64,000 nt of DNA, taken from NCBI GenBank assembly GCA_026400835.1, contig JAPLOA010000050.1:62001-126000 (forward strand), read 5' to 3'. This document shows, piece after piece, positions 1 through 64,000 of this stretch. Under the pieces are notes generated by a model. The model did not search any database, was not told the origin of the DNA, and worked only from the letters and a program-made list of their open reading frames with translations. Both the position numbers and the translations under genes were made by a program. The stretch comes from Planctomycetales bacterium (GTDB lineage: Bacteria > Planctomycetota > Planctomycetia > Planctomycetales > Planctomycetaceae). Positions within the stretch are counted from its first letter, which is position 1, and every line of letters starts with the position of its first letter.

Positions 1-2
1 AG

Positions 3-287
3 GCAGAGCAGAATCTCTATGCGCCACCGATGACCATGGATACTCGTGAGACTCCGGCGAATCGTGAAACTCACAACGAGTTTGCCAGAGGCAGCGCAAA
101 GATCCGTGTCGTTCCGATGCTGGCGTTTGTCGTTGTTGGGCTGTTACTCGGGCAGTACTTTATTTCGCCGCAGATATTTCCTCGTTCAGTTCATGTTCTG
201 CAGCAGTTTCGAGGAGCAGCGATTGGTGCTTTGCTGGGCGTGCTGATGTATGCGATGACCGAATACTTTTATCCTCAGGAAAGCTGA
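3..287 (+). CDS. Small two-helix membrane protein, possibly 5'-truncated
   Basis: Not recognised as a named family. From the ATG at 30 it is 85 aa, but the frame is open back to base 3 with sensible residues (AEQNLYAPP), so the gene may start outside the window. After a polar N-terminus of about 28 residues come two hydrophobic stretches (about 29-47, with VVGLLLGQYF, and about 64-76, with GALLGVLMYA), giving a small inner-membrane hairpin protein. It ends ten bases before the stop codon of the convergent GAF gene. No catalytic motif is visible. Confidence 0.6.
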   Translation, partial: AEQNLYAPPMTMDTRETPANRETHNEFARGSAKIRVVPMLAFVVVGLLLGQYFISPQIFPRSVHVLQQFRGAAIGALLGVLMYAMTEYFYPQES

Positions 288-297
288 TCGATGGCTG

Positions 298-1053
298 TCA
301 GGAATCGGCAAGCAGTTTGAGGGCTTCATTCGAGGCTCTTGAAATGTTCCTGTTCAGCACAGCAATTCGCTTCTGAATTGTGGAATCATGGCTGGCTTCG
401 TCAATCAAAGTCTTCATACGAAGCGACGCGTTTGAAATGTTACGAAAGGTTTGTTTGACACTGCAGTGCTGTTCATCATGCGGCAGGGATCGTTCAAGCG
501 GATCTCCGTCTGTCAAATGGGCTTCTTCTCGAGGCGGTTTAAGCCTTGATGCGATAAAATCGGCGAGTGATTCAGCGAAGTGTTGTTCTTCTGAACTCCA
601 GTCACGTACAGGGCCGACATGCTCGTGGCAGACGACACCCGTGAGACGCCCCTCATGAAAAATACCTGCATCAAGAATAGACGTAATTCCGAGAGGTTCG
701 CAGTCGCCAGCATGGAGTTCCACGGTCCATGGCAGTGCTTCCACGATTTCAGCGTGCAACGATCGTCGACGCTGTAGTGACTCCACGTAGGAAGAGATCT
801 TGCTCACGTCGAAAGCGATACCAGCCGAGTGCGTCCCCTTGGACATCTGATAAACATTGACACACTTCAGCACAGTGTCGTTGTCGTCAAAGAACCAGAT
901 TCCGATACGCTCCACTTTCAGGACAGCAGCAGCAAGCTGACAGACAAATGGATAGATTGAATCCAATGATGTCACTGCGGGCCGATGTGCCAGCGTCATC
1001 CTGGCAATTTCCGTTGGCAGACTCGGAAGAGGTACCAGTCTTCCCACAGCCAT
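298..1053 (-). CDS. GAF domain protein
   Basis: A 251-aa soluble protein whose residues of about 35-170 fit a GAF domain: the strand ERIGIWFFDD, then a variable loop, then LGITSILDAGIFHEGRLTGV and the closing helix EEQHFAESLADFIASRL. GAF domains bind small ligands or act as dimerisation modules in signalling proteins. There is no kinase, cyclase or response-regulator domain; the last 80 residues are polar and helical and could be a short output or dimerisation segment resembling the helix of a histidine kinase without its motifs. The ATG at 1053 has CCGGAG eight bases upstream. Transcribed alone, convergent with the small membrane protein. Confidence 0.75.
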   Translation of the reverse strand: MAVGRLVPLPSLPTEIARMTLAHRPAVTSLDSIYPFVCQLAAAVLKVERIGIWFFDDNDTVLKCVNVYQMSKGTHSAGIAFDVSKISSYVESLQRRRSLHAEIVEALPWTVELHAGDCEPLGITSILDAGIFHEGRLTGVVCHEHVGPVRDWSSEEQHFAESLADFIASRLKPPREEAHLTDGDPLERSLPHDEQHCSVKQTFRNISNASLRMKTLIDEASHDSTIQKRIAVLNRNISRASNEALKLLADS

Positions 1054-1604
1054 AGATGCAACTCCGGATCATTATGTAGGACGACTTGCCTGTGTTGGCA
1101 GTTGGCACGCACATGCGAACTCAGGAATGCTGATGATGGGGCTTCATCCACTACGCGTCAGGCGTTATGAAACTCATGTGTCGTCCGTTTTTGCTGCAAG
1201 CATAGCGATACGCAACGTAGTGCAATTCCGGGAGGGCAAGGCTCCTGCCGAGCCGTGCGTTTCCGCAGTGCAGTGGCTCGGCAGGAGCCTCGCCCTCCCA
1301 AGTTGACAATCATCCGCGACTACACCCTGTCGTCCGTTTTGCTGCAAGCGTTGCGTTACGCAGCATCGCCTCAGAATGATCGGCCGCTGCGAGTTTGATG
1401 CAGGCCCTGTTTCAGTGGTTAACTTCAATAGCCTCACAACGGCATTGCGTTGGGGGCAAACTTGTTCTGGAATCGGGATCGAATAAACTTCCGGCAAGGG
1501 ACGCATGCGGCCGATCTTTATGGCAGAGACTTTGGTCACTGCCGCCTCATTCTGCAACCTTGTGAGACGCACTCTCGGCGACTCCTGGGCACTGCCTGTT
1601 TTTC
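1054..1604. other. Gap with hairpin repeat
   Basis: Intergenic between the divergent GAF and globin genes. It contains the long inverted repeat at 1230-1299 and its flanking direct repeats at about 1180 and 1330; no coding region with a credible start and codon pattern was seen on either strand. Confidence 0.5.
1230..1299. repeat. REP-like 25-bp inverted repeat
   Basis: Arms 1230-1254 (begins GGGAGGGCAAGGCTCC) and 1275-1299 (ends GAGCCTCGCCCTCCC) are reverse complements at 24 of 25 positions around a 20-base loop. The transcript or single strand would form a very stable hairpin. No T-tract follows, so it is not an ordinary terminator; it resembles the repetitive extragenic palindromes of planctomycete genomes. 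Confidence 0.85.
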
Positions 1605-2021
1605 GTGAGAACACTTGTGACCGACCAACCCTCAACCGACAGCAACGCATTGACGGAAAACGAGATACACAACGCGATTGGTTCTGAGGGCATTGCACGC
1701 CTGGTTCGAGCGTTTTATCAGCAGGTGCCTCAGGACGATGTTCTGGGGCCGATGTATCCGGTCGAAGATCTTCAAGGGGCAGAGGATCGCCTGCGGATGT
1801 TCCTGACATTTCGATTCGGTGGTCCGCAGGATTATCTGCAGCATCGAGGTCACCCGAAGCTCAGGCTTCGACATGCACCGTTTTCGATAGATCAAAGAGC
1901 TCGCGATCGCTGGGTTAGTTTGATGAACACGGCTCTTGAGGAATGCCGTTTTCCTCTGCACGTCACGCGAGTCATTCGAGACTTCCTGGGGCATGTCGCG
2001 ACGTTTCTGATCAATCAGTAA
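1605..2021 (+). CDS. Group II truncated haemoglobin (TrHbO type)
   Basis: A 138-aa 2-on-2 globin. Characteristic group II sequence is present: the B-helix tyrosine in RAFYQQV, FRFGGPQDYLQHRGHP, the proximal-histidine segment LRLRHAPFSI and the G8 tryptophan in RDRWVSLM. The family binds O2/NO with high affinity and is linked to NO or peroxide detoxification and microaerobic respiration; these proteins are cytoplasmic. The first 20 residues precede the globin fold and the start is uncertain: GTG 1605 or GTG 1617 are both possible and neither has a clear Shine-Dalgarno. It stands alone, with no reductase or NO-related gene next to it. Confidence 0.9.
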   Translation: MRTLVTDQPSTDSNALTENEIHNAIGSEGIARLVRAFYQQVPQDDVLGPMYPVEDLQGAEDRLRMFLTFRFGGPQDYLQHRGHPKLRLRHAPFSIDQRARDRWVSLMNTALEECRFPLHVTRVIRDFLGHVATFLINQ

Positions 2022-3339
2022 TCGATGTTCATGATGTCACAGGCCTCAGACGTAAGAAGCGTGACAATCGTGAATTCGAATTCAGGCACCCTTTTCAGCG
2101 GCCTCATGATAGTTCTGGTCGAGTGATGCGGATCCCGAATCTATGTCTGATCCGGGTGTCGCGTCTGATCATTTGTGGTCTTTTTTGCTCGCCAGTCACT
2201 GGGCGTGGTTAAGCCTGCCCCTGATGACTGGTGTTCAAAGCGACTCTTTGCCCTGCGCCAGCCGAACAAAACGTCCAGTGGCCGTCGGTCAACGATTTGG
2301 GTAACTGAGGCACTTACATGTGATCGAAAGATGCGTATCATCGCCTGATAAATGTCAGGCGTTGCCTTCTCGATCATCAATTGTTCCGGTGCTCAATCGC
2401 AAGCCATCAGGAGTTCCGTCTCATGATTCCTCAATTCGTTCACGATCAAGCCAGACGTTGTGTCCGCGTGATAGATTGAGTCATACCTTAAGAGCAGGAG
2501 GTTCGTGCAGCTCCGAGGAATCAAAACGGTCATGGCGGAATCTGAGGAGGGTGGGCTTTCTGTGTCTGCTGCGTCTTGATGATGGCAGACGCGATTGAAG
2601 TTGAGATTGTGCGGTCTAAAGTCCAGGAAGCTTGGGACAATCAGGTCGCTTCAGCACGGTATTACTACAAGTATAGGGGATTCGTTTATGATTTTATCAT
2701 TATCGAGCGAGTCAGAAGTCTATTAGGTTCCTGATGCAGATGGGGGGCGTTCGCGGCAAGCGGACTGTTGATTTAGCCGTGCGCTATGCTTTTTTCTACG
2801 GCGAGGCGAAGGCGAAGCGTGGCGACGGTGTCTGAGGCTTGTCGTTAGGCGTTTAAATCTACACGCCAGTTTTCGATCCGTATGGATACGGCAACCAGAA
2901 AACCTGGCCGAAATTGTTTCCAAAAAGCACCTATGGCTCGCCTTTCGGCAAAAGCGTTTTCCTGCAGCAGGACCGTTCTATCACAACAATCCGGAGACGT
3001 CCCCTGAATATGTCGATCAAGCTTCAGGTCCGGAGAAGCTTAGCTTGTGATACGGGTGCGATAGCGGATTTTGTGATCACGGTTGAGGGAGTAAACGGAG
3101 GTTGCTCGAGTGCTTTGTGTTATGAAGTGTGTGCGCTAGCCACAGTCGTGGTACTAGTGCATTTCAGCGGGTCAGCCTGGGGGCGTTTTTGATGCTTGTT
3201 TTGTGACATGTTGGTTGTTTGTGGCAGTTTTTTTATGGGATTTATTGAATTCTTAAGCATTTGAGTCATAGATTTACTTTGCGTGTCTGAAGTCTCCGAT
3301 CGCGGCGGCTTCAATCTCTGTCATTCTTGGAGGTGTTTT
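2022..3339. other. 1.3-kb gap without a supported gene
   Basis: I see no gene here. There is a small hairpin at 2342-2361 (CGCCTGA/TCAGGCG), an AT-rich patch at about 2660-2705 and scattered short open frames lacking ribosome sites and recognisable residues. The last 150 bases are T-rich and probably hold the promoter of the following DUF1559 gene. Decayed coding sequence cannot be excluded. Confidence 0.5.
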
Positions 3340-4398
3340 GTGAAGAGTTTGTCCTTTCGTTCCCTCCGATCACGTGGTTTCACGTTGATCGAACTTCTGG
3401 TGGTTATTGCGATCATCGCCATTCTGATCGCGCTTCTGCTTCCTGCGGTTCAGCAGGCTCGCGAAGCCGCTCGTCGTACTCAGTGCAAAAACAATCTCAA
3501 GCAGATTGGACTTGCCTTTCACAACTACCATGACATCTACAATACGCTGCCTCCGGCTTACGTGACATTCGCCTCAAACGGGAACACTACATCCGAGGTG
3601 GGGGTTTACTCGTGGAGTTCATTTATTCTTCCTCAATTGGAGCAGGCTAACGCCTACCAGAGCTTGAACGTCGGAAACGTACCCTTGGAGGTGAATGCGG
3701 CTAACGTCAACAACCTGAGGATTCTTCAGACTCCCCAGCCGGCATTCCGTTGTCCGACCGACGTCGGACCAGCATTGAATAACTTCGTCAACGCATCGGG
3801 GCTTGGTGCCGACAATTGGTACAACATGAACATTTCAAACGGGTCTGCGCAGGTTCCAATTGCGACCTCAAACTATGTAATGGTTACTGGTACGGGCGTC
3901 AGCACAACTCCAGCGGCGAATCCGACCAATCGAACAGCTTCTGCTTGTGAGCCAATGGGTGTGGGGTTCCGAAATTCGAAAATCAACTTCCGTGACATCA
4001 CGGACGGCACGAGCAACACATTGCTCGTTGGTGAGCGTGCCTGGAAATATGGTCCGGTGAATGTTGGGGCCGCAACAGTTTTCGGTTTCAGCGCGTCTAT
4101 TAACAACCCGTCAAGCAGTGCGAATGTCAAGGCTGCGGCTCTGGCTTGTATCGGACAGGGCTATAATGGAATCAACTGGTCAGCGAACAATCTGGTGCAT
4201 CAAACCCGTGGGTTCAGCAGTGGTCACACCGGTGGTGTCCAGTTTGTGCTGTGTGACGGATCAGTAAAGTTCATCAGCGAGAATATCGACTACAAAACAA
4301 CGGATAATGCGGCACTTACTGATATGACGTTACACGCGTCGTCGACGTTCGCTCGGCTGCTTGTACGTGCAGACGGTCAAGTCATTGGCGAATTCTGA
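3340..4398 (+). CDS. DUF1559 pseudopilin-like protein
   Basis: 352 aa. The N-terminus has the type IV pilin/type II pseudopilin signature: basic leader, Gly13 followed by FTLIELLVVIAIIAI, then QQAREAARRTQCKNNLKQ, the hallmark of the large planctomycete DUF1559 family (SBP_bac_10). The C-terminus carries HTGGVQFVLCDGSVKFIS, also typical. Such proteins are presumably cleaved by a prepilin peptidase and displayed at or outside the membrane; their role is not established. I chose GTG 3340 because TTGGAGGTG lies just upstream and it gives the standard short leader; an ATG-like start at 3283 would add an improbable extension. It is followed after 23 bases by a lipoprotein gene, a common pairing. 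Confidence 0.93.
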   Translation: MKSLSFRSLRSRGFTLIELLVVIAIIAILIALLLPAVQQAREAARRTQCKNNLKQIGLAFHNYHDIYNTLPPAYVTFASNGNTTSEVGVYSWSSFILPQLEQANAYQSLNVGNVPLEVNAANVNNLRILQTPQPAFRCPTDVGPALNNFVNASGLGADNWYNMNISNGSAQVPIATSNYVMVTGTGVSTTPAANPTNRTASACEPMGVGFRNSKINFRDITDGTSNTLLVGERAWKYGPVNVGAATVFGFSASINNPSSSANVKAAALACIGQGYNGINWSANNLVHQTRGFSSGHTGGVQFVLCDGSVKFISENIDYKTTDNAALTDMTLHASSTFARLLVRADGQVIGEF

Positions 4399-4421
4399 AC
4401 GAGTGGAAAGAGTAAAGTATC

Positions 4422-4817
4422 ATGTTGAGTTCTAGAAATGGTCGTCGTTCAGTTCTTTTTGCAGCGATCTTATTACCAATCTGCCTGTTGGGGTGTTCCA
4501 GTAGTGAGGTGCCAGAACTTGGAGACGTGTATGGCAAAGTTACGCTTGATGGCAAGCCCGTGGCTGGTTTGAACATTCTGTTCACACCGGAGACCGGGCG
4601 TGCGGCCGGTGGTATTACGGACGCCGAAGGGTCTTACGAGCTAAAGTATCTGGAAGGATACGGTGGCTGCAAAATTGGCCCGGCCAAGGTCACATTCGAG
4701 TGGTCACCGGGTGTTGAAGCAAGCGTGTCGATACCTGCAAAGTATATGCAGGAAGGATCGAACGTCGTGGTGAAAGCAGGGTCAAACGAGCTGAATTTCC
4801 CCTTGGAGTCGAAGTAG
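4422..4817 (+). CDS. Transthyretin/carboxypeptidase-regulatory-like lipoprotein
   Basis: 131 aa. A basic N-terminus and a hydrophobic stretch lead to the lipobox LLGC, so the mature protein is probably lipidated at Cys25. The remainder is one small beta-sandwich of the carboxypeptidase regulatory-like type: GDVYGKVTLDGKPVAGLNI, then GRAAGGITDAEGSYELKY. Such proteins often sit directly downstream of DUF1559 genes in planctomycetes, as here, and are inferred to act with them at the cell surface. Function not known. A rho-independent terminator follows at 4944. Confidence 0.85.
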   Translation: MLSSRNGRRSVLFAAILLPICLLGCSSSEVPELGDVYGKVTLDGKPVAGLNILFTPETGRAAGGITDAEGSYELKYLEGYGGCKIGPAKVTFEWSPGVEASVSIPAKYMQEGSNVVVKAGSNELNFPLESK

Positions 4818-4943
4818 AGCAGCAGGTCATCTTGCGATGTTTCAACCTTCGTGTTCTATTGCGTTGGCTGGAAATGAGCACTCGGCCTTCTGCATGCCTC
4901 ACGGTTGCAAGATGCGATGGTGTGAACTTTTAAGCCACTTTTG

Positions 4944-4977
4944 AAGCTCGTCAGAACCACACTGACGAGCTTTTCCT
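4944..4977 (+). terminator. Rho-independent terminator
   Basis: Perfect 11-bp stem AAGCTCGTCAG / CTGACGAGCTT with a 7-base loop, followed by TTCCTTT. It closes the DUF1559-lipoprotein unit. Confidence 0.85.
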
Positions 4978-5764
4978 TTATACGTTTGTCGCGTTTAGTA
5001 CCTTGACGGCGCGGGTCCCATATCCAGCTTGCTGGAGTCGAAGAACCTTTGAAGCCCTTGGGGACGATGTTGCGAGGCCCGGTCTACACCCTCCTAACAG
5101 CGAATGTTCGGGCCAGCGAACAGAAATCGGATTTGAGGCGTGAGTCTCAAACGAAATGTCGTGGGCAGAGAAACTTTGCCTTCAAATACGCCGATTGCAT
5201 ATCCGGCATTCGTGCACGGTAGCAATCATGCGTACCTCCGAAGGTCCGTCAAATGTCCGAGAATGGAAGCTGAGTCGATCGCGAGGCTCGTGATCACGCC
5301 ACAGAAGTCAGAAGGGGTAATGCTTTGGGGCGGTGGGACCGAGAATGAAACATTCTTTCGAATAGAAAAAACGGTATGGTCTCTGGAGTGCGGCATAGCT
5401 GGGACGTCCTAAATCGTCCCATCATAGGTTGCATCGAACGGTCAGCACGATCCCGATTTCCTGAACGACAGTCAACAGCACATCCGGTTGTCCGAGGTGT
5501 TTGTTGAAAGAGACAGAGCGCACCTCCAGTACCCACCGAAGATAGGGACGAATTTTTTTGGTAACGAGGCGTTCCAAGCTTGCTCTTTGTGTCAGCATTT
5601 CAATTCCGTAAACATAATCATCGACCTTGTGTACGGTCCGATAACAACGTTAGCGCGGGAGTGACGCCCCGGCTAGGCATCCCACAATCCCGAACCCCGA
5701 TCTGTTCATCGCGATTACTCCAAACAATTACACAGCTTTTTCTGAGTTATGCAGAGGTATCCCA
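4978..5764. other. Gap without a supported gene
   Basis: Nothing recognisable; short open frames here lack ribosome sites and family resemblance. The final 100 bases probably carry the promoter of the phosphoesterase gene. Confidence 0.5.
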
Positions 5765-7288
5765 GTGCGCAGCTTTGTATTTCTGTTTCTGTGTCTCAAT
5801 ACATTGACAGGTTTCGGAGAAGAGTTTCGAGTTCTTCCTTACGTGCAGAACCCAACCCCGGTTGGAATAACCATTCGATGGCTCAGCAATTCTGAAGAGC
5901 CCGGTACGGTGAGTTTGTCGGGGACAGAACATGATGCGATCAAGTCGACGCCAATATTGGCTTCAACGCTGAGCTACAATCCATTCAAGGAAGAACCCCA
6001 CGGACCTCATCCGGCACTGCCGTGGATTCATTCGGTTCGAATTGAAGGACTGAAGCTTTCCACCGAATATGAGTACACTGTGACTCAGGGGCAGGAGGCT
6101 CACTCGTCCATGTTCCGAACGGCACCCGGAAAGGATGAGGCTGTCAGACTGATCGTGTATTCTGATTCAGAAACAGAACCGGAATCATCGACCACGGATC
6201 CAGTCGCGTGGCCAGTATCGACCGGCAGTAATCGTCCTGATGGCGTCAAGAACTACCTCGTCAATCAAACCGCCGGTTACATCGCGAACTGCAACGTGAT
6301 GGCTGATCGCAAACCGAATCTGATCCTGCTGGTTGGTGACCTTGTTGAGGCTGGTGGTGAGCAGCGAGACTGGGACGAATTCTGGCGTCACAATGCCGGC
6401 CAGTACGGTACTTTGGCCAGCAGTATTCCTATTCTGCCATCCCTCGGCAACCATGAAAACTATGGTGGTCCGGGCGGAGGATACGAAGCGGCGGCTGCAA
6501 ATCTGGCAACCGACAAATATCTGACTTACTTCGATGTGCCCGACAATGGGGCGACCAACCCAAAGCACAAAGGGCGGTACTACCGGCTTGATTATGGCCC
6601 TTTGACTCTGATCTCGCTGGACTCCAGTGATGGGCTGCCTCACAAGTCTGCATCCGATACCAACCACAATCTGGAAGGCAGCCATGCTCCTGACTTTAAT
6701 CCGGGGTCCGAACAGTACCGCTGGCTGGAAATGCAGCTTGCCGACGCCCGGAAGAAGAGTCGCTTTACCTTCGTGCAGTTTCATCACACGATGTTTGGCT
6801 CTGGCCCGCACAGCGTTCCTTATGGTCAGGATGGATTTTCCGGACAGGCCGGGATTCCGATGCGAGTTCTCCTGCCGCTGTTCATGAAGTATGGAGTTGA
6901 TCTGGTCTTCTCCGGCCATGATGAATTGCTGGAGCGTTCGTATGTCGTGGGTGAGGAGCAATTGGCCGATGGTCAGATGTGTCCACACGCCATTCATTTT
7001 TATGACGCGGGGATCGGTGGCGATGGATTGCGAGGTCCCTCAGTGGGCTTCGATAATCCGCATCGTCAGTTTCTGGCTCATGAAAACGCGCCGGAAGTCT
7101 GGGAGAATGGAAGGTTGATCTCGGGCGGCAAGCATTATGGCCATCTGGAAGTCGACGTGCAGCCGGGGAAAGATGGCAAGTGGTCCATTGAAGTCACGCC
7201 GGTATATGCGTTTCCGAAGGTTGACGAGCAGGGCCGGGTTACCTGGGAACGCCGGACCTACGCTGATGTCGTGCGAGTCACAAAGTGA
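5765..7288 (+). CDS. Secreted metallophosphoesterase, purple acid phosphatase-like
   Basis: 507 aa beginning with GTG; a short signal peptide (RSFVFLFLCLNTLTGFGEE) predicts export. Residues of about 20-120 resemble the fibronectin-like N-terminal domain of purple acid phosphatases (GITIRWLSNSEEPGTV, LSTEYEYTV). The calcineurin-like catalytic domain follows with the metal-ligand blocks LVGDLVEAGG (about 191), LGNHE (about 227), FHHTMFG (about 339) and SGHDE (about 382). The first block expected, D-x-H/D near residue 130, is atypical (YSDSETEP), so metal occupancy may differ. Substrate unknown; a phosphomonoester or phosphodiester is inferred. Monocistronic as far as I can see. Confidence 0.88.
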   Translation: MRSFVFLFLCLNTLTGFGEEFRVLPYVQNPTPVGITIRWLSNSEEPGTVSLSGTEHDAIKSTPILASTLSYNPFKEEPHGPHPALPWIHSVRIEGLKLSTEYEYTVTQGQEAHSSMFRTAPGKDEAVRLIVYSDSETEPESSTTDPVAWPVSTGSNRPDGVKNYLVNQTAGYIANCNVMADRKPNLILLVGDLVEAGGEQRDWDEFWRHNAGQYGTLASSIPILPSLGNHENYGGPGGGYEAAAANLATDKYLTYFDVPDNGATNPKHKGRYYRLDYGPLTLISLDSSDGLPHKSASDTNHNLEGSHAPDFNPGSEQYRWLEMQLADARKKSRFTFVQFHHTMFGSGPHSVPYGQDGFSGQAGIPMRVLLPLFMKYGVDLVFSGHDELLERSYVVGEEQLADGQMCPHAIHFYDAGIGGDGLRGPSVGFDNPHRQFLAHENAPEVWENGRLISGGKHYGHLEVDVQPGKDGKWSIEVTPVYAFPKVDEQGRVTWERRTYADVVRVTK

Positions 7289-7350
7289 TGCATTGATTTC
7301 GTGCCGGCAACGATTTCGTTGGGCAGTCCGTGGGTGATTCGCGTGCGATG

Positions 7351-7389
7351 TTGGCAGCACTGATATTGGCAGCACTGATATTGGCAGCA
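7351..7389 (+). repeat. 15-bp tandem repeat, 2.6 copies
   Basis: TTGGCAGCACTGATA occurs at 7351-7365 and 7366-7380 and is followed by a partial third copy TTGGCAGCA at 7381. It lies in the gap between the phosphoesterase and nuclease genes. Confidence 0.9.
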
Positions 7390-7571
7390 AAGAGGTCCGC
7401 GGCAAGCTGATGCGACAAAATCAGCCGCACAAAGAGAATACCACGTACGGAGAGAGTGCAAGTGGCCCTTGGACTGAGGGTCGAAGTCGGTGGCGGAAAT
7501 CTGATTGCGCCGGTATTGTTGGAGTCGAGTATTGATTACGGCTACGAGGAAATGCGAAGGATGGATGCTGC

Positions 7572-8585
7572 ATGGGATTGGGAATTGATCCGACAAATGA
7601 CTACGTCTTCCGGCTGGCGTTTGGTGATCCCGCGAATTCAGATTTGCTGATTCATCTGTTGAATTCGATTCTGGAGCTGTCGTCGCCGATCGTCGAAGTG
7701 GAGATACTCAACCCGTTTGTTGAGCAGGAATTTGAAACGGACAAACTTGCGATTCTGGACATTAAAGCGAGGGACTCGGACGGGCGATTGCTGAATGTGG
7801 AGATGCAGAAATCGGTGACCCCTGCACTTCGAGAACGTTTAGTCTACTACGCGGCATGTCTTTGTTCCGGTCAGTTAGTTGAGGGTGATGCGTATGCGGA
7901 TCTCTGCCCAACGATCGGGATTTGTATTCTGGCGTCGCTGATGTTTCCGAAGGTTGCAGCAGGTCACCTGACGTTCGCATTGAGCAATCTGCAATACGGA
8001 ATTCCCTTTACGGACCATTTTCAGATTCACACCGTTGAGCTGCCGAAGTACAATACAGGAGTGATGAATTGTGCCGTCGGCGCGTCGCTTGAGAAATGGG
8101 CATGGCTGTTTCAGAGAGCAGAAGGACTTGACGCAGAGCAATTACGGTCATTGCTGCCGGAAGCGCCGTATCAGAAAATGATTGGAATCCTTGAAATGAT
8201 TTCGAAAACGCCGAATCAGCGTCACATTCATGATTCCCTGCAACGTGCCGCCCGTGACCGGGCCTGGGAATTGCAGTCCGCTCGTAGTGCTGCTCGAGAG
8301 GAAGGTCTCGCCGAAGGTCTCGCCGAGGGTCTCGCCGAAGGTCAGCGATTAGGTCTTGAAATGGGACGTGAATTAGGTCTTGAAGTGGGGCGTGAATTAG
8401 GTCTTGAAGTGGGTCGTGAAGAGGGTCGTGAAGAGGGTGTCGCGATTGGCCAGATTCAATTGCTTGAGCAGATGCTCAATGATCCCCCGAGCGATGAGCA
8501 GTCGTTGGCCGGGTTGACACTTCCTGAGTTGAATGAGCGTTTGTCAAAGCTGAAAGAACGACTCAACCGACGTGGGGCCCTGTAA
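7572..8585 (+). CDS. Rpn family PD-(D/E)XK nuclease/putative transposase
   Basis: 337 aa. The N-terminus IDPTNDYVFRLAFGD and the sequence LAILDIKARDSDGRLLNVEMQ are the landmarks of the Rpn/PDDEXK transposase-like family (PF12784), with an acidic residue in LDIKA and ExQ in place of ExK. E. coli Rpn proteins are DNA endonucleases that promote RecA-independent recombination; many members lie in repetitive genomic families. The C-terminal 100 residues are charged and repeat-rich: three GLAE units followed by GRELGLEV-type units. ATG 7572 has AAGGA ten bases upstream. The neighbours are unrelated and I see no terminal inverted repeats, so it is not an obvious insertion sequence. Confidence 0.82.
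   Translation: MGLGIDPTNDYVFRLAFGDPANSDLLIHLLNSILELSSPIVEVEILNPFVEQEFETDKLAILDIKARDSDGRLLNVEMQKSVTPALRERLVYYAACLCSGQLVEGDAYADLCPTIGICILASLMFPKVAAGHLTFALSNLQYGIPFTDHFQIHTVELPKYNTGVMNCAVGASLEKWAWLFQRAEGLDAEQLRSLLPEAPYQKMIGILEMISKTPNQRHIHDSLQRAARDRAWELQSARSAAREEGLAEGLAEGLAEGQRLGLEMGRELGLEVGRELGLEVGREEGREEGVAIGQIQLLEQMLNDPPSDEQSLAGLTLPELNERLSKLKERLNRRGAL
8303..8420 (+). repeat. In-frame tandem repeats inside the Rpn gene
   Basis: Two adjoining arrays. A 12-bp unit encoding GLAE is present three times (8303-8338), and a 24-bp unit starting TTAGGTCTTGAA is present three times with period 24 (starting 8349, 8373, 8397). Copy-number changes would keep the frame. Confidence 0.85.
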
Positions 8586-8723
8586 GCCGTCGATACTGCA
8601 AATTTCTGCGTGCCATCGCAAGTCTCAACAGATTTCAGTTAGTCTGCAGACATTGAAGATAACAAGGTTTGCCTCTGATTCCGTTTTTGAACAGAGCCAC
8701 CAATTCGGTAGAGGGATGGATTC

Positions 8724-10187
8724 GTGTTGCGCGCTTGCTTGACGTGTCTGTCGTTTCTCGCTTTTGTCTTCACTAACGTTCTGGCCGATGACCCCTCGCA
8801 ATCACCTCGCCTGACTCCTCTGGTCCAGGTGATTCAGAGCATCGAACCGGCCGTTGTTGCGCTGTTTACGCCGGTGGACAATCAGATCATTTCGGGAAGT
8901 GGCACGATTATTCATGAGGATGGCTATGTGCTCACCAACAATCATGTGTTGCCGGCCACTGAAGGTTTTGCGCTGTTGCCGAAGTCGAGACCGATTCGAT
9001 TTCGAGTTGTGGGCCGCGTCCCGGAGTCGGATATCGCCATCGTTCGACTGCTTGACGTTAAGACTCCCATGGCTATCGTTCCGATCGGACGCAGTGCGGA
9101 TCTGATGAATGGAGAGACCGTTGTTGTGGCTGGAAATCCCGGCGGTCGCGGGACGGTTTACACATCCGGCATTGTCAGCTCGAAGTCCGTTCTTGAAGGC
9201 GGTCCGAATGCGTTGGTGATGACAAACTACGAGAACTCGCGACGCGATGACTTCATTCAATTTGATGCGGCAAGTAACCGAGGCAACTCGGGAGGGCCAT
9301 TGGTGAATATGGATGGTCGAGTCATCGGGATCGTCTCTGCAGTCGTGAATGGAGAACAGAATGTGGGCCTCGCGATTCCGATCGATCGCGTGCTGCGGCA
9401 GTTTGAGCAGATGCTTGAGCCGGAGTTGTATCATCAGAAATCGACCGGGTTGAAGATCCAGCCACTGGCCAGTGGGGTTTTTGTGGAGACTGTTCAGGAG
9501 GGATCCGCTGCAGCCACGGCCGGATTGCTCTCAGGGGATGTCATCCAGTCGGTCAATGGGACTTCGCTGCGACATGTTGGCGACTGGTTTCTTTCCCTGG
9601 ACGAACTGTTGCCCGCATCAGAGCCGTTGAATTTGGTTGTGCAACGTGGAGCCGAAAACGTCACAATCAAAGTGCAGCCTCTGGAAATGCCGCCGCTGCC
9701 GGCAGTGGAAGTGAAGTCGGTCGAGCTCGGCTTGAAGTATTCATTCCATCACGGCAAGTTTAATCAGGTTCCGGATTTCTCCTCGATTCCCACGGAGCGC
9801 AGCGGCGTAACTTCTTCACTGGGGGGACTCATGAAGGAGATCAATCAGACGCGTGAGGATTATTTTGCGATCCGGTTTGCGGGCTACCTGAAAATCAAGT
9901 CTGACGGGTTGTATCGTCTTATTCTTGTTTCCGACGATGGCAGTCGCCTGTTTCTGCACGACAGACTGGCGATCGATCATGACGGAAATCACCCCCCCAA
10001 ACCTGCGAGTCGAGTTGTGCGTTTTAAAAGTGGTCTGCATCCGTTGACCATTGAGTTCTTCGAGGGAAACGGAGATCAGCGGCTGGAACTGTTTATTGAA
10101 GAGTGCGATAGCCGTGAGTCCGTGTCACTCAGGCCAACTCGGGAAGTCACGGCTGATGAGTTCCTGCACGACGCTGCAGAGAAGTGA
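8724..10187 (+). CDS. Periplasmic HtrA-like serine protease with PDZ and PA14 domains
   Basis: 487 aa, GTG start, signal peptide ending near VLADD. Residues of about 30-235 form a trypsin-like Deg/HtrA protease with a complete triad: His in LTNNHV (about 73), Asp in ESDIAIV (about 103) and Ser in GNSGGPLV (about 189). A PDZ domain follows (about 245-315, with SGDVIQSVNG). Residues of about 335-455 form a PA14-type beta-barrel (DYFAIRFAGYLKI, SDDGSRLFL, GLHPLTIEFFEG), a carbohydrate-binding module rarely attached to HtrA. A role in cell-surface protein quality control, targeted to a glycan, is inferred. GAGGGATGG lies upstream of the start. Confidence 0.9.
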   Translation: MLRACLTCLSFLAFVFTNVLADDPSQSPRLTPLVQVIQSIEPAVVALFTPVDNQIISGSGTIIHEDGYVLTNNHVLPATEGFALLPKSRPIRFRVVGRVPESDIAIVRLLDVKTPMAIVPIGRSADLMNGETVVVAGNPGGRGTVYTSGIVSSKSVLEGGPNALVMTNYENSRRDDFIQFDAASNRGNSGGPLVNMDGRVIGIVSAVVNGEQNVGLAIPIDRVLRQFEQMLEPELYHQKSTGLKIQPLASGVFVETVQEGSAAATAGLLSGDVIQSVNGTSLRHVGDWFLSLDELLPASEPLNLVVQRGAENVTIKVQPLEMPPLPAVEVKSVELGLKYSFHHGKFNQVPDFSSIPTERSGVTSSLGGLMKEINQTREDYFAIRFAGYLKIKSDGLYRLILVSDDGSRLFLHDRLAIDHDGNHPPKPASRVVRFKSGLHPLTIEFFEGNGDQRLELFIEECDSRESVSLRPTREVTADEFLHDAAEK

Positions 10188-10437
10188 TTGCAAGTTCAAC
10201 ATTTCCCATCAAACGTTCAGATTGCCGCCCGTGTCGCTTTAAGGCTTGCGGGAGTTTGCTCAGAATCTGCCACTCGACGTATACGGCCGTGCTGTAGGAC
10301 GTCGTGCCACTCTCTGGCCTGCAACAGCGATTGGAACAGAGGTCGTTCAGCCTGCGTTGTTTGCTCAGGCGGAATCGCGAAAATCGATCACGACGAGCTA
10401 TCGACTACGAATTATCTGACCGTGAGAGTCATTGACG

Positions 10438-11448
10438 ATGCAAAATCAGGCCCCTGTTGTGGAAATCCATGAACTCTCCAAGCACTACGGAGAATTCGTC
10501 GCTCTGGACAATCTGTCGCTGACTTTGAATCGAGGCAGTATCCTTGGGTTCATCGGTCCGAACGGAGCTGGCAAGACAACCACGATTCGCATTCTCGTTG
10601 GGCTGTCCCGACCGACTTCCGGGTATGCTCGCATTGGAGGGTCGGACTGTGTTCGCGAGCTGGCGAAAGTTCGCCGCCTTGTGGGTTATATGCCCGACAA
10701 GTTCGGTTCCTACGACAACATGCGTGTTCGGGAGTATCTCGATTTCTTCGGAGCCGCCTTCGGGATTTCTCGTCGCGAACGTCAGAAACGCGTGGCTGAG
10801 GTACTGGAGTTAACAAACGCCACATGGATGCAGGACCGTTATGTGGAAAGTCTGAGCCACGGTATGCAGCAGCGAGTGGGCATCGCCAGAACTTTGCTGC
10901 ACAATCCGGAAGTGCTGATCCTGGACGAACCCGCGAATGGGTTGGACCCGGAAGCTCGCATTGAAATGCGAACGATTCTGCTGAGACTGGCGGCGGAAGG
11001 ACGCACGCTGATTGTCACGAGTCACATTCTCCCGGAGTTGGCGCGAATATGTGATCGAATTGCGATTGTTGCTGGCGGCAAATTGCGAGCCGTCGGGACA
11101 CTTCAGGAAGTGACTCGTGAGCTGTCCCAACGTCGGACGATTGAGATTCAGTTTCTGAATTCCGCGACCATCGCCGCCGCGGCTGGACGCCTTCGTCCAA
11201 TGCTCGAGCATGACGCAGAGATAACCGTCTCAGAAACCGAGTCCATCATCCGTTGTCGGACCGCCGCCAATGACGAGAAATTGACCGAACTGCTTCGGCA
11301 TCTGATTTCCTCTGGAGACCTGGTTTCACAGTTCCGCGAAGTTGCCGGAGATCTGGAAGAGGCGTTCGTTTCGGCAGCACGCGAAGCAGAGGCGGAGCGG
11401 ACAGAAAAGGCTGCCGCGAAAGCTCCGGCGGCTGAGGTGGCTCGATGA
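10438..11448 (+). CDS. ABC exporter ATP-binding protein
   Basis: 336 aa from ATG 10438 (a TTG two codons earlier is less likely). Canonical nucleotide-binding domain: Walker A GPNGAGKTT (about 40), signature LSHGMQQRV, Walker B VLILDEPANGLDP, switch His in TSHI. The DrrA/CcmA-like arrangement and a C-terminal extension of about 110 residues, ending in an Ala/Glu/Lys tail, are typical of ABC-2 exporters. It overlaps the permease gene by four bases (ATGA), so the pair is translationally coupled. Substrate unknown. Confidence 0.93.
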   Translation: MQNQAPVVEIHELSKHYGEFVALDNLSLTLNRGSILGFIGPNGAGKTTTIRILVGLSRPTSGYARIGGSDCVRELAKVRRLVGYMPDKFGSYDNMRVREYLDFFGAAFGISRRERQKRVAEVLELTNATWMQDRYVESLSHGMQQRVGIARTLLHNPEVLILDEPANGLDPEARIEMRTILLRLAAEGRTLIVTSHILPELARICDRIAIVAGGKLRAVGTLQEVTRELSQRRTIEIQFLNSATIAAAAGRLRPMLEHDAEITVSETESIIRCRTAANDEKLTELLRHLISSGDLVSQFREVAGDLEEAFVSAAREAEAERTEKAAAKAPAAEVAR

Positions 11449-13109
11449 ATGGTTGCCTGATTATTATTGAACGAGAACTTCTGGCACTGCTTCGCAGCGG
11501 AAGAACTTTAGCAATCCTGCTGGCGGTTTCGATCGCCTTTTCCTTCATCGTATTTCTGAAATGGCCTTCGAGCGGTATTGTGGATCTGGATGGAGCAAAG
11601 GGCCGTGAAGTCTTCGCGTGGCTGACCTATGCCATGCTGGCTGCGGCGATCCTGATTGTACCTGTTTTCCCGTCGACATCTTTGGTCACCGAAGTACGCC
11701 GGCGAACTCTGGAGTTGCTTCTGAATTCTCCACTTTCGCGAACGTCGATCTACCTTGGCAAAGCGCTGGCGATGCTGGGATTTGTCATGCTGCTGCTGTT
11801 TGCGACGCTTCCCGCTTTGACATGCTGTTATCTGATGGGAGGACTCTCATTTACCGACGATGTTCTGAAGCTCTACTTATTTCTGACGTTGGTGTCTCTG
11901 CAGTTGATTGTGATTGGACTCCTGGTTGGAACTTATTGCCGCAGCACCGAATCTGCGTTGCGATGGAGTTATGGCGTCACGTTTGCGATGACCATTGTCC
12001 CCTGGTTTCCGGATGCCTTGTTTCCGGGTGGAACCAGTCCGATCGCTCAAGGTTGCCAGTTGCTCAAGCTCATTTCACCGATCCCGGCCCTGATGAAAAT
12101 GCTGAATCAAAGCTCCGTCGGTGGTTCCGGTTTGATGGAATCACGGGATCCGGTGCTGTGGTATGTCGGTTTTGCCACGCTGTTTATCGTGGTGGGAAGT
12201 GTCGTCTGTATTCTGCGACTCAGTCATTCCCTGTTGGATCGTTCGCGATCTCAGGGATTCATCACTGACGATCAGGACCAGTGGGTTCGTGCCAGTCGTC
12301 GAGTTTTGTTTCTGGTTGATCCTCAGCGACGCTCGGCTGGTATTCCGCCGTTTGTTAATCCGGTCATGGTGAAAGAATTCCAGTGTCGACAGTTTGGCCG
12401 CATGCACTGGCTGCTGAGATTGGTCGCCGGCTGTGCTGTTCTGTCATTGTTACTGACGCTGGCGTCAGCTCAGGGAACCGAATCGCGAGGGGTAGAATAT
12501 ACCGGAGCTCTCATCATCGTGTTGCAGGTGGCGTTGATTGTCCTGCTGACTCCCGGCCTGGCCTCCGGAATGATTGCCGGGGAAATGGAAGGCGGCAGTT
12601 GGAATCTTTTGCGAGTGACCCCTTTGACTCCGGGCCGAATTTTGCGAGGTAAGCTGATCAGTGTTGTCCTGACACTCGCACTTCTGTTATGCGCTACGCT
12701 GCCGGGCTATGCGGTCATTATGTTGATCAAACCGACGCTGCAGCAACAGGTGGTGCAGGTTTTGATTTGCCTGATCCTGGCTGCGGTTCTGTCGATGCTG
12801 GTCAGCGCGACTGTCAGTAGTTTTTTCAGAAAGACGGCGGTTGCGACAACAGTCTCCTATGGATGTCTGGTCGCGATCTTTGGCGGAACCATGCTGATCT
12901 GGATGAATCGTGAGGCACCGTTTGGCTTTGGTTTCGTGCAGCAGGCACTGCGGCTGAATCCAATGGCGGCAGCCCTGAATGCGATGCAGGCTGCTGGATT
13001 TGAGTCTTATGACCTGATTCCTTCCAGTTGGTGGATCACGGGGATTACCAGCATCGTGCTGTTGGTGATTCTGTACTTCCAAACGCTGCGACTAACGCGA
13101 CCGGACTAG
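11445..13109 (+). CDS. ABC-2 type permease, two-lobe
   Basis: 554 aa, about 12 hydrophobic segments in two halves separated by a hydrophilic stretch at about residues 265-310. Each half has the ABC-2 pattern: a cytoplasmic lead-in, then an EVRRRTLELLLNSPLS- or EMEGGSWNLLRVTPLT-type sequence after the second helix. Both halves thus look homologous, giving a fused dimer of permeases. It partners the preceding ATPase. The periplasmic HEAT-repeat protein begins 56 bases later and may belong to the same transcript. Substrate cannot be told from sequence. Confidence 0.9.
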   Translation: MNGCLIIIERELLALLRSGRTLAILLAVSIAFSFIVFLKWPSSGIVDLDGAKGREVFAWLTYAMLAAAILIVPVFPSTSLVTEVRRRTLELLLNSPLSRTSIYLGKALAMLGFVMLLLFATLPALTCCYLMGGLSFTDDVLKLYLFLTLVSLQLIVIGLLVGTYCRSTESALRWSYGVTFAMTIVPWFPDALFPGGTSPIAQGCQLLKLISPIPALMKMLNQSSVGGSGLMESRDPVLWYVGFATLFIVVGSVVCILRLSHSLLDRSRSQGFITDDQDQWVRASRRVLFLVDPQRRSAGIPPFVNPVMVKEFQCRQFGRMHWLLRLVAGCAVLSLLLTLASAQGTESRGVEYTGALIIVLQVALIVLLTPGLASGMIAGEMEGGSWNLLRVTPLTPGRILRGKLISVVLTLALLLCATLPGYAVIMLIKPTLQQQVVQVLICLILAAVLSMLVSATVSSFFRKTAVATTVSYGCLVAIFGGTMLIWMNREAPFGFGFVQQALRLNPMAAALNAMQAAGFESYDLIPSSWWITGITSIVLLVILYFQTLRLTRPD

Positions 13110-13165
13110 TGAATTGTCAGCCAGACTCGCACCTCAATTCATGATTGACAGAGCACCATTGAACT

Positions 13166-15019
13166 ATGAAACCACGAAATCTCATCCTGTTTCTCGCAGG
13201 CTATAGTGTTCTTCTGTCGCCGTATGCATCGGCGTTGCAGCCGCCTGTTCCAGCGCCGGAGCGCAATGTGCTGGTGGCACCGAATCCGGATTATTCACCT
13301 CAAGGAGGATTCTTCGGTACGATTTCGCTGTCCCCGATTGTCAGGTATCAGAATCTTCCGATGCGGATGCATCTCGATCCATTGATTCCTGCCCCTGTCG
13401 CAGTGCAGGAGCTGGATAGTCGACTGATACCACTCTGGGATCGCATGTTGCGAGAAGGGACTGATCCGGAGCTGGTTGAGGTTGCAGCGCAGTCGTTGGC
13501 GCGTGTCGCCGAGATGAAGCTGGCGGATATCCAGCCGGCCGAGAAGTCTCTGCAGGCACTGGCTGAGAACTCTCAGAATCAGCGTATTCGGTATGCGGCC
13601 GGCACGGCTTTGGCGATTGGCGATTTGCAGTCATCCGCGCCGCTGTTGATTAAGCTGGCCGAGGCAGGCAACGATGCTCAGCGGCTTCGAATTGAACCCT
13701 CGCTGATTCGATGGAAAACGGCGGCAGCACTGGAGTTATGGAGAGCTCGACTTCTCGATGCATCGACCACGATAGTGTCGTTTCAACTTGCGACTGAAGG
13801 TCTGGTGTCTGTGAATCATGGGGAGTCTGTTGAAGTGCTGCTGAGCATCACGGCAGATCCTGCCGGGACGTATTCGAAGCGTATGGCCGCTGCGAGGGCT
13901 GCGGCGATTCTGTCATCTGACCGGGCATTTTCAGCGGCCGAACCCTTGAGTGGTGGCAGTGTTCAGGATCGCATGCTGGCGCTGGCGTTGTTGAACACGG
14001 AGAAACCCGAGTCCCTCGTGAAAGCGGCAACTTTGTGTGCTGATAGTTCCGACGGCGTTGCTTCGGTGGCGTGGCAGCAGGTCTTCGATGGTGATTCAGA
14101 GTTGTTACTGAATCATCTGGAGACCGGCCGGAAGCATCGTGATGCTCAGGTGCGAATGACGGCTGCAAGAACCATGAGAGTGTGGCCGAATTCCGATCGC
14201 GCAAAATGGTTGCAGGAACTGCTCAGTGATATTCACATTGAGGTGCGAAATGTTGCTCGAACGATGCTTGTTCTGGTTTCTGCCGAGCATCCTGAACTGA
14301 AAGAACAGATTGTTGCTCAGGCAGCCGCGATTCTGAAACCTGAATCAGCAGATTGGCAGGGGATGGAGCAGAGCCTTCTTGTGCTGGCACAGCTTCAGGC
14401 GACGCAATTTTCAGCGACAGCTTTTGCACTGCTGGGTCACGCCAGAGATGAAGTTGTCGTCACGGCAGCATGGCTGATTCAGTTGTTTCCTGATGACGCC
14501 ATACGTGGTCAGGTGCAAACTGAGATCGAACAGTGCGAGGAGAAATTAAGTCGCGGAGAAACTCTGCAGAATGATATCTCATTGCGAGAAATGATGCTTT
14601 TGCAGTATGCCGGGCTGGTTCGATTGAGGGAGCTGCAACCGATCATGGAACAACAGTTTTCCAAATCAGCTCGGGGATCCCCTGAGAAACGTGCGTCCGC
14701 CTTATGGGCGCTGGCAGTCATCCATGAAAAGACAGCCAACGAGCAACTCGCGAAGAAGTACGAAGAGCGAATTCAGGATCGTAATTCAATGCCGCCCGAA
14801 AGTCTGCCTGTTCGACGCAGTTCGGTGATGGCGCTGGGGCTACTTCGTTACGGGAATTCGATGCCAGTGCTCATGGAAGCCTACAAAGTTGATCCGCTGG
14901 ATTCTGGAATCCCGGACACAGTTCGCTGGGTCTTTCCGTTGCTGGGACAGCCAATGCTGCCGGAAATCCCCTCTCCTGAAAATGGGGTCGGTGGTTGGCG
15001 AATTACGCCGGTCGATTAA
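13166..15019 (+). CDS. Exported HEAT-repeat-like protein
   Basis: 617 aa with an N-terminal signal peptide (LILFLAGYSVLLSPYASA). After a Pro-rich stretch the protein is a run of alpha-helical hairpins rich in Ala/Leu, for example RIRYAAGTALAIGDL, QVRMTAARTMRVW and IEVRNVARTMLVLVSAEHPEL, consistent with HEAT/armadillo-type repeats used for protein-protein contacts. No enzyme motif. It follows the ABC exporter genes closely, so a role in assembling or regulating that system is possible but unproven. It faces the convergent ATPase gene. Confidence 0.75.
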   Translation: MKPRNLILFLAGYSVLLSPYASALQPPVPAPERNVLVAPNPDYSPQGGFFGTISLSPIVRYQNLPMRMHLDPLIPAPVAVQELDSRLIPLWDRMLREGTDPELVEVAAQSLARVAEMKLADIQPAEKSLQALAENSQNQRIRYAAGTALAIGDLQSSAPLLIKLAEAGNDAQRLRIEPSLIRWKTAAALELWRARLLDASTTIVSFQLATEGLVSVNHGESVEVLLSITADPAGTYSKRMAAARAAAILSSDRAFSAAEPLSGGSVQDRMLALALLNTEKPESLVKAATLCADSSDGVASVAWQQVFDGDSELLLNHLETGRKHRDAQVRMTAARTMRVWPNSDRAKWLQELLSDIHIEVRNVARTMLVLVSAEHPELKEQIVAQAAAILKPESADWQGMEQSLLVLAQLQATQFSATAFALLGHARDEVVVTAAWLIQLFPDDAIRGQVQTEIEQCEEKLSRGETLQNDISLREMMLLQYAGLVRLRELQPIMEQQFSKSARGSPEKRASALWALAVIHEKTANEQLAKKYEERIQDRNSMPPESLPVRRSSVMALGLLRYGNSMPVLMEAYKVDPLDSGIPDTVRWVFPLLGQPMLPEIPSPENGVGGWRITPVD

Positions 15020-15122
15020 AGATCCTGAGTATGTTCTGTGCGCGGCCCCAATTCATGCTTCCCGACGAATAGTTCCGCATGGGCCACGAACACGTTGTAG
15101 ATCGCCTGATTCTCGAGCCGGT

Positions 15123-15806
15123 TCAGGGGAGAGATGTTTCGGGCTGGACGGCCTCAAGGAACTGTGTAAACGGAACGATTCGTTCAAAATGCGGCAACAG
15201 AGAATGATCGTGAGTCACCATGATCAGGGTCGCATTGGCGCGGGAAGATTCCTCCAGCAGCAGTTGCACGATCCGTTCGGAGTTCACAGGGTCGAGGTTC
15301 CCGGTTGGCTCATCAGCCAGGATAATTCGTGGCGACAACAACAGTGCTCGACAGATCGCAACTCGCTGACGTTCTCCCTGAGATAATAGCGTGATCGATC
15401 GCTGCTGCAGCGGCTTTAGTCCGCAGGAGTTCAGTAGCTCTTCCGCGCGACGTCGCAGATCCGCAGTTAATGAGATTGAGGGATGAATACGGCACGGAAG
15501 CAGGACATTCTCCACCACATTCAGATACTCGATGAGCTGGAAATCCTGAAACACCATGCCAATGTTTCGCAGTCGAAAGAGGCGTCGTTCAGAATCATTG
15601 AGCGTATGCACCGCAGTGTCTGCGATCGTGATGCGGCCTGAGGGAACAGGCAGGATTCCGGCCATGAGATTCAGCAGAGTTGTCTTGCCGGAACCACTGG
15701 GGCCGATGATGACCACCGACTTTTCGGAAGTGAACTGCAGTTCCGGAATCTTCAGGGAAAACTGTCCGTCGGCGTAAGCGAATTGAAGATCATGAATTGA
15801 GATCAT
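15123..15806 (-). CDS. Orphan ABC ATPase, LolD/MacB-like
   Basis: 227 aa from ATG 15806. Complete ATPase: Walker A GPSGSGKTT, Q-loop MVFQDF, signature LSQGERQRV, Walker B IILADEPTGNLDP, switch His in VTHD. The EPTGNLDP form is typical of the FtsE/LolD/MacB group, whose partners are MacB-fold permeases acting in lipoprotein release, cell division or peptide export. No such permease lies within reach on this strand, so it must pair with a protein encoded elsewhere. A start at 15839 adds 11 unconvincing residues. Confidence 0.88.
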   Translation of the reverse strand: MISIHDLQFAYADGQFSLKIPELQFTSEKSVVIIGPSGSGKTTLLNLMAGILPVPSGRITIADTAVHTLNDSERRLFRLRNIGMVFQDFQLIEYLNVVENVLLPCRIHPSISLTADLRRRAEELLNSCGLKPLQQRSITLLSQGERQRVAICRALLLSPRIILADEPTGNLDPVNSERIVQLLLEESSRANATLIMVTHDHSLLPHFERIVPFTQFLEAVQPETSLP

Positions 15807-15940
15807 ATGCTGACGGCAATCGTGAAGGGTCCGAAGCAAAAAATCGGCTCATGCCTGTGGCGGACAAAACGAGAAACGTTGGATTCTGGAGATTGTAGAG
15901 CAGACACCTTGAATCCTCAGCCAAAGCAGGAAAGTTTCTG

Positions 15941-16408
15941 ATGTCATCGAAGGTCTCACCGATTCCCGGCGGGTATCACAGTGTTACTCCGTATTTGCTG
16001 ATAGGAGGCGCTGGTGCAGCGATCGATTTTTACATACGGGCGTTTGACGCGGTTGAGATACTGCGGCTTACGGCACCGGATGGTCGCATTGGACACGCGG
16101 AGATTCGGATCGGCGATTCTCACCTGATGTTGGCCGACGAGCACCCGGAAATGGATTTTCTGGGACCTCAAAGTCGCGGTGGCACTTGTGTCACGATGCA
16201 TCTTTACGTGGCCGATGCCGATGCCGTTTTTGCTCGCGCCATCGCCGCCGGAGCAAAAGAACTGAGGCCTCTTTGTGATCAGTTTTATGGCGATCGAAGC
16301 GGAGCCGTGACCGATCCGTGGGGCCATGTGTGGTCGATTGCTTCGCGAGTGGAAGAGATCACCTCAGACGAAATTCAGCGTCGATTTCAGGAACTTTACG
16401 GTGACTGA
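15941..16408 (+). CDS. VOC superfamily protein, PhnB-like
   Basis: 155 aa glyoxalase/bleomycin-resistance fold. PhnB-type landmarks: TPYLLIGGAGAAIDFYIRAF, GHAEIRIGDSHLMLADE, CVTMHLYVADADAVFARA and DPWGHVWSIASRVE. Members bind small ligands, sometimes with a metal; the physiological substrate is not known for this group. CAGGAAAG lies seven bases before the ATG. The next gene begins 54 bases downstream on the same strand. Confidence 0.9.
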   Translation: MSSKVSPIPGGYHSVTPYLLIGGAGAAIDFYIRAFDAVEILRLTAPDGRIGHAEIRIGDSHLMLADEHPEMDFLGPQSRGGTCVTMHLYVADADAVFARAIAAGAKELRPLCDQFYGDRSGAVTDPWGHVWSIASRVEEITSDEIQRRFQELYGD

Positions 16409-16462
16409 CGCGTGATCTTCGCCTTCGTGATACGTCCCCTGCCCCTAGTCGACGGTTATAAA

Positions 16463-17776
16463 ATGAGCACCGAAGTTGTTCAACGAAGGAAACGCTCTCG
16501 CGGCCGGGTGTGGCTGTTTCGTTGCGTCATGTTGCTGTTCGTCTACGGCGTCATTGAGCTTATCGCAGTTGGTGCGATGAGAGTAACTCATGAGAGTGGC
16601 TCGGTGTCGATGTTGCATCTGTGGCAGAAGGACGTAGCCTCGGGCGAAAATGTTTCCGATGGTGCTTTTGAGACGATTCATCCATATCTTGGATGGGTTC
16701 ACAATCCTCAAAACCCCGGTGCGGAGAATGTTGGGAGTCGCAAAACGCCCGTCAACCATCTTGGATTTCGTGACGATGGAGAGAGCGTTTATCATCGAAA
16801 AGACGACGTGTTTATCGTTGGGATTGCTGGTGGCTCCGTCGCATTTCAGTTTTCGTGGGCAGCAGAAGAACTTCTGAAGCAGAAGCTCGCCGATCATCCT
16901 CGTGTTCGGGGGCGCCGAATACAGTTTGTGCGTTTGGCATTGTCGGGATACAAACAGCCTCAGCAACTGTTCGCGTACTCCTACCTGACAGCGCTGGGGG
17001 CCGAGTTTGACTTGATCATCAACATCGATGGCTTCAATGAAGCCGTACTGGGGATTGAGGAAAACGCAATCTCGAATACCGCGTTGAGTTATCCTCGTTC
17101 ATGGCATGCCCGGTCAATTGTCATCGCTGATCCTCGCAAGTCCGCCGATTCGGCTCGTCTGCTTAATCTGAGGGCGAAGCGTCAGGCGATGGCCCGAGAT
17201 ATTCTCGCGTCGCCGTTGAACTGGTCTCCCCTGATGAATCTGGTTTGGTATTTCAGGGACCAGAAGGCTCACAATGAGTTGGCAGACCTTGGACTGGAAG
17301 TATCGAGGTCGAACCGATCAAGCTTTATCCATCATGGCCCCGCCAATTCAAACTCGAAAGCTGCGGTTGAGGACGAGGCCGTTGCAATTTGGCAGCGGTG
17401 TTCTTTGGCAATGCATAAACTTTGCCGGGCTAATGGAACTCTGTATCTTCACGTTCTGCAACCCAACCAATATGTCCCGGATTCCAAGCCTTTAACGGAG
17501 TTTGAGAAGGAAAAGTGCATTGATCCGGGCGGTTCCGTGGACATGACTGTCAAGGCTTTGTTCCCCCGACTCATTGAACAGGGCCGGAAAATGGGGGCGG
17601 ACGGATTGGCCTTCAGCGACCAAACCCAGGTGTTTTCCGCAGTCACGGAATCCCTTTACGTGGATCCGTGGTGCCATTTCAACGAGGAAGGCAACAGATT
17701 GCTGTGCGAGGCCATCGTGCCGGAGATTCTCCGGCTTCTGGATCAGCAACAATCCGGCCAAATCGAAGAAAGGTGA
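16463..17776 (+). CDS. Membrane-anchored SGNH/GDSL-like hydrolase
   Basis: 437 aa from ATG 16463. A basic N-terminus precedes one transmembrane helix (VMLLFVYGVIELIAVGAM, about 20-37), so the body is periplasmic. The soluble part has a degenerate SGNH pattern seen in planctomycete and exopolysaccharide-associated hydrolases: GIAGGSVAFQ at the nucleophile position, INIDGFNE at the position of the Asn block, and DPWCHFNEEGNRLL supplying the Asp-x-x-His block. An acyl or O-acetyl esterase/transferase on a polysaccharide is a fair inference. An earlier GTG at 16412 would add 17 residues that look non-coding. Confidence 0.72.
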   Translation: MSTEVVQRRKRSRGRVWLFRCVMLLFVYGVIELIAVGAMRVTHESGSVSMLHLWQKDVASGENVSDGAFETIHPYLGWVHNPQNPGAENVGSRKTPVNHLGFRDDGESVYHRKDDVFIVGIAGGSVAFQFSWAAEELLKQKLADHPRVRGRRIQFVRLALSGYKQPQQLFAYSYLTALGAEFDLIINIDGFNEAVLGIEENAISNTALSYPRSWHARSIVIADPRKSADSARLLNLRAKRQAMARDILASPLNWSPLMNLVWYFRDQKAHNELADLGLEVSRSNRSSFIHHGPANSNSKAAVEDEAVAIWQRCSLAMHKLCRANGTLYLHVLQPNQYVPDSKPLTEFEKEKCIDPGGSVDMTVKALFPRLIEQGRKMGADGLAFSDQTQVFSAVTESLYVDPWCHFNEEGNRLLCEAIVPEILRLLDQQQSGQIEER

Positions 17777-18047
17777 ACTTTTCGGTTCGGGCAGGCTCTT
17801 CCAGTTTGTGTGATTCGGGTGAATCTGCCCAAAATCAGGATCGAATGCGGACCGGCAGAAACATACACTACGACTCAGGAAACGCATCGTTCTGCGCGTG
17901 ATGCACGTGGGAGCAACGTCCGAAGAATGGGGTACGGCGTTTCAGACGTTCGAAATTCGTCGTATTTCCACTGCGGAAATCACGACATCCGACTGAAAAA
18001 GTCGGGTTCTTTGTCCAATTGAACACTAAGAAGTAAGGGTCACGACG
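17777..18047 (+). promoter_or_regulatory. Leader of the acetolactate synthase gene
   Basis: The region ends in two small hairpins: TTTCC/GGAAA around 17965-17979 and CCGACT-GAAAA-AGTCGG at 17989-18005, followed by GTTCTTTGTCC. The second resembles a weak terminator about 40 bases before the TTG start. An attenuation-like role is possible, but no leader peptide rich in Leu/Val/Ile codons is evident. Confidence 0.3.
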
Positions 18048-19823
18048 TTGGCTACTGTCGAAAAAGCTACGCAGACAATCAACGGCGCTCAGATTTTGAT
18101 CGAGATGCTGGTCCGGCTGGGTACGGACACGATTTACGCCTATCCCGGTGGATGCAGCATGCCGCTGCACCAGGCTCTGCGTGAGCAGCGGGATCGAATT
18201 CGCACCATTCTTCCTCGCCACGAGCAGGGCGGTTGCTTCGCGGCTCAGGGGATTGCTCGCTCAACCGGTCAGGTTGGGGTCTGTATGGCAACCAGCGGTC
18301 CGGGAGCCACCAACCTGGTCACCGGGATTGCTGATGCCAAGCTGGACAGCATTCCGCTGATTGCAATTACCGGCCAGGTTCCTCAGGCTGTGATTGGCAG
18401 CGACGCGTTCCAGGAAACGCCGATGGTCGAAGTTTGTCGAGCCATCACCAAGCATCACTACATGATCACGGACGTACGTGACGTGGCTCGGATCGTGAAA
18501 GAAGCGTTTCACATTGCTTCCACAGGACGCCCGGGCCCCGTTCTGATCGACGTTCCGAAAGACGTTCAGCTCGATTCAATTCCGCTGAGCGACGTGGACT
18601 TCGATCCTCCGATGAATCTTCCGGGCTACCGTCCGGAAGTTCGTGCGATTGCTCCGGAACAGGTTCGACAGGTGATCGCTGCCATTCGCCGATCGAAGCG
18701 TCCTGTGCTTTACGTGGGCGGTGGTTGCATTCAGAGCGAAGCCTCCGAAGAACTGACGAAGTTTGCAGTTCGAACCGGGATCCCGGTTGCAATGACCGTG
18801 ATGGGGCTTGGGGTTTTCCCCGGAACTCACCCACAGTCTCTCCACATGCTGGGGATGCACGGAACCGTTTACGCCAATTATGCAGTCGATCAGTCAGACC
18901 TGCTGCTGGCGTTTGGTGTTCGGTTCGATGACCGAGTGACCGGCAAGCTTGAAGAGTTTGCCAAGCACGGCAAGATCGTGCATATCGATATCGACCCTTC
19001 AGAAATCCACAAGAACAAAGAAGCTCACATTCCGATCCACGCGGATGTCAGAGAAGCTCTCGTGGCTCTGAATGCCGCTCTGACCGAGGAAGATATTCCG
19101 GATCTGAGCGAGTGGTCTCATCAGATTGCAGGCTGGAAAGCCAAGTTCCCTCTCGGCTATGCCGATGCCGGTGACGCAATTCTGCAGCAATATGCGATTG
19201 ACGAGCTTTGGCGTCAGTCTCACACCATGGACACTTACATCACAGTGGGTGTGGGTCAGCATCAGATGTGGGCTGCTCAGTTCTATAAGTTTGATAAGCC
19301 TCGTCGTTGGCTGAGCAGTTCTGGTCTGGGAACAATGGGCTTCGGTCTACCAGCAGCGATGGGTGTTCAGACCGCTCATCCGAACGCAATTGTCGTTGAC
19401 ATCGACGGCGATGGTTCGTTCCAGATGAACATTCAGGAACTGGCAACTCTGCATTGCGAAAAGTTGCCGGTCAAGATTCTGCTGCTCAATAACCAGCATC
19501 TGGGGATGGTCGTGCAGTGGGAAGATCGGTTTATGTCCGGTCGCCGTGCGAACACGTACTTGGGACCGATTGATCATCCGGAAGCTCTGGGTGAAGGCGA
19601 CGGTTCAATGCCTGACGAAACGTTTCCAAACTTCGTGGCGATTGCCAAAGGTTACGGAGTTCAGGCGAAGCAGGTTCGCAGCAAGGCCGAGTATCCAAAA
19701 GCCCTCGCAGAAATGCTGGCCAGCAAAGAACCATACCTTCTGGACGTTATCTGTCCTTATCAGGAACACGTTCTGCCAATGATTCCAAGCGGTCGTACTG
19801 TTCGTGAGATCATTATCGAGTGA
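18048..19823 (+). CDS. ilvB: Acetolactate synthase, large (catalytic) subunit
   Basis: 591 aa, TTG start with TAAGGG upstream. Catalyses ThDP-dependent condensation of pyruvate (or pyruvate with 2-oxobutyrate), the first common step of valine, leucine and isoleucine synthesis, in the cytoplasm. Seen: [14 protein letters not shown], catalytic Glu59 in RHEQGG, the FAD-associated middle domain ([16 protein letters not shown]) and the ThDP/Mg site [12 protein letters not shown] through LLLNNQ. FAD- and MGFGLPAA-type motifs mark the anabolic rather than the pH 6 catabolic enzyme. No ilvN regulatory subunit lies next to it. A strong terminator follows. Confidence 0.95.
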
Positions 19824-19853
19824 TATTTGTCGGTCATTGGTCACACACATGGA

Positions 19854-19888
19854 AGCACTGCCCCGATCTGGAGCAGTGCTTTTTTTTT
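19854..19888 (+). terminator. Rho-independent terminator after ilvB
   Basis: Stem AGCACTGC / GCAGTGCT with an 11-base loop, followed by eight T. It lies 30 bases past the ilvB stop. Confidence 0.92.
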
Positions 19889-19926
19889 GCTCTGCTGATG
19901 TTACAGGCCGTCGGATGTCATGATCA

Positions 19927-21588
19927 TCATCGCCCGTTGGTCGGTATTTCCGTTGTGTGTTCGCCGATGTCATGTGCATCCACGGCGAAGTTTGCAAACT
20001 GCAGCGTTGAGTTGCGATCAAACCATTCTCGAATCACGGGCGTGGCATCTTCACTGTACGCGGGCTTGACCAACATCGTACGACCATCGGTGATTTCTCT
20101 GATCTCCCCGTCCTCGATAATCATCGTCCCATGGCTGAACACAAAACGCGGCATGCGGAACATGGCTTCAAGATCCGCCTGGCAATTGTAAACCGTGACA
20201 TCAGCGTCTGCGCCGGGGCCAAGATGCCCCTTATTCTTTAACCCCAGCATGCGTGCTGGAGATGCTCGAGTAATAATGGCGATTTCGTTCAGGGTATATT
20301 CGCGAGTCAGCTCCGCCAGCGTGCAGTGCTGTCGAATCTTCTGCGGAAGCCGCTTTATGAACTCTTCACGCCGAGATCGTTCCATCAGCAGCGCGATGAT
20401 CTCCGGGTAGGCCAGAAATGATCCACCGTTGGGATGATCAGTGCTCATGGCAATCCGCCACGTGTCATTGACCAGCAGGTACCATTCGAGTCCGATCGCC
20501 CACTGCAGTGAATGCACAAAGCTGCTGTCGCGATAAGTAATCGGCACGATGCCGCAGCCACCTTCCAGTTCGACGTCACCACTGAACCATTTTCCGCCCG
20601 TGACTTTGTGAAGATAGTGCCCCAAAGGCCCGTCTCCTGTCATGGATGTCGTTTCACCGAACATCACCTGCCCCACGTCGACGGTCAACAACGGATGGTT
20701 GTTAACATAGTCGGCCAACGCGGGAACCTGTGAGCAGAACGTCGACTGATCATCGAGGCTGCCGCCGTAACTGTGAAACTGAATATGCGTTAGATGGGCT
20801 CGTGAACCATCAAGAGACTTCATGGTCTCCAGGGTCGTGGTCCAGTTCCCCGGGATTCCGAGGTGATTGCAGTGAATGTGCACGGGATGAGGTAAGCCCA
20901 GGCGATCCGCTGAACGAGCCAACTCCGTCAGGATCTGGCGAGGAGTCACGTTGTGGTGAGAAACGATTTCATCCAGACCACAGTAGCCATCGCCTCCGCT
21001 TTTCCACATCTCAACGCCACCGGGATTCACCAGCTTGACCGCGTAACCACCAGTGGAATTCAGCAGCCATGCCACGGCGGCATCGATCAGTTCGGGACTT
21101 TGCTTCGCGATTTGCTCCATGATCAGATGGTTGTTGCCCATCATCACATAGAAGCCTTTGTCGATAATCGGAGTGTCCTGAAGCTCGTCATGGGCGTGTC
21201 TTGCACCGATTGGCGGGACAGCCGCATCAAAAGCTGTTGTGTATCCCAGGCCTGCGTACAGATAACCTGTCGTGTAGGTGCTGGGGACAGTGCCCAGAGT
21301 TCCGGAGCGAGTCAGATTGGTGCGGGCCATGACTCGGGCACGGCGACGCTGTTCCGGCAGCATTTTGCGAGCGGTGTTGACCTTGGGGCCGGCGATGTGA
21401 CAGTGCATATCGACACCGCCCGGCATGATGATCATGCCCGTCACGTCAACAATGATCTCTGCTCGCACATCAGGATTCTCAGGAGGCGCGATGATGCGAC
21501 CATCCTGCATCCAGACATCTCGCAACTCGCCGTCAACTCCGTTGATCGGGTCGTAAACACGGCCACCACGCAAGACGGTTCGAGACAT
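19927..21588 (-). CDS. fhcA: Formylmethanofuran dehydrogenase subunit A homologue (FhcA)
   Basis: 553 aa of the amidohydrolase fold. In bacteria FhcA is the hydrolytic subunit of the formyltransferase/hydrolase complex that releases formate at the end of the tetrahydromethanopterin C1 pathway. Metal-site residues are present: HxH at 62/64 in DMHCHIAG, the likely carboxylated Lys185 in GYAVKLVNPGG, His residues in HPVHIHCNH (about 234-242) and the late Asp in MSTDHPNGG. I start at ATG 21588, eight bases after the upstream gene's last codon; a longer frame overlaps that gene and adds nothing recognisable. The other Fhc subunits (B, C, D) are not in the window. Confidence 0.92.
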   Translation of the reverse strand: MSRTVLRGGRVYDPINGVDGELRDVWMQDGRIIAPPENPDVRAEIIVDVTGMIIMPGGVDMHCHIAGPKVNTARKMLPEQRRRARVMARTNLTRSGTLGTVPSTYTTGYLYAGLGYTTAFDAAVPPIGARHAHDELQDTPIIDKGFYVMMGNNHLIMEQIAKQSPELIDAAVAWLLNSTGGYAVKLVNPGGVEMWKSGGDGYCGLDEIVSHHNVTPRQILTELARSADRLGLPHPVHIHCNHLGIPGNWTTTLETMKSLDGSRAHLTHIQFHSYGGSLDDQSTFCSQVPALADYVNNHPLLTVDVGQVMFGETTSMTGDGPLGHYLHKVTGGKWFSGDVELEGGCGIVPITYRDSSFVHSLQWAIGLEWYLLVNDTWRIAMSTDHPNGGSFLAYPEIIALLMERSRREEFIKRLPQKIRQHCTLAELTREYTLNEIAIITRASPARMLGLKNKGHLGPGADADVTVYNCQADLEAMFRMPRFVFSHGTMIIEDGEIREITDGRTMLVKPAYSEDATPVIREWFDRNSTLQFANFAVDAHDIGEHTTEIPTNGR

Positions 21589-21593
21589 TCTGG

Positions 21594-22640
21594 CTAGGCC
21601 GCCTTGCGAACAGCATCCGGCATGGACCCGGTCTGCCACGAAAACTTAGGCATTCCCGCGAGAACTCGATCAGCGACTTCCATCGCTTTGACGGCCGCAT
21701 CGCCGGAAACTCGAGGACGTGAGCCGGTGCGGATGCAATGCACGAAGTCGAGCAGCTCTGCCGTCAGAGCATCCGCAGCAGAACCCTGAAGCTGTTCGTT
21801 ATTGATCCACTTTGTAAAGACTTCATCTTTCAGAGTCAGTGGATTCGGAGTCGCTGCGACGATGTCATGCACCATCGTTGGTCGTTCAGCCAGCAGAGGA
21901 TTTGGTTGCCAGACCGACACTTTGCGAGTCTGCAGGTCGGCTGACACAAATCCACTTCGACCCCAGACTTGAATGGTCCGTTCAGCCGTGGGATTCATTC
22001 GGCTGGCAGTGATGTCGGCAATCACTCCAGAGCTTGTCCGCAATCGAGCGACCGCCATATCTTCGTTCGGACCGATCGTGACTGCGCCGAATGAGTCAAC
22101 GCTGGTCACTGAATCGCCCGTGAGAGCCAGCACCAGATCGATATCGTGAATCATCAGATCATGCACGACACCGATGTCGGTCGACCGAAATGTGTAGGGG
22201 CTGACTCGCTGACAGCGAATGTACATCGGCTGCTGAACTCGCTGCTGCAGAATTTCAAACGCAGGATTAAAGCGTTCGACGTGTCCGACCTGCAATACAG
22301 CCCCGCGAAATGTGGCCAGCCCCTGCAGTGCGCGAGCCGCCTCAAGGCCGTCGGCCAAAGGTTTCTCGATCATCACGGCTATGCCGTCTTCAAGAAATGG
22401 CCGAGCGACTTCGTAATGCAGAACGGTAGGAACGGCGATGACCACGCCGTCGATGAGTGGTCGCACTTCTTCAGCCGTGGCGAACCACTGAGTCTGATGT
22501 TTGGCCGCAATGCTTCGTCCCTGTTGTTCACGTGAATCCACGACGCCAACAAGTTCAACATTCTCCATCGTCGAAAGAATCCGAGCATGATGCTGCCCGA
22601 GTGCTCCGACGCCAACGACTGCGACTTTGACCCGATTCAT
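21594..22640 (-). CDS. Gfo/Idh/MocA family oxidoreductase, lpxA-linked
   Basis: 348 aa. An N-terminal Rossmann fold (VGVGALGQHHAR, residues 10-20) and the family's EKPLAD motif (92-97) show an NAD(P)-dependent sugar oxidoreductase. It overlaps lpxA by four bases, strong evidence of co-translation. In Acidithiobacillus the Gfo/Idh enzyme GnnA, encoded near lpxA, oxidises UDP-GlcNAc at C3 before GnnB transamination, giving a diamino lipid A precursor. A similar role here is plausible from position, but no aminotransferase (GnnB) lies in the cluster, so the function stays open. Confidence 0.88.
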   Translation of the reverse strand: MNRVKVAVVGVGALGQHHARILSTMENVELVGVVDSREQQGRSIAAKHQTQWFATAEEVRPLIDGVVIAVPTVLHYEVARPFLEDGIAVMIEKPLADGLEAARALQGLATFRGAVLQVGHVERFNPAFEILQQRVQQPMYIRCQRVSPYTFRSTDIGVVHDLMIHDIDLVLALTGDSVTSVDSFGAVTIGPNEDMAVARLRTSSGVIADITASRMNPTAERTIQVWGRSGFVSADLQTRKVSVWQPNPLLAERPTMVHDIVAATPNPLTLKDEVFTKWINNEQLQGSAADALTAELLDFVHCIRTGSRPRVSGDAAVKAMEVADRVLAGMPKFSWQTGSMPDAVRKAA

Positions 22641-23503
22641 GCGGCCTTGCGTTCCTGTGAAGAATGGTTCTGTGATTCTGAGGCTGCTGGTTTGTTTCGC
22701 ACCGCTTCACGAGCGCGTCCCAGTTTACCGGCTCGCTGGTTCTCTACGAAGTTCAGGAGCATGGACAATTCCATCGGAATCGTTCCCTGCAGTGTTTCGT
22801 CGAAATGCTGGCGAACTTCATCCAGCGGACGATTGCGGCGGTAAAGAAGACGGAAGGCTTCCTTGACCGTGTCGATCGTGGAGTTTGAAATTCCTGCTCG
22901 ACGCATACCGACGATGTTGATCGTCTTCAGTGTTGGATCATCACTACCGGCCGCCAGCATAAATGGAGGAATGTCGTGAGGAACGCGACAGCCACCACTG
23001 ACGAAGCTCAGACGTCCCAGCGTGGAGAAGTGATGAACGACGGAGTTTCCGGAAACGATGGCTCCGTCGTGGACATGGACATGGCCACCCAGGAGAACGC
23101 CATTCACGAGAATCACGTTATTGAAGATCCGGCAATTGTGAGCCACATGGCTATTGGCCATGAACATATTATTGTTGCCGATCCGAGTAATCCCGTCTTC
23201 TTTTTCAGCCCCACGATTCACCGTGACGCCTTCTCGGAAGATGTTGTTGTCGCCGATGATGATCTCCGTGTCCGACTCCTGCCAGCTCACGTCCTGAGGA
23301 TCGCCACCGATAACACAGTTCGGCCAGAACTGATTGTTGCAACCAATAGATGTCGAACCGATGACCACGACATGACTATGCAGAACTGTTCCGCAGCCGA
23401 TGGAAGCTTCCGGTCCCACAACGCAGAATGGACCGATCACGCACCCTTTCCCGATCTTTGCTTTCGGGTCCACTTGTGACATCGGGGAGATTTTTGTTTC
23501 CAT
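22637..23503 (-). CDS. lpxA: Acyl-ACP--UDP-N-acetylglucosamine O-acyltransferase
   Basis: 288 aa left-handed beta-helix enzyme that starts lipid A synthesis by moving a hydroxyacyl chain from ACP to UDP-GlcNAc. Hexapeptide repeats occupy residues of about 8-190. LpxA-specific marks: IGGDPQDVSWQ, catalytic His122 in NSHVAHNC, GNSVVHHFSTLGRL, VPHDIPPFMLAAG, and the helical C-terminus GMRRAGISNSTI. ATG 23503 has CAGGA eight bases upstream; the ATG three codons earlier has no such site. It lies downstream of lpxC and upstream of the Gfo/Idh gene. Confidence 0.95.
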   Translation of the reverse strand: METKISPMSQVDPKAKIGKGCVIGPFCVVGPEASIGCGTVLHSHVVVIGSTSIGCNNQFWPNCVIGGDPQDVSWQESDTEIIIGDNNIFREGVTVNRGAEKEDGITRIGNNNMFMANSHVAHNCRIFNNVILVNGVLLGGHVHVHDGAIVSGNSVVHHFSTLGRLSFVSGGCRVPHDIPPFMLAAGSDDPTLKTINIVGMRRAGISNSTIDTVKEAFRLLYRRNRPLDEVRQHFDETLQGTIPMELSMLLNFVENQRAGKLGRAREAVRNKPAASESQNHSSQERKAA

Positions 23504-23609
23504 GTTGATCATCCTGATCGGGTGTCTGCCGGAGAGTGTTCTGTGGTGGTTCATCACCAGGTGGGGGGAGCTGACATCCTGTCGCTCCGAGGTCACATCC
23601 ATCGAAAGG

Positions 23610-24515
23610 TCATGCGGCCCATTGAAGTTCGGGTTGGCGTAAGGTTATCGTCGACAGTGTCTTGGCCATGACATGATTCAATTTGTGACCACTTCGACGC
23701 GCAACAACTCGAGCAACAAACATCTGACCATTTAAGGCCAGATCTCCGATGCAGTCCAGTATCTTGTGCCGAACCGGCTCATCAGGCCAGCGAAGCTTGT
23801 TATCGATCACAGATCCATCAGTATCGAAGACGACCAGGTCCTTGCCTGTCAGATGCTTGCCGAATCCCATGATCTGCAAAGCTTCAACTTCATTCTTCAG
23901 AACAAAGGTTCTCGCCGGAGCGATCTCTTTCAGAAAGATCTCCGGAGTCATGCTCACGGAGAAAGACTGAGATGGAATGGCCGTCTGTGGACCATAGTCA
24001 AGGCGATAATCGATCGTGGTTGATCCATCGTAAGACGGGATGATCTCAATCCACTGTTCGCCAGCTCGATCGTTGACGCCCTGAGATTCGTCGATGATCA
24101 GAAGATCTCGGGGAGCCGACTGGATATTCAGGCCCGCTTCCAGAATCGCTTCGCAGAATGGCAGACACGAGCCATCGACAGCAGGCACTTCAGGTGCGTT
24201 AATTTCGACGATGCAGTTGTCGACCTGCAAACCGGCCAACGCTGACATCAGATGTTCGGTAGTTTCCACGAAGGCGCCATTCGAGGCAGCGAGGACCGTG
24301 CGTCGGGGAGCTGACGTGACGTTGTCCACATGGGCCTTCACTTCCGGCTTGCCCACGAGATCGACTCGACGAAAGACAATTCCCGAACCTGGTTCAGCGG
24401 GAAGAAGACGAAGGCGGGCTTCCACGCCGTGAAACAGCCCTCGACCGGAAATCATCGCGGTCCGTGCCAGCGTCTGCTGGCGAGGCTGAACAGAAGCATC
24501 AGAACTCATAAGCAT
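23610..24515 (-). CDS. lpxC: UDP-3-O-acyl-N-acetylglucosamine deacetylase
   Basis: About 301 aa. Zn-dependent committed step of lipid A synthesis, cytoplasmic. Zinc ligands His88 (TTEHLMSAL), His250 and Asp254 (EPVRHKILDCIGD) and the catalytic His277 (RRSGHKLNH) are all in place, as is the VPAVDGSCLPF block. It is a stand-alone LpxC and not the LpxC-FabZ fusion found in some bacteria. The start is uncertain between ATG 24527, 24515 and 24509; GGGGGA precedes the last two. Together with lpxA it shows that this planctomycete has the genes for lipid A. Confidence 0.94.
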   Translation of the reverse strand: MLMSSDASVQPRQQTLARTAMISGRGLFHGVEARLRLLPAEPGSGIVFRRVDLVGKPEVKAHVDNVTSAPRRTVLAASNGAFVETTEHLMSALAGLQVDNCIVEINAPEVPAVDGSCLPFCEAILEAGLNIQSAPRDLLIIDESQGVNDRAGEQWIEIIPSYDGSTTIDYRLDYGPQTAIPSQSFSVSMTPEIFLKEIAPARTFVLKNEVEALQIMGFGKHLTGKDLVVFDTDGSVIDNKLRWPDEPVRHKILDCIGDLALNGQMFVARVVARRSGHKLNHVMAKTLSTITLRQPELQWAA

Positions 24516-24638
24516 CGCGTCCCCCATCGTAGCGAAGTGAGTTTTATTCAGTACGCGGCCACGATTGAGGCGGCTCGCAAAAAGGTCTCTCGCGAACACC
24601 CGGCCTCAATTTACACCGAGCAATGAATATTCAACGAA

Positions 24639-24673
24639 CCGGCAGTGGAGCGAATCAACGTTTCCACTGCCGG
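24639..24673 (-). terminator. Hairpin after ompH
   Basis: Perfect 11-bp stem CCGGCAGTGGA / TCCACTGCCGG between the ompH stop and lpxC. Only a weak U-rich run follows on the minus strand, so it may be a partial terminator that lets some transcription enter lpxC. Confidence 0.65.
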
Positions 24674-24702
24674 AGTTCAGTCACAGGTTTTCAACAGCAG
24701 AA

Positions 24703-25386
24703 CTAGTTAGCAGATGGCTTGCCTGCAGCTGCACCGCTTGTCTGGCGGATTGGCTTTGCAGCACCAGCGGCAGCTGATCCTTCATACTGCTTGTTCAGTG
24801 TGGAGAGAACAACGTCAGTGATGTCGTCGTCTGCTCGGTAGTAAACAACCTGCTTGTTCATGCGCTGGACAGCTTCGGCTGGTGCAGTGTTCTCGTCGAT
24901 ATCCTTGCGGTCGAATCGAATCACTACAGTGTACTTCGCGTACTCAGCGTACTTCTTGACCATGCTGGTCGTGTCAGCGTAGATGACCTTGAACATTTCC
25001 GATTCGCGGCGAGCCAGCTTCCGCTGAGTTGCTGCGCGGAAGGCTTCGAATTCGCCCTTGGCGTCCAGCAGGCTCTTTTCAGCCTGATCGTACTGAGGTG
25101 TGCCCGGAGCCAGCTTCAGCTCCTGAATCTCGGTCTGCATCTTCTGCATTTTTTCGACCATGAGCTTCGCTTCTGCGTCGCTCTTTTCGATTTCTGCAGA
25201 CAACTCAGTTCGCAGGTCTTCGAACTTCTTGTAGCCCTGAAAAACTTCTGCCATATCAACAAGACCGACGCGATGCGCGGTGTTGTCCTTTGGGGCAGCG
25301 GCTGGCTTGGCAGTTTCCTGAGCCAGGGCGGGGGTGATGGTTCCGGCTGCCAGGGCAGCAACTAATGCGATAACAATGTTTTTCAC
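24703..25386 (-). CDS. OmpH/Skp family periplasmic chaperone
   Basis: 227 aa from GTG 25386 with AAAGGAG upstream. Signal peptide VKNIVIALVAALAAGTITPALA. The mature protein begins with RVGLVDMAEVFQGYKKFEDL, the N-terminal strand of Skp, followed by a long charged coiled-coil (about 75-155: ELSAEIEKSDAEAKLMVEK and on) and a C-terminal beta segment, KYTVVIRFDRKDID. Skp trimers hold unfolded outer-membrane proteins in the periplasm. Its position before lpx genes matches the bamA-skp-lpx order of many diderm bacteria. A Pro/Ala/Gly-rich tail closes the protein. Confidence 0.85.
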   Translation of the reverse strand: MKNIVIALVAALAAGTITPALAQETAKPAAAPKDNTAHRVGLVDMAEVFQGYKKFEDLRTELSAEIEKSDAEAKLMVEKMQKMQTEIQELKLAPGTPQYDQAEKSLLDAKGEFEAFRAATQRKLARRESEMFKVIYADTTSMVKKYAEYAKYTVVIRFDRKDIDENTAPAEAVQRMNKQVVYYRADDDITDVVLSTLNKQYEGSAAAGAAKPIRQTSGAAAGKPSAN

Positions 25387-26015
25387 GGTTTCGGCACTCC
25401 TTTGCCAGTCTGAAGCCCCGATTTCCGTGGGGCGGGTAATCCATTCAATCTCAGACCGTTGACCGGTCGTGGACCCGCGTTTTGTCCCAAACCCACCAAA
25501 CCCGGTCAAGGTGAAGCAAGTCCGTTTGAGGCCGATTCTGGGTTCACTGCCGTGCGAGCGCGGCAAATCGGCAAGTTTTGCAGGGAACATGTAGCCCTAA
25601 ACGTCGCAGAGTCCCTGTTTTATCCTGGGGTTAGTGTTCACGGTTGCATCAAATAAGGAACAGCGAGAAATAAGGTCCAGTTTTGCTTCGGGTAGAGGCT
25701 CAGCCGGTGTGCCTGCGTTCGCTAAGGCTCATTTGTTTACGGGAAGAACCAGGATTCTACATTGAGTAAGAAGTTTGCCGCGGCGAACGAAGGCACAACA
25801 TTCACGCTCCAATGATAAGTTTGGCCTCAAGTTTTGTTGCTCTTGCCGCAGTCCGTCTTTCCCATCATTCTGCCACTTTATTGTGAGGCTCCAGCGAAAC
25901 CGGGACAGGCACCCTCACCTTGTGTCTGTCTTTCGCAAATCAAGCGCTCATCGTGAGCCAGTCCCGGCTTCGTTAGACGTCCTCAGTTTTTGGCCATGAA
26001 TCGGGAGAGTCACGG
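25387..26015. other. Divergent intergenic region
   Basis: Lies between ompH (minus) and the YCF48-like gene (plus) and should hold both promoters. No RNA gene or coding region was recognised. Confidence 0.5.
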
Positions 26016-29000
26016 ATGACTGCTCACAAAACGCTGCTTTCAATTCTGCTGTTCGTTCTCTGCATCTCCAGCTCCGCCGATGCGCAGTTAAAGTTGTTGG
26101 AACCGAAGGCAGAAGATGAAGGGGCAGCCATGGAAACGCATGAACCCGATCTTCCGACTAGTTCCCGGCTGCGAAAGAGAAAGGATCCAGGGGCTTCGTC
26201 ACCACGGAATGCAAAAGCAGCGAATCTCGAGACTGACGACGCTTCTGCGACACCGAGTGATGATTCCATCGAAGCCGCTGAGGAATCTGTCACTCATCCG
26301 GCTGCATCAGCAAGTCGTACCAAAACCAATCCAGCGCCCACTGACATAGGCGCAAAAAGAGCGACAATTCCCGCATGGTCATTGATCACTCAGGATCCTG
26401 AACCATCAGTGTTCTTCAGCTCCGCGGTTCCTCGCACGGAAGCCATTGCTGAAGATGCCACGTTGAACGATGTTTGCCACGTTGGAGCATCCTGTTGGGC
26501 GGTTGGTGAACGAGGCGTCGTCTGTCGATCCAATGATCACGGTCAGACCTGGACCACGGCCATGACGCCGATGGATTGCAGTCTCCAGTCCGTTTGTTTT
26601 CTAACGAATCGCATGGGATGGATAGCCGGGTACCGCGTAATCCCGGGAACAGCACAACTCTCGGCTGTGCTCTTTCAAACTCGTGATGGCGGTGAGTCCT
26701 GGGCAGACCTGACGACAACTCCTCAAGTTCACGGCGGCGAAGCGATCTCAACATCAACTCTCCCTGGCTTTCTTCACGTTCGCTTTTTTGGACTTGATGA
26801 AGCGATCGCGGTCACTCTTCCTGTGCCTCTGCGTGGAGGAGCAGGAATCTTTCGATCCGAGGACGGAGGTCAAACCTGGACTGCTCTGGCATCAGATCAG
26901 GTCGGAAGTTCGTGGAATACCGGCGGTTTTCTCAGCATGGCGGAAGGCGTCGTGGTGGGGCCGCAGCAAAGTTACGCGGCTGTCGTCTCTGATCAGGCCG
27001 TCGTTGTTAACCCTCCGCAGCCGACCTTGCGACAGATGCGAGGCGTCTCGCTGAACACAGATGGCAGCGGCTGGATTGTCGGTGATAACGCGACCATATT
27101 TACAACACAGAATTCCGGCGTCACATGGGAACCACCAGTGACGGACCTTCCGAAATCAACCAGTGAACTTTCCGATCTGAATACAGTTGCCCATAGCGGT
27201 GAACTCATCCTTCTGGCCGGTAGTCCTGGCGCTTGCGTGTTTCGCAGCAACACAAACGGGCAGCAATGGGACACCGTTCAGATTCCCGCCACAGGCCGGA
27301 TTACAAAACTACGGTTTGCCTCCGAAGGAGTTGTTTTGGCTGTTGGAAGCTTCGGTCAGATTCTGCGGTCCGACGACCATGGCCTGACATGGAACGCCGT
27401 TCGTTCCTCCAACTTCCGATCGGGAGTACTCAATCTTGTAACAAACGCTGATCAGGCTTCCTGGCAGTTGCTTGCGACAACGACAGCCGAACAGGGCGTT
27501 CGATCCGTGACCGTGCAGATGTCTCAGCAGTTGCGGACGACCGATCAGGGTTCGACAGTGAATACGTCTGAGAAATCCCGACTGGCTGTTACACAACTTG
27601 CAGGTAATGATGCCGTCGCCGATTGGATGTTCCCGCGAACTCGCCCAGAACATCATCGCTCAGTGTCGCAACTCATCGCCGAATGGGAGCGTCAGACCGA
27701 CGGCGAAGTGCGGCGTCTGTTGCCATTGCGACTGGCCCGTGAACTCCGCAACTGGCGACCGGCCGTTGTTGTGATTGAGTCGATGAGTGACGAAGATGCG
27801 GTCTCCGGAATTCTCGCGGATGCTTTGGTGCGAGCCATTCGGATTGCCGAACACGATGGTCTCGCTGACAGCGAAGCCGATCCTGATCTCATCGCTGGTG
27901 CAGAGTCGCTGAGTGCTTTGGGGCTGCCCCAGTGGCGTGTGCAGCGAATTGTTCGTCGAGTGCCTTCTAACCGTCAGTCTTCGCCATCCTACGATGACAA
28001 CGATCTGCTGCCATCGGTGGGAACGACGAATGGTTTGCTGTGCGATGCGGCTTTGCGAGTCATCGCCGGAGATGCTCGCAATCGATCGGGTATCCGAGTT
28101 CGCTCAAGTTACGAAGTCGTCATGGATCGTAATGACGCGGCTGGCATTACAAATCTGCTGCAAGGCCTCGAGGCAACATCGCTGAAGGGAGCCCGAAGAT
28201 CGGTTCAGCATCGTTCCGGCGATCAGATTAAACAACTCCAGCAGGTGCTTGAGAAATCCCGGATCGAAGGAAGTGCACTGCAGGGCCATGCGAAACTCGT
28301 GAGAGCGGAAGAATCCTTAACGGCGGAACTGCAGAATGTGGGAGTTGACCTGCCGCTGGAGCTTGCGGTTAAGCAGTTAAAGGATTTGGGTGATTTGAAT
28401 CTGCAGCAGAACAATATGGAAGGCTTTATCGCAGTGCAGCAGGAAATCATCCGCCGCTATCCGCAGACTGAAGATGGTCGACTGGCGGCGGAGATGTTGT
28501 TTCTGTTTTACTCGTCTGCCGAAACTCGCTACTACCGAACTCGTTCAAAAAGTGGCTCGCCGTTCGGAGCCTCGGTCGCTACTGCTTCTGCTGATTCTCC
28601 CGCCGTCGGTAATACGACTCCTCAGGCGGGCGCTCTGAATGTTAATGGCTCAGATACCGTCGGCGGTTCTGGCTCCGCTAATGGCACAAGCCTCGGCGCT
28701 GACTCAGGTCCGGCCGGCGCAACGTTCATCACGCCCGAGAGTCGAAGTCCGCAGACAACGGGATTTGTTCCACAGGGGCAGGGGCAAGATCCGGTTGCGG
28801 CCCTGCAGGAGCGATGGGACAGTCATGCGGCGACGGCATTTCGCATTCTCTCAGCCAGAGATGCTTCGCAGGTCTCGACGCGCCAGATTGATCCGGCGGT
28901 GCTGCTTCGCTACGCCGTGAATCAGAGGCAAGTCGACGCGGCTGGGGAGCAATCGAACGCGTTAGCGGAACTTAGTCAGCGGTCGGACGAGTTTGGTCTG

Positions 29001-29726
29001 TTTGCGAAATCAGAAATGCAGCTCAGAGCCGCGGCGACGTCGCCATTGCCTCTGTTCAATCTGCCTCGCCAGACAGAGCGACCATTTCTGGATGGCCGAC
29101 TGACTGATACGATCTGGGAGAATGCTCAGGAGATTTCACTGCGTTCTGGTCCTGGTCGGAGACGATCAAATTCCTCGAACGCCGATTCGGGTGCCAGCAT
29201 CGACAATGGCGATGACACTGTTCGCAGCTTCAGCATGTTGGCGTGGGATGAAGAATTTCTGTACATCTCAGCGCGGCTTGAAAAAACTCCGGCCCATGAT
29301 AATCACGTCGAACTGGCGGCGGCTCGCAGTCATGACGCGAAACATGGAGACAAAGATCGCTTCGAAATAGAACTCGACACTGACCGCGACTATGTCACGT
29401 CGTTTCAGTTGACGGTTGATGAATCCGGGCAAACCAGTGACCGCTGCTGGATGCTGACTCGCTGGAATCCTCAGTGGTACGTCGCTGTGGACTCCGATGA
29501 AACGGCCTGGCGAATCGAAGCTGCGATTCCCTTCTCTGAACTGATTTCACGTCCCGCGAAGGCGGGTGATATCTGGACCGTCCGCATGAGACGCATTCTT
29601 CCCGGGGTTCTTGAGCATAGCTCGATGAGCGCAGACGGTGTCGCTGCCGCGGGCAAAACTGGCATCGTGCGATTCATCCGCCCCAAAGTTACAACGGAAT
29701 CTCGCATGAGGAAGTCCAAGCCCTGA
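26016..29726 (+). CDS. Large exported YCF48/BNR-repeat protein with CBM9-like C-terminus
   Basis: 1236 aa. Signal peptide (TLLSILLFVLCISSSADA), then a disordered Ser/Pro/Ala-rich segment to about residue 130. Residues of about 150-490 contain at least six Asp-box blades of the YCF48/BNR type: SNDHGQTWTT, TRDGGESWADL, SEDGGQTWTAL, TQNSGVTWEPP, SNTNGQQWDTV, SDDHGLTWNAV, a beta-propeller. A helical middle region follows, with a TPR-like QQNNMEGFIAVQQEIIRRYP. The last 230 residues fit the CBM9/DUF1083 sandwich: PFLDGRLTDTIWENA, DRFEIELDTDRDY. A surface carbohydrate-binding role is inferred. Transcribed alone. Confidence 0.82.
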   Translation: MTAHKTLLSILLFVLCISSSADAQLKLLEPKAEDEGAAMETHEPDLPTSSRLRKRKDPGASSPRNAKAANLETDDASATPSDDSIEAAEESVTHPAASASRTKTNPAPTDIGAKRATIPAWSLITQDPEPSVFFSSAVPRTEAIAEDATLNDVCHVGASCWAVGERGVVCRSNDHGQTWTTAMTPMDCSLQSVCFLTNRMGWIAGYRVIPGTAQLSAVLFQTRDGGESWADLTTTPQVHGGEAISTSTLPGFLHVRFFGLDEAIAVTLPVPLRGGAGIFRSEDGGQTWTALASDQVGSSWNTGGFLSMAEGVVVGPQQSYAAVVSDQAVVVNPPQPTLRQMRGVSLNTDGSGWIVGDNATIFTTQNSGVTWEPPVTDLPKSTSELSDLNTVAHSGELILLAGSPGACVFRSNTNGQQWDTVQIPATGRITKLRFASEGVVLAVGSFGQILRSDDHGLTWNAVRSSNFRSGVLNLVTNADQASWQLLATTTAEQGVRSVTVQMSQQLRTTDQGSTVNTSEKSRLAVTQLAGNDAVADWMFPRTRPEHHRSVSQLIAEWERQTDGEVRRLLPLRLARELRNWRPAVVVIESMSDEDAVSGILADALVRAIRIAEHDGLADSEADPDLIAGAESLSALGLPQWRVQRIVRRVPSNRQSSPSYDDNDLLPSVGTTNGLLCDAALRVIAGDARNRSGIRVRSSYEVVMDRNDAAGITNLLQGLEATSLKGARRSVQHRSGDQIKQLQQVLEKSRIEGSALQGHAKLVRAEESLTAELQNVGVDLPLELAVKQLKDLGDLNLQQNNMEGFIAVQQEIIRRYPQTEDGRLAAEMLFLFYSSAETRYYRTRSKSGSPFGASVATASADSPAVGNTTPQAGALNVNGSDTVGGSGSANGTSLGADSGPAGATFITPESRSPQTTGFVPQGQGQDPVAALQERWDSHAATAFRILSARDASQVSTRQIDPAVLLRYAVNQRQVDAAGEQSNALAELSQRSDEFGLFAKSEMQLRAAATSPLPLFNLPRQTERPFLDGRLTDTIWENAQEISLRSGPGRRRSNSSNADSGASIDNGDDTVRSFSMLAWDEEFLYISARLEKTPAHDNHVELAAARSHDAKHGDKDRFEIELDTDRDYVTSFQLTVDESGQTSDRCWMLTRWNPQWYVAVDSDETAWRIEAAIPFSELISRPAKAGDIWTVRMRRILPGVLEHSSMSADGVAAAGKTGIVRFIRPKVTTESRMRKSKP

Positions 29727-30086
29727 GAGACTGTTAAGGATCAGGAAACAGGCTGAATTTGTGTCGTTCTATTCTCTGCCGGGCAACGCATGTCCGGGGC
29801 TGAACGATTCCCTGTGCCGGGAAACGTGGACTAACTTGCAACCACCGGCGTAGTCAGGAGTGCTCCCCGTAAAGCGCATTTGCGATGATAGCTTGATGGG
29901 CGAGTGGCATTCCTGCAAAGATCCGCTGTCCGTGGAAGACATTTGCTCCTGATCCCTGCATGATCAGGTTGAAAGTTGAATCAGTCGCAGTTCAAATCAG
30001 TGCTGACTTCGTTGTCCTGCTCGACGGTTTTAGATCGCCTTGATGTTCGCAGATGACTCGATCGTTGGTGTTGACTGGAAGAATTT
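29727..30086. other. Gap without a supported gene
   Basis: Holds a 7-bp hairpin at 29948-29968 (CCTGATC/GATCAGG), and presumably the promoter for the RND pair. Nothing else seen. Confidence 0.45.
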
Positions 30087-31694
30087 ATGAGTTCATCGAA
30101 AAGTGTCACAGGCAACAAGTCATCATCCGATGGGGGATGGCTGCATTTCCTGGGCAATGTTGTGGGATCAATCATCATCCTCGGATTGGGCGTTTTTGGC
30201 CTGCTTTTCTTCGGCAGGAGTCCGGAAGTGCCAACGGATACGTCGCGGCTGAAGTCCGCGTCAGAAGCTCCTTTGGTGGAAACAGCCGAGGTGACGCCGT
30301 GGGACAAGCCGTTTCACCTCGATATCGATGGCGAGGCGACCAGCTATCGAGTGCTGACTGTCGGAGCGGAGGTCACCGGACGCATTCTGAAGAAGTCCGA
30401 GGAGACTCGGAGCGGGACCTTTGTTAATCAGGGAGATGTTCTGTTCGAAGTTGATCCGGTGAACTATCAACTGGATCAACAGCGTTTACAGGCTCGCGCT
30501 GATCAGGCAACTCAGGAACTGAAGGCGATTGAAGTTGACCTTCAGAATGGGGCGGCTTTGCTGAAGCTGGCTCAGGAAGACAATGAGCTGCAAAAAGAAC
30601 ATCTGGAACGAGTCAAAACAGCGGCCACTCGCAAAGCCGCTTCTGAAGCGGAACTGGATAATGCCGCACGCCAGGAATTGACGTCTCGCAATGCCGTGCA
30701 AATGCAGCAGAATCAGTTGAACACTTTGGCTCAGACAAAGAAAACCAAAGAAGCAGCACTCAGGCTGGCCGAGGCCGAACTGCAAAGAACTCGCGTCGAT
30801 CTGGAACGCTGTCGCATCGTTTCTCCGATCACCGGACGCATTGTGGATGACATGAAAGAAGAAGGCGACTACGTGAAGCCCGGCGATACGCTGGTTCACA
30901 TCAGCGATTCGAGCCGCATGGAAGTGAAGTGCAGTCTGAAAGGTCAGGAACTGGCGTGGATCTGGCAGCACGGACAACAATCCGACGAACCGCCGATCGC
31001 GACTTCGGAAACATCGGCTAAAACAGATGCGGCGCCAGCAGAGAACACCGCTTCCTTCGGTGATGCAAAGGCAACGGCCGAGCCTCGCAAGGCCGATCCG
31101 TTTCAGATGCCAAACGTTCCTTGTGAGATCGCGTTTGAGTTTGAAGGAGTGGAGACCGTTTGGGACGGATATTTGTCGCGCTATGAAGGAACCGGGATGG
31201 ATCGAGCGACCAGGATGTTTCCCTGTCGCGTGATTGTCGATGCGCCGGAGAAGACTCGCGTTAATTCTTCGGTGGGAAGCAAACAGGTTTCTCCTCCGAC
31301 ATTGCTCAGCGGCATGTACGTGACGGTTCGGATTCCGATCGATTCCCCGGTGCAGTTGTTGCAGGTTCCGGCTGAATCGATTCGCCCCGGAGGCCAACTG
31401 TGGGTCGTACGCGATGGCAAGCTGAAAGTTGTTTCAGTTTCATTGGTCCGCGTCGATGGTGATCTGGCTCTGGTACGTCAGGAACAGTCTACGCTGAAGG
31501 CTCAGGATGTCGTCATCGTTTCGCCGCTGGCGTCTGTGACTGATGGGATGCCGGTCACCGTCGCTTCTGACTTGAACACTGTACCTCCACCTCCACCTTC
31601 AGCTTCCGCAGGTACATCAGGCAAGAACGAACAACAGCCAGCCGCTGATGCTCAGGACAGCTCGGCGAAATCACAGCCGGAGGTGAAGCCATGA
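30087..31694 (+). CDS. RND efflux periplasmic adaptor (HlyD/AcrA type)
   Basis: 535 aa, longer than typical AcrA proteins (about 400). A single N-terminal membrane helix (VVGSIIILGLGVFGLLFFG) is followed by the lipoyl half-motif (EVTGRILKKSEETRSGTFVNQGD), a long coiled coil (about 120-240) with Leu/Ala/Gln heptads, the second lipoyl half (RIVSPITGRIVDDMKEEGDYV) and beta-barrel domains. An insertion of about 50 polar residues (SETSAKTDAAPAENTASFGD region) explains the extra length, and the tail is Pro/Ser rich. It overlaps the permease start by four bases. Confidence 0.93.
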   Translation: MSSSKSVTGNKSSSDGGWLHFLGNVVGSIIILGLGVFGLLFFGRSPEVPTDTSRLKSASEAPLVETAEVTPWDKPFHLDIDGEATSYRVLTVGAEVTGRILKKSEETRSGTFVNQGDVLFEVDPVNYQLDQQRLQARADQATQELKAIEVDLQNGAALLKLAQEDNELQKEHLERVKTAATRKAASEAELDNAARQELTSRNAVQMQQNQLNTLAQTKKTKEAALRLAEAELQRTRVDLERCRIVSPITGRIVDDMKEEGDYVKPGDTLVHISDSSRMEVKCSLKGQELAWIWQHGQQSDEPPIATSETSAKTDAAPAENTASFGDAKATAEPRKADPFQMPNVPCEIAFEFEGVETVWDGYLSRYEGTGMDRATRMFPCRVIVDAPEKTRVNSSVGSKQVSPPTLLSGMYVTVRIPIDSPVQLLQVPAESIRPGGQLWVVRDGKLKVVSVSLVRVDGDLALVRQEQSTLKAQDVVIVSPLASVTDGMPVTVASDLNTVPPPPPSASAGTSGKNEQQPAADAQDSSAKSQPEVKP

Positions 31695-34600
31695 GCGGTT
31701 CCATGGTGCGTTGGGCGATCCGCAACACTCCGGCGATGAATACTGTTGTGCTGGCGGTGCTGGTGGTCGGTGTGTTGTCAGCATTCATGCTGCGGCGCGA
31801 AGTGTTTCCACAGTTTGAGCTGGAGATTATTCTCGTCGCTGTTCCTTATCCCGGAGCAAGTCCGGATGAAGTGGAAAGCGGTATCTGTCAGAAGATTGAA
31901 GAAGCCGTTCGTTCTGTCGATGGTATCAAGAAAGTGACTTCGGTCGCGGCAGAAGGCGTCGGTAATGTTGTGATCGAAGTGCGCAGTGACGTGCCCAGCG
32001 TGCAGAAGGTTCTGAATGAAGTGCAGTCACAGATCGATCGCATCCCCAGCTTTCCGGATCTTGCTGAAGAGCCGAACGTGCAACAGGTCACGTTTCGCAA
32101 CAAGGCGATTACGGTGGGCGTGATCCAGGAGAACTCCGAAGCTCCCGATGCCGAACTTCAACTTCGCGAGATTACTGAACAGGTTCGCGACGACCTGCTG
32201 CTGATTCCTCAGATTTCGCAAGCTGAAATTATGGGCGAACGCAAGTTTCAGATCGATGTGGAGATTCCTGAAAAGACTCTGCGGGAATATGGTTTGACCT
32301 TAGCAGATGTGTCGCGTCGCATTCGTCTGCGAAACCTTGAATTGCCAGGCGGAACCATTCGTGATCAGGGTGAAACGTATCTGCTGCGAGGAAAAGACAA
32401 GCGAGTTCTGGGAGATGAGATTGCGGCCATCCCGCTGATTACTCGCGCTGACGGAGTTGTGCTGACCGTCGGTGAACTTGGGCAAGTCAAAGATGAATTT
32501 GTCGATACGACGTCCATCAGCCGCATTAATGGGAAACCAGGCCTCGCGATTGATGTCAGTGCTGCTTCGCGGGAAGACCTGCTGTCCATGGCGGACGCGG
32601 TGAAGGATTATGTCAAGCAGAAAGATTTGCCACCCGGCTATGAATTTACAACCTGGGGAGATAGCTCGATCGAAGTGCGAGACCGTCTGGATCTGCTTGT
32701 TCGCAACGGCATGCAGGGGCTCATTCTGGTCTTTGTGATTTTGTCGATGTTCCTCGATCTGAAGCTGGCATTCTGGGTCGCGATGGGAATTCCGATTTCA
32801 CTGCTGGGAGCCTGTGCGGTGCTCTGGCAGTTTGACCAGACACTCAACATGCTGTCTCTATTTTCGTTCCTGATCGCATTGGGAATCGTGGTCGATGACG
32901 CCATCGTTATCGGCGAAAACGTGTATGCTCACCGAGCCATGGGCAAGACGCCGATGCAGGCGGCCATTGATGGAACCATCGAGGTTGTGCCGTCCGTTTT
33001 CTCCTCAGTCGCAACCACTGTTTTTGCTTTCGTGCCGATGTTTTTCGTGACCGGTGTGATGGGCAAATTCTTCGCGGTCATGCCGCTGGCGGTGATCGCG
33101 ATCCTCACGATTTCTTTGACCGAGGCGACGTTTGCTCTGCCATGTCACCTTGCTCACGACTCCGGCAAGCCTTCGCCGCTGACTTCGGGATTGAATCGTT
33201 TCACAAACTGGGTACTGGACACATTTATCACTCGGATTTATCAGCCTGTTGTTAACTTCTGCGTGGGCAACCCTGCCATCACGGTAAGCCTCGCTGTCAC
33301 GTTTCTTCTGTTGACGACAAGCCTGGTCACCAGTGGCACTGTGCCCAGTATTTTCTTCCCGAAACTCGATGCACCGGAAGTCATGGCCAAAGTGATCTTC
33401 CCGGATGGAACTCCCAGTCGAGTCACCGAGCACGCCACCGAACGAATCGAAGAGGCGATTCTCGACATCAACAAGAAGTATTCGACGCCTGAGCGACCTC
33501 TGATGCTGGCCACTCATCGCATGGTTGGCGTGGTTAAGGATGATGCACCGGGCGGCGGTCAAACAACGGAAGGCAGCCACGCGGGTTCTGTCTATGCTCA
33601 GTTGGTTGATGGCGGACTGCGTGATGTCACCAGTGAAGAAGTTGTTCAGGAATGGCGAAATGCTGTAGGCCCGATTGCGGGCGTGGAGACGCTAACGTTC
33701 GGTTCACAGTCTCGCGGACCGGGTGGGAAGCCGATCGAGTTCAAGTTGCTGGGTCCTTCGACGGAGATGATAGACCTCGAGGCTGCTGTTGAAGAAGTCA
33801 AAGCAAAACTGGCGACGTACAAAGGGGTGTTTGACGTGTCCGATGATTCTCGCCCCGGGAAATGGGAGCTTCAGCTTCGTGAAAAAGAAGATGCTGTGGC
33901 CCTCGGCGTTCCGCTCGAAAGCATCGCTCGCACCGTCCGCGCGTCGTATTATGGCGAAGAAGTCATGCGACTGCAGCGTGGTCGCCATGAAGTGAAATTG
34001 ATGGTGCGATACCCGGAAGAAGATCGAAAATCTCTGGCACGCTTTGATGATATCCGCGTCGATGGCGGCGACGGAATACAACGTCCGATTACGGAACTGG
34101 CTGATGTGTCTGTCAGTCGAGGATACTCGGAGATTAACCGCATCGATCAAAAGCGATCGATTACTGTCTCATCAGATATTGATGAAAAGGTCGGTAACGC
34201 TAAGGAAATCGTAGGGAATCTCCAGCAGACTTTCATGCCCGACCTGCTGAAAAGATATCCGTCGTTGCGAGTTCGCTGGGAGGGACAACAGGAGCAGGAT
34301 ACGGAGTCGGTGCGAAGTCTTGGCATCGGACTGGGAATCGCATTGATCGCGATGTATGTCCTGCTGACGATGGAATTTACGTCTTACGGACAGCCGATGG
34401 TAGTGATGACGATCATTCCCTTTGGGATCGTCGGAGCAGTCATTGGTCACTGGGTCATGGGAATTCCGCTGACGTTGTTCAGCACTTTGGGGCTTGTGGC
34501 TTTGACGGGAATCGTGGTGAATGACTCGATCGTTCTCGTCGACTTTATCAACAGTGCAGTCCGTGGTGGAATGCCGTTGAATCAGGCCGTGCTCGAAGCC

Positions 34601-34861
34601 GGTGCTCGACGCTTCCGGCCTGTAATGTTGACCTCGCTGACAACAATTGCGGGGCTGGCTCCGATCCTGACGGAGACATCCTTCCAGGCTCAGTTGGTGA
34701 TTCCAATGGCGGCCAGTCTGTGCTTCGGCCTGATGACTTCGACGGTACTGGTACTCGTACTGGTCCCGACGTTTTATCTGATCTACGCTCGAATCTTTGG
34801 CGTTACCGTGGATGAAAAATCCCCGGAAGCCGTTGGTGCCACGCCGGTGCTTGAGTTGTGA
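31691..34861 (+). CDS. RND efflux permease (AcrB/HAE1-like)
   Basis: 1056 aa, the usual size. N-terminal helix, then the porter sequence REVFPQFELEIILVAVPYPGASPDEVE, two sets of membrane helices, and the conserved TM4 acidic pair in GIVVDDAIVIGENVY, which carries protons. The second half repeats the pattern with GIVVNDSIVLVDFIN. Together with the adaptor it forms a proton-driven tripartite pump; no outer-membrane TolC-like gene is next to it. Substrate unknown; drugs, lipids or metabolites are all possible for this clade. Confidence 0.95.
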   Translation: MSGSMVRWAIRNTPAMNTVVLAVLVVGVLSAFMLRREVFPQFELEIILVAVPYPGASPDEVESGICQKIEEAVRSVDGIKKVTSVAAEGVGNVVIEVRSDVPSVQKVLNEVQSQIDRIPSFPDLAEEPNVQQVTFRNKAITVGVIQENSEAPDAELQLREITEQVRDDLLLIPQISQAEIMGERKFQIDVEIPEKTLREYGLTLADVSRRIRLRNLELPGGTIRDQGETYLLRGKDKRVLGDEIAAIPLITRADGVVLTVGELGQVKDEFVDTTSISRINGKPGLAIDVSAASREDLLSMADAVKDYVKQKDLPPGYEFTTWGDSSIEVRDRLDLLVRNGMQGLILVFVILSMFLDLKLAFWVAMGIPISLLGACAVLWQFDQTLNMLSLFSFLIALGIVVDDAIVIGENVYAHRAMGKTPMQAAIDGTIEVVPSVFSSVATTVFAFVPMFFVTGVMGKFFAVMPLAVIAILTISLTEATFALPCHLAHDSGKPSPLTSGLNRFTNWVLDTFITRIYQPVVNFCVGNPAITVSLAVTFLLLTTSLVTSGTVPSIFFPKLDAPEVMAKVIFPDGTPSRVTEHATERIEEAILDINKKYSTPERPLMLATHRMVGVVKDDAPGGGQTTEGSHAGSVYAQLVDGGLRDVTSEEVVQEWRNAVGPIAGVETLTFGSQSRGPGGKPIEFKLLGPSTEMIDLEAAVEEVKAKLATYKGVFDVSDDSRPGKWELQLREKEDAVALGVPLESIARTVRASYYGEEVMRLQRGRHEVKLMVRYPEEDRKSLARFDDIRVDGGDGIQRPITELADVSVSRGYSEINRIDQKRSITVSSDIDEKVGNAKEIVGNLQQTFMPDLLKRYPSLRVRWEGQQEQDTESVRSLGIGLGIALIAMYVLLTMEFTSYGQPMVVMTIIPFGIVGAVIGHWVMGIPLTLFSTLGLVALTGIVVNDSIVLVDFINSAVRGGMPLNQAVLEAGARRFRPVMLTSLTTIAGLAPILTETSFQAQLVIPMAASLCFGLMTSTVLVLVLVPTFYLIYARIFGVTVDEKSPEAVGATPVLEL

Positions 34862-34881
34862 GCGGTGCGGAGTTGTCGGTT

Positions 34882-34955
34882 TTTTCGTTTAACGGCAAGC
34901 CGCAGGTGTCGTTGTTTGTTTGCGACTACGCCTACGGCTCGCCGTTAAACAAAAA
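34882..34955. repeat. Inverted repeat with flanking T/A tracts
   Basis: GTTTAACGGCAAGCC at 34887 matches GGCTCGCCGTTAAAC ending at 34950 at 14 of 15 positions. TTTTT precedes the left arm and AAAAA follows the right arm, so it could terminate transcription in both directions. The interior is imperfectly palindromic too. Lies just after the RND permease. Confidence 0.75.
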
Positions 34956-35124
34956 GGCGTAATGCAGATTAAATCGACACCCGTGGCTCTCGCCATTCGG
35001 CTCACAAAAAATGACTCCGCCGGGTGACTCGCTCTTGTCTCGCGATTCCTGCAAGATACGGCCAAATCAATCGCGCTCGAAATCCCCGGAACCTTAGTCC
35101 AACTCGGTGTGTCGCACGGTGACG

Positions 35125-38100
35125 ATGTCTTCGCTTCAGGATATTGAACAATCGCTTTTACTGGTCATGCAGGCTGATCAATTCTCCCTGCGCAAAATGC
35201 TGCGCATTGTGAGGGAGTCCGAGAAGGCCGGAAAACCGACCGATAAACTGCAGGAAAAGCTTCGAGCCCAGTTTGAAAAATCCAAACGCCGCCGCGAAGA
35301 ACGAGCCGTCTGGAAACCTCGCCTGCAGTGGGATGAAGAACTCCCAGTCGTTGCTCGCAAACAGGAAATCATCGACACGATTCGAGACAATCAGGTTGTG
35401 GTGTTGTGTGGCGAAACCGGGTCCGGCAAGTCGACGCAGCTGCCGAAGATCCTGATTGAAATGGGACGAGGACTCAGCGGAGTTATCGGGCATACACAAC
35501 CTCGTCGAATCGCTGCTCGCTCCGTCGCCGCTCGACTCGCTGAGGAGATGAACTGCCGACTGGGTCACGAAGTCGGTTTTCGGATTCGATTTACCGACAG
35601 CAGCGGACCGAATACGCGCGTTCGTCTGATGACGGACGGGATCCTGCTGGCGGAAACTCAAACCGATCGGTTTCTCGATCAGTACGATACGATTATCGTC
35701 GACGAAGCCCATGAGCGATCTCTGAACATTGACTTCCTGCTGGGATATCTTAAGCGTCTGCTGCATAAGCGACGTGATCTGAAAGTGATCATCACGTCGG
35801 CGACGATTGATGCGGCTCGTTTCGCAGAACACTTTGGCGATGGAATCCGGCCAGTTCCGGTGCTGCAGATCTCCGGGCGCATGTATCCGGTTGATATTCG
35901 TTACCGCCCGCTGGATCCGAATGAAGGAGTCGATGGACGCGGCCTGTCCGCTCTTAGTGATTCCGATGATGATAATCGTGAACCTCGTGACTGGCTGGAT
36001 GGTGTTGCTGACGCCGTCGAGGAAGTTTCCACGATCGACAGTGGGCACATTCTCATCTTTCTGCCAACCGAGCGAGATATTCGCGAGGCCGACAAACGTC
36101 TGGGAGGCCGACGGTTTCGGGGCGACACGCCGCAGGTGCCGACCGAGATTGTGCCGCTCTTTGGTCGACTGTCGATGGCTGATCAGACGAAAGTCTTTTC
36201 GCCCTGTTCGCATCGCCGCATTGTGCTGGCAACGAACGTGGCCGAATCGTCATTGACCGTGCCCGGCATTCGCTACGTGATCGATACCGGGACGGCTCGT
36301 ATCAGTCGCTATTCGGCTCGATCGCGTATGCAGCGGCTGCCGATCGAGCCGGTCTCGCAGGCTTCGGCCAATCAGCGTTCCGGACGTTGCGGGCGAGTTG
36401 GGCCGGGGATCTGCATTCGGCTCTACAGCAAAGAAGATTTCGACAGCCGCGAAGCCTTCACGGCTCCGGAAATTCAACGCACCAATCTGGCGGCTGTGAT
36501 TCTGCGGACGATTAATCTTCGTCTGGGCAACATCGAAGAGTTTCCTTTTCTGGACCCTCCGCGATCAACGACCGTCCGTGAAGGTTACAAGACTCTCGAG
36601 GAACTCGGCGCGATCACGGTCGAAGGAGAATTGACCGAGATCGGCCGTCGCATGGCCAGACTGCCGGTCGATCCGCGTATTAGTCGCATGATTCTCGCAG
36701 CCGTTGATGAGAACGCTCTGCCGGAAGTTCTGGCGATAGCGTCACTTCTGGAGAGCCAGGATCCTCGTGAGCGCCCGATCGAAAAGCAGCAGGCCGCCGA
36801 TGAAGCTCATCGAAAATTCCTTAATCGTGATTCGGACTTTCTGACGATCCTGAATCTGTGGGATGCCTGGCATGACAAACAACGCAGTGGTTCTCAGGGG
36901 CAACTGCGAAAATGGTGTCAGCAAAACTTCCTCTCCTTCATGCGCATGCGCGAATGGGTGGACGTGCATGAGCAATTGAAGGATCTGCTGTCCGAAAGTG
37001 ACGACCCGGCTATTTCGAAATCCGCGAAAGCTCTGCATCATCGACACGGTGATCGTTCCGGCGAGCGGCAGGGCGTCAGCCCTCCGAGTTCTCCCCAGAA
37101 TCCGGCTCCCCAGAAATCACCCACAAAACCTAACGACAAGCAAAAGCAGAACGCCGCTCAATCTGCCGTCAAGATGGCACCTCCTGCAACACCGCGTCAT
37201 AACGATTTCGCCGCCACCCACCGCGCGCTGATGACGGGGTTGCTGGCCAACATCGGCTGCCAGAATCCCAACGGCGACTTTATGGGCGCGGGCGGAAACA
37301 GTTTGGCGATCTGGCCGGGATCCGCATTGTCTCCCAAAGGCGCGAAGTGGTTTGTGGCCGGAGAATTGGTCGAAACCAGTCGCCGTTTTGCTCGCACGAT
37401 TGCTCGCATTCAGCCGGAATGGATTGAACCGCTGGCCGAGCATTTGGTCAGCCGCGAGTATTTCGAGCCGCACTGGGATCCGGTCGCCGGCAACATCATG
37501 GTGTTCGAAAAAGTGAGCCTGTGGGGCCTGCCGATCGTGCCGCGTCGAAAGGTGACGTACGCCAAAGTCGATCCGATCAAAGCTCGCGAGATGTTGATTC
37601 AACACGGCCTCGTTGAGTTCGGCCTGCTGTTCGGCGATGCTGATCCCGACAACGCCGGCGCAGAAGATTACGACGATGAAGAAGAAGCTTTGTCGCGCGG
37701 AGCATCAAAGGTTCGGCCGGGACGCAGCACGGCAGCAAATCCTTTATCGAAACGCAAAGGCTGGGGGCATGAGTTTCCGTTTCTGGCTCACAACCACGAT
37801 GTGCTGGATCAGTTGAAAGATCTTCAGGCACGAACTCGATCACATCACCTGTTGCCGGGGGATGAAGTTCTTTTCGAATTTTACGCGTCGCAGATTCCCG
37901 AAGAGTGTTGTGATCGAGATCGGCTACGTCGCTGGTTTCAGAGAACTGTGACGCGGAATGCTCGATTACTGCAGTTCGATATCAATCAGTTCTCCGACGC
38001 TGCTCATCGCACCGAACAAGCCGCGATGTTTCCTGAATCCGCTCAGTTCGGCGCGATGCATCTGCCATTGTCGTATCAGTTGGATCCTGGCCGAGATGCG

Positions 38101-39420
38101 GACGGCGTAACAGTGACGGTTCCCGTCGAAGGTCTTGGTCAGCTCAACGAAACGCGTCTGGAATGGCTGGTTCCGGGGCTGCTGGAGCAAAAAGTATTGG
38201 CGTTGATTCGTTCGCTGCCCAAGCATTTCCGCCGCCACTTTGTTCCCGCACCGGATACGGCCAAGCTGGTCGCATCGGATCTGGAGTTCGGTAAAGGCGA
38301 TCTGTTAACGGGTACGGCGGCTCGGCTTTCTCAACTTGGTGGCGAACGCTTTGATGCTCGCGAGTTTGACCTGAGTACTCTGGATGATCACCTGAAATTC
38401 AATATCTGCGTCGTGGATGATCAACGCAAAACGCTCGTAGAAGGCCGTGATCTTAAATCGCTGCGTGAGACTTTGATTCAGCGAAGTCAAGCGGCTGTCG
38501 GAACTTCAAGCAAAGCCCAGTCGGGGAATGAAGTTTCCGCAGAAGAAGCGAAGTGGACTCGCGGCGGGTTCAAAGCCTGGGACTTCTTTGATATCCCCGA
38601 ACACATCGAAATCAAACGCGCCGGGATGTTGATTCGATCGTTCCCGTCACTGCAGGACGATGGCGAAACGGTCGGTCTGGTGCTTTGTCATACTTCCGAA
38701 GATGCGGTTCGGATTCTTCGCAAAGGACTGTTGAAGCTGATTCTGATTTCTGAACGCAAACGTGTGCTGATTCAGATCGGCAATATGCCTCAGATCGGGC
38801 AGATTAAACTGCTGTCATCGTCCATCAAAGGGCTGGAGCTGATGAATCATCTCTCGCTGCTGATGGTGGAACGAGCTTACCTGGCAGATCAGCCTCTGGC
38901 TCGCACAAAGTTTTCCTATGAGAAAACGTTGCAGCGAGGTCGTGAGCGACTGGGAACGATCGCGCAGGAGTTTGTGCAGTTTCTCCCGCACTTGTTCAGC
39001 CAGTACCATGAAACTCGACGTGCCCTTGAGCAAACTCGCGGGCCCGGCTGGGATCATCTGTTGAACAGCATGAAGCTGCAGTTAGCCTTGTTGGTGCATA
39101 CCACGTTTCTGATCGAAACACCCTGGCCGTGGCTGATCCAGTATCCTCGATACTTTCAGGGAATTCGTCAGCGACTGCAGCGATTGTCATCCGGCGGTCT
39201 GAAGACGGAGCAAACTCTGGAGTCAGAGTTCGCTCCATGGCTCGCGCGGTATGAGCAGAAGTTAAAAGATCATCAGCGGCAACAGCGTATCGATCCAATG
39301 CTGAGCCATTATCGGTGGATGCTGGAAGAATTCCGAATTCAGTTATTCGCGCAGAAGCTTGGTACGGCGATCAGTGTTTCAGCCGCGAAACTTGAAGAGC
39401 AACTCGGGCGAGTGCTCTAA
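35125..39420 (+). CDS. hrpA: ATP-dependent RNA helicase HrpA (DEAH box)
   Basis: 1431 aa. Motif I GETGSGKSTQ (about 98), motif Ia TQPRRIAARSVAARLA, motif II DEAH (about 193) within IIVDEAHERSLNIDF, motif III TSATID, motif VI QRSGRCGRVGPG, then the ratchet (HA2) and OB-fold domains and the long C-terminal DUF3418 region that defines HrpA. E. coli HrpA acts on mRNA and rescues collided ribosomes. Compared with E. coli (about 1300 aa) there is a Pro/Gln/Lys-rich linker of about 60 residues at about 655-715. I prefer ATG 35125 to the GTG at 35107. Confidence 0.95.
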   Translation: MSSLQDIEQSLLLVMQADQFSLRKMLRIVRESEKAGKPTDKLQEKLRAQFEKSKRRREERAVWKPRLQWDEELPVVARKQEIIDTIRDNQVVVLCGETGSGKSTQLPKILIEMGRGLSGVIGHTQPRRIAARSVAARLAEEMNCRLGHEVGFRIRFTDSSGPNTRVRLMTDGILLAETQTDRFLDQYDTIIVDEAHERSLNIDFLLGYLKRLLHKRRDLKVIITSATIDAARFAEHFGDGIRPVPVLQISGRMYPVDIRYRPLDPNEGVDGRGLSALSDSDDDNREPRDWLDGVADAVEEVSTIDSGHILIFLPTERDIREADKRLGGRRFRGDTPQVPTEIVPLFGRLSMADQTKVFSPCSHRRIVLATNVAESSLTVPGIRYVIDTGTARISRYSARSRMQRLPIEPVSQASANQRSGRCGRVGPGICIRLYSKEDFDSREAFTAPEIQRTNLAAVILRTINLRLGNIEEFPFLDPPRSTTVREGYKTLEELGAITVEGELTEIGRRMARLPVDPRISRMILAAVDENALPEVLAIASLLESQDPRERPIEKQQAADEAHRKFLNRDSDFLTILNLWDAWHDKQRSGSQGQLRKWCQQNFLSFMRMREWVDVHEQLKDLLSESDDPAISKSAKALHHRHGDRSGERQGVSPPSSPQNPAPQKSPTKPNDKQKQNAAQSAVKMAPPATPRHNDFAATHRALMTGLLANIGCQNPNGDFMGAGGNSLAIWPGSALSPKGAKWFVAGELVETSRRFARTIARIQPEWIEPLAEHLVSREYFEPHWDPVAGNIMVFEKVSLWGLPIVPRRKVTYAKVDPIKAREMLIQHGLVEFGLLFGDADPDNAGAEDYDDEEEALSRGASKVRPGRSTAANPLSKRKGWGHEFPFLAHNHDVLDQLKDLQARTRSHHLLPGDEVLFEFYASQIPEECCDRDRLRRWFQRTVTRNARLLQFDINQFSDAAHRTEQAAMFPESAQFGAMHLPLSYQLDPGRDADGVTVTVPVEGLGQLNETRLEWLVPGLLEQKVLALIRSLPKHFRRHFVPAPDTAKLVASDLEFGKGDLLTGTAARLSQLGGERFDAREFDLSTLDDHLKFNICVVDDQRKTLVEGRDLKSLRETLIQRSQAAVGTSSKAQSGNEVSAEEAKWTRGGFKAWDFFDIPEHIEIKRAGMLIRSFPSLQDDGETVGLVLCHTSEDAVRILRKGLLKLILISERKRVLIQIGNMPQIGQIKLLSSSIKGLELMNHLSLLMVERAYLADQPLARTKFSYEKTLQRGRERLGTIAQEFVQFLPHLFSQYHETRRALEQTRGPGWDHLLNSMKLQLALLVHTTFLIETPWPWLIQYPRYFQGIRQRLQRLSSGGLKTEQTLESEFAPWLARYEQKLKDHQRQQRIDPMLSHYRWMLEEFRIQLFAQKLGTAISVSAAKLEEQLGRVL

Positions 39421-39895
39421 GCGATGCACAAGACGCCAACGGGTTTACCGACAATGGCGTGGACTTAAGGGAATTCAGCGTTGATCATCGCTTGGGACTG
39501 CGTAAGTTTTGGTCCGTTGTTGCGGGCTGTGTTTCGCGGCGTAGCTGCGGCAGCATTTAGCCCCAGGCTTCAGCCTGGGGTGGGTGGCGAAAACCCGATC
39601 CATCAGCCGTGAAACGGCGACAGCGATGGTTTTTTCAACGATATCAACACATTGCTGTCGCCGTTTCACGGCTTAACGTTCGTTTTCAAACGTCTTTGCC
39701 CCAGGCGAAAGCCTGGGGCTACCTGCTGCCGCCTCTACGAGGCGAAATCAGATCGATAGTTGCCCCACTAAATCTCGTTGTAATACCAAATTCTTGACCC
39801 CTCAGGACAAGCCCCATTGTGACAAGTCGGTCCTAAGTCTACGCCATTCGGGTTCATCCCGGTGGCTTAACGGCTTTTGCACCACGTTTATCAAC
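39421..39895. other. Gap with nested palindromes
   Basis: Mostly filled by the palindromic element at 39534-39752. No coding region supported. Confidence 0.5.
39534..39752. repeat. Nested palindromic element (MITE- or REP-like)
   Basis: An imperfect palindrome of about 220 bp with three nested parts. A perfect 20-bp inverted repeat, 39605-39624 / 39654-39673 (AGCCGTGAAACGGCGACAGC and its complement), surrounds the centre. Outside it are two hairpins, CCCCAGGCT..AGCCTGGGG at 39561-39580 and GCCCCAGGC-GAAA-GCCTGGGGC at 39698-39719. Outermost, GCGGCAGCA...TAGCCCC on the left mirrors GGGGCTA...TGCTGCCGC on the right. No protein is encoded. Confidence 0.85.
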
Positions 39896-40783
39896 TCACT
39901 TTGCCTTTGCCGCTGCTGCCAAATACTTGTCAAACCAGTCCAGCAGAGCAGTCTCAGCCTGAGTTCCCTGGTCGCCGGGAAAGCCATGAGCTGCGTCTTT
40001 CATCACGATCAGTTCACAGGTCGCCCTGGACTCCTGCATGGCCTTGAGGAATCGTTCGCTGTGTGAGATCGGCACGAGTTCATCTTTGTCGCCATGAATC
40101 AGCAGCGTAGGAGCATCGTCGGCCGACACCGCGAGAAGTGGTGAAACATCATCGGCCTGATCATCGGGGAATACGATTGCTGGAAACTGACGGCTCAGTG
40201 TTTTGTGATTCACGTACTCACGCATATCGGTCGGAGGAAAATAAGCCACCACCGCCTGAACTCGACTGGAGACTTTTTCATTCTCGACATCCGACTTTTC
40301 GCTGCCGTCATCTCCCATTGAGCCAAGAACGAGGGACAGATGACCGCCGGCGCTGCCACCGCAAACACCGATGCGAGCCGGGTCGATTCCGAAATCAGTC
40401 GCATGGGCACGAATATGTCGAATCGCCAGTTTGACATCGGCCACGGCGTCGGGCACCTTGAAATATGGACTGCTGCCGTGGCGAACGAGAATCAGCGTGT
40501 AGCCTCGGTCAACAATCTTCTCGAACAAGTTCAGTGAGTCTGGTTTTTCAGTGCGTACGACAGCGTCCGGACGAGCCCAGGTGGAAACCCAGCCGCCGCT
40601 TACCATAAAAAGCACCGCCGCACCGTTTGGCTTCGCGGGGTTCACGACATCATAGGTCAAAGCCATCCCGGCTTTGTGACCATAGATGACATCGGGCATG
40701 ATCGTTCGCCAGTCTTCCGCGAATGATGATGAAGCAAGAAGAACTGAAAGCAAAACGGGGGCAATAACAAGCGATCGAAACAT
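39896..40783 (-). CDS. Exported alpha/beta-hydrolase (esterase/lipase-like)
   Basis: About 295 aa from ATG 40783. Signal peptide FRSLVIAPVLLSVLLASSSFAED. The fold of BD-FAE/prolyl-oligopeptidase-like esterases is seen: oxyanion region VSGGWVS, nucleophile Ser in GVCGGSAGGHLS, Asp in LLIHGDKDELVP and His in KDAAHGFPGD. A carboxylester substrate such as an acetylated or feruloylated sugar is inferred. Upstream ATG codons at 40792 and beyond are possible starts. Transcribed alone. Confidence 0.88.
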   Translation of the reverse strand: MFRSLVIAPVLLSVLLASSSFAEDWRTIMPDVIYGHKAGMALTYDVVNPAKPNGAAVLFMVSGGWVSTWARPDAVVRTEKPDSLNLFEKIVDRGYTLILVRHGSSPYFKVPDAVADVKLAIRHIRAHATDFGIDPARIGVCGGSAGGHLSLVLGSMGDDGSEKSDVENEKVSSRVQAVVAYFPPTDMREYVNHKTLSRQFPAIVFPDDQADDVSPLLAVSADDAPTLLIHGDKDELVPISHSERFLKAMQESRATCELIVMKDAAHGFPGDQGTQAETALLDWFDKYLAAAAKAK

Positions 40784-41064
40784 ACAGTTCATCCACGAAG
40801 TCAGGATCATAAAAAATGATAGTATCAACGACTGGCACCAACGTGCCTCCGATCGCTGCTGTGACTATACTCGGAGGCAGGACTCAATGGGAGGGAGTTG
40901 CTGATTCCGCTGGAACGCAAAAAAGAATGGAATGCCATAGAGCTTCCATACATTGCAGAAAGTTGCATCTTTCAACTTTCCACCTGAAAAATGCCTCCGA
41001 ATTCAGTTCCTGTGTGATGGTCTATCGTGATCGAATACTGGTCGTCTTTTGATCGTTGAGATCA

Positions 41065-41823
41065 ATGATGAATACCTCCAGGACTCCAAGCGAAACTCCT
41101 CGCCAACTGACCGTAAAGCAGCGAATATTTCGCTGCTTTACTTTGCTGATGCTAGGCAACGCGATCATCTTCATCGGCTATCGATTCACGGTTTGGCATA
41201 CCGAATGGACAATTAACAGGCTGGGCGGACAAACGGTTACCGGTTCTCCACCCGGCTACTCTGATCTTGCGTATTCCTCAAAGACGCCAGGCAGCATACG
41301 TGCCGTCGTGTGTTCTCGCTTCGGCCGTTGGCTCGGTTCACAGTTTCCTGTCATCTATGTGGTCGATCTTCGACGAGTTTCCGACCCGGATTCGATAGCG
41401 AAGGCATTGCATGTTGCCGCTGGCCACAAGCACGTCAATGAATTGGTGCTTTACAAATCTGCTGTGCAAGACGAGCATCTGAGCATTATTGTCACCGCCT
41501 TTCCGGAACTTCGCAGTCTCAAGATCAATGAGACATCCGTTGGTGATTCCGGCATCGCACAACTCGTACGCCACAAAACATTGACTCACCTCAATGTGCA
41601 GCGAACTGCGGTGACCGACTTGAGTGTGTTAACGTTCTGCGCGATGCCGCGACTCAAGGAACTCAACATCGGCGAGACCAGCATTACCTCGATTAAGGAC
41701 CTTCACCGAGCGAATCCACGCTGCATTATCACAACGGAGCTGACAACGCTGAAAAGAACAACGGACAAGCAGCGTACGTTTCGCAGAATTGTTATGCCAA
41801 AGAACGACGGCGTGCCACAATAA
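41065..41823 (+). CDS. Membrane-anchored leucine-rich-repeat-like protein
   Basis: 252 aa from ATG 41065 (ATG 41068 is equally possible). One N-terminal membrane helix (CFTLLMLGNAIIFIGYRF) is followed by an extracytoplasmic domain with three or four short LRR units: VNELVLYKSAVQDEHL, LRSLKINETSVGDSGI, LTHLNVQRTAVTDL, LKELNIGETSITSI. Such short LRR proteins are abundant in planctomycetes and have no assigned function. A perfect 13-bp palindrome lies inside codons near the 5' end (41113-41141). Confidence 0.78.
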   Translation: MMNTSRTPSETPRQLTVKQRIFRCFTLLMLGNAIIFIGYRFTVWHTEWTINRLGGQTVTGSPPGYSDLAYSSKTPGSIRAVVCSRFGRWLGSQFPVIYVVDLRRVSDPDSIAKALHVAAGHKHVNELVLYKSAVQDEHLSIIVTAFPELRSLKINETSVGDSGIAQLVRHKTLTHLNVQRTAVTDLSVLTFCAMPRLKELNIGETSITSIKDLHRANPRCIITTELTTLKRTTDKQRTFRRIVMPKNDGVPQ

Positions 41824-41853
41824 CCCTCCGTCTCGGCGTCCTGATATTCCGCC

Positions 41854-42051
41854 TTGCATTTGTCCGTCGAGCAATTGTCCAGGGGGTATCGGAGTGAGGT
41901 CGGCGGTGGGCCGAACGCTGGCACCTGCACTCAACTGCACGGGGTACAGGCAGATGCTGCGGCCAAAGTGAATGAGATTTTGCAGACCAATCAACAGCCT
42001 GCAGAAGCACTAGACCAGCCGGCAATCAAACCCGGTGGGTACATTGTGTGA
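41854..42051 (+). pseudogene. Possible 3' remnant of a gene at the island edge
   Basis: The last 35 codons before the stop at 42051 read like a real protein end (ADAAAKVNEILQTNQQPAEA through IKPGGYIV), but no credible start or upstream part exists. It lies 55 bases outside the left att repeat. It may be a gene fragment left by rearrangement; chance cannot be excluded. Confidence 0.3.
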
Positions 42052-42106
42052 GAACACACCACGCCAGAAGAAGCGGCGAAAGATCCCGAAACGCCACAAA
42101 ACACAA

Positions 42107-42150
42107 AATGCCCCCGCCGCGATTCGAACGCGGGACCTTCGGTTTAGGAA
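42107..42150 (-). repeat. attL: displaced 3' part of tRNA-Arg
   Basis: 44 bases identical to 52068-52111. Contains the tRNA from the first anticodon-loop base to the discriminator base but nothing of its 5' half, so it is a remnant and not a working tRNA. Identity stops exactly at the boundary between anticodon loop and stem. Confidence 0.93.
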
Positions 42151-42886
42151 TGCCCTGTCGCGTTTCGGATGGTCGGCGGATAGCCTTCAAACCGCATAAA
42201 ACACTGGGTTCCTCCGATTCGTCCCACTGGCGGAGTTTTAACGAGATCAGAAACTTTCTGCATCCTCTAAAAATTGATGTTCTGCCAGCGATACGGAACT
42301 CGTCGTGCCTGAGTGCTCCATTTCCATGGGGACTGTTGAATCATTTCGTCGGCTTCCATTCGGCCGGATGTCGCTTTGGCGTGGTGATCGAGCCGCTACA
42401 GCACTTCTGTGACGCGAACTTCTCGCGAAACTTCCTCTGAATCACCTTCCAGCGTCACGCTCTAAACCATTGCAACACAGACACTTGCAACACAGTGACG
42501 CTAGTGACGCGAAAAGTTGCTTTGTCTTTACCTTGGACAGCGTTGAGTCTTCCAGAGTACTCGCAAGGTCTATTCCCTACGACGAACTGTGAAGTGTGTC
42601 TGTGGGCCGGGCCTTCAAGCCATACAGGTCGAGGTGGACCAACTCAGATGGTGCAAACTGAATATTCAAGTCAGAAACGTACTTCTGAATCTCGCATTGA
42701 ACATTCGAAGCGTCGAACCCCCTGACCAATTCAAGAGTTAGGGAGTATTTTTTCTGCACGCCAGACGCATTTCTGAATACGTGGCCCTACCGATGTGAGA
42801 TGCATGAATGCTGCGGATCCATCAACAAAACTCTCTGGCAGGTGTCCAGTTCCAAGGCAGTCAGCTCCTCACAAAGGAAGTCCCAA
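42151..42886. other. Left-end non-coding region of the element
   Basis: No gene supported. At 42451-42502 an inverted repeat AGCGTCAC/GTGACGCT encloses two copies of TTGCAACACAG, a possible integrase arm site or origin. One open frame starting in the att repeat is an artefact of the tRNA sequence. Confidence 0.5.
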
Positions 42887-44329
42887 ATGGCTGCATCTCA
42901 ATCGTCCACTCTGGAAGATCCTGACAACAAAGTCCGTCGCCCTGAGAACCCCCGAAGAAAAGTATCGAGAGCAAGACGGAAGAAGGCCAAGACGCCGGAA
43001 TCCGATGCAGGGAAGAACATCGAATCAGTCGATGTACGGGCCAAGGATGATGCTTCCGTGCTCGGCGAATATCCGCATCTGGGGTCAGATTCCAGCAATT
43101 CTGAAACAACGATTCCTGAATCGGATCAGACGAAAGACAAGAACGCCGATCCCGCAGAGTTCTCCATCCCGTTGGCAAACGCTGGAGTTGCAACGCTCTC
43201 CAAGGCCGTGGCATCAGAATCGTCAGGCGACTTGGAAGCAAGCCAATCTCCAATATCTGATCCTCAGATTGAGGGTGCCTCGCCGAACGCAGGATCCGCT
43301 ATTGACGGGAATGTTCCGAATCGAGGAATCATTCTCGTCGACGACACCATCCGAACCGACGAAGCAGAATCAAACGAAAGCGACGAACCCGAATCAACAG
43401 AGCCCCCAGGAGATGATCAGCCGCGTGTCGTCTTGACACCGGAGTTTATCGCTGACTTCGCGAGAGCAAACGGGGTTCGCTGTTTCAGGGATCAACAGGG
43501 GGCGTTCTTCGTTTGGGTACCAGTTGCAACAAAGGACGGAACACATTTTGAATGCCATCCGAGTCGCTCAAAATCCTTTCTTGCCCTATTGCTGGAACTG
43601 ATCAGGGTTCGCTCGAACTCGTCACTGAAGTTTTCCAGAGTGAAACAGGCCATTGAGATCCTCGAGCTTGACGCTTACCGATCTCCGATGGTGAATCTTG
43701 AAAATCGCAGGGCGTCTCAGAAAGGAGTGAGCTTTATTGATCTCGGCGACCCCAAGTGGAACCTGATCAAAGTTGGCCCTGAAAAGGTCGGAGCAGACCG
43801 AATTCGAGTTCAAATGACCAAACAGTGGTTCGAGCTTCTTGAAGAAGAACATCGCGGCAGACTGAGTTTTGCCATCGATCGAGAATTCCCTGGCTATCTA
43901 CTTATTGCAACAGCAAACGACTGCGAGTGCAGGGGACACAGGGTAAGTTTTGGCAATGATACAGTAAGTGTCCTATTGAGAGCCGATGCGGGTTTAGTCG
44001 GTCGCATGTTCCCGGAACCGCCATCGTCATTTTTCACTCCTAGTGATGTATGCTTTCAAATCCATTCTACCGGTAGAAAAGTAATTTGTGTGAAATGGAC
44101 TGACATGTATGAGTATGCAGAGTCTATCAACTACTCAATGTACCAAGTTGCTGGGCGAACGGATGAATGTCCGGAACAGGTTAAGAATACGTGGGTGAGG
44201 TTGGAGTCGACGCCGTTAGGTGAAGATCATGTCCTTGATGGGAATGGCAATTCGGCAGCGGGGAAAGAACGATCGGTTTCGGATGCTATACGTGCCTATG
44301 AAGAGATCGCTGACTCAAACTCAAATTGA
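42887..44329 (+). CDS. Primase-associated-domain-like protein of the element
   Basis: 480 aa from ATG 42887, which has AAGGAAG upstream; a longer start at 42800 lacks a site. The first 190 residues are disordered, Ser/Glu/Asp/Pro rich and strongly charged. Residues of about 200-320 (FFVWVPVATKDGTHFECHPS, a helical LALLLELIRVRS stretch, VKQAIEILELDAY, GVSFIDLGDPKWNLIKV) resemble the linker module found between the primase and D5-type helicase of phage and plasmid replication proteins. No primase catalytic acids and no Walker motif are seen. The C-terminus is unrecognised. A replication role is therefore tentative. Confidence 0.6.
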   Translation: MAASQSSTLEDPDNKVRRPENPRRKVSRARRKKAKTPESDAGKNIESVDVRAKDDASVLGEYPHLGSDSSNSETTIPESDQTKDKNADPAEFSIPLANAGVATLSKAVASESSGDLEASQSPISDPQIEGASPNAGSAIDGNVPNRGIILVDDTIRTDEAESNESDEPESTEPPGDDQPRVVLTPEFIADFARANGVRCFRDQQGAFFVWVPVATKDGTHFECHPSRSKSFLALLLELIRVRSNSSLKFSRVKQAIEILELDAYRSPMVNLENRRASQKGVSFIDLGDPKWNLIKVGPEKVGADRIRVQMTKQWFELLEEEHRGRLSFAIDREFPGYLLIATANDCECRGHRVSFGNDTVSVLLRADAGLVGRMFPEPPSSFFTPSDVCFQIHSTGRKVICVKWTDMYEYAESINYSMYQVAGRTDECPEQVKNTWVRLESTPLGEDHVLDGNGNSAAGKERSVSDAIRAYEEIADSNSN

Positions 44330-44440
44330 AGCACTGTTGAGTTGAAGCTGTGGCTCTTTCCGAGTTTGAATTGAGTCCTAGGATTCGAGGAATGTTAGTG
44401 AGCTAATCGCTCATTGAGATTGCAGTTCTGAACCAAAGCG

Positions 44441-44483
44441 ACGCCTCCTTGATTCGGGTAACGAGTCTCGGAGGCGTTCTTCG
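44441..44483 (+). terminator. Possible terminator in the element
   Basis: 8-bp stem ACGCCTCC / GGAGGCGT with a 21-base loop, followed by TCTTCGTT, between the primase-like gene and the next gene. Confidence 0.5.
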
Positions 44484-44516
44484 TTCACGGATCTCACCAT
44501 TCCTCGGAGCAAACTC

Positions 44517-45095
44517 ATGTTGAAGGTCAATGTTGGACTCAGTCGGAAACTTTCACGGGACTACAACTCAACCGGGTTCAGCCTGAATCTCGAAGGAGAA
44601 ATCTGCGTCAGTCTGGATGACCCTGAAACTCTTGTTGAAAAAGTGAAGGAGTTCTACGACCTCGCTGAGGAAGCTCTGAATCAACAGATTGACCGATACG
44701 AAAGCGAATCTGCAATTGCCAGTCGAGATGAAGAAAAGCCTGTTCGCCCCGCAACAAAGGCGGCTGGAACATCAAAAACAGTTCCCGTCAATCGCATGAC
44801 GCCCCCACCAGAGAATCAGGCTGACGTCGCAACTCCCAACACTCATGCGAAATCAGCCAATGCGGACGCCGCAACCAATAAGCAGGTTCAGTATCTGCTC
44901 AATCTGGGCAAGCGTCATGGACTGACTCAGATCCAGCTCGAAAGCCGAATCGAATCCCATCTCGGCAAGAAGGCAGGCGTCTATGACCTCACCAAGCGAG
45001 AAGCGGGCGACATCATTGATGTGCTCAGTCAGAACGGAGCACCAGCATCAAACGGGAATGGTCACAATCGAATCAGCCGCACGGGAAAAGCCTGA
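44517..45095 (+). CDS. Element protein resembling phage ssDNA-annealing accessory proteins
   Basis: 192 aa; GGAGC seven bases before the ATG. The N-terminal 60 residues (LKVNVGLSRKLSRDYNSTGF, then SLDDPETLVEKVKEFYDLAE) form a small conserved domain I do not recognise. A polar Pro/Ala linker follows. The C-terminal 60 residues (ATNKQVQYLLNLGKRHGL and the VYDLTKREAGDIIDVL helix) resemble the small tail domain found on Erf/Rad52-like annealing proteins. It overlaps the next ORF by one base. In context it is likely part of a recombination or replication cassette with the nuclease two genes on. Confidence 0.6.
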   Translation: MLKVNVGLSRKLSRDYNSTGFSLNLEGEICVSLDDPETLVEKVKEFYDLAEEALNQQIDRYESESAIASRDEEKPVRPATKAAGTSKTVPVNRMTPPPENQADVATPNTHAKSANADAATNKQVQYLLNLGKRHGLTQIQLESRIESHLGKKAGVYDLTKREAGDIIDVLSQNGAPASNGNGHNRISRTGKA

Positions 45096-45340
45096 TGGAT
45101 CCTCAGGCAGCATGGAATGAAATGCTGACCGCCATCCATCAGAAGGACTGGAAGCAAGTCTTCGAATTTGCAGAGGCACTTCTGTCATGGATGAAGCACG
45201 GCGGTTTTCCTCCTCAGACTACGGCAGTCACCATGCCGGCCAAATGGAACCGAGCTCACGCGGAGTTCGGTTGTCTGCAGGCTCTTCAACTAGTGAAACG
45301 GGCACGAAAACGTAAATCGCGAAAGGAAGCCAATGAGTGA
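45095..45340 (+). CDS. 81-aa conserved-type small protein
   Basis: Acidic-helical N-terminal half (WNEMLTAIHQKDWKQVFEFA, then LLSWMKHGGFPP) and a basic C-terminus (KRARKRKSRKEANE). The GGFPP ending of the helical part recurs in my memory of small proteins from planctomycete mobile elements; function unknown. It overlaps the preceding gene by one base and the nuclease gene by eight, so the three are translated together. Confidence 0.7.
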   Translation: MDPQAAWNEMLTAIHQKDWKQVFEFAEALLSWMKHGGFPPQTTAVTMPAKWNRAHAEFGCLQALQLVKRARKRKSRKEANE

Positions 45341-46181
45341 CCGACCCCACTGGAGCTACAGTTCCATCAATCAATATCTCCGTTGCCCGCTGCAGTACTT
45401 CTTTCAGCGGGTACTCGGAATACCCAGTCGATCCATCAGCAGCGGACTTGTGCTGGGGTCTGCAGTTCATGCGGGATTGGCCGAGTATCACCGGCAACTG
45501 AAAGTTCAGGAGGCCATCGATCACGACGGAATCCTGAGAACATTCCGTGAATGCTGGAGTGGAAAAGAGGCCAAAGAAACCGTCGTCTACAAGGATGGAG
45601 ACAATCGCCAGGATGGCATCGAACAGGGAATTCACCTTCTGGAGCTTTATCTTCAGCAAGCTCCCCCGGAAGGCATCGTCGCCATTGAAGAACGAATCCT
45701 CGTGCCGCTCTATAACAGTCACGGCGAGTATCTGGAAACTCCACTGGTGGCAATCGCCGACCTGATCACGTCAGTGGAGGAATCTTTGACCGTGAGGGAA
45801 TTCAAAACCAGCGGTCGAGCTTACTCGTCATCTGACGTGGAATCATCACTGCAGCCAACCTGCTACGTCCATGCGGTTCGCCAGACTTTCGGCAAGGAGG
45901 CAAATGTCGAATACACGGTGCTGGTGAAAACGAAGACGCCGAGGGTCCAGCGAATTCAGACGGCCAGATACGCGGAAGACTGCGGCCGCCTGGGAGATCT
46001 GGTGGAGACCATTCAGCGAGCCGTGGATTTCAACGTCTTTTATCCCGTTGAAAACGCCATGAACTGTTCAACCTGTGCCTACCGACAACCATGTCGGGAA
46101 TGGGGGCAGGGAACAAAGTCGGAGTCCAATCTGGTCCAACTGGAAATTCCACAGGAGGTCGCACTGTGCTCACTGAATTGA
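45333..46181 (+). CDS. PD-(D/E)XK nuclease with Fe-S cysteines, RecB/AddB/Cas4-like
   Basis: 282 aa. Nuclease motifs: His46 in GSAVHAGL, Asp143 in AIADLI, Glu156-x-Lys158 in VREFKTS, and the Q174-x3-Y178 helix in LQPTCYVH. Four cysteines, Cys18 in LRCPLQYFF and Cys245/Cys248/Cys254 in NCSTCAYRQPC, match the iron-sulphur staple of AddB and Cas4 nucleases. Such enzymes resect DNA ends. There is no helicase domain and no cas1/cas2 or CRISPR array nearby, so a phage-type recombination exonuclease role is more likely than CRISPR adaptation. Its end overlaps the next ORF by 16 bases. Confidence 0.88.
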   Translation: MSDRPHWSYSSINQYLRCPLQYFFQRVLGIPSRSISSGLVLGSAVHAGLAEYHRQLKVQEAIDHDGILRTFRECWSGKEAKETVVYKDGDNRQDGIEQGIHLLELYLQQAPPEGIVAIEERILVPLYNSHGEYLETPLVAIADLITSVEESLTVREFKTSGRAYSSSDVESSLQPTCYVHAVRQTFGKEANVEYTVLVKTKTPRVQRIQTARYAEDCGRLGDLVETIQRAVDFNVFYPVENAMNCSTCAYRQPCREWGQGTKSESNLVQLEIPQEVALCSLN

Positions 46182-46972
46182 ACGGCAAGGGTGGCTGTGT
46201 TTGTGAACCAGCTCGAAAAGGCGAATTGCGATGCCCGCTGATCGTCCGGCCCACCAGCGAAGACGTTGTTACCGGAGAACTCTTTGGAATTCTGAGAGTT
46301 CTCAACGCTCGCTGGTGGCTGCCGGACCTGTTGAATCATGCTCTGGGGTCAGAACGATTTCATCGCCAGGTTTTTCGGGACCTTCGCATCGAACTCTGGC
46401 AAAAACAGCGAACTTATCCCCGACAACATCTGGAATGGACTGAGGGACAAACGGAAGTCGACTGCGTCATCACATGGGAGATCGCGTCAGAGACTCCAAT
46501 CCCCAGACCCGAGTCCACGGAGCATGTCAGAGTTTTCTTCCCGAAGTTCTTCGAGGAATCTTTCCGGCGGAAGAAACTGGAAACGTTTTTTTCTTTGATG
46601 TCCCCGGCCATTGGAATGGATGAAATTCGCTCGAATCCCTCTCGCTTCGTGATGCTCTTTCGGCCTAGCATGATGGACAGCGACTTCGGTGGACGCCTTC
46701 CGGAACTCAGTAGGTGCCTCTACTCGCGTTGGTCCGGGTATCTGGAGCAGACGGAATGGCAGACGACGAAAATGAAGCTTCAGGAAGTTTCAGGCGACCT
46801 GATCGAAGCTCATACCAGCGGCCACATCTATCATGATGACATCATTGAATTCGTCAAACAGATCAACGCGAAGACAGTGATTCCGATCCACACCTTTGAG
46901 CCCGAGAAGTTTGCGGGCGTCATGTCAGGTGTGCGACTGCTGGCCGATGGCGAGACACTGAATCTCAGTTAA
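46166..46972 (+). CDS. Chimeric ORF: element N-terminal domain fused to the tail of an MBL-fold protein
   Basis: 268 aa from GTG 46166, preceded by AGGAGGT. Residues 1-105 (LTELNGKGG, then GILRVLNARWWLPDLLNHAL, QVFRDLRIELWQKQR, VDCVITWE) look like the start of a conserved element protein that probably continues into a nuclease-type domain, but the sequence breaks off there. From about 113 on (FMLF-type block RFVMLFRPSMMDSD, EAHTSGHIYHDD, VIPIHTFEPEKF, LADGETLNLS) it is the C-terminal third of an RNase J/beta-CASP-like MBL protein, without the HxHxDH metal site. The frame is open throughout. A deletion joining two genes is inferred; activity is doubtful. Confidence 0.7.
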   Translation: MLTELNGKGGCVCEPARKGELRCPLIVRPTSEDVVTGELFGILRVLNARWWLPDLLNHALGSERFHRQVFRDLRIELWQKQRTYPRQHLEWTEGQTEVDCVITWEIASETPIPRPESTEHVRVFFPKFFEESFRRKKLETFFSLMSPAIGMDEIRSNPSRFVMLFRPSMMDSDFGGRLPELSRCLYSRWSGYLEQTEWQTTKMKLQEVSGDLIEAHTSGHIYHDDIIEFVKQINAKTVIPIHTFEPEKFAGVMSGVRLLADGETLNLS

Positions 46973-47703
46973 TCCTTCTTGGGCGTGGGTGGCAACCATA
47001 ATGTCGTCGTTCGAAAATCTGTGGCTGCAAATTTCACACAGACAGACGGGATAAACGAGTCTCCCACGGCTGCCAGCAGTGGCCAATCTTTGCCGCGAAT
47101 GCTGCGGGCGTGCCGACTTGAATAATAGGCTTCAGGGGCAAGGACAACGAGTGTTGGGCGAACTGTTGTGCTGGGCACAACTCCGCTGAAGTCATCTGGA
47201 ACGGGGTGTTGCCGAGAAGAGATCCAAGTATTGAAACCGATGAGAATCTTCTCGAAGTTTTTATTTCGCAGGAGGCAGGCGAGATAATCCAGTCCTTCAG
47301 TAATCGCGATGATCGGAGCGTCTCCACTGGCTCTCTTCGCTTCGAACACCACAATCCCCCCGTCGCTGGTCATTCCAACGAGGTCCGCTCTGCGTCCCAT
47401 CTCGCGGACACCTCCCTGAGTTGGCCACTGAAACCCGAGCAGCCAGATTCTTTGTGATCCAAGTTGCAGACAACCGTCATCGGCGAGAGCCAGGCGGTAC
47501 AGCTGAGCAACTAATCGCTCCTCTTTTTCTCCCTCATCCAAGCAGTGGTCGTCTCGATTTTTGAAGACGTCGCCTTTGTACCACTCATCGATGGACCGCT
47601 GACGCTGAAACTCGGAGTCCAACGCCGCTCCAAGCAGCACCGGCCACAAAGGGCGGTGACCACGTACGTTCCGAAGTTGCTCCAGCCAGATTCGAAAGCT
47701 CAT
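46969..47703 (-). CDS. PD-(D/E)XK-type endonuclease-like protein, opposite strand
   Basis: 244 aa. The core GRRADLVGMTSDGGIVVFEAKRA gives Asp107 and Glu121-x-Lys123, followed by AITEGLDYLACLL at the expected helix with Glu136 and Tyr140, a convincing PD-(D/E)XK signature. The C-terminus is unrecognised. It is the only minus-strand gene of the element and overlaps the stop codon of the chimeric ORF by four bases. An accessory gene, perhaps for defence or restriction, is inferred from its orientation and position; there is no methylase partner. A 200-bp repeat-rich region separates it from the divergent HTH gene. Confidence 0.72.
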   Translation of the reverse strand: MSFRIWLEQLRNVRGHRPLWPVLLGAALDSEFQRQRSIDEWYKGDVFKNRDDHCLDEGEKEERLVAQLYRLALADDGCLQLGSQRIWLLGFQWPTQGGVREMGRRADLVGMTSDGGIVVFEAKRASGDAPIIAITEGLDYLACLLRNKNFEKILIGFNTWISSRQHPVPDDFSGVVPSTTVRPTLVVLAPEAYYSSRHARSIRGKDWPLLAAVGDSFIPSVCVKFAATDFRTTTLWLPPTPKKD

Positions 47704-47921
47704 GAAGATCTCTCAATACGATCAAATATCTTGAACGTATTGGAATCACTTACCGTGCCAACTGTGGGGCACAACCTTCAATCGCCCATGAATCCCCATG
47801 AATCCCGCACTGCTTAATGGCAGTAGTGCCCACAGTGGTACAGGCGGTGACCCAGTGGTGTCACTGCTAAGAAATATCGTCCCAGTACAAACTTCACCAA
47901 GAAGCAGAGTACGTGACGGAC
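47704..47921. promoter_or_regulatory. Divergent control region of the element
   Basis: Contains an imperfect inverted repeat CCAACTGTGGGGCAC (47758-47772) / GTGCCCACAGTGG (47826-47838) and a 10-bp tandem CCATGAATCC (47786-47795, 47796-47805) between two divergent genes, one of them a HTH protein. A likely operator region. Confidence 0.5.
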
Positions 47922-48329
47922 ATGGCAAAAAAGCAAAGAACAGACGCAGACCGCAGAGTCCGTCAATGCGAGCGACTAGGGCGACTTCTCCGGGTGTTGC
48001 ACCTGATCATGGGCAGAGGCCGGTGGGACGTCAACACTCTCGCCGCCGAACTCGAATGCTCTAAGAGGACGGTCTATCGTCTCCTGCAAACCCTTTCATT
48101 AGCCGGTGTCCCCTGGTACTTCGACGAATCATGCCGAGCCTATCGAGTCCGACCGGGATTCAAGTTCACAGGGTTGGACGGACAGGCTGAGACTGCTCAA
48201 CCAAAGATCGATTCAGCGTCTTTGAACCTTGCTGCGAACAAGCTGCTGCATGACGGTGAGAAGTTCATGGAATCACTGAGATCTTTTTGTGACCAACTCA
48301 ACGGCAAAAGAGTCGAGTCGCAACGGTAG
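47922..48329 (+). CDS. HTH (DeoR/WYL-type) DNA-binding protein without effector domain
   Basis: 135 aa from ATG 47922. Residues of about 15-75 form a winged HTH: RLGRLLRVLHLIMGRGRW, VNTLAAELECSKRTVYRLL, LAGVPWYFDESCRAYRVR, the N-terminal domain of WYL/DeoR-like regulators. The remainder is a short helical tail; there is no WYL domain. It probably binds the repeat-rich region just upstream and controls the element. Confidence 0.8.
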   Translation: MAKKQRTDADRRVRQCERLGRLLRVLHLIMGRGRWDVNTLAAELECSKRTVYRLLQTLSLAGVPWYFDESCRAYRVRPGFKFTGLDGQAETAQPKIDSASLNLAANKLLHDGEKFMESLRSFCDQLNGKRVESQR

Positions 48330-48632
48330 ATCCAGATGAACTTGCATCAAGATGTTGAGTAAGAACTCCTCCAGCATGATGCGACGACAATTCAGAGCCT
48401 GTTGACGCCGCGATGCCGATCACGTCTGGTCTCGAAAGCCCTCCCACAATTGAGACCCAATATAACTCCCACAGGCTGGGAATACAGCAGACTGCCACCT
48501 CACTGGACTGGCACATTTGCTCAAACAATGCTTCGTCACGAACGTTTGCGATATACTGATTCACAGTGCTGACACGTTTCATCAACCCAGCCCGGATAGG
48601 TAAGACGCTGAACCACTGTTCGGAGAATTGTT
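48330..48632. other. Gap inside the element
   Basis: No supported gene; a minus-strand frame of 95 codons crosses it but has no resemblance or clear ribosome site. Confidence 0.4.
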
Positions 48633-49283
48633 GTGGCTGACTCTGACATTGAAGCCTTCGATGACTACTGGCGGATAATCTTGCGGAACGAGGAGTATCT
48701 CAGGCAATGGGGACACAATGCTCGCCCCACGAGGGAGCTTGAGTTGCATCAGGATCTTGAGGATGCCTACACGCGAGTTCAACCGCTATTGAGTTCCGTA
48801 ACACGGCAAAGGCTGTTCCCTGATCTTCCCTTTGGCCATCACCCATTTGCTGCGGACAATTTTCACCACGCACTGGTGAAGTTACTGAATCCGCCTGAGA
48901 ACTGGTTCGAAAGGGTTGGAGTTCTGACGTCTCCAGAGTATTTCGCCATCAAGCAGGGGGCCGTGGACGAGGAAAAGGTCATCTGCCTTGGTGCCATCGC
49001 CGTCAGTGGGCCGACAGCCTTAGTTCCAGAAGCCACTGTGCCTACGCTGGATGACCTGAACACAACGCAACGAAAGATTGTCAAGGCGTTAGACCCCAAG
49101 GTTCCTCGAACGTGGGCTGATGTAGCACGCCGAACAAAACTTGAAGTGAATACAGTTTGCAAACAATCTAGGTTTCTCCAAGATGCCGGAATGATCCAAA
49201 AGGTGCCAAAACGTCGTGGTTTCCTTCGACTCATCCCATTGCCCGGAGAAGTTGCGAATATGGATTCAGATGTGAATCCATAA
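48633..49283 (+). CDS. Winged-helix-type element protein, paralogue 1
   Basis: 216 aa, GTG start. The N-terminal 110 residues share a block with the next gene: HHALVKLLNPPENW, then GVLTSPEYFAIK. The C-terminal 80 residues (LDDLNTTQRKIVKALDPKVP, TWADVARRTKLEVNTVCKQS, FLQDAGMIQKV) are a plausible winged-helix DNA-binding domain. I know no named family. Unclear role; a pair of regulators or replication-initiator-like proteins is possible. Confidence 0.65.
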   Translation: MADSDIEAFDDYWRIILRNEEYLRQWGHNARPTRELELHQDLEDAYTRVQPLLSSVTRQRLFPDLPFGHHPFAADNFHHALVKLLNPPENWFERVGVLTSPEYFAIKQGAVDEEKVICLGAIAVSGPTALVPEATVPTLDDLNTTQRKIVKALDPKVPRTWADVARRTKLEVNTVCKQSRFLQDAGMIQKVPKRRGFLRLIPLPGEVANMDSDVNP

Positions 49284-49388
49284 AACACTCCATTCAACGA
49301 TCAGATTTTCTACTTCATAGTTCCCGCGTTCCACAGAGTCACCTCCATTTCGGAGATCGACCAGCGGGAACGTTTTTGGAGAAGAAAC

Positions 49389-50168
49389 GTGCTGACAAGA
49401 TCAATTACCAAGAAGAAGTCTCTGAATGTCTTCGCAAACGCCATCGACAGATTTTGGCTTTTTGTCGAACGTATGGAGCGGGATGTCCGTGAGAACTCAC
49501 ACCGTGGACGTCTGCCCCCATGCTGCATGGGCGATCCATGGGATGAGGAGTTTGCTCAGGCCTACCAACTCTTGGCACCTCATCTAAAACGATATCGTCG
49601 GCCTCGCTATATCCAAGTTCCTGCCGATCTGGCCTTCTTCCATGGTCCATTGCGGGCGGAGACGGCTCATCAATCGTTAATGTTTTTCCTAAACCCTGCA
49701 GGTGAATTGTACGGTGAGGCCGGCGTCCTTGATTCACCAGAGTACATCGCGATCAAGGAAACTGCCATGGCCGAATTGGAACAGCACCAAGCGGCACGAA
49801 TCAAAGCGAAAGCAAAGCCAAAATGTTCGAAGGATTCAAAAACGTTGGTCGAGCTAATTGAGCTCAAGGCTCACCTGCGGGACCATCATTTTCCTAAGGG
49901 CAAGCCCGACTGCAATATCGTATTGGGGCTCAAAGAACTCCAGGAACACTTCGGTTGGTCGCAGTCGAAAGTGACGAGAAGGATGCAGGTATTGTTTAAG
50001 TCTCCGGACGCGATGGATTCGTACAACGCAGTCTTTGCATCCCCTGAACCGCCCAAAGGGTACAAGAAGGTGCTTGACGACGCGACACTGGATGTCGATG
50101 CCCTCTGGTTTGATCGCTCAAGCGACGAAGAAGATGAAGATGACGAACAGTGTTCCATTGCCCGATAG
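49389..50168 (+). CDS. Winged-helix-type element protein, paralogue 2
   Basis: 259 aa, GTG start with GGAGAAG upstream. Shares with the preceding gene the layout DLAFFHGP..HQSLMFFLNP and GVLDSPEYIAIKE. A charged linker with KAKAKPKCSKDSK follows, then an HTH-like segment (VLGLKELQEHFGW, SQSKVTRRMQVLF). The C-terminal tail is very acidic (SSDEEDEDDE). It is 105 bases downstream of its paralogue. Confidence 0.65.
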   Translation: MLTRSITKKKSLNVFANAIDRFWLFVERMERDVRENSHRGRLPPCCMGDPWDEEFAQAYQLLAPHLKRYRRPRYIQVPADLAFFHGPLRAETAHQSLMFFLNPAGELYGEAGVLDSPEYIAIKETAMAELEQHQAARIKAKAKPKCSKDSKTLVELIELKAHLRDHHFPKGKPDCNIVLGLKELQEHFGWSQSKVTRRMQVLFKSPDAMDSYNAVFASPEPPKGYKKVLDDATLDVDALWFDRSSDEEDEDDEQCSIAR

Positions 50169-50464
50169 TGTTCGCTCTTGAGCTCCGATCCTGATCTCGT
50201 CAATGCAGAATTGAACTGCTGACGTCATATGGCCGTTTCCTCTGTCAGTTGGACTTGCAGGGGGCGGCCATTGTTCTTTGATGCCGCTCCGTTCACGCGT
50301 CGTCCATTCTGCGAAAAAGGCGATTTTGAATACGTCTTAATTTGTGTTGACGAATGAACTGCACGTGAAACATCGGGAGTTTCTGTCTTCTTGCCCGGGT
50401 AAATGTGAATGGCTCCGCTGCTTTTGGAATGCCTCATTACCACTGCAGCAGAAAGGCTCACAAG

Positions 50465-50701
50465 ATGGCGGCCCACGATGAATTGAATTCCGGTGTGATT
50501 AAACCAGACGAGCTCTACACCCTTCAGGCGTTCACACGGCGGCTGGGCATTCAGGCCGCGACATTGCGATCCGCTCGGAGAGCCGGACTTCGCGTGTTCT
50601 ACGTCCACAAACATGCCTACGTTTACGGACGAGACTGGATCGAATACGTCCTCAAATCCAAACCTCGTCATGAGAGCTCATCTTCTTCAGATTCAGTCTG
50701 A
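50465..50701 (+). CDS. Excisionase-like HTH protein
   Basis: 78 aa from ATG 50465; an earlier start at 50405 lacks a site. The core IKPDELYTLQAFTRRLGIQ, then ATLRSARRAGLRVFYVHKHA, is the MerR-like winged HTH of excisionases, ending with a Ser-rich tail. Located 52 bases before the integrase gene, the usual place of a recombination directionality factor. Confidence 0.75.
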   Translation: MAAHDELNSGVIKPDELYTLQAFTRRLGIQAATLRSARRAGLRVFYVHKHAYVYGRDWIEYVLKSKPRHESSSSSDSV

Positions 50702-50753
50702 CCTGTGTGAGTCATTCCCCATCCGCAGACTGGAACATGGAGGAATCTCTTAC

Positions 50754-52019
50754 ATGGCACATCGTAAGCAAAAACTAGCAACGCCGGTCCGGAATCCAAG
50801 TGTCCGTATTGTTCGACCCTCCGGGCGACCATTTCAGTTACGGTATACCTGCCCAGTCGAAAAGCGAGAGGTACGCATTTCTACCGGAGGCCGCGATGAG
50901 CAAGAAGCCATTCGGCTTCGGAAGGAACTGGAGGCAAAGCTGCTCTTGGGGATCGACACAAAGCCCGGCAAGCTGAGAATGACGGGTCCAGAAATGGAAT
51001 GGTCGGATTTCCGGGAACAGTATCGAACACTCCACCTCACCTCCGTTCGAGAGAGCACTGCAGCAGACGCTGAGAGTCGACTTGATATTGCGGAGAGGAT
51101 CATCAGTCCAAAGACTCTTGGAGATGCGGCCGATGCCGCAACACTGCAGCAGCTTCAGGCGAGACTTCTCGCTGGAGAACAAAGTGTACGAAAAGGTCCG
51201 AGATCACCACACACGGTCAAGGGATACATGGGGTGCATTCTGGGGGCCTTGAATTGGGCGTACCTTCAGAATTGGTTGCCTACGCCCCCGAAACTCCGCA
51301 AGATCAAGACTTCAAAACAGAAGACGATGAAGGGGCGTCCCGTTACCAAAGTGGAATTTCAGGCAATGCTCAATGCCGTCGCATCAGTTGTTGGAGACGA
51401 TGCTGCAGAATCATGGAAGTATGTTCTGAGAGGCTTGTGGGAGTCAGCACTTCGCATCAATGAGCTGATGAGTGTCTCCTGGGACAAACAAGGAGCGATC
51501 CGGCCACGTTGGCAATCAGGGTCACATCCAATTCTGGAAGTACCGGCCACGATGCAGAAGAACAACTCGGACGAGGAGATCCCATTGCTACCCGGCTTCG
51601 AGGCACTCCTGCTGGAGACGCCGCCAGAACTTCGAACAGGGTGGGCTTTTGAACCGCAATCACTCCAGAACAAACTGGGGCGAAAAGTGCGACATCAGCG
51701 TCCGGACTCAGACTGGGTGGGAAAAGTCATCAGTCGAATCGGTAAGGAGGCCAACATCGTCGTTGAGCCCGGTGACAAGAAGCTGGGCAGGGGGGTGAAG
51801 TATGCATCTGCACATGACCTCAGACGATCTTGCTGCGAGCAACTGCGTGAGTCAGGCGTGCCGCCACTGGTGATTTGCCGAGTCATGAGGCATTCCTCAT
51901 GGGAGACAACACGGAAGCATTACGCTCCCGGAGACGTTCAAAAAGACGCGATCGTGCTCAGAGACCTTTTGGTCCCGAAGGGCAACAAAGATCCAGATGT
52001 ACCCAGATCCGACACCTGA
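50754..52019 (+). CDS. int: Tyrosine recombinase (integrase)
   Basis: 421 aa from ATG 50754, which has GGAGGAA nine bases upstream. The N-terminal arm-binding and core-binding domains (about 1-190) precede the catalytic domain with Arg234 (SALRINEL), His354 and Arg357 (ASAHDLRRSC), His380 (MRHSSWETT) and nucleophile Tyr390 (RKHYAPGD). It points at the tRNA-Arg gene and ends 48 bases from the right att repeat, so it is the enzyme that placed the element. Related integrases are common in planctomycete genomes. Confidence 0.95.
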   Translation: MAHRKQKLATPVRNPSVRIVRPSGRPFQLRYTCPVEKREVRISTGGRDEQEAIRLRKELEAKLLLGIDTKPGKLRMTGPEMEWSDFREQYRTLHLTSVRESTAADAESRLDIAERIISPKTLGDAADAATLQQLQARLLAGEQSVRKGPRSPHTVKGYMGCILGALNWAYLQNWLPTPPKLRKIKTSKQKTMKGRPVTKVEFQAMLNAVASVVGDDAAESWKYVLRGLWESALRINELMSVSWDKQGAIRPRWQSGSHPILEVPATMQKNNSDEEIPLLPGFEALLLETPPELRTGWAFEPQSLQNKLGRKVRHQRPDSDWVGKVISRIGKEANIVVEPGDKKLGRGVKYASAHDLRRSCCEQLRESGVPPLVICRVMRHSSWETTRKHYAPGDVQKDAIVLRDLLVPKGNKDPDVPRSDT

Positions 52020-52067
52020 AAGGCGTTGTACCTGGGTACACCAGAGATCACGAATTGACGTAAGTCT

Positions 52068-52143
<76 letters not shown>

Positions 52144-52272
52144 TTCTGGATCACTCCATGGCGGCAATCTAGCATCTTTTTGGATGCTTCCGAGTTTGAG
52201 CCGCGAAAAATCGGCGGGAAGAACCGGCAATCTCAAATTCGCTGATGCAGTCACCTGTGAAGCAGCCTGTTT

Positions 52273-53727
<1,455 letters not shown>

Positions 53728-54095
53728 GAACAGATCTCTCTCAATTCGACCAAAAGGCGGGGCAAAATAGCCGAGGCGGGGTGTAGAGCAATGACAAATG
53801 ATACCCGGACGAGAGCGGCTCTGTCAAAAGCTTTGCCTGAAGCTGCTTCAATTGGGTATCGTCGAAGATTTCAGTAGATCGTGCCTGCCGGTTAGGAATT
53901 CGCGGCTTGCCTCGGCTTCGGTGCATGTGTTTGTGCGAAGCAGCCTACAAACCTCAACGATGTGCAGACAAGGTTCGCCTTGCGGCAATACGAAAATCCT
54001 TTCCGGCACAAAGGACCTACATTGACAATCAATCGCGACTACACCCGGTTCAATCGCCGACAATGGCATTCAATTCTTGGCGTTCCGCGGGGCGA
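53728..54095. other. Gap without a supported gene
   Basis: Lies between two minus-strand genes. No RNA or coding region recognised; a promoter for the DUF1501 gene is expected near 53780. Confidence 0.45.
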
Positions 54096-56669
54096 TCAGA
54101 TTTTTCTCTGCCCCTTCAATGTCAGCAGCACACGTTCAATCTGCCAGCTATCGTCCTGCTCGCCGGTCATATCATCGGATTTCATCTCTGAATCGATGTC
54201 GCTGACCTGAATCTGCAAAAAGAGTTGGCCCTGCAGGCAGGTGCTTTGGATCAGCTCACCTGGAATAGAAACTGATTGCATTCCCAGTGGGCTTGTCAGC
54301 TCGGCGATCGTTTGCATGTTGCTGCGATCGCCGGAGAGGATCCTTACGAATCGCGAGCCGGCTCGGATCAGAAGTTTGAGTTCTCCGGATTCGGGGACAA
54401 GTGGCCGGCAGGCTTCAGGGATCTGAAACTCGAGCATTGTCTTTGAGGCAGATTCCTGCGGTTGCCATACTCGTCGCAGGTTGACATAAGAGCTGCCGAT
54501 TCCTCCATCGTCATTGACCACTGATCGATACGTCAGCAGTTGAGGAGGAATCAGAAATGGTTTTCCTGCTTCAGGTGGATACAAGTCCAGCGGATGCACG
54601 ACCAGTACGGCACGTTGTCGGCGAATATCATCGCCTTCAAAGTGGAGCACCTCTGAGTCAGATTTGTCCCAGAACAAGACAGAGGGTTCTGACGGAAAAG
54701 CGGCACCCTGAATCCCCTGCGTTGAGTTGAAAACAGAATTCAGTAAAACCGTTCGATATCGCTCATCATCACTCAGCAGCGACGACCGAAAATACTGCCC
54801 TGAAAGCAGAGCATTGTCCGGAGTACCTCGGAGGAGTCCGGAATCATCCAGATCGAGCGCCAGGTTTTCGCGATTCATTCCCGCCAGAATTGGGTCGCCC
54901 GGAGTCATGCCCTCTTGTGCTCGCAGGGTTCCTGTGAGTCCTGATTCATTCAGAGTCGCCTGAACTCGCAAGGGCTTTCCAAGGCGACGAGCAGAAGTCA
55001 GAGGATAGGTCCTTAGTCCCGCAGGCTGCAGGAACTTTCCCCACGAGACATCTCCGGGGCCGTGCCACGTCATGCGGCGATAATCAGAATTGGTATTGTC
55101 CTTCAGAGCATCGAGTCGTGTGCCGTTCTCTGCTGAAATGCCCAGATCGCGCGGAGATGGAACGAACACCGAAGCAAAACCGTCGGCCGGTAAATCGGTA
55201 AAGCCCTGTGAAGAGTTAATCACGACCGACTCAATCACGGTGGCCGGCGCGACATTACGAATCTGAAATCCGACCATCGCTGCTGGCAGTGCGGCAATGA
55301 TGGCCAGAGCAGGCACGGCGATAATCAGCCGTTCGCCGGAATTACGCTTTTGCAGAAGCAGTCCCGCCACCAGCATTGCCACAGGAAAAATGGCCAGCAG
55401 CAGGACAGCGACATTACGGGAGGGAATACGATAGCCAATCAGGGCGGCGGCCTGATCTGACGCGACGGTCCCGTCAATGATCGAAGTTGGCCGTTTCGTA
55501 AACATGACTTCCTGCATCCGGCGGCTGGAAGGAATCAACGCATGGAAGGGATGCGATAAATTCTCGTATTTTGTCGGGTCAAGGAATACCTTAGCTGAAA
55601 TTGTGGTCACGAGCACCGAGCCGCGGCCGATACTTTTTGCCATCGCAACAGGCCAGCCGTCTACGGTCCAGATCTTTTCGCATTGCTCCGGGACGACTCG
55701 AAGGTATCGGACAGGCTCGGGATAATCGCGAGCCACTGAGCGCACTGGATACTGCGATTGAGGATACTCGGGATTGATCTCCAGCGTCAGCGCATTGGCT
55801 GTTGTCTCTCCAACAATAGTCATCGGCAAACTGTCACCCAGCAACGTTTTGACGAGGTCGGGACCGGTCAGGTCGGCCGCAATCATCAGCCGGCCACCTC
55901 GCAATACCCACGCACGCAATGCTTCGCAGGCTTGAGGAAAGCCAGCCAACTCTGGATTTGTCACGGCAATCTGATCCATCGCGTCGAGACATTCCGGATC
56001 AGCAGTGATCTCGGCTGAATTGATCGCAGTGACGCCTTTGTTGGCAATAGCCGCGTATCTCATAACTCCCATGAGATGGTAGACTGGAGTATCATCTTCG
56101 AGATCTGATCCGGTCGCACCCAACAAACCAGATAATGGCAACAGATCAATCTGAGTCATTCCGTGGAATGATGGTATCTCGGAACTGTGTGCCTCCCGAC
56201 GAATGACGCCGTCATCCTGCCCATCCGGGAAATACAGGTATTCAAATTCGACGCCACCAGCAGCTTTCGCCTCTCGCACATAAACCGGCCAACAGGATTC
56301 GAAAACAACCTTCGGCGGAAGAGTCAACTGGCGAGCAAACTGCAATCCCTCAGAGCCAGCGGGAGTGACCACTGTCAGGGACGTCACTGGACGATCGCTC
56401 GCATTCCCAATCAGCCCTTTCACCATGCCCCAGTGTTCGGGTCTGAATCTCCCAATCCCGGCTTGACTCATCTGAACATTAAGTGACTCGCGGGGTTTGT
56501 TGTCGGATAGTTTTGAAGCTTTCGCCTCGTCAGCATTCAGCGCGGTGCAGAGCGATGCGACCGACACCGCAATCAGGACTGGAAGAATTCTCAGGCACCG
56601 GAGCAATTGAAAGCTGCGATCAGACAATCTGCCAGTGCGATCAGGTTCGTGGAAAAAAATCTTGTTCAC
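54096..56669 (-). CDS. Large membrane protein with GATase1-like domain
   Basis: 857 aa, GTG start after GAGAGGGATTT. N-terminal signal or membrane segment (ILPVLIAVSVASLCTALNAD). Residues of about 165-290 resemble the class I glutamine amidotransferase-like domain used in planctomycete BatA-linked proteins (CEALRAWVLRGGRLMIAADL), with no catalytic Cys seen. Two transmembrane helices follow (VAVLLLAIFPVAMLVAGLLL and a second at about 445-465). The C-terminal 370 residues are beta-rich and extracytoplasmic. Such proteins usually belong to MoxR-ATPase/VWA operons; those genes are not in the window. Confidence 0.7.
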   Translation of the reverse strand: MNKIFFHEPDRTGRLSDRSFQLLRCLRILPVLIAVSVASLCTALNADEAKASKLSDNKPRESLNVQMSQAGIGRFRPEHWGMVKGLIGNASDRPVTSLTVVTPAGSEGLQFARQLTLPPKVVFESCWPVYVREAKAAGGVEFEYLYFPDGQDDGVIRREAHSSEIPSFHGMTQIDLLPLSGLLGATGSDLEDDTPVYHLMGVMRYAAIANKGVTAINSAEITADPECLDAMDQIAVTNPELAGFPQACEALRAWVLRGGRLMIAADLTGPDLVKTLLGDSLPMTIVGETTANALTLEINPEYPQSQYPVRSVARDYPEPVRYLRVVPEQCEKIWTVDGWPVAMAKSIGRGSVLVTTISAKVFLDPTKYENLSHPFHALIPSSRRMQEVMFTKRPTSIIDGTVASDQAAALIGYRIPSRNVAVLLLAIFPVAMLVAGLLLQKRNSGERLIIAVPALAIIAALPAAMVGFQIRNVAPATVIESVVINSSQGFTDLPADGFASVFVPSPRDLGISAENGTRLDALKDNTNSDYRRMTWHGPGDVSWGKFLQPAGLRTYPLTSARRLGKPLRVQATLNESGLTGTLRAQEGMTPGDPILAGMNRENLALDLDDSGLLRGTPDNALLSGQYFRSSLLSDDERYRTVLLNSVFNSTQGIQGAAFPSEPSVLFWDKSDSEVLHFEGDDIRRQRAVLVVHPLDLYPPEAGKPFLIPPQLLTYRSVVNDDGGIGSSYVNLRRVWQPQESASKTMLEFQIPEACRPLVPESGELKLLIRAGSRFVRILSGDRSNMQTIAELTSPLGMQSVSIPGELIQSTCLQGQLFLQIQVSDIDSEMKSDDMTGEQDDSWQIERVLLTLKGQRKI

Positions 56670-57178
56670 AAATCCCTCTCAGAATCCGGAGAAAGGCCTG
56701 ATCGGCCGACGAGTGCCTGAACTCTCTGAATGACGCATAGGCAGGGACATGCAGTGTGACGAAACTGCAATTCAATCTCAAATCACATCACGTTTCATTA
56801 TCCGAATGTGTCCGGCCGCGGATCTCGGCAGGTCCTCTGTGTCGTGAGAGATGCCCGCTGTTGATGTGGTCAGTTGTGTGGGCCACTCGGCGATCACGGC
56901 CGCGAGTTTCGGCCCCAACCCGACTTTACGCCGTTGAGCCAGGGCTTGGTGATCAAGGCCAGGCTATCGCTCCGTTAGTGTGAGCGGTGTCTTGATTCAG
57001 CCCCTGCAATGCCATGGTCTTGTTGACCGCCCTGCGGCTGGGCGGTCAGCGATGAAATCGACAGGCTGGAGACGCCGATGGGCCCCAGGTCGGGCTTTCG
57101 GTTGGCCCGCTTTTCCGTTCCTCAGCGAGAAAATCTTGAGGGGAGATCTTGAAAGTGCATCTCTGTCTGGTAGAGTGT

Positions 57179-57193
57179 TGCGACTGAGTCTCA
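57179..57193. promoter_or_regulatory. Fur-box-like palindrome 1
   Basis: TGCGACTGAGTCTCA agrees at 12 of 15 positions with the TGAGAATNATTCTCA form of the Fur box. It has a near-identical partner at 60333 in front of another DUF1559 gene. Confidence 0.55.
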
Positions 57194-57280
57194 ATTTCAC
57201 TAAGGCGAATGCCGAAGAACTATGGCATTGAGGAACAGTAAAAAACTGCAGGATTGCAGGTGGTTCAAGTGGTTTTCTTC

Positions 57281-57337
57281 TGCTGAGGCCAACGCCAGCC
57301 AGTGACATGGTCAGGTAGCCAGCCAAGCCCGGCACAG
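57281..57337 (+). promoter_or_regulatory. Conserved leader block, copy 1
   Basis: Starts TGCTGAGGCC and contains GACATGGTCAGGTAGCCAGC; a closely similar block lies at 60394-60449. Both lie between the Fur-like site and the DUF1559 start, so they are probably transcribed 5' leader sequence. Confidence 0.6.
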
Positions 57338-57398
57338 AGGTTCTATGCGGTAAGTGGCCGCGTAGTGTTTTTGTGTTTTTTTGGCGAAAGGTTGTTCC

Positions 57399-58391
57399 AT
57401 GCTCGTCTCTCCAAAGTCAAAGCTCCATTCTCGCGGATTTACGCTGATTGAGTTGTTAGTTGTGATTGCGATCATCGCAATTTTGATCGCGCTGCTGCTT
57501 CCGGCCGTTCAGGCCGCTCGGGAAGCCGCCCGGAGAACTCAGTGCAAGAACAACATGAAGCAGCTTGGGCTGGCGCTGCACAATTATCATGACGTGCATA
57601 ACGTCTTTCCTCCGGGAGGGACCTATCGTTCCGCCGCTGTACAACCTGCAGGCTGGTCTGTTCAGGCTCGACTCCTGCCATTTATTGAGCAGGCAAATCT
57701 CCAGAATCTGATTGACTTTAGTCGCAGCTACGACGTGCAGCCTGCAGTCACGCAGGTCCGCGTTTCTACGTTTATGTGCCCAAGCGAAGTCAATGACAAG
57801 GCTTATCCGGACGGGGCATTGACTCACTGGCCGATCAACTATGCCGCGAACTATGGTGAATGGTTTGTCTGGAATCCCACAAGCGGCCAGTTTGGAACTG
57901 GCGCGTTTGGTCCAAATGCCAGAACCAGCATGAGAGACTTCACTGACGGCACCAGCAACACGCTGGCAATGGCCGAAGTAAAAGCCTTTCAGTATTACTT
58001 GCGGGACGCTGGTGCTGCAGGGAGTGCATCGGTGCCGAGTGATCCCGCGGCCATCAGCGGGCTTGGTGGTGCGTTGAGGAGTTCGGGCCATGCTGAATGG
58101 GTTGATAGTCGGGCCAACCAGACGTGTTTCACGACGACATTCACGCCGAATACGAAAGTTCCGCACAACGATGGAGGCACGATACGTGACGTCGACTGGG
58201 TGAATTCCCGAGAAGGTATCAGCGCGACTGTTTCAACTTATGGCGTGTTCACTGCCCGCAGTTTCCATACGGGGATTGTTCAGGGGCTGTTGATGGACGG
58301 TTCTGTAAGAGCCATTTCGGATAATGTTGATCGGGGGCTGTGGCGCGGAGCGGGTACCCGCAGTGGTGGTGAAGTACCTGGTGAGTTTTAG
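57399..58391 (+). CDS. DUF1559 pseudopilin-like protein, Fur-linked copy A
   Basis: 330 aa from ATG 57399 with GAAAGG seven bases upstream; a TTG at 57381 is less likely. Pilin-type leader ending at Gly13, then FTLIELLVVIAIIAI and QAAREAARRTQCKNNMKQ. The C-terminal landmark HTGIVQGLLMDGSVRAIS is present. It lies downstream of a Fur-box-like site and a shared leader block, which suggests expression under iron limitation. The small cysteine protein at 58542 follows it. Confidence 0.93.
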   Translation: MLVSPKSKLHSRGFTLIELLVVIAIIAILIALLLPAVQAAREAARRTQCKNNMKQLGLALHNYHDVHNVFPPGGTYRSAAVQPAGWSVQARLLPFIEQANLQNLIDFSRSYDVQPAVTQVRVSTFMCPSEVNDKAYPDGALTHWPINYAANYGEWFVWNPTSGQFGTGAFGPNARTSMRDFTDGTSNTLAMAEVKAFQYYLRDAGAAGSASVPSDPAAISGLGGALRSSGHAEWVDSRANQTCFTTTFTPNTKVPHNDGGTIRDVDWVNSREGISATVSTYGVFTARSFHTGIVQGLLMDGSVRAISDNVDRGLWRGAGTRSGGEVPGEF

Positions 58392-58541
58392 TTGAGGTTT
58401 TGGCCTATTCCGTGCGAGTTCATGATTGCGGCAAAGTTCCCCGGGATACCGCGAATACCGAGCCTGATATCAATTCGTGCAAAGACGAGTCCTTCGTGCA
58501 GATTCCAGAAGGGCGCTTTCAAAGAGTGGGGGCTGTTGATC

Positions 58542-58697
58542 ATGTCAAAAACGCTTTGCGAAATGAAGAAACTGCTGAAATCTGACTTTGTGCTTTACAA
58601 GCAGTTCGTGTGCAATGCCAGCCATGTATGCACGAAGTGCGGGCGAGCGGCCAACGACAAGAAACTGCTCTGCAAGCCCGAGCGACTCAAAGACTAG
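58542..58697 (+). CDS. 51-aa four-cysteine small protein
   Basis: From ATG 58542 with GGGGGC upstream. N-terminus SKTLCEMKKLLKSDFVLYKQ; C-terminus VCNASHVCTKCGRAANDKKL, then LCKPERL. The CxxC plus a later Cys looks like a small metal-binding (zinc-ribbon-like) site. It belongs to a type of short CKKCGR-x-A protein I have seen in many bacteria without known role. It follows the Fur-linked DUF1559 gene and is closed by a terminator. Confidence 0.75.
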   Translation: MSKTLCEMKKLLKSDFVLYKQFVCNASHVCTKCGRAANDKKLLCKPERLKD

Positions 58698-58754
58698 ATG
58701 TCTCCGAATCCCTCGCAGTTGTGCGACGGATCTGTAAACTTCTGGAACGCTGAC

Positions 58755-58806
58755 GCAGCATCCCTGGTTCCACCAAAATGGAACTATTGATGCTGCCTGG
58801 TTTTTG
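58755..58806 (+). terminator. Nested hairpin terminator
   Basis: Outer stem GCAGCATC / GATGCTGC (58755-58762, 58789-58796), inner stem GGTTCCA / TGGAAC(T), followed by CTGGTTTTTGG. Ends the DUF1559-small protein unit. Confidence 0.8.
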
Positions 58807-58890
58807 GGGGAGCACCGAAGGTTGCATCCGGTCTGCGTGATGCCGGGCTCCGCGTCTTCCGGAATTGAGTGCTCATCGAGAAAGGCTGTC

Positions 58891-60162
58891 ATGATTCGGA
58901 CTTCCGCGCATTTGTTGTTCCTTCTGTTGTTGAGCAACCTTGCTGCGTTGGGATCGAGCCCGTCGATCCTCCGTGCTGATGATGCAACTAGTTTCGAATT
59001 GCCGGCCACGGACGACGGGATTCCCGGGGCCGGGCCGATTCGTCGCTATGATTGGTTCAAGGGACTCTGGAAAGAACGTCGCGCGGCGTGGGCCACAAAA
59101 GTTGAGCAGGATCAAAAGGCCGTCGTCTTTCTGGGTGATTCAATTACGCAGGGCTGGGGCGATGATTTTCAGGGACCGTTCCCCGGAATGAAGGCTGCCA
59201 ATCGCGGCATCAGTGGCGATACGACTCGAGGCATGCTGTTGCGACTTCAGCAGGACGTGCTTTCCCTTAATCCGTCGGCTGTTGTGATGCTGATGGGAAC
59301 CAATGATCTGGAAGAACAGGCCGAACCACAGATCATCGCAGACAACATTAAGCTGATTGTGGACGAATTGAAGAAGCACAATCCGGAGTTGCCGATAGTT
59401 CTCTGTCAGGTTTTTCCCAGCTCAGCAACCAGGAAGCGTCCGGCCGACAAGATTCGGGAAATCAACAAGCTGACAGCGATGAAGGTCAAGGGTGACCCGC
59501 AAATCACAGTGCTTGATACATGGGCTCTCTTTGCCAATGAGCAGGGAGATGCCAAAGCCGAAGAGATGCCCGATCTGCTGCATCTGAATGAAATTGGCTA
59601 CAAAAAATGGGCCGCAGCACTGACTCCGGTTTTGGCGACTCTGGGATTTTTGGAAACTGAACCCGATCAATTCACGCCTGAGGAAGGATTCGAAAGTCTC
59701 TTTAACGGAAAAGATCTCACAGGATGGGGACATGACGGCAGGACCGTGACTCCTGATGGTCGTTACGTCGCGAAGAATGGTCGATTCATTGTGACAACTC
59801 CCGCCGAGGGCAGTCGCGTTCAGCAGCTTTACACGATGCGTGAGTTCCCGGGTAACTTCACTTTGAAGCTTGAATTTCGAGCGACACCAAATGCCGACAG
59901 CGGCGTGTTCATTCGCAAGCCACAATTACAATGTCGCGACTATCCATTGGCTGGTCCTTACAAGATGCTGAAGAATTATAAAGCAGGCGACTGGAATGAA
60001 CTTGTCGTTGTCGTGAAAGATGGCGTCGCCCACTGCACCTGCAATGGCGAAGTGATTGAGGAAGCTCTGAAAGTCCCTGAGACCGGTCCGATTGGACTTG
60101 AAGGTGACCGAGGACAAATGGAGTACCGTCGTATTCGCATCTCAACACAGCCGACGAAGTAA
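58891..60162 (+). CDS. Exported SGNH hydrolase fused to DUF1080 (3-keto-disaccharide hydrolase-like) domain
   Basis: 423 aa from ATG 58891 with AAAGG upstream. Signal peptide HLLFLLLLSNLAALGS. SGNH domain (about 60-245): nucleophile Ser84 in FLGDSITQGWG, NRGISGDTT, MLMGTNDLEE and the Asp/His block DLLHLNEIGY. DUF1080 domain (about 255-420): FESLFNGKDLTGWGHDG, NGRFIVTT, FTLKLEFRATPNADSGVFIR and the YRRIRI end. Esterase activity joined to a sugar-binding or glycosidase-like module fits processing of acylated polysaccharides. No Fur site is seen directly upstream; a terminator follows. Confidence 0.9.
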   Translation: MIRTSAHLLFLLLLSNLAALGSSPSILRADDATSFELPATDDGIPGAGPIRRYDWFKGLWKERRAAWATKVEQDQKAVVFLGDSITQGWGDDFQGPFPGMKAANRGISGDTTRGMLLRLQQDVLSLNPSAVVMLMGTNDLEEQAEPQIIADNIKLIVDELKKHNPELPIVLCQVFPSSATRKRPADKIREINKLTAMKVKGDPQITVLDTWALFANEQGDAKAEEMPDLLHLNEIGYKKWAAALTPVLATLGFLETEPDQFTPEEGFESLFNGKDLTGWGHDGRTVTPDGRYVAKNGRFIVTTPAEGSRVQQLYTMREFPGNFTLKLEFRATPNADSGVFIRKPQLQCRDYPLAGPYKMLKNYKAGDWNELVVVVKDGVAHCTCNGEVIEEALKVPETGPIGLEGDRGQMEYRRIRISTQPTK

Positions 60163-60193
60163 CTTCTTACCATCACAATGTGGTTCAACAGAA

Positions 60194-60229
60194 AGAGAGT
60201 TCAGCGACCTGGCTGAGCTCTCTTTTTTT
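60194..60229 (+). terminator. Rho-independent terminator
   Basis: 12-bp stem AGAGAGTTCAGC / GCTGAGCTCTCT (one G-U pair), six-base loop, then seven T. Confidence 0.92.
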
Positions 60230-60332
60230 GCGCGATGAATTCCGCAGGCCTGGGCATCAGTTTTCACTCGCATGAAATTCTTTGGAATTGCCAGGACTGC
60301 TGTTGAAACTCAGCACCTGATCGCTATTGTGT

Positions 60333-60347
60333 TGAGACTGAATCTCA
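60333..60347. promoter_or_regulatory. Fur-box-like palindrome 2
   Basis: TGAGACTGAATCTCA, a near-perfect palindrome, matches TGAGAATNATTCTCA at 13 of 15 positions. It is 184 bases before a DUF1559 gene whose likely operon ends in hemP, which supports iron control. Confidence 0.65.
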
Positions 60348-60393
60348 GTTTCGTGTTGCTGGCCAGCAACACTGTTTGAGGTTTACAGAAAAA

Positions 60394-60449
60394 TGCTGAG
60401 GCCGCAGCCAGCCAAAGACATGGTCAGGTAGCCAGCCACGCTCAGCACA
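60394..60449 (+). promoter_or_regulatory. Conserved leader block, copy 2
   Basis: Aligns with 57281-57337 from TGCTGAGGCC to the closing GCACA, including an uninterrupted GACATGGTCAGGTAGCCAGC. Both copies contain the minimal frame ATG-GTC-AGG-TAG. Confidence 0.6.
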
Positions 60450-60516
60450 AGCTTGTCCGATCGACATGGCGTCGTGCGGTTTCACCTTGTGTGGTTCGTG
60501 TGGAGGAATGGCTGCA

Positions 60517-61437
60517 ATGTCGCAGAGCGTTTTGTGTTCGGGTGTCTCTATTTCACGTGTTTGGCCCCGTCGTCGGGGATTTACTCTGATTGAGTTACTC
60601 GTTGTGATCGCAATCATTGCGATACTGGTTTCACTTCTCCTGCCTGCTGTGCAGCAGGCTTGCGAAGCCGCGCGAAGGGGTCAGTGTCGCATTAACCTCA
60701 AGCAGATCTCGCTGGCGATTCACAACTATCACGATGTCTTCAATCTGTTCCCCGCCACAGAAGTGGGTGGCACGGGAACACTTGCAAAGGCCAGCACCTT
60801 TGTCGCGATCCTGCCTTCTCTCGAACATTCCGGAGTGTTGCCGCTTTACAACTCTTCACTGGGGAACAGCGACTCGGTCAACATGGTCGCGGTGCAACGG
60901 ATGATTCCCGCTTATCTGTGCCCGTCAGCTCCGCTGCGACGGCAGATTCCGATCTCGGCCTGTGATGCAAACAATCGAGCGCCCGGAACCTATGCCATCA
61001 GCAGTGGCAGTGGAGATCCGTGGGGATCATTCGTCACCGGCAATCCTCAAAACGGTGCGATCGTTGGGCCGGGATCCGGGAAAACTCAGATGCGTGACAT
61101 CACTGACGGCACCTCGAATACGTTTCTGGTTGTTGAGGCCGCATGGAATCTCCCGGACTATTTATTCACATCCGGCCCATGTTCAGGCCAGGTTCGCCGG
61201 GGGTTCACCTGCTGGTCTTCTCCTTATCCATTGGCAACAGCGTTCACCACAATGGCTCCGTTCAATCCCCGGATGGGAGGAGCCAACGTTCTCTCAGGAT
61301 TTCTCAGTGAACATATCGGTGGATCACAATTGACCCTGGCCTATGGCTCTGTGAAGTTTTTCAGCGAGAACATCAGCCAGATCGTTCTTGATGCCGGCGA
61401 AACGCGTTCTGGCGGGGAGGTGCAGAGTGAATTCTGA
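60517..61437 (+). CDS. DUF1559 pseudopilin-like protein, Fur-linked copy B
   Basis: 306 aa from ATG 60517, nine bases after GGAGGA; the ATG at 60508 abuts that site and is unlikely. Gly21 then FTLIELLVVIAIIAI, with a slightly diverged family block QQACEAARRGQCRINLKQ. The C-terminal landmark is reduced (QLTLAYGSVKFFSENI). First gene of a probable four-gene iron-responsive unit; its stop overlaps the next start. Confidence 0.92.
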   Translation: MSQSVLCSGVSISRVWPRRRGFTLIELLVVIAIIAILVSLLLPAVQQACEAARRGQCRINLKQISLAIHNYHDVFNLFPATEVGGTGTLAKASTFVAILPSLEHSGVLPLYNSSLGNSDSVNMVAVQRMIPAYLCPSAPLRRQIPISACDANNRAPGTYAISSGSGDPWGSFVTGNPQNGAIVGPGSGKTQMRDITDGTSNTFLVVEAAWNLPDYLFTSGPCSGQVRRGFTCWSSPYPLATAFTTMAPFNPRMGGANVLSGFLSEHIGGSQLTLAYGSVKFFSENISQIVLDAGETRSGGEVQSEF

Positions 61438-61900
61438 ATCGACCTCTTCGCTTCAGCCAAAGTGTACCTTCGCGACTGGATTGCTGATTACGTTTTTCGC
61501 GATCGGCTGTGGTTCCGGCGATGCTCTGAACAGACAAGCAATCTGCGGATTTGTCAACGTCGATGGGAATCCGTTGAAGCATGGACTGATTCGTTTTGAG
61601 CCTCAGGGGACAACGACCTGGCCAGGAGTGATGGTCGAGATTCTTGATGGACAATTCTGTTTTTCCAAAGACATCGGACCCATTCCCGGGACGCATCGTG
61701 TCGAAGTCGAAGCCACTCAGTTCCACGGATTTGCTGTCGATAATGAAGCGGCTTACACCGCTGCGGTGATGCGGACGGGGCGATCTCCGCCGGGACGCAA
61801 TCTGATTCCAGCCGCCTACAACAGCAACTCAACACTGACTGTGTTTGAGCAGGATTCTAATGACCAGACGTTTCCCTTTGATCTGAGATCAAAACCCTGA
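61427..61900 (+). CDS. Carboxypeptidase-regulatory-like lipoprotein
   Basis: 157 aa from GTG 61427, seven bases after GGGGAGG and overlapping the DUF1559 stop by 11 bases. Hydrophobic signal ending in the lipobox AIGC. One transthyretin-like beta-sandwich: ICGFVNVDGNPLKHGLIRFE, GTHRVEVEATQFHGF, NLIPAAYNSNSTLTV. Same pairing as at 3340/4422, here coupled by overlap. Confidence 0.85.
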   Translation: MNSESTSSLQPKCTFATGLLITFFAIGCGSGDALNRQAICGFVNVDGNPLKHGLIRFEPQGTTTWPGVMVEILDGQFCFSKDIGPIPGTHRVEVEATQFHGFAVDNEAAYTAAVMRTGRSPPGRNLIPAAYNSNSTLTVFEQDSNDQTFPFDLRSKP

Positions 61901-62007
61901 GCGTGATGCCAACTTTTTACGCTGATGAATCCAACGATTCCATCGAAGACTCATATAACCCCGCCGCGAGAACGTCGCCTCGAACCAATGAATCAAGAGA
62001 AATTCAG

Positions 62008-63630
62008 ATGAAGAAGAAACTATTTCAATATCTTGCACTGATACCCTGTCTGCTCTTTGGCCCACTGGCGAACGCTCATTTTGTCTGGGTCATTAAGTCC
62101 GGAGAGAAGATTCAGATCTGCTTCAGTGAATCTGCCGAATCGGTAGAGCCTGAGTTGTTGAACAAAGTTGCCGCAGCCAAAGTCTGGGCTTATGTCCCCG
62201 GCGACGAGGGCGGCTCCAAAGCCATTGAGGTGCCTCTGTCTTTGACGGCCGAATCACTGACCGGAAATGTGGACGCCAAAGCGACTGCGGTCATTGTGTC
62301 TCATGAGTACGGTGTTGTCAGCAAAGGCGAAGCAACGTTCCTCCTGAGGTATCTTGCCAAGCAGCACATGTCTCCTCTCGGCGGCCAATGGCAAGCGATC
62401 AATGATGACGAACGGATGCCTCTGGAGGTAACTCCGAAATGGTCCGGCCGCGCCCTGCAGCTTACGGTGACCTTCAATGGTCAACCCGCATCGGGCCTCG
62501 AAGTTAAAGCCGCCGGTTGCGGCATCGATGAAACTCTGACGACCAACGACCAGGGAATTGTCGAATGTCTTCCGTTATCTGATGGGATTCTATCGGTGCG
62601 AAGTAAGCATGTGGCAGAGACGCCCGGTGAACTAAACGGAGAAAAATATGACTCTGCCAGAACCTATTCAACACTAACGCTGCCTTTGACGATTCCCGTC
62701 GTTGAAGTGGTGTCACACAAACTGCCCGCTTTGCCTCAGGGGATCACCAGTTTTGGTGCAGCGGTTGCCGGTGATCAGCTCTACGTCTATGGCGGCCATT
62801 TTGGCGACGCTCATCATTACTCAGAGGCAGGGCAGTCTGGTGAGTTCCGTCGGATATCGCTGACAGTGGAGAATGCTCAGTGGGAGAAATTAACTGGCGG
62901 CCCGAAGCTGACCGGACTGGCGCTGGTTGAGCACCACGGCAAGCTCTATCGAGTTGGTGGATTCACAGCAAAGAATAAGGCCGACGAGGATCAGAGCTTG
63001 TGGTCTCAGGACGGCTTTGCCTGCTTCGATCCTCAAACGGGGGTATGGACTGAACTCCCGGCGATGCCGTCCGGGAGATCATCTCATGATGCGGCCGTCA
63101 TGGACGGAAAATTGTATGTGGTGGGTGGCTGGAACATGCAGGGATCGGACAACACGATCTGGCATACGACCGCACTCGTCTGTGATTTGACTCAGCCGGA
63201 ACTCAAGTGGACGGAGCTTGCCACGCCTCCATTTCAGCGACGAGCCGTCAGTGTTGCAGCGCATAAGGGCAGGATCTACGTAATTGGCGGCATGACAGAA
63301 TCGGGCAGCACGACGACGGAAGTCAGCGTCTACGATCCCGCTGCCAACACATGGTCTGTTGCTCCAAAGCTGAATGGAACCGGCATGGAGGGATTCGGAA
63401 CTTCCTCGTTCGCGGCCGATGATCGTCTGATCGTCACGTCAATGTCCGGGGCGGTGCAGGTGTTGAGCGATGATGCGACCGGGTGGATCCCCGCAGGTCA
63501 GGTGAACGAAGCTCGCTTCTTTCACCGACAACTGACAACAGCCGACGGCAAAGTTCTGCTCATCGGCGGTGCCAGTATGCAGACGGGCAAGACAAGCACG
63601 ATTGAGCTGCTGCAATTTGTGGCGAAGTAA
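62008..63630 (+). CDS. Exported DUF4198-kelch protein
   Basis: 540 aa from ATG 62008. Signal peptide (KKLFQYLALIPCLLFGPLANA) followed at once by HFVWVIKSGEKIQICFSE, the DUF4198 start, a domain found on proteins linked to metal uptake. Residues of about 150-230 are a carboxypeptidase-regulatory-like sandwich. Residues of about 240-540 form a kelch propeller with GG-marked blades LYVYGGHFGD, LYRVGGFTAK, LYVVGGWNMQ, IYVIGGMTES and VLLIGGASMQ. It precedes hemP by 62 bases. A surface role in iron or haem acquisition is inferred from position. Confidence 0.85.
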   Translation: MKKKLFQYLALIPCLLFGPLANAHFVWVIKSGEKIQICFSESAESVEPELLNKVAAAKVWAYVPGDEGGSKAIEVPLSLTAESLTGNVDAKATAVIVSHEYGVVSKGEATFLLRYLAKQHMSPLGGQWQAINDDERMPLEVTPKWSGRALQLTVTFNGQPASGLEVKAAGCGIDETLTTNDQGIVECLPLSDGILSVRSKHVAETPGELNGEKYDSARTYSTLTLPLTIPVVEVVSHKLPALPQGITSFGAAVAGDQLYVYGGHFGDAHHYSEAGQSGEFRRISLTVENAQWEKLTGGPKLTGLALVEHHGKLYRVGGFTAKNKADEDQSLWSQDGFACFDPQTGVWTELPAMPSGRSSHDAAVMDGKLYVVGGWNMQGSDNTIWHTTALVCDLTQPELKWTELATPPFQRRAVSVAAHKGRIYVIGGMTESGSTTTEVSVYDPAANTWSVAPKLNGTGMEGFGTSSFAADDRLIVTSMSGAVQVLSDDATGWIPAGQVNEARFFHRQLTTADGKVLLIGGASMQTGKTSTIELLQFVAK

Positions 63631-63692
63631 AGGTTTCACTCAGCCATGGCAATATCGATGAACCCTTTAGACCATTCACAGGACGAAGCCCT

Positions 63693-63908
63693 ATGACCGG
63701 CAACAGATCGGATCAATCTTCGGCCGCTCACGCTCGCAAAGCAGCAGACACCATGAGTGATAAAACAACACAGAACAAACTGTCGTGCCTCGCATCGCTG
63801 GATTTTGAGGAGCTCGCGCAGGGGCAGCAGTGCATTTTGATTCGTCTCGCTGGCGAAACATACACGCTGCGAAAGACGCAATCCGGGAAACTGATACTCA
63901 ACAAGTAG
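63693..63908 (+). CDS. hemP: Hemin uptake protein HemP
   Basis: 71 aa; the core begins at Met21. The C-terminus QQCILIRLAGETYTLRKTQS, then GKLILNK, is the HemP/HmuP signature (PF10636). In proteobacteria HemP is a small protein encoded in haem-uptake loci and needed for expression of the haem receptor in some species. It ends a likely operon that starts after a Fur-like box. Confidence 0.88.
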   Translation: MTGNRSDQSSAAHARKAADTMSDKTTQNKLSCLASLDFEELAQGQQCILIRLAGETYTLRKTQSGKLILNK

Positions 63909-63926
63909 TCCGTCGGCTTCTCAAAT

Positions 63927-63959
63927 TGATCAGCCCGTAATCCTGATCAGCCCGTAATC
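63927..63959 (+). repeat. 17-bp direct repeat after hemP
   Basis: TGATCAGCCCGTAATC occurs at 63927-63942 and again at 63944-63959, one base apart. Confidence 0.85.
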
Positions 63960-64000
63960 GGTTCGGGAGCTTTGTCGGGGAAAAATCGGCCGTGTTCCAG

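Follow-up and report, generated by a model that had tools for sequence, protein, structure and literature searches.

Insertion sequences of the IS200/IS605 group, such as IS608 and ISDra2, depend on HUH/Y1 transposases that recognize subterminal hairpins as single strands. REPINs are described by Bertels and Rainey (2011, PMC3116915) as doublets of REP sequences that form hairpins and are linked to single-copy Y1 transposases; an IS200-like element is proposed there as one possible origin. In the text of Di Nocera et al. (2013, PMC3733652), cutting at GTAG is mentioned for the E. coli TnpA-REP, and R. baltica is named as rich in both REPtrons and TIRtrons. REPs, REPINs and REP-flanked Y1 genes are already known, Planctomycetes included (PMC3733652). 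The signature Y---Q--HH marks subclass 1.2 of the TnpA-Y1 proteins (Quentin et al. 2018, PMC6006769), which is described as low-copy, generally without typical terminal structures, and found mostly in Cyanobacteria and Bacteroidetes. The Rfam family RF01687, Acido-Lenti-1, was judged "probably" an RNA by its authors (Weinberg et al. 2010, PMC2864571, Table 1). A regulator role for Acido-Lenti-1 copies near protease genes is suggested in a 2026 paper (PMC13298647).

The locus compared here lies in a window of 64,000 nucleotides, the whole stretch of DNA that was analysed, from a Planctomycetales bacterium. An earlier note had read it as a triple-nested palindrome, either a non-autonomous mobile element or a structured RNA. 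On the evidence of its sequence, it is probably a non-autonomous, REPIN-type miniature transposable element in which two inverted, NTAG-footed REP hairpins surround a further 20-nt inverted repeat. Such a unit would correspond to an IS200-type HUH/Y1 element minus its gene.

Anatomy of the nested palindrome

The perfect 20-bp inverted repeat described in the earlier note was recovered by an inverted-repeat search; its two copies, termed core arms (Table 1), lie within longer arms of 33 nt (39596-39628 / 39650-39682). It is enclosed by two near-identical hairpins, CCCCAGGC-TTCA-GCCTGGGG (39561-39580) and CCCCAGGC-GAAA-GCCTGGGG (39699-39718). The GAAA cap noticed earlier is real, being the loop of the latter. 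The mirrored ends are present as outer hairpins that enclose both REP hairpins, and the same search returned arms of 49 nt (39532-39580 / 39699-39747) that are 84% complementary. The limits first proposed, 39534-39752, were nearly right for these three inner levels but overlooked a fourth, looser inverted pair that is the outermost (39435-39467 / 39834-39866, 76% complementary in the inverted-repeat search). As this pair is included, the repeated stretch comes to about 433 bp. To call the structure more elaborate than REP units was right insofar as a further palindrome sits between two REPs.

Two convergent ORFs lie 475 bp apart here, and the repeated stretch occupies most of that gap. The left neighbour (35107-39420, plus strand) encodes a DEAD/DEAH-helicase-like protein of 1437 residues with Pfam helicase domains and DUF3418, which we take to be HrpA-like. 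The right neighbour (39896-40828, minus strand) encodes an alpha/beta hydrolase. Folding of positions 39500-39790 as single-stranded DNA gave a predicted energy of -89.1 kcal/mol, against -44.9 +/- 3.7 for shuffled sequences (z = -11.8); none of 200 dinucleotide shuffles was equally stable.

Table 1. Features of the nested palindrome, in window coordinates
Feature	Position	Strand	Evidence or remark
REPIN-like unit: outer hairpin, REP hairpin, 20-nt core arm, spacer, then mirror order	39532..39747	.	inverted repeats, fold, aligned copies
Left outer hairpin, local stem	39535..39549	.	DNA fold; second stem of the RF01687 match
Left REP: foot TTAG + hairpin CCCCAGGC-TTCA-GCCTGGGG	39557..39580	+	pattern search, DNA fold
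Rfam RF01687 Acido-Lenti-1 match, 39.0 bits (gathering score 37), E 2.1e-7	39535..39580	-	
Left core arm AGCCGTGAAACGGCGACAGC, perfect inverted repeat with 39654-39673	39605..39624	+	
29-nt spacer; transposase gene occupies the equivalent place in related elements	39625..39653	.	
Right core arm	39654..39673	-	perfect inverted repeat with left arm
Right REP: foot GTAG + hairpin CCCCAGGC-TTTC-GCCTGGGG, minus-strand reading	39699..39722	-	pattern search, DNA fold
Right outer hairpin, local stem	39730..39744	.	DNA fold
Outermost inverted repeat, left arm; ends differ between copies	39435..39470	+	
Outermost inverted repeat, right arm	39832..39866	-	

Copies in the genome and in its relatives

A search for further copies, advised in the earlier note, was carried out with positions 39500-39790 against the 7.58-Mb genome of origin and returned 56 matching pieces on both strands. 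At 19 places, the window included, the match extends over at least 120 bases (120-291) with 76-100% identity. An orphan chance palindrome is ruled out by these copies together with the fold statistics. The REP core CCCCAGGCTNNAGCCTGGGGCTA, with up to two mismatches allowed, occurs 41 times in the genome, and its reversed pattern, used as a control, does not occur. The two inverted REPs of Table 1 are dispersed as one unit, since they are found as pairs in most aligned copies. The core 20-mer, with two positions two-fold degenerate, was found in 22 stretches of genome contigs.

The stems persist in 16 aligned copies, with 96.6% of cells paired. This pairing is no better than predicted by column shuffles, and there is no excess of compensatory change, one pair with a change on both sides being found versus 0.5 in the shuffles.

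The 434-bp stretch was matched in 10 of 40 genomes, that of origin included, most strongly in G015 and G022. The window copy is present at the orthologous site in G015, with 93% identity over 3047 collinear bases, and two further G015 copies also occupy sites that are orthologous in the genome of origin. The G015 copy on contig C691 is missing from the matching site in the genome of origin, both flanks of which align at 88%. For the G015 copies on C316 and C840, no counterpart site in the genome of origin was found among the loci compared. As the window copy is at a shared site and one site is occupied differently, the element appears to be old but not static. By its sequence, the nested palindrome looks like mobile DNA, and the proposal of a non-autonomous mobile element is supported by the copies in the genome and by the transposase-bearing versions in relatives presented below. 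The note had also proposed a search for target duplications; none was seen at the boundaries of the inner three levels. They are not expected from Y1 transposases.

The site of the C691 copy holds a different palindrome in the genome of origin (G000:C83:26860-26981, L183) and a short insert with the same outer arms as the element in G004 (G004:C267:6474-6551, L184). Three genomes (G015, G000 and G004) have differing palindromic inserts at this one hairpin. Two loci, L011 and L014, display the outermost arms, variable ends and direct repeats of 9-11 bp.

The assembly of the genome of origin is broken at 16 contig ends (L055-L070) by an insertion sequence, itself unassembled, whose ends read TGTGCCTAAACCTA. 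Of these junctions, 11 lead from the insertion sequence into AGGCTNNAGCC, which is the loop side of the REP hairpin in the window, and it therefore seems to target REPs. Targeting of REPs is known for other insertion sequences.

Transposase-bearing relatives

The genome of origin contains 19 matches to the Y1 transposase family PF01797. Several lie near differing GTAG-like hairpins (e.g. L050, L051, L053), and these sequences point to several parallel REP systems in this genome. The best match, on contig C24, has GTAG-CCACAGGCTTTAGCCTGTGG on both sides, that is, the window REP with one base pair exchanged. The C24 gene (L036), the nearest in this genome to that of G139 described below, has its REP, CCACAGGC, in direct orientation on both sides and sits outside any nested palindrome.

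The 154-residue C24 protein was searched in 170 genomes of the order; matches were obtained in 87, with 1-9 per genome. The flanks were read at 31 loci: 30 listed by this search, and one (L094) found through the 20-mer. Many of them present, in order, an outer hairpin, an NTAG-footed REP, a spacer, a 20-nt core arm and the transposase gene, followed by the same parts in mirror order. The start codon mostly lies about 10-35 nt past the core arm, and the gene fills exactly the loop of the window architecture.

The closest case, G139:C482 (L155), comes from another genus of the same family. Its left side consists of GTAG-CCCCAGGCTTTAGCCTGGGG, a spacer and CCGCCGTGAAACGGCGGCAGCG, followed by an intact ORF of 154 codons and then by the mirror image; a 50-nt inverted repeat of 98% spans the transposase gene. 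The left REP has the foot GTAG and the hairpin CCCCAGGC-TTTA-GCCTGGGG, and the right REP reads CCCCAGGC-TGAA-GCCTGGGG and then CTAC. The 106-nt left end of this locus matches both ends of the window element over 75-76 nt (78% and 75%, with E-values of 2.6e-9 and 7.1e-7). Global alignment of the window with both G139 ends gave 132 identities in 208 aligned columns. Pieces of the same 106-nt end were found 33 times in the genome of origin, 13 times in G015, twice in G139 and not in G103; those in G139 are the two ends of its own element, and no gene-less copy of this type was found in that genome. Among the loci read, the window's exact REP flanks a transposase gene in G139 only. In a Fuerstiella MAG (L094), a gene of this type is closely preceded by an exact AGCCGTGAAACGGCGACAGC and closely followed by a mirror copy with one mismatch. 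In view of the shared architecture and the end homology with G139, the window copy is best read as REPIN-like, with the transposase gene absent.

Hairpins were counted at these loci by a fixed rule: a foot N[ACT]AG, an 8-bp stem with at most one mismatch and at least five G/C, and a 4-nt loop, within 260 nt. Such a hairpin was present on both sides of the gene in 20 of the 31 loci and in no locus over 200 shuffles of all flanks; the two-sided hairpin is lacking in the other 11. At two of the 20, L153 and L154 (the gene of the genome of origin and its counterpart in G015), another hairpin stands downstream, and the count without them is 18 of 31. The feet vary across loci (GTAG, ATAG, TTAG, AAAG); the window has GTAG on the right and TTAG on the left, and G139 has GTAG on both sides. 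The stem sequences vary between genomes yet stay paired. As pairing is required by the rule, its persistence is a description and no proof of covariation, and the 35 distinct hairpins, having been chosen for pairing, were kept out of any covariation claim.

The C24-type protein matches the NCBIfam IS200/IS605 family (E = 1.7e-25) and the sequence of the ISHp608 TnpA (E = 6.4e-11), with both the HUH and the Y stretches covered. The motif Y---Q--HH is found in 30 and [DN]H[VI]H in 29 of 30 loci, all of which were picked by likeness to one query. By its motif, the enzyme would belong to TnpA-Y1 subclass 1.2, with an IS200-like core and a low copy number. Given that Y---Q--HH is the signature of this subclass, the enzyme is not a RAYT proper (class 2), despite the REP-like ends; in the table rows of PMC6006769 the class 2 signature is a Y motif that ends in NP, against Y---Q--HH in all 30 loci. 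PMC6006769 names class 3 Y1 proteins for Planctomycetes, but an assignment to class 3 was rejected: the motif is that of subclass 1.2, and the feet have the form NTAG instead of CnGA. We infer that the C24 gene is the best candidate for the enzyme serving the window family, which may have been spread by the C24 enzyme or by one since lost.

Relation to the Rfam family Acido-Lenti-1

The covariance model of RF01687 fits the left half of the unit above threshold (Table 1); the right half gave no match up to an E-value of 1. Alignments with other loci indicate that the RF01687 consensus corresponds to the REP hairpin, CTA, a spacer and the outer hairpin. The earlier idea of a structured RNA is touched on in that the left half matches an RNA family above threshold, but the way this family is distributed speaks for termini of a transposable element, at the level of DNA. 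Three other Rfam hits, on the core, were discarded: mir-994, mir-2008 and sca_ncR27 scored 28.6, 25 and 18.7 bits, far under their gathering scores of 93, 93 and 91.

At least one RF01687 match at threshold is present in 22 of the 30 transposase loci, within flanks reaching at most about 1.5 kb to either side of the gene match. In eight of the 30 (L161-L165, L173, L175, L179) matches stand on both sides and point outward, on the minus and then the plus strand. A scan of L094 gave none. When loci were centred on RF01687, 8 of 20 had a second match at 129-173 nt in opposite, outward orientation, a distance that equals the spacing of gene-less units. Over the 170 genomes, RF01687 was found in 75 of 87 with the transposase versus 20 of 83 without it (Fisher p = 7e-17, a value that kinship makes too small). 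Within the genus, the figures are 10 of 10 versus 3 of 8 (p = 0.0065), and 14 control genomes had no match. In one set of 21 genomes, 11 have matches, with 3-79 copies per genome. In the genome of origin, the seven listed of 16 matches all fall inside copies of the window element. Tandem series also occur in G027, with four matches at 346-nt steps (G027:C1:5288152-5289235) and four at 154-nt steps (G027:C1:2979079-2979586).

As RF01687 both flanks transposase genes and co-occurs with them, this Rfam "RNA" is probably the end of a transposable element, at least in Planctomycetes. In the passages of papers that name Acido-Lenti-1, no link between RF01687 and a transposase was found; the motif is also discussed in the supplement of PMC2864571.

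Discussion

The anatomy of the unit, its copies, the homology of both its ends to an element that carries a transposase gene, the presence of HUH and Y motifs, and one site of presence and absence are supported by sequence. Its mode of movement may be pictured as follows. During a single-stranded stage, for example at a replication fork, each end would fold into its own REP hairpin. A Y1 transposase supplied in trans would bind the REP hairpin and cut beside the NTAG foot through its catalytic tyrosine, and the unit would move without target duplication. IS608 provides the analogy for recognition of a hairpin plus foot on a single strand, and the E. coli TnpA-REP, with its cutting at GTAG (PMC3733652), a second one. 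Hairpin recognition, cutting, transposition and the single-strand intermediate are all presumed on such grounds.

Alternatively, the larger 433-bp stretch could be the mobile unit: a MITE moved by a DDE-type transposase, its terminal inverted repeats lying around AATGGCGTGGACTTAAG, with an old REPIN as cargo. Its right end is common to most copies as far as 39844-39866, and the outer arms do form inverted repeats. In one copy and its G015 ortholog, each outer end carries the direct repeat GCTGAGCCC, of 9 bp; another copy has GTCACTCCGCC / GTCGCTCCGCC there, and the short G004 element with the same outer arms lies at the site of a G015 copy. The sequences of the outer arms and direct repeats suggest a second miniature element, of DDE type. 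However, copies such as those on C60 and C29 end near the REPIN limits (39750, 39747), the left outer ends are highly variable, convincing direct repeats are found in two insertions only, and in the sequences inspected the core architecture occurs in other genera without these outer arms. We consider a MITE origin of the whole unlikely. Most copies reach past the REPIN to the outer arms, and the REPIN may be the cargo of a larger element or share a palindrome hot spot with it.

It might also be supposed that transcription of the unit, or of its RF01687 half, gives a functional small RNA or 3'-UTR element and that the repetition is incidental. The score of the left half above the curated Acido-Lenti-1 threshold, the verdict of the family's authors (PMC2864571) and the stems kept in the copies would fit a role as RNA. 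Against it stand the numbers of RF01687 copies per genome, their position on both sides of transposase genes and their co-occurrence with these, their location within copies of the element in the genome of origin, and the lack of compensatory excess. No promoter- or terminator-like site was detected within 39300-40000 either, and a function as RNA is very improbable. The same scan speaks against a host element, such as a bidirectional transcription terminator, that was dispersed by gene conversion or duplication instead of transposition, an explanation suggested by the position between convergent ORFs and by the strong hairpins. Since the many copies are dispersed among unrelated flanks and the unit is homologous to the ends of a transposase-bearing element, we give this last explanation hardly any credence.

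Returning to the REPIN-like element, what is new, as far as the literature was searched, is the gene-in-loop architecture with an IS200-type subclass 1.2 enzyme, the gene-less derivatives, and Acido-Lenti-1 as their ends. On balance, we incline to the view that RF01687 represents, instead of an RNA gene, the paired terminal hairpins of widespread IS200-type (subclass 1.2) Y1 elements, with the gene in the loop of a triple-nested palindrome and with REPINs as the gene-less copies. An Rfam "RNA" of little-known function would then become mobile DNA, at least in Planctomycetes, and caution is warranted in that RF01687 matches should not be read as regulators. A transposase group reported without typical terminal structures (PMC6006769) would gain concrete ends. 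Matched pairs of palindromes with and without the gene would make the origin of REPINs from an IS200-like element (PMC3116915) testable on extant elements. If Acido-Lenti-1 does represent Y1-element ends, these elements would be a surviving intermediate stage from IS200-like insertion sequences to REPIN/RAYT systems.

Comparison with known systems

Like the REPINs of PMC3116915, the element consists of an inverted REP pair with a spacer, is dispersed, and has a link to a Y1 transposase. Unlike in REPINs, a conserved 20-nt inverted repeat makes up the spacer, and an additional outer hairpin accompanies each REP; the transposase is of the IS200 type with Y---Q--HH, not of the RAYT signature, and lies inside the doublet in relatives. 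The GTAG foot, the hairpin and the dimers with structured spacers are shared with the GTAG-tagged REPs, REPtrons and TIRtrons of PMC3733652, and transposase genes flanked by REPs or inverted repeats with REPtrons and TIRtrons. A gene-less element that keeps all three levels of a transposase-bearing relative is not described in the text of that paper.

The enzyme resembles TnpA-Y1 subclass 1.2 (PMC6006769) in its Y---Q--HH motif, its low copy number and its proximity to IS200 transposases. It departs from the subclass as described there in that the ends are elaborate and the elements are common in Planctomycetes. The covariance model of RF01687 (PMC2864571) fits the REP hairpin, the CTA and the outer hairpin of the element; RF01687 is entered in Rfam under sRNA genes, whereas in the present loci it resembles one end of an element with a Y1 transposase. 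With IS200/IS605 the system has in common an HUH/Y1 transposase, as judged by the sequence match to the ISHp608 TnpA. It differs from that group in its symmetrical inverted ends, its long nested palindromes and its one or few non-identical gene copies per genome.

Follow-up and report, generated by a model that had tools for sequence, protein, structure and literature searches.

An in-frame hybrid of a nuclease-like protein and a beta-CASP metallo-hydrolase in a planctomycete tRNA-Arg element as a probable deletion scar

Within the 64,000-nucleotide stretch of Planctomycetales bacterium DNA analyzed here (the window), one open reading frame on the forward strand (46166-46972, 268 aa) joins residues 1-105 of a PD-(D/E)XK-like protein of about 257 aa, which we refer to as NucN, to the C-terminal 163 residues of a beta-CASP metallo-hydrolase of about 435 aa, which we refer to as MBL. 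We consider it highly probable (about 0.9) that this fused ORF was left behind as a scar when a single internal deletion occurred in an element integrated in a tRNA-Arg gene, and that the join fell in frame by chance.

The two parts of the ORF match separate protein families with zero overlap. Residues 1-105 (46166-46480) are 80-86% identical to the beginning of complete NucN relatives of 253-258 aa, while residues 106-268 (46481-46972) are 66-74% identical to the end, from residue 272 onward, of complete MBL relatives of about 434-435 aa. The original prediction of an in-frame chimera of two protein types is thus borne out, as is its estimate of about 105 residues for the N-terminal half (exactly 105); its figure of about 155 for the C-terminal half was too low, the true length being 163. 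In a Pfam search of the fused ORF the sole domain found was RMMBL near the C-terminal end (E 6.2e-5, above the cut-off), and there was no match in NCBIfam or PHROGs. Translation would begin at a GTG codon that lies 7 nt downstream of an AGGAGG Shine-Dalgarno sequence (46153-46158), and the ORF start overlaps the end of the upstream Cas4-like gene by 16 bp. The retained frame and strong ribosome site noted at the outset are therefore both real, and because the same AGGAGG precedes the NucN start codon in G019, in G018 (copies G018a and G018b) and in L040, we regard the ribosome signal as that of the ancestral NucN gene.

Both halves are cut short of the motifs on which catalysis would depend. 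The PD-(D/E)XK fold calls for a D and, one strand further on, an E-x-K; the fusion keeps the EVD strand of NucN, whereas the E-x-K strand (IEMK in most relatives) is cut off at the junction and the following roughly 150 residues are missing. It had been predicted that full-length relatives of the N-terminal half would continue with an E-x-K motif after VITWE, and this is what the alignment contains (VITWENPATTVFIEMKY): in complete NucN relatives VITWE is followed by NPATTVFIEMKY, which includes the E-x-K strand, with the general pattern VITWENPxTTVFIEMKY. Complete NucN can be classed as PD-(D/E)XK-like on the basis of this motif and of weak profile matches only, as it weakly resembles the PADLOC candidate PDC-M15A and, with an E value of 0.03 that misses the cut-off, Pfam DUF234; it has no sequence match in the PDB, and an AlphaFold model of the complete protein, built from 3 sequences, reached a pLDDT of 34, a quality insufficient for comparison of folds.

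The C-terminal half had been described as the end of an RNase J/beta-CASP-like protein lacking its metal site, and our results agree. The RMMBL domain, HTSGH and PIHTFEPEKF (the PIHTFEP motif) are all retained, as in the C-terminal part of RNase J-like beta-CASP proteins; unlike these, the fusion holds residues 272-435 only, without the N-terminal MBL domain and the HxHxDH metal-binding site. Complete MBL-type relatives (433-435 aa) carry the MBL domain first and have the predicted HxHxDH ahead of the C-terminal part in the form SHAHEDHTG, with SHAHxDHTGL present in all full-length relatives aligned. These complete proteins match EF2904, the closest solved structure (PDB 2az4, E 6e-23), and bacterial RNase J (E 1e-11). 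Judged from the sequence, both catalytic motifs are gone from the fused ORF, and because E-x-K and HxHxDH are both missing, neither parent's catalysis would be expected of the hybrid.

The fused ORF lies inside a 10-kb element bounded by 44-bp identical direct repeats, of which attL (42107-42150) is a copy of the 3' part of a tRNA-Arg gene and attR (52068-52111) lies inside tRNA-Arg(CCT) itself (52070-52143, reverse strand). Upstream of the fusion, all on the forward strand, are a homologue of p188, a conserved core gene (44517-45095, 69-72% identical to p188 of two G018 copies), a homologue of p81, a small conserved core gene (45095-45340, 59-66% identical to the G018a copy), and, directly before the fusion, a Cas4-like PD-(D/E)XK nuclease (45333-46181, Pfam PDDEXK_1 E 1e-28, with 73% identity to its orthologues in G019 and G018a). 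Downstream follow NucC on the reverse strand (46969-47703), a gene with a D...E-x-K-like stretch that is 36-38% identical to the genes found after MBL in G019 and G018b and has the same position in L043; a short HTH protein, the next conserved gene (47913-48329, +, 65% identical to the G018a copy in the same relative position); an excisionase-like small protein, the xis97 homologue (50405-50701, +, 65% identical to the G019 gene, no Pfam match); and, preceded by the latter, a tyrosine integrase (50613-52019, +, Pfam Phage_integrase E 3e-10, 68% identical to the G019 integrase). By its att repeats and integrase the element can be classed as a tRNA-integrated mobile element. In these features and in its excisionase-like gene it resembles tRNA-integrated tyrosine-integrase elements with defence cargo, and it differs from them in apparently being a reduced 10-kb form, from which the interval occupied by cargo in relatives is deleted. 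Two further proteins of the element (48633-49283 and 49389-50168) both match G235 p262 (45% and 32% identity over parts of their length) and are probably diverged duplicates with C-terminal HTH-like regions. Between 42150 and 44500 there is no counterpart of the DUF932 gene that most relatives carry upstream of p188; its place is taken by a 509-aa ORF (42800-44329) that partially matches an ORF of G019.

Comparison with related elements locates the junction and indicates what is missing from it. NucN and MBL are complete, separate genes in relatives, with NucN upstream of MBL on the same strand in G019, two copies in G018, G235, L040, L043, G526 and G480, and gene order is kept on both sides of the join, from p188, p81, the Cas4-like gene and NucN through to MBL, NucC, HTH, xis and the integrase. 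In DNA alignments to L043, L040, G019 and G018a, similarity changes partner at 46479-46482, which places the junction at about 46480-46482; the DNA matches of L042 and L041, relatives with a single half, also end or begin there. At most 2 bp (GA) at the join are common to both parent sequences, and a repeat search found no repeat associated with it. In intact copies the two break positions are separated by 4,401 bp (L040), 6,700 bp (L043), 8,388 bp (G235), 9,569 bp (G019) or 18,381 bp (G018a), and this interval contains a WYL regulator and small genes, in most copies also a DNA polymerase III alpha-like fragment, and in a subset of copies cargo for defence against phages. The suggestion of a deletion scar that joins two genes of a larger ancestral element is well supported by these separate, complete and collinear parents.

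The deletion can be pictured as follows. An ancestral element would have had the order p188, p81, Cas4-like gene, NucN, an interval of DNA polymerase III-like fragment, WYL regulator, small genes and possibly cargo, and then MBL, NucC, HTH, xis and integrase. Illegitimate recombination between NucN codon 105 and approximately codon 272 of MBL would have removed the interval (4.4 kb long in L040, the shortest intact case), presumably in a single step by a microhomology or blunt mechanism; a junction with GA only and no repeat fits such an event. The NucN start and ribosome site would now drive a 268-aa hybrid that is expected to be without enzymatic activity and is probably unstable, and the in-frame join would be a matter of luck, since two end-points share the same reading phase 1 time in 3. 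We infer the one-step event by comparison with relatives outside the species, at a DNA identity of about 73%. The element in the window appears to be a reduced copy that lost the NucN-to-MBL interval.

The fused architecture was found in no genome other than the window's own among 170 genomes of the host family, a phylum sample of 392 genomes and the scanned genome contigs; the occurrence of this 268-aa architecture in other strains, which the original prediction had named as its refutation, was thus not observed. A search by gene order gave the same 170 genomes as the family search. In the family and phylum searches, matches to residues 1-110 were numerous, as were matches to residues 104-267 or so, but outside the window no single frame contained both; the two halves are present in 11 other genomes of the host family, each time as separate matches, and residues 1-268 are matched by the window only. 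Short-frame matches to the C-terminal half in G528, G468 and G004 were considered as independent truncations and rejected, as all lie at contig ends. Viral contigs contained no relative. Protein searches of the window's own genome with full-length NucN and MBL, which covered the missing parts of both, returned the fused ORF as the sole match and no complete copy of either gene.

The chief alternative is that the hybrid was born of the deletion and is now under selection, for instance by binding, as a catalytically inactive decoy or regulator, to partners or substrates of either NucN or MBL. The open frame with its strong inherited ribosome site would suit this reading, and amino-acid change is not relaxed in either half. 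For non-synonymous change, dN on the window branch is 0.055 versus 0.041 in the N-terminal half (difference -0.015 to 0.052) and 0.103 versus 0.115 in the C-terminal half (difference -0.034 to 0.011), and the window copy alters 0 of 31 otherwise invariant columns in MBL and 1 of 33 in NucN; the dN/dS test is limited by synonymous sites near saturation. We count the open frame and the lack of excess amino-acid change against the scar, given that a constrained new protein would look the same. A recent deletion would nevertheless yield the same substitution pattern, and the rates suggest that little time has elapsed without constraint, fitting a recent deletion and a constrained product alike. 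The original prediction had also called for a structure prediction of the join; the predicted model of the fusion, made from a shallow alignment, has a mean pLDDT of 45 without any confident region, which was too poor for a fold search and does not favor a selected product. Because the fusion occurs in one genome only, cuts through both folds and could have kept its frame by chance, a recent scar is the simpler reading, and we regard a selected hybrid as improbable. Slightly less probable again is its most far-reaching form, in which one deletion would have created a new protein, translated, stable and under selection because, without catalysis of its own, it regulates the element's nucleases or acts on them as a dominant-negative partner; a new regulatory protein had been proposed beforehand as the alternative to a scar, and this proposal found no positive support.

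A misjoining of two distant parts of the genome during assembly is very unlikely. The genome is a draft of 112 contigs, which leaves room for such errors, but it is 99.99% complete and the lost half of neither gene turns up elsewhere in it; moreover, the join lies in the interior of a contig of 136 kb, the element genes to its left and right are collinear, and it is not associated with a repeat. That the fused form is ancestral and the relatives' two genes arose from it by splitting can be effectively dismissed, as no point in its favor was found, the split state occurs in many genera, and the separate genes each encode in full a domain that is missing from the fusion, so that domain content refutes it.

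The probable scar illustrates cleanly that an integrative element which loses an interval can gain an in-frame hybrid ORF, one that annotation could mistake for a genuine short MBL or nuclease protein. The element family itself, whose NucN-to-MBL interval is occupied in several relatives by cargo for defence or of another kind, merits more attention than the fusion. Its recurring planctomycete core (p188, p81, Cas4-like, NucN, interval, PolIII-like, WYL, MBL, NucC, HTH, xis, integrase) was seen in the window (42107-52111) and at L026, L027, L028, L030, L031, L033, L036, L043 and L068. We found no description of this core in the literature searched and, within partial literature coverage, no paper on the element or the fusion. 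The cargo after NucN consists of Mza genes with a DrmMII-like methylase in G018a, a Septu-type PtuA ATPase in G001 and SspC with SspD in G273; judged by sequence, it is an IS21-like pair in G019 and comprises apparent metal efflux genes in G018b (about 65 kb). In G235 a type I restriction enzyme is encoded upstream, and a tRNA-Arg gene lies near the element in G019, G235 and G018b.

Several other observations concern the relatives. A protein of about 350 aa (L030, 13172-14251, reverse strand, with homologues in L026/L027 and L043) has a match to DNA polymerase III alpha that is confined to the NTPase and finger parts, and directly precedes the WYL regulator in most intact copies. In G014, of the same genus as the window, locus L066 retains a NucN remnant of about 40 residues and is otherwise free of core genes in its vicinity; it may represent an element in a more advanced state of decay. 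The element is otherwise found mainly in the window's family, and the L040 contig, which is titled Candidatus Kuenenia stuttgartiensis, is possibly mis-binned.
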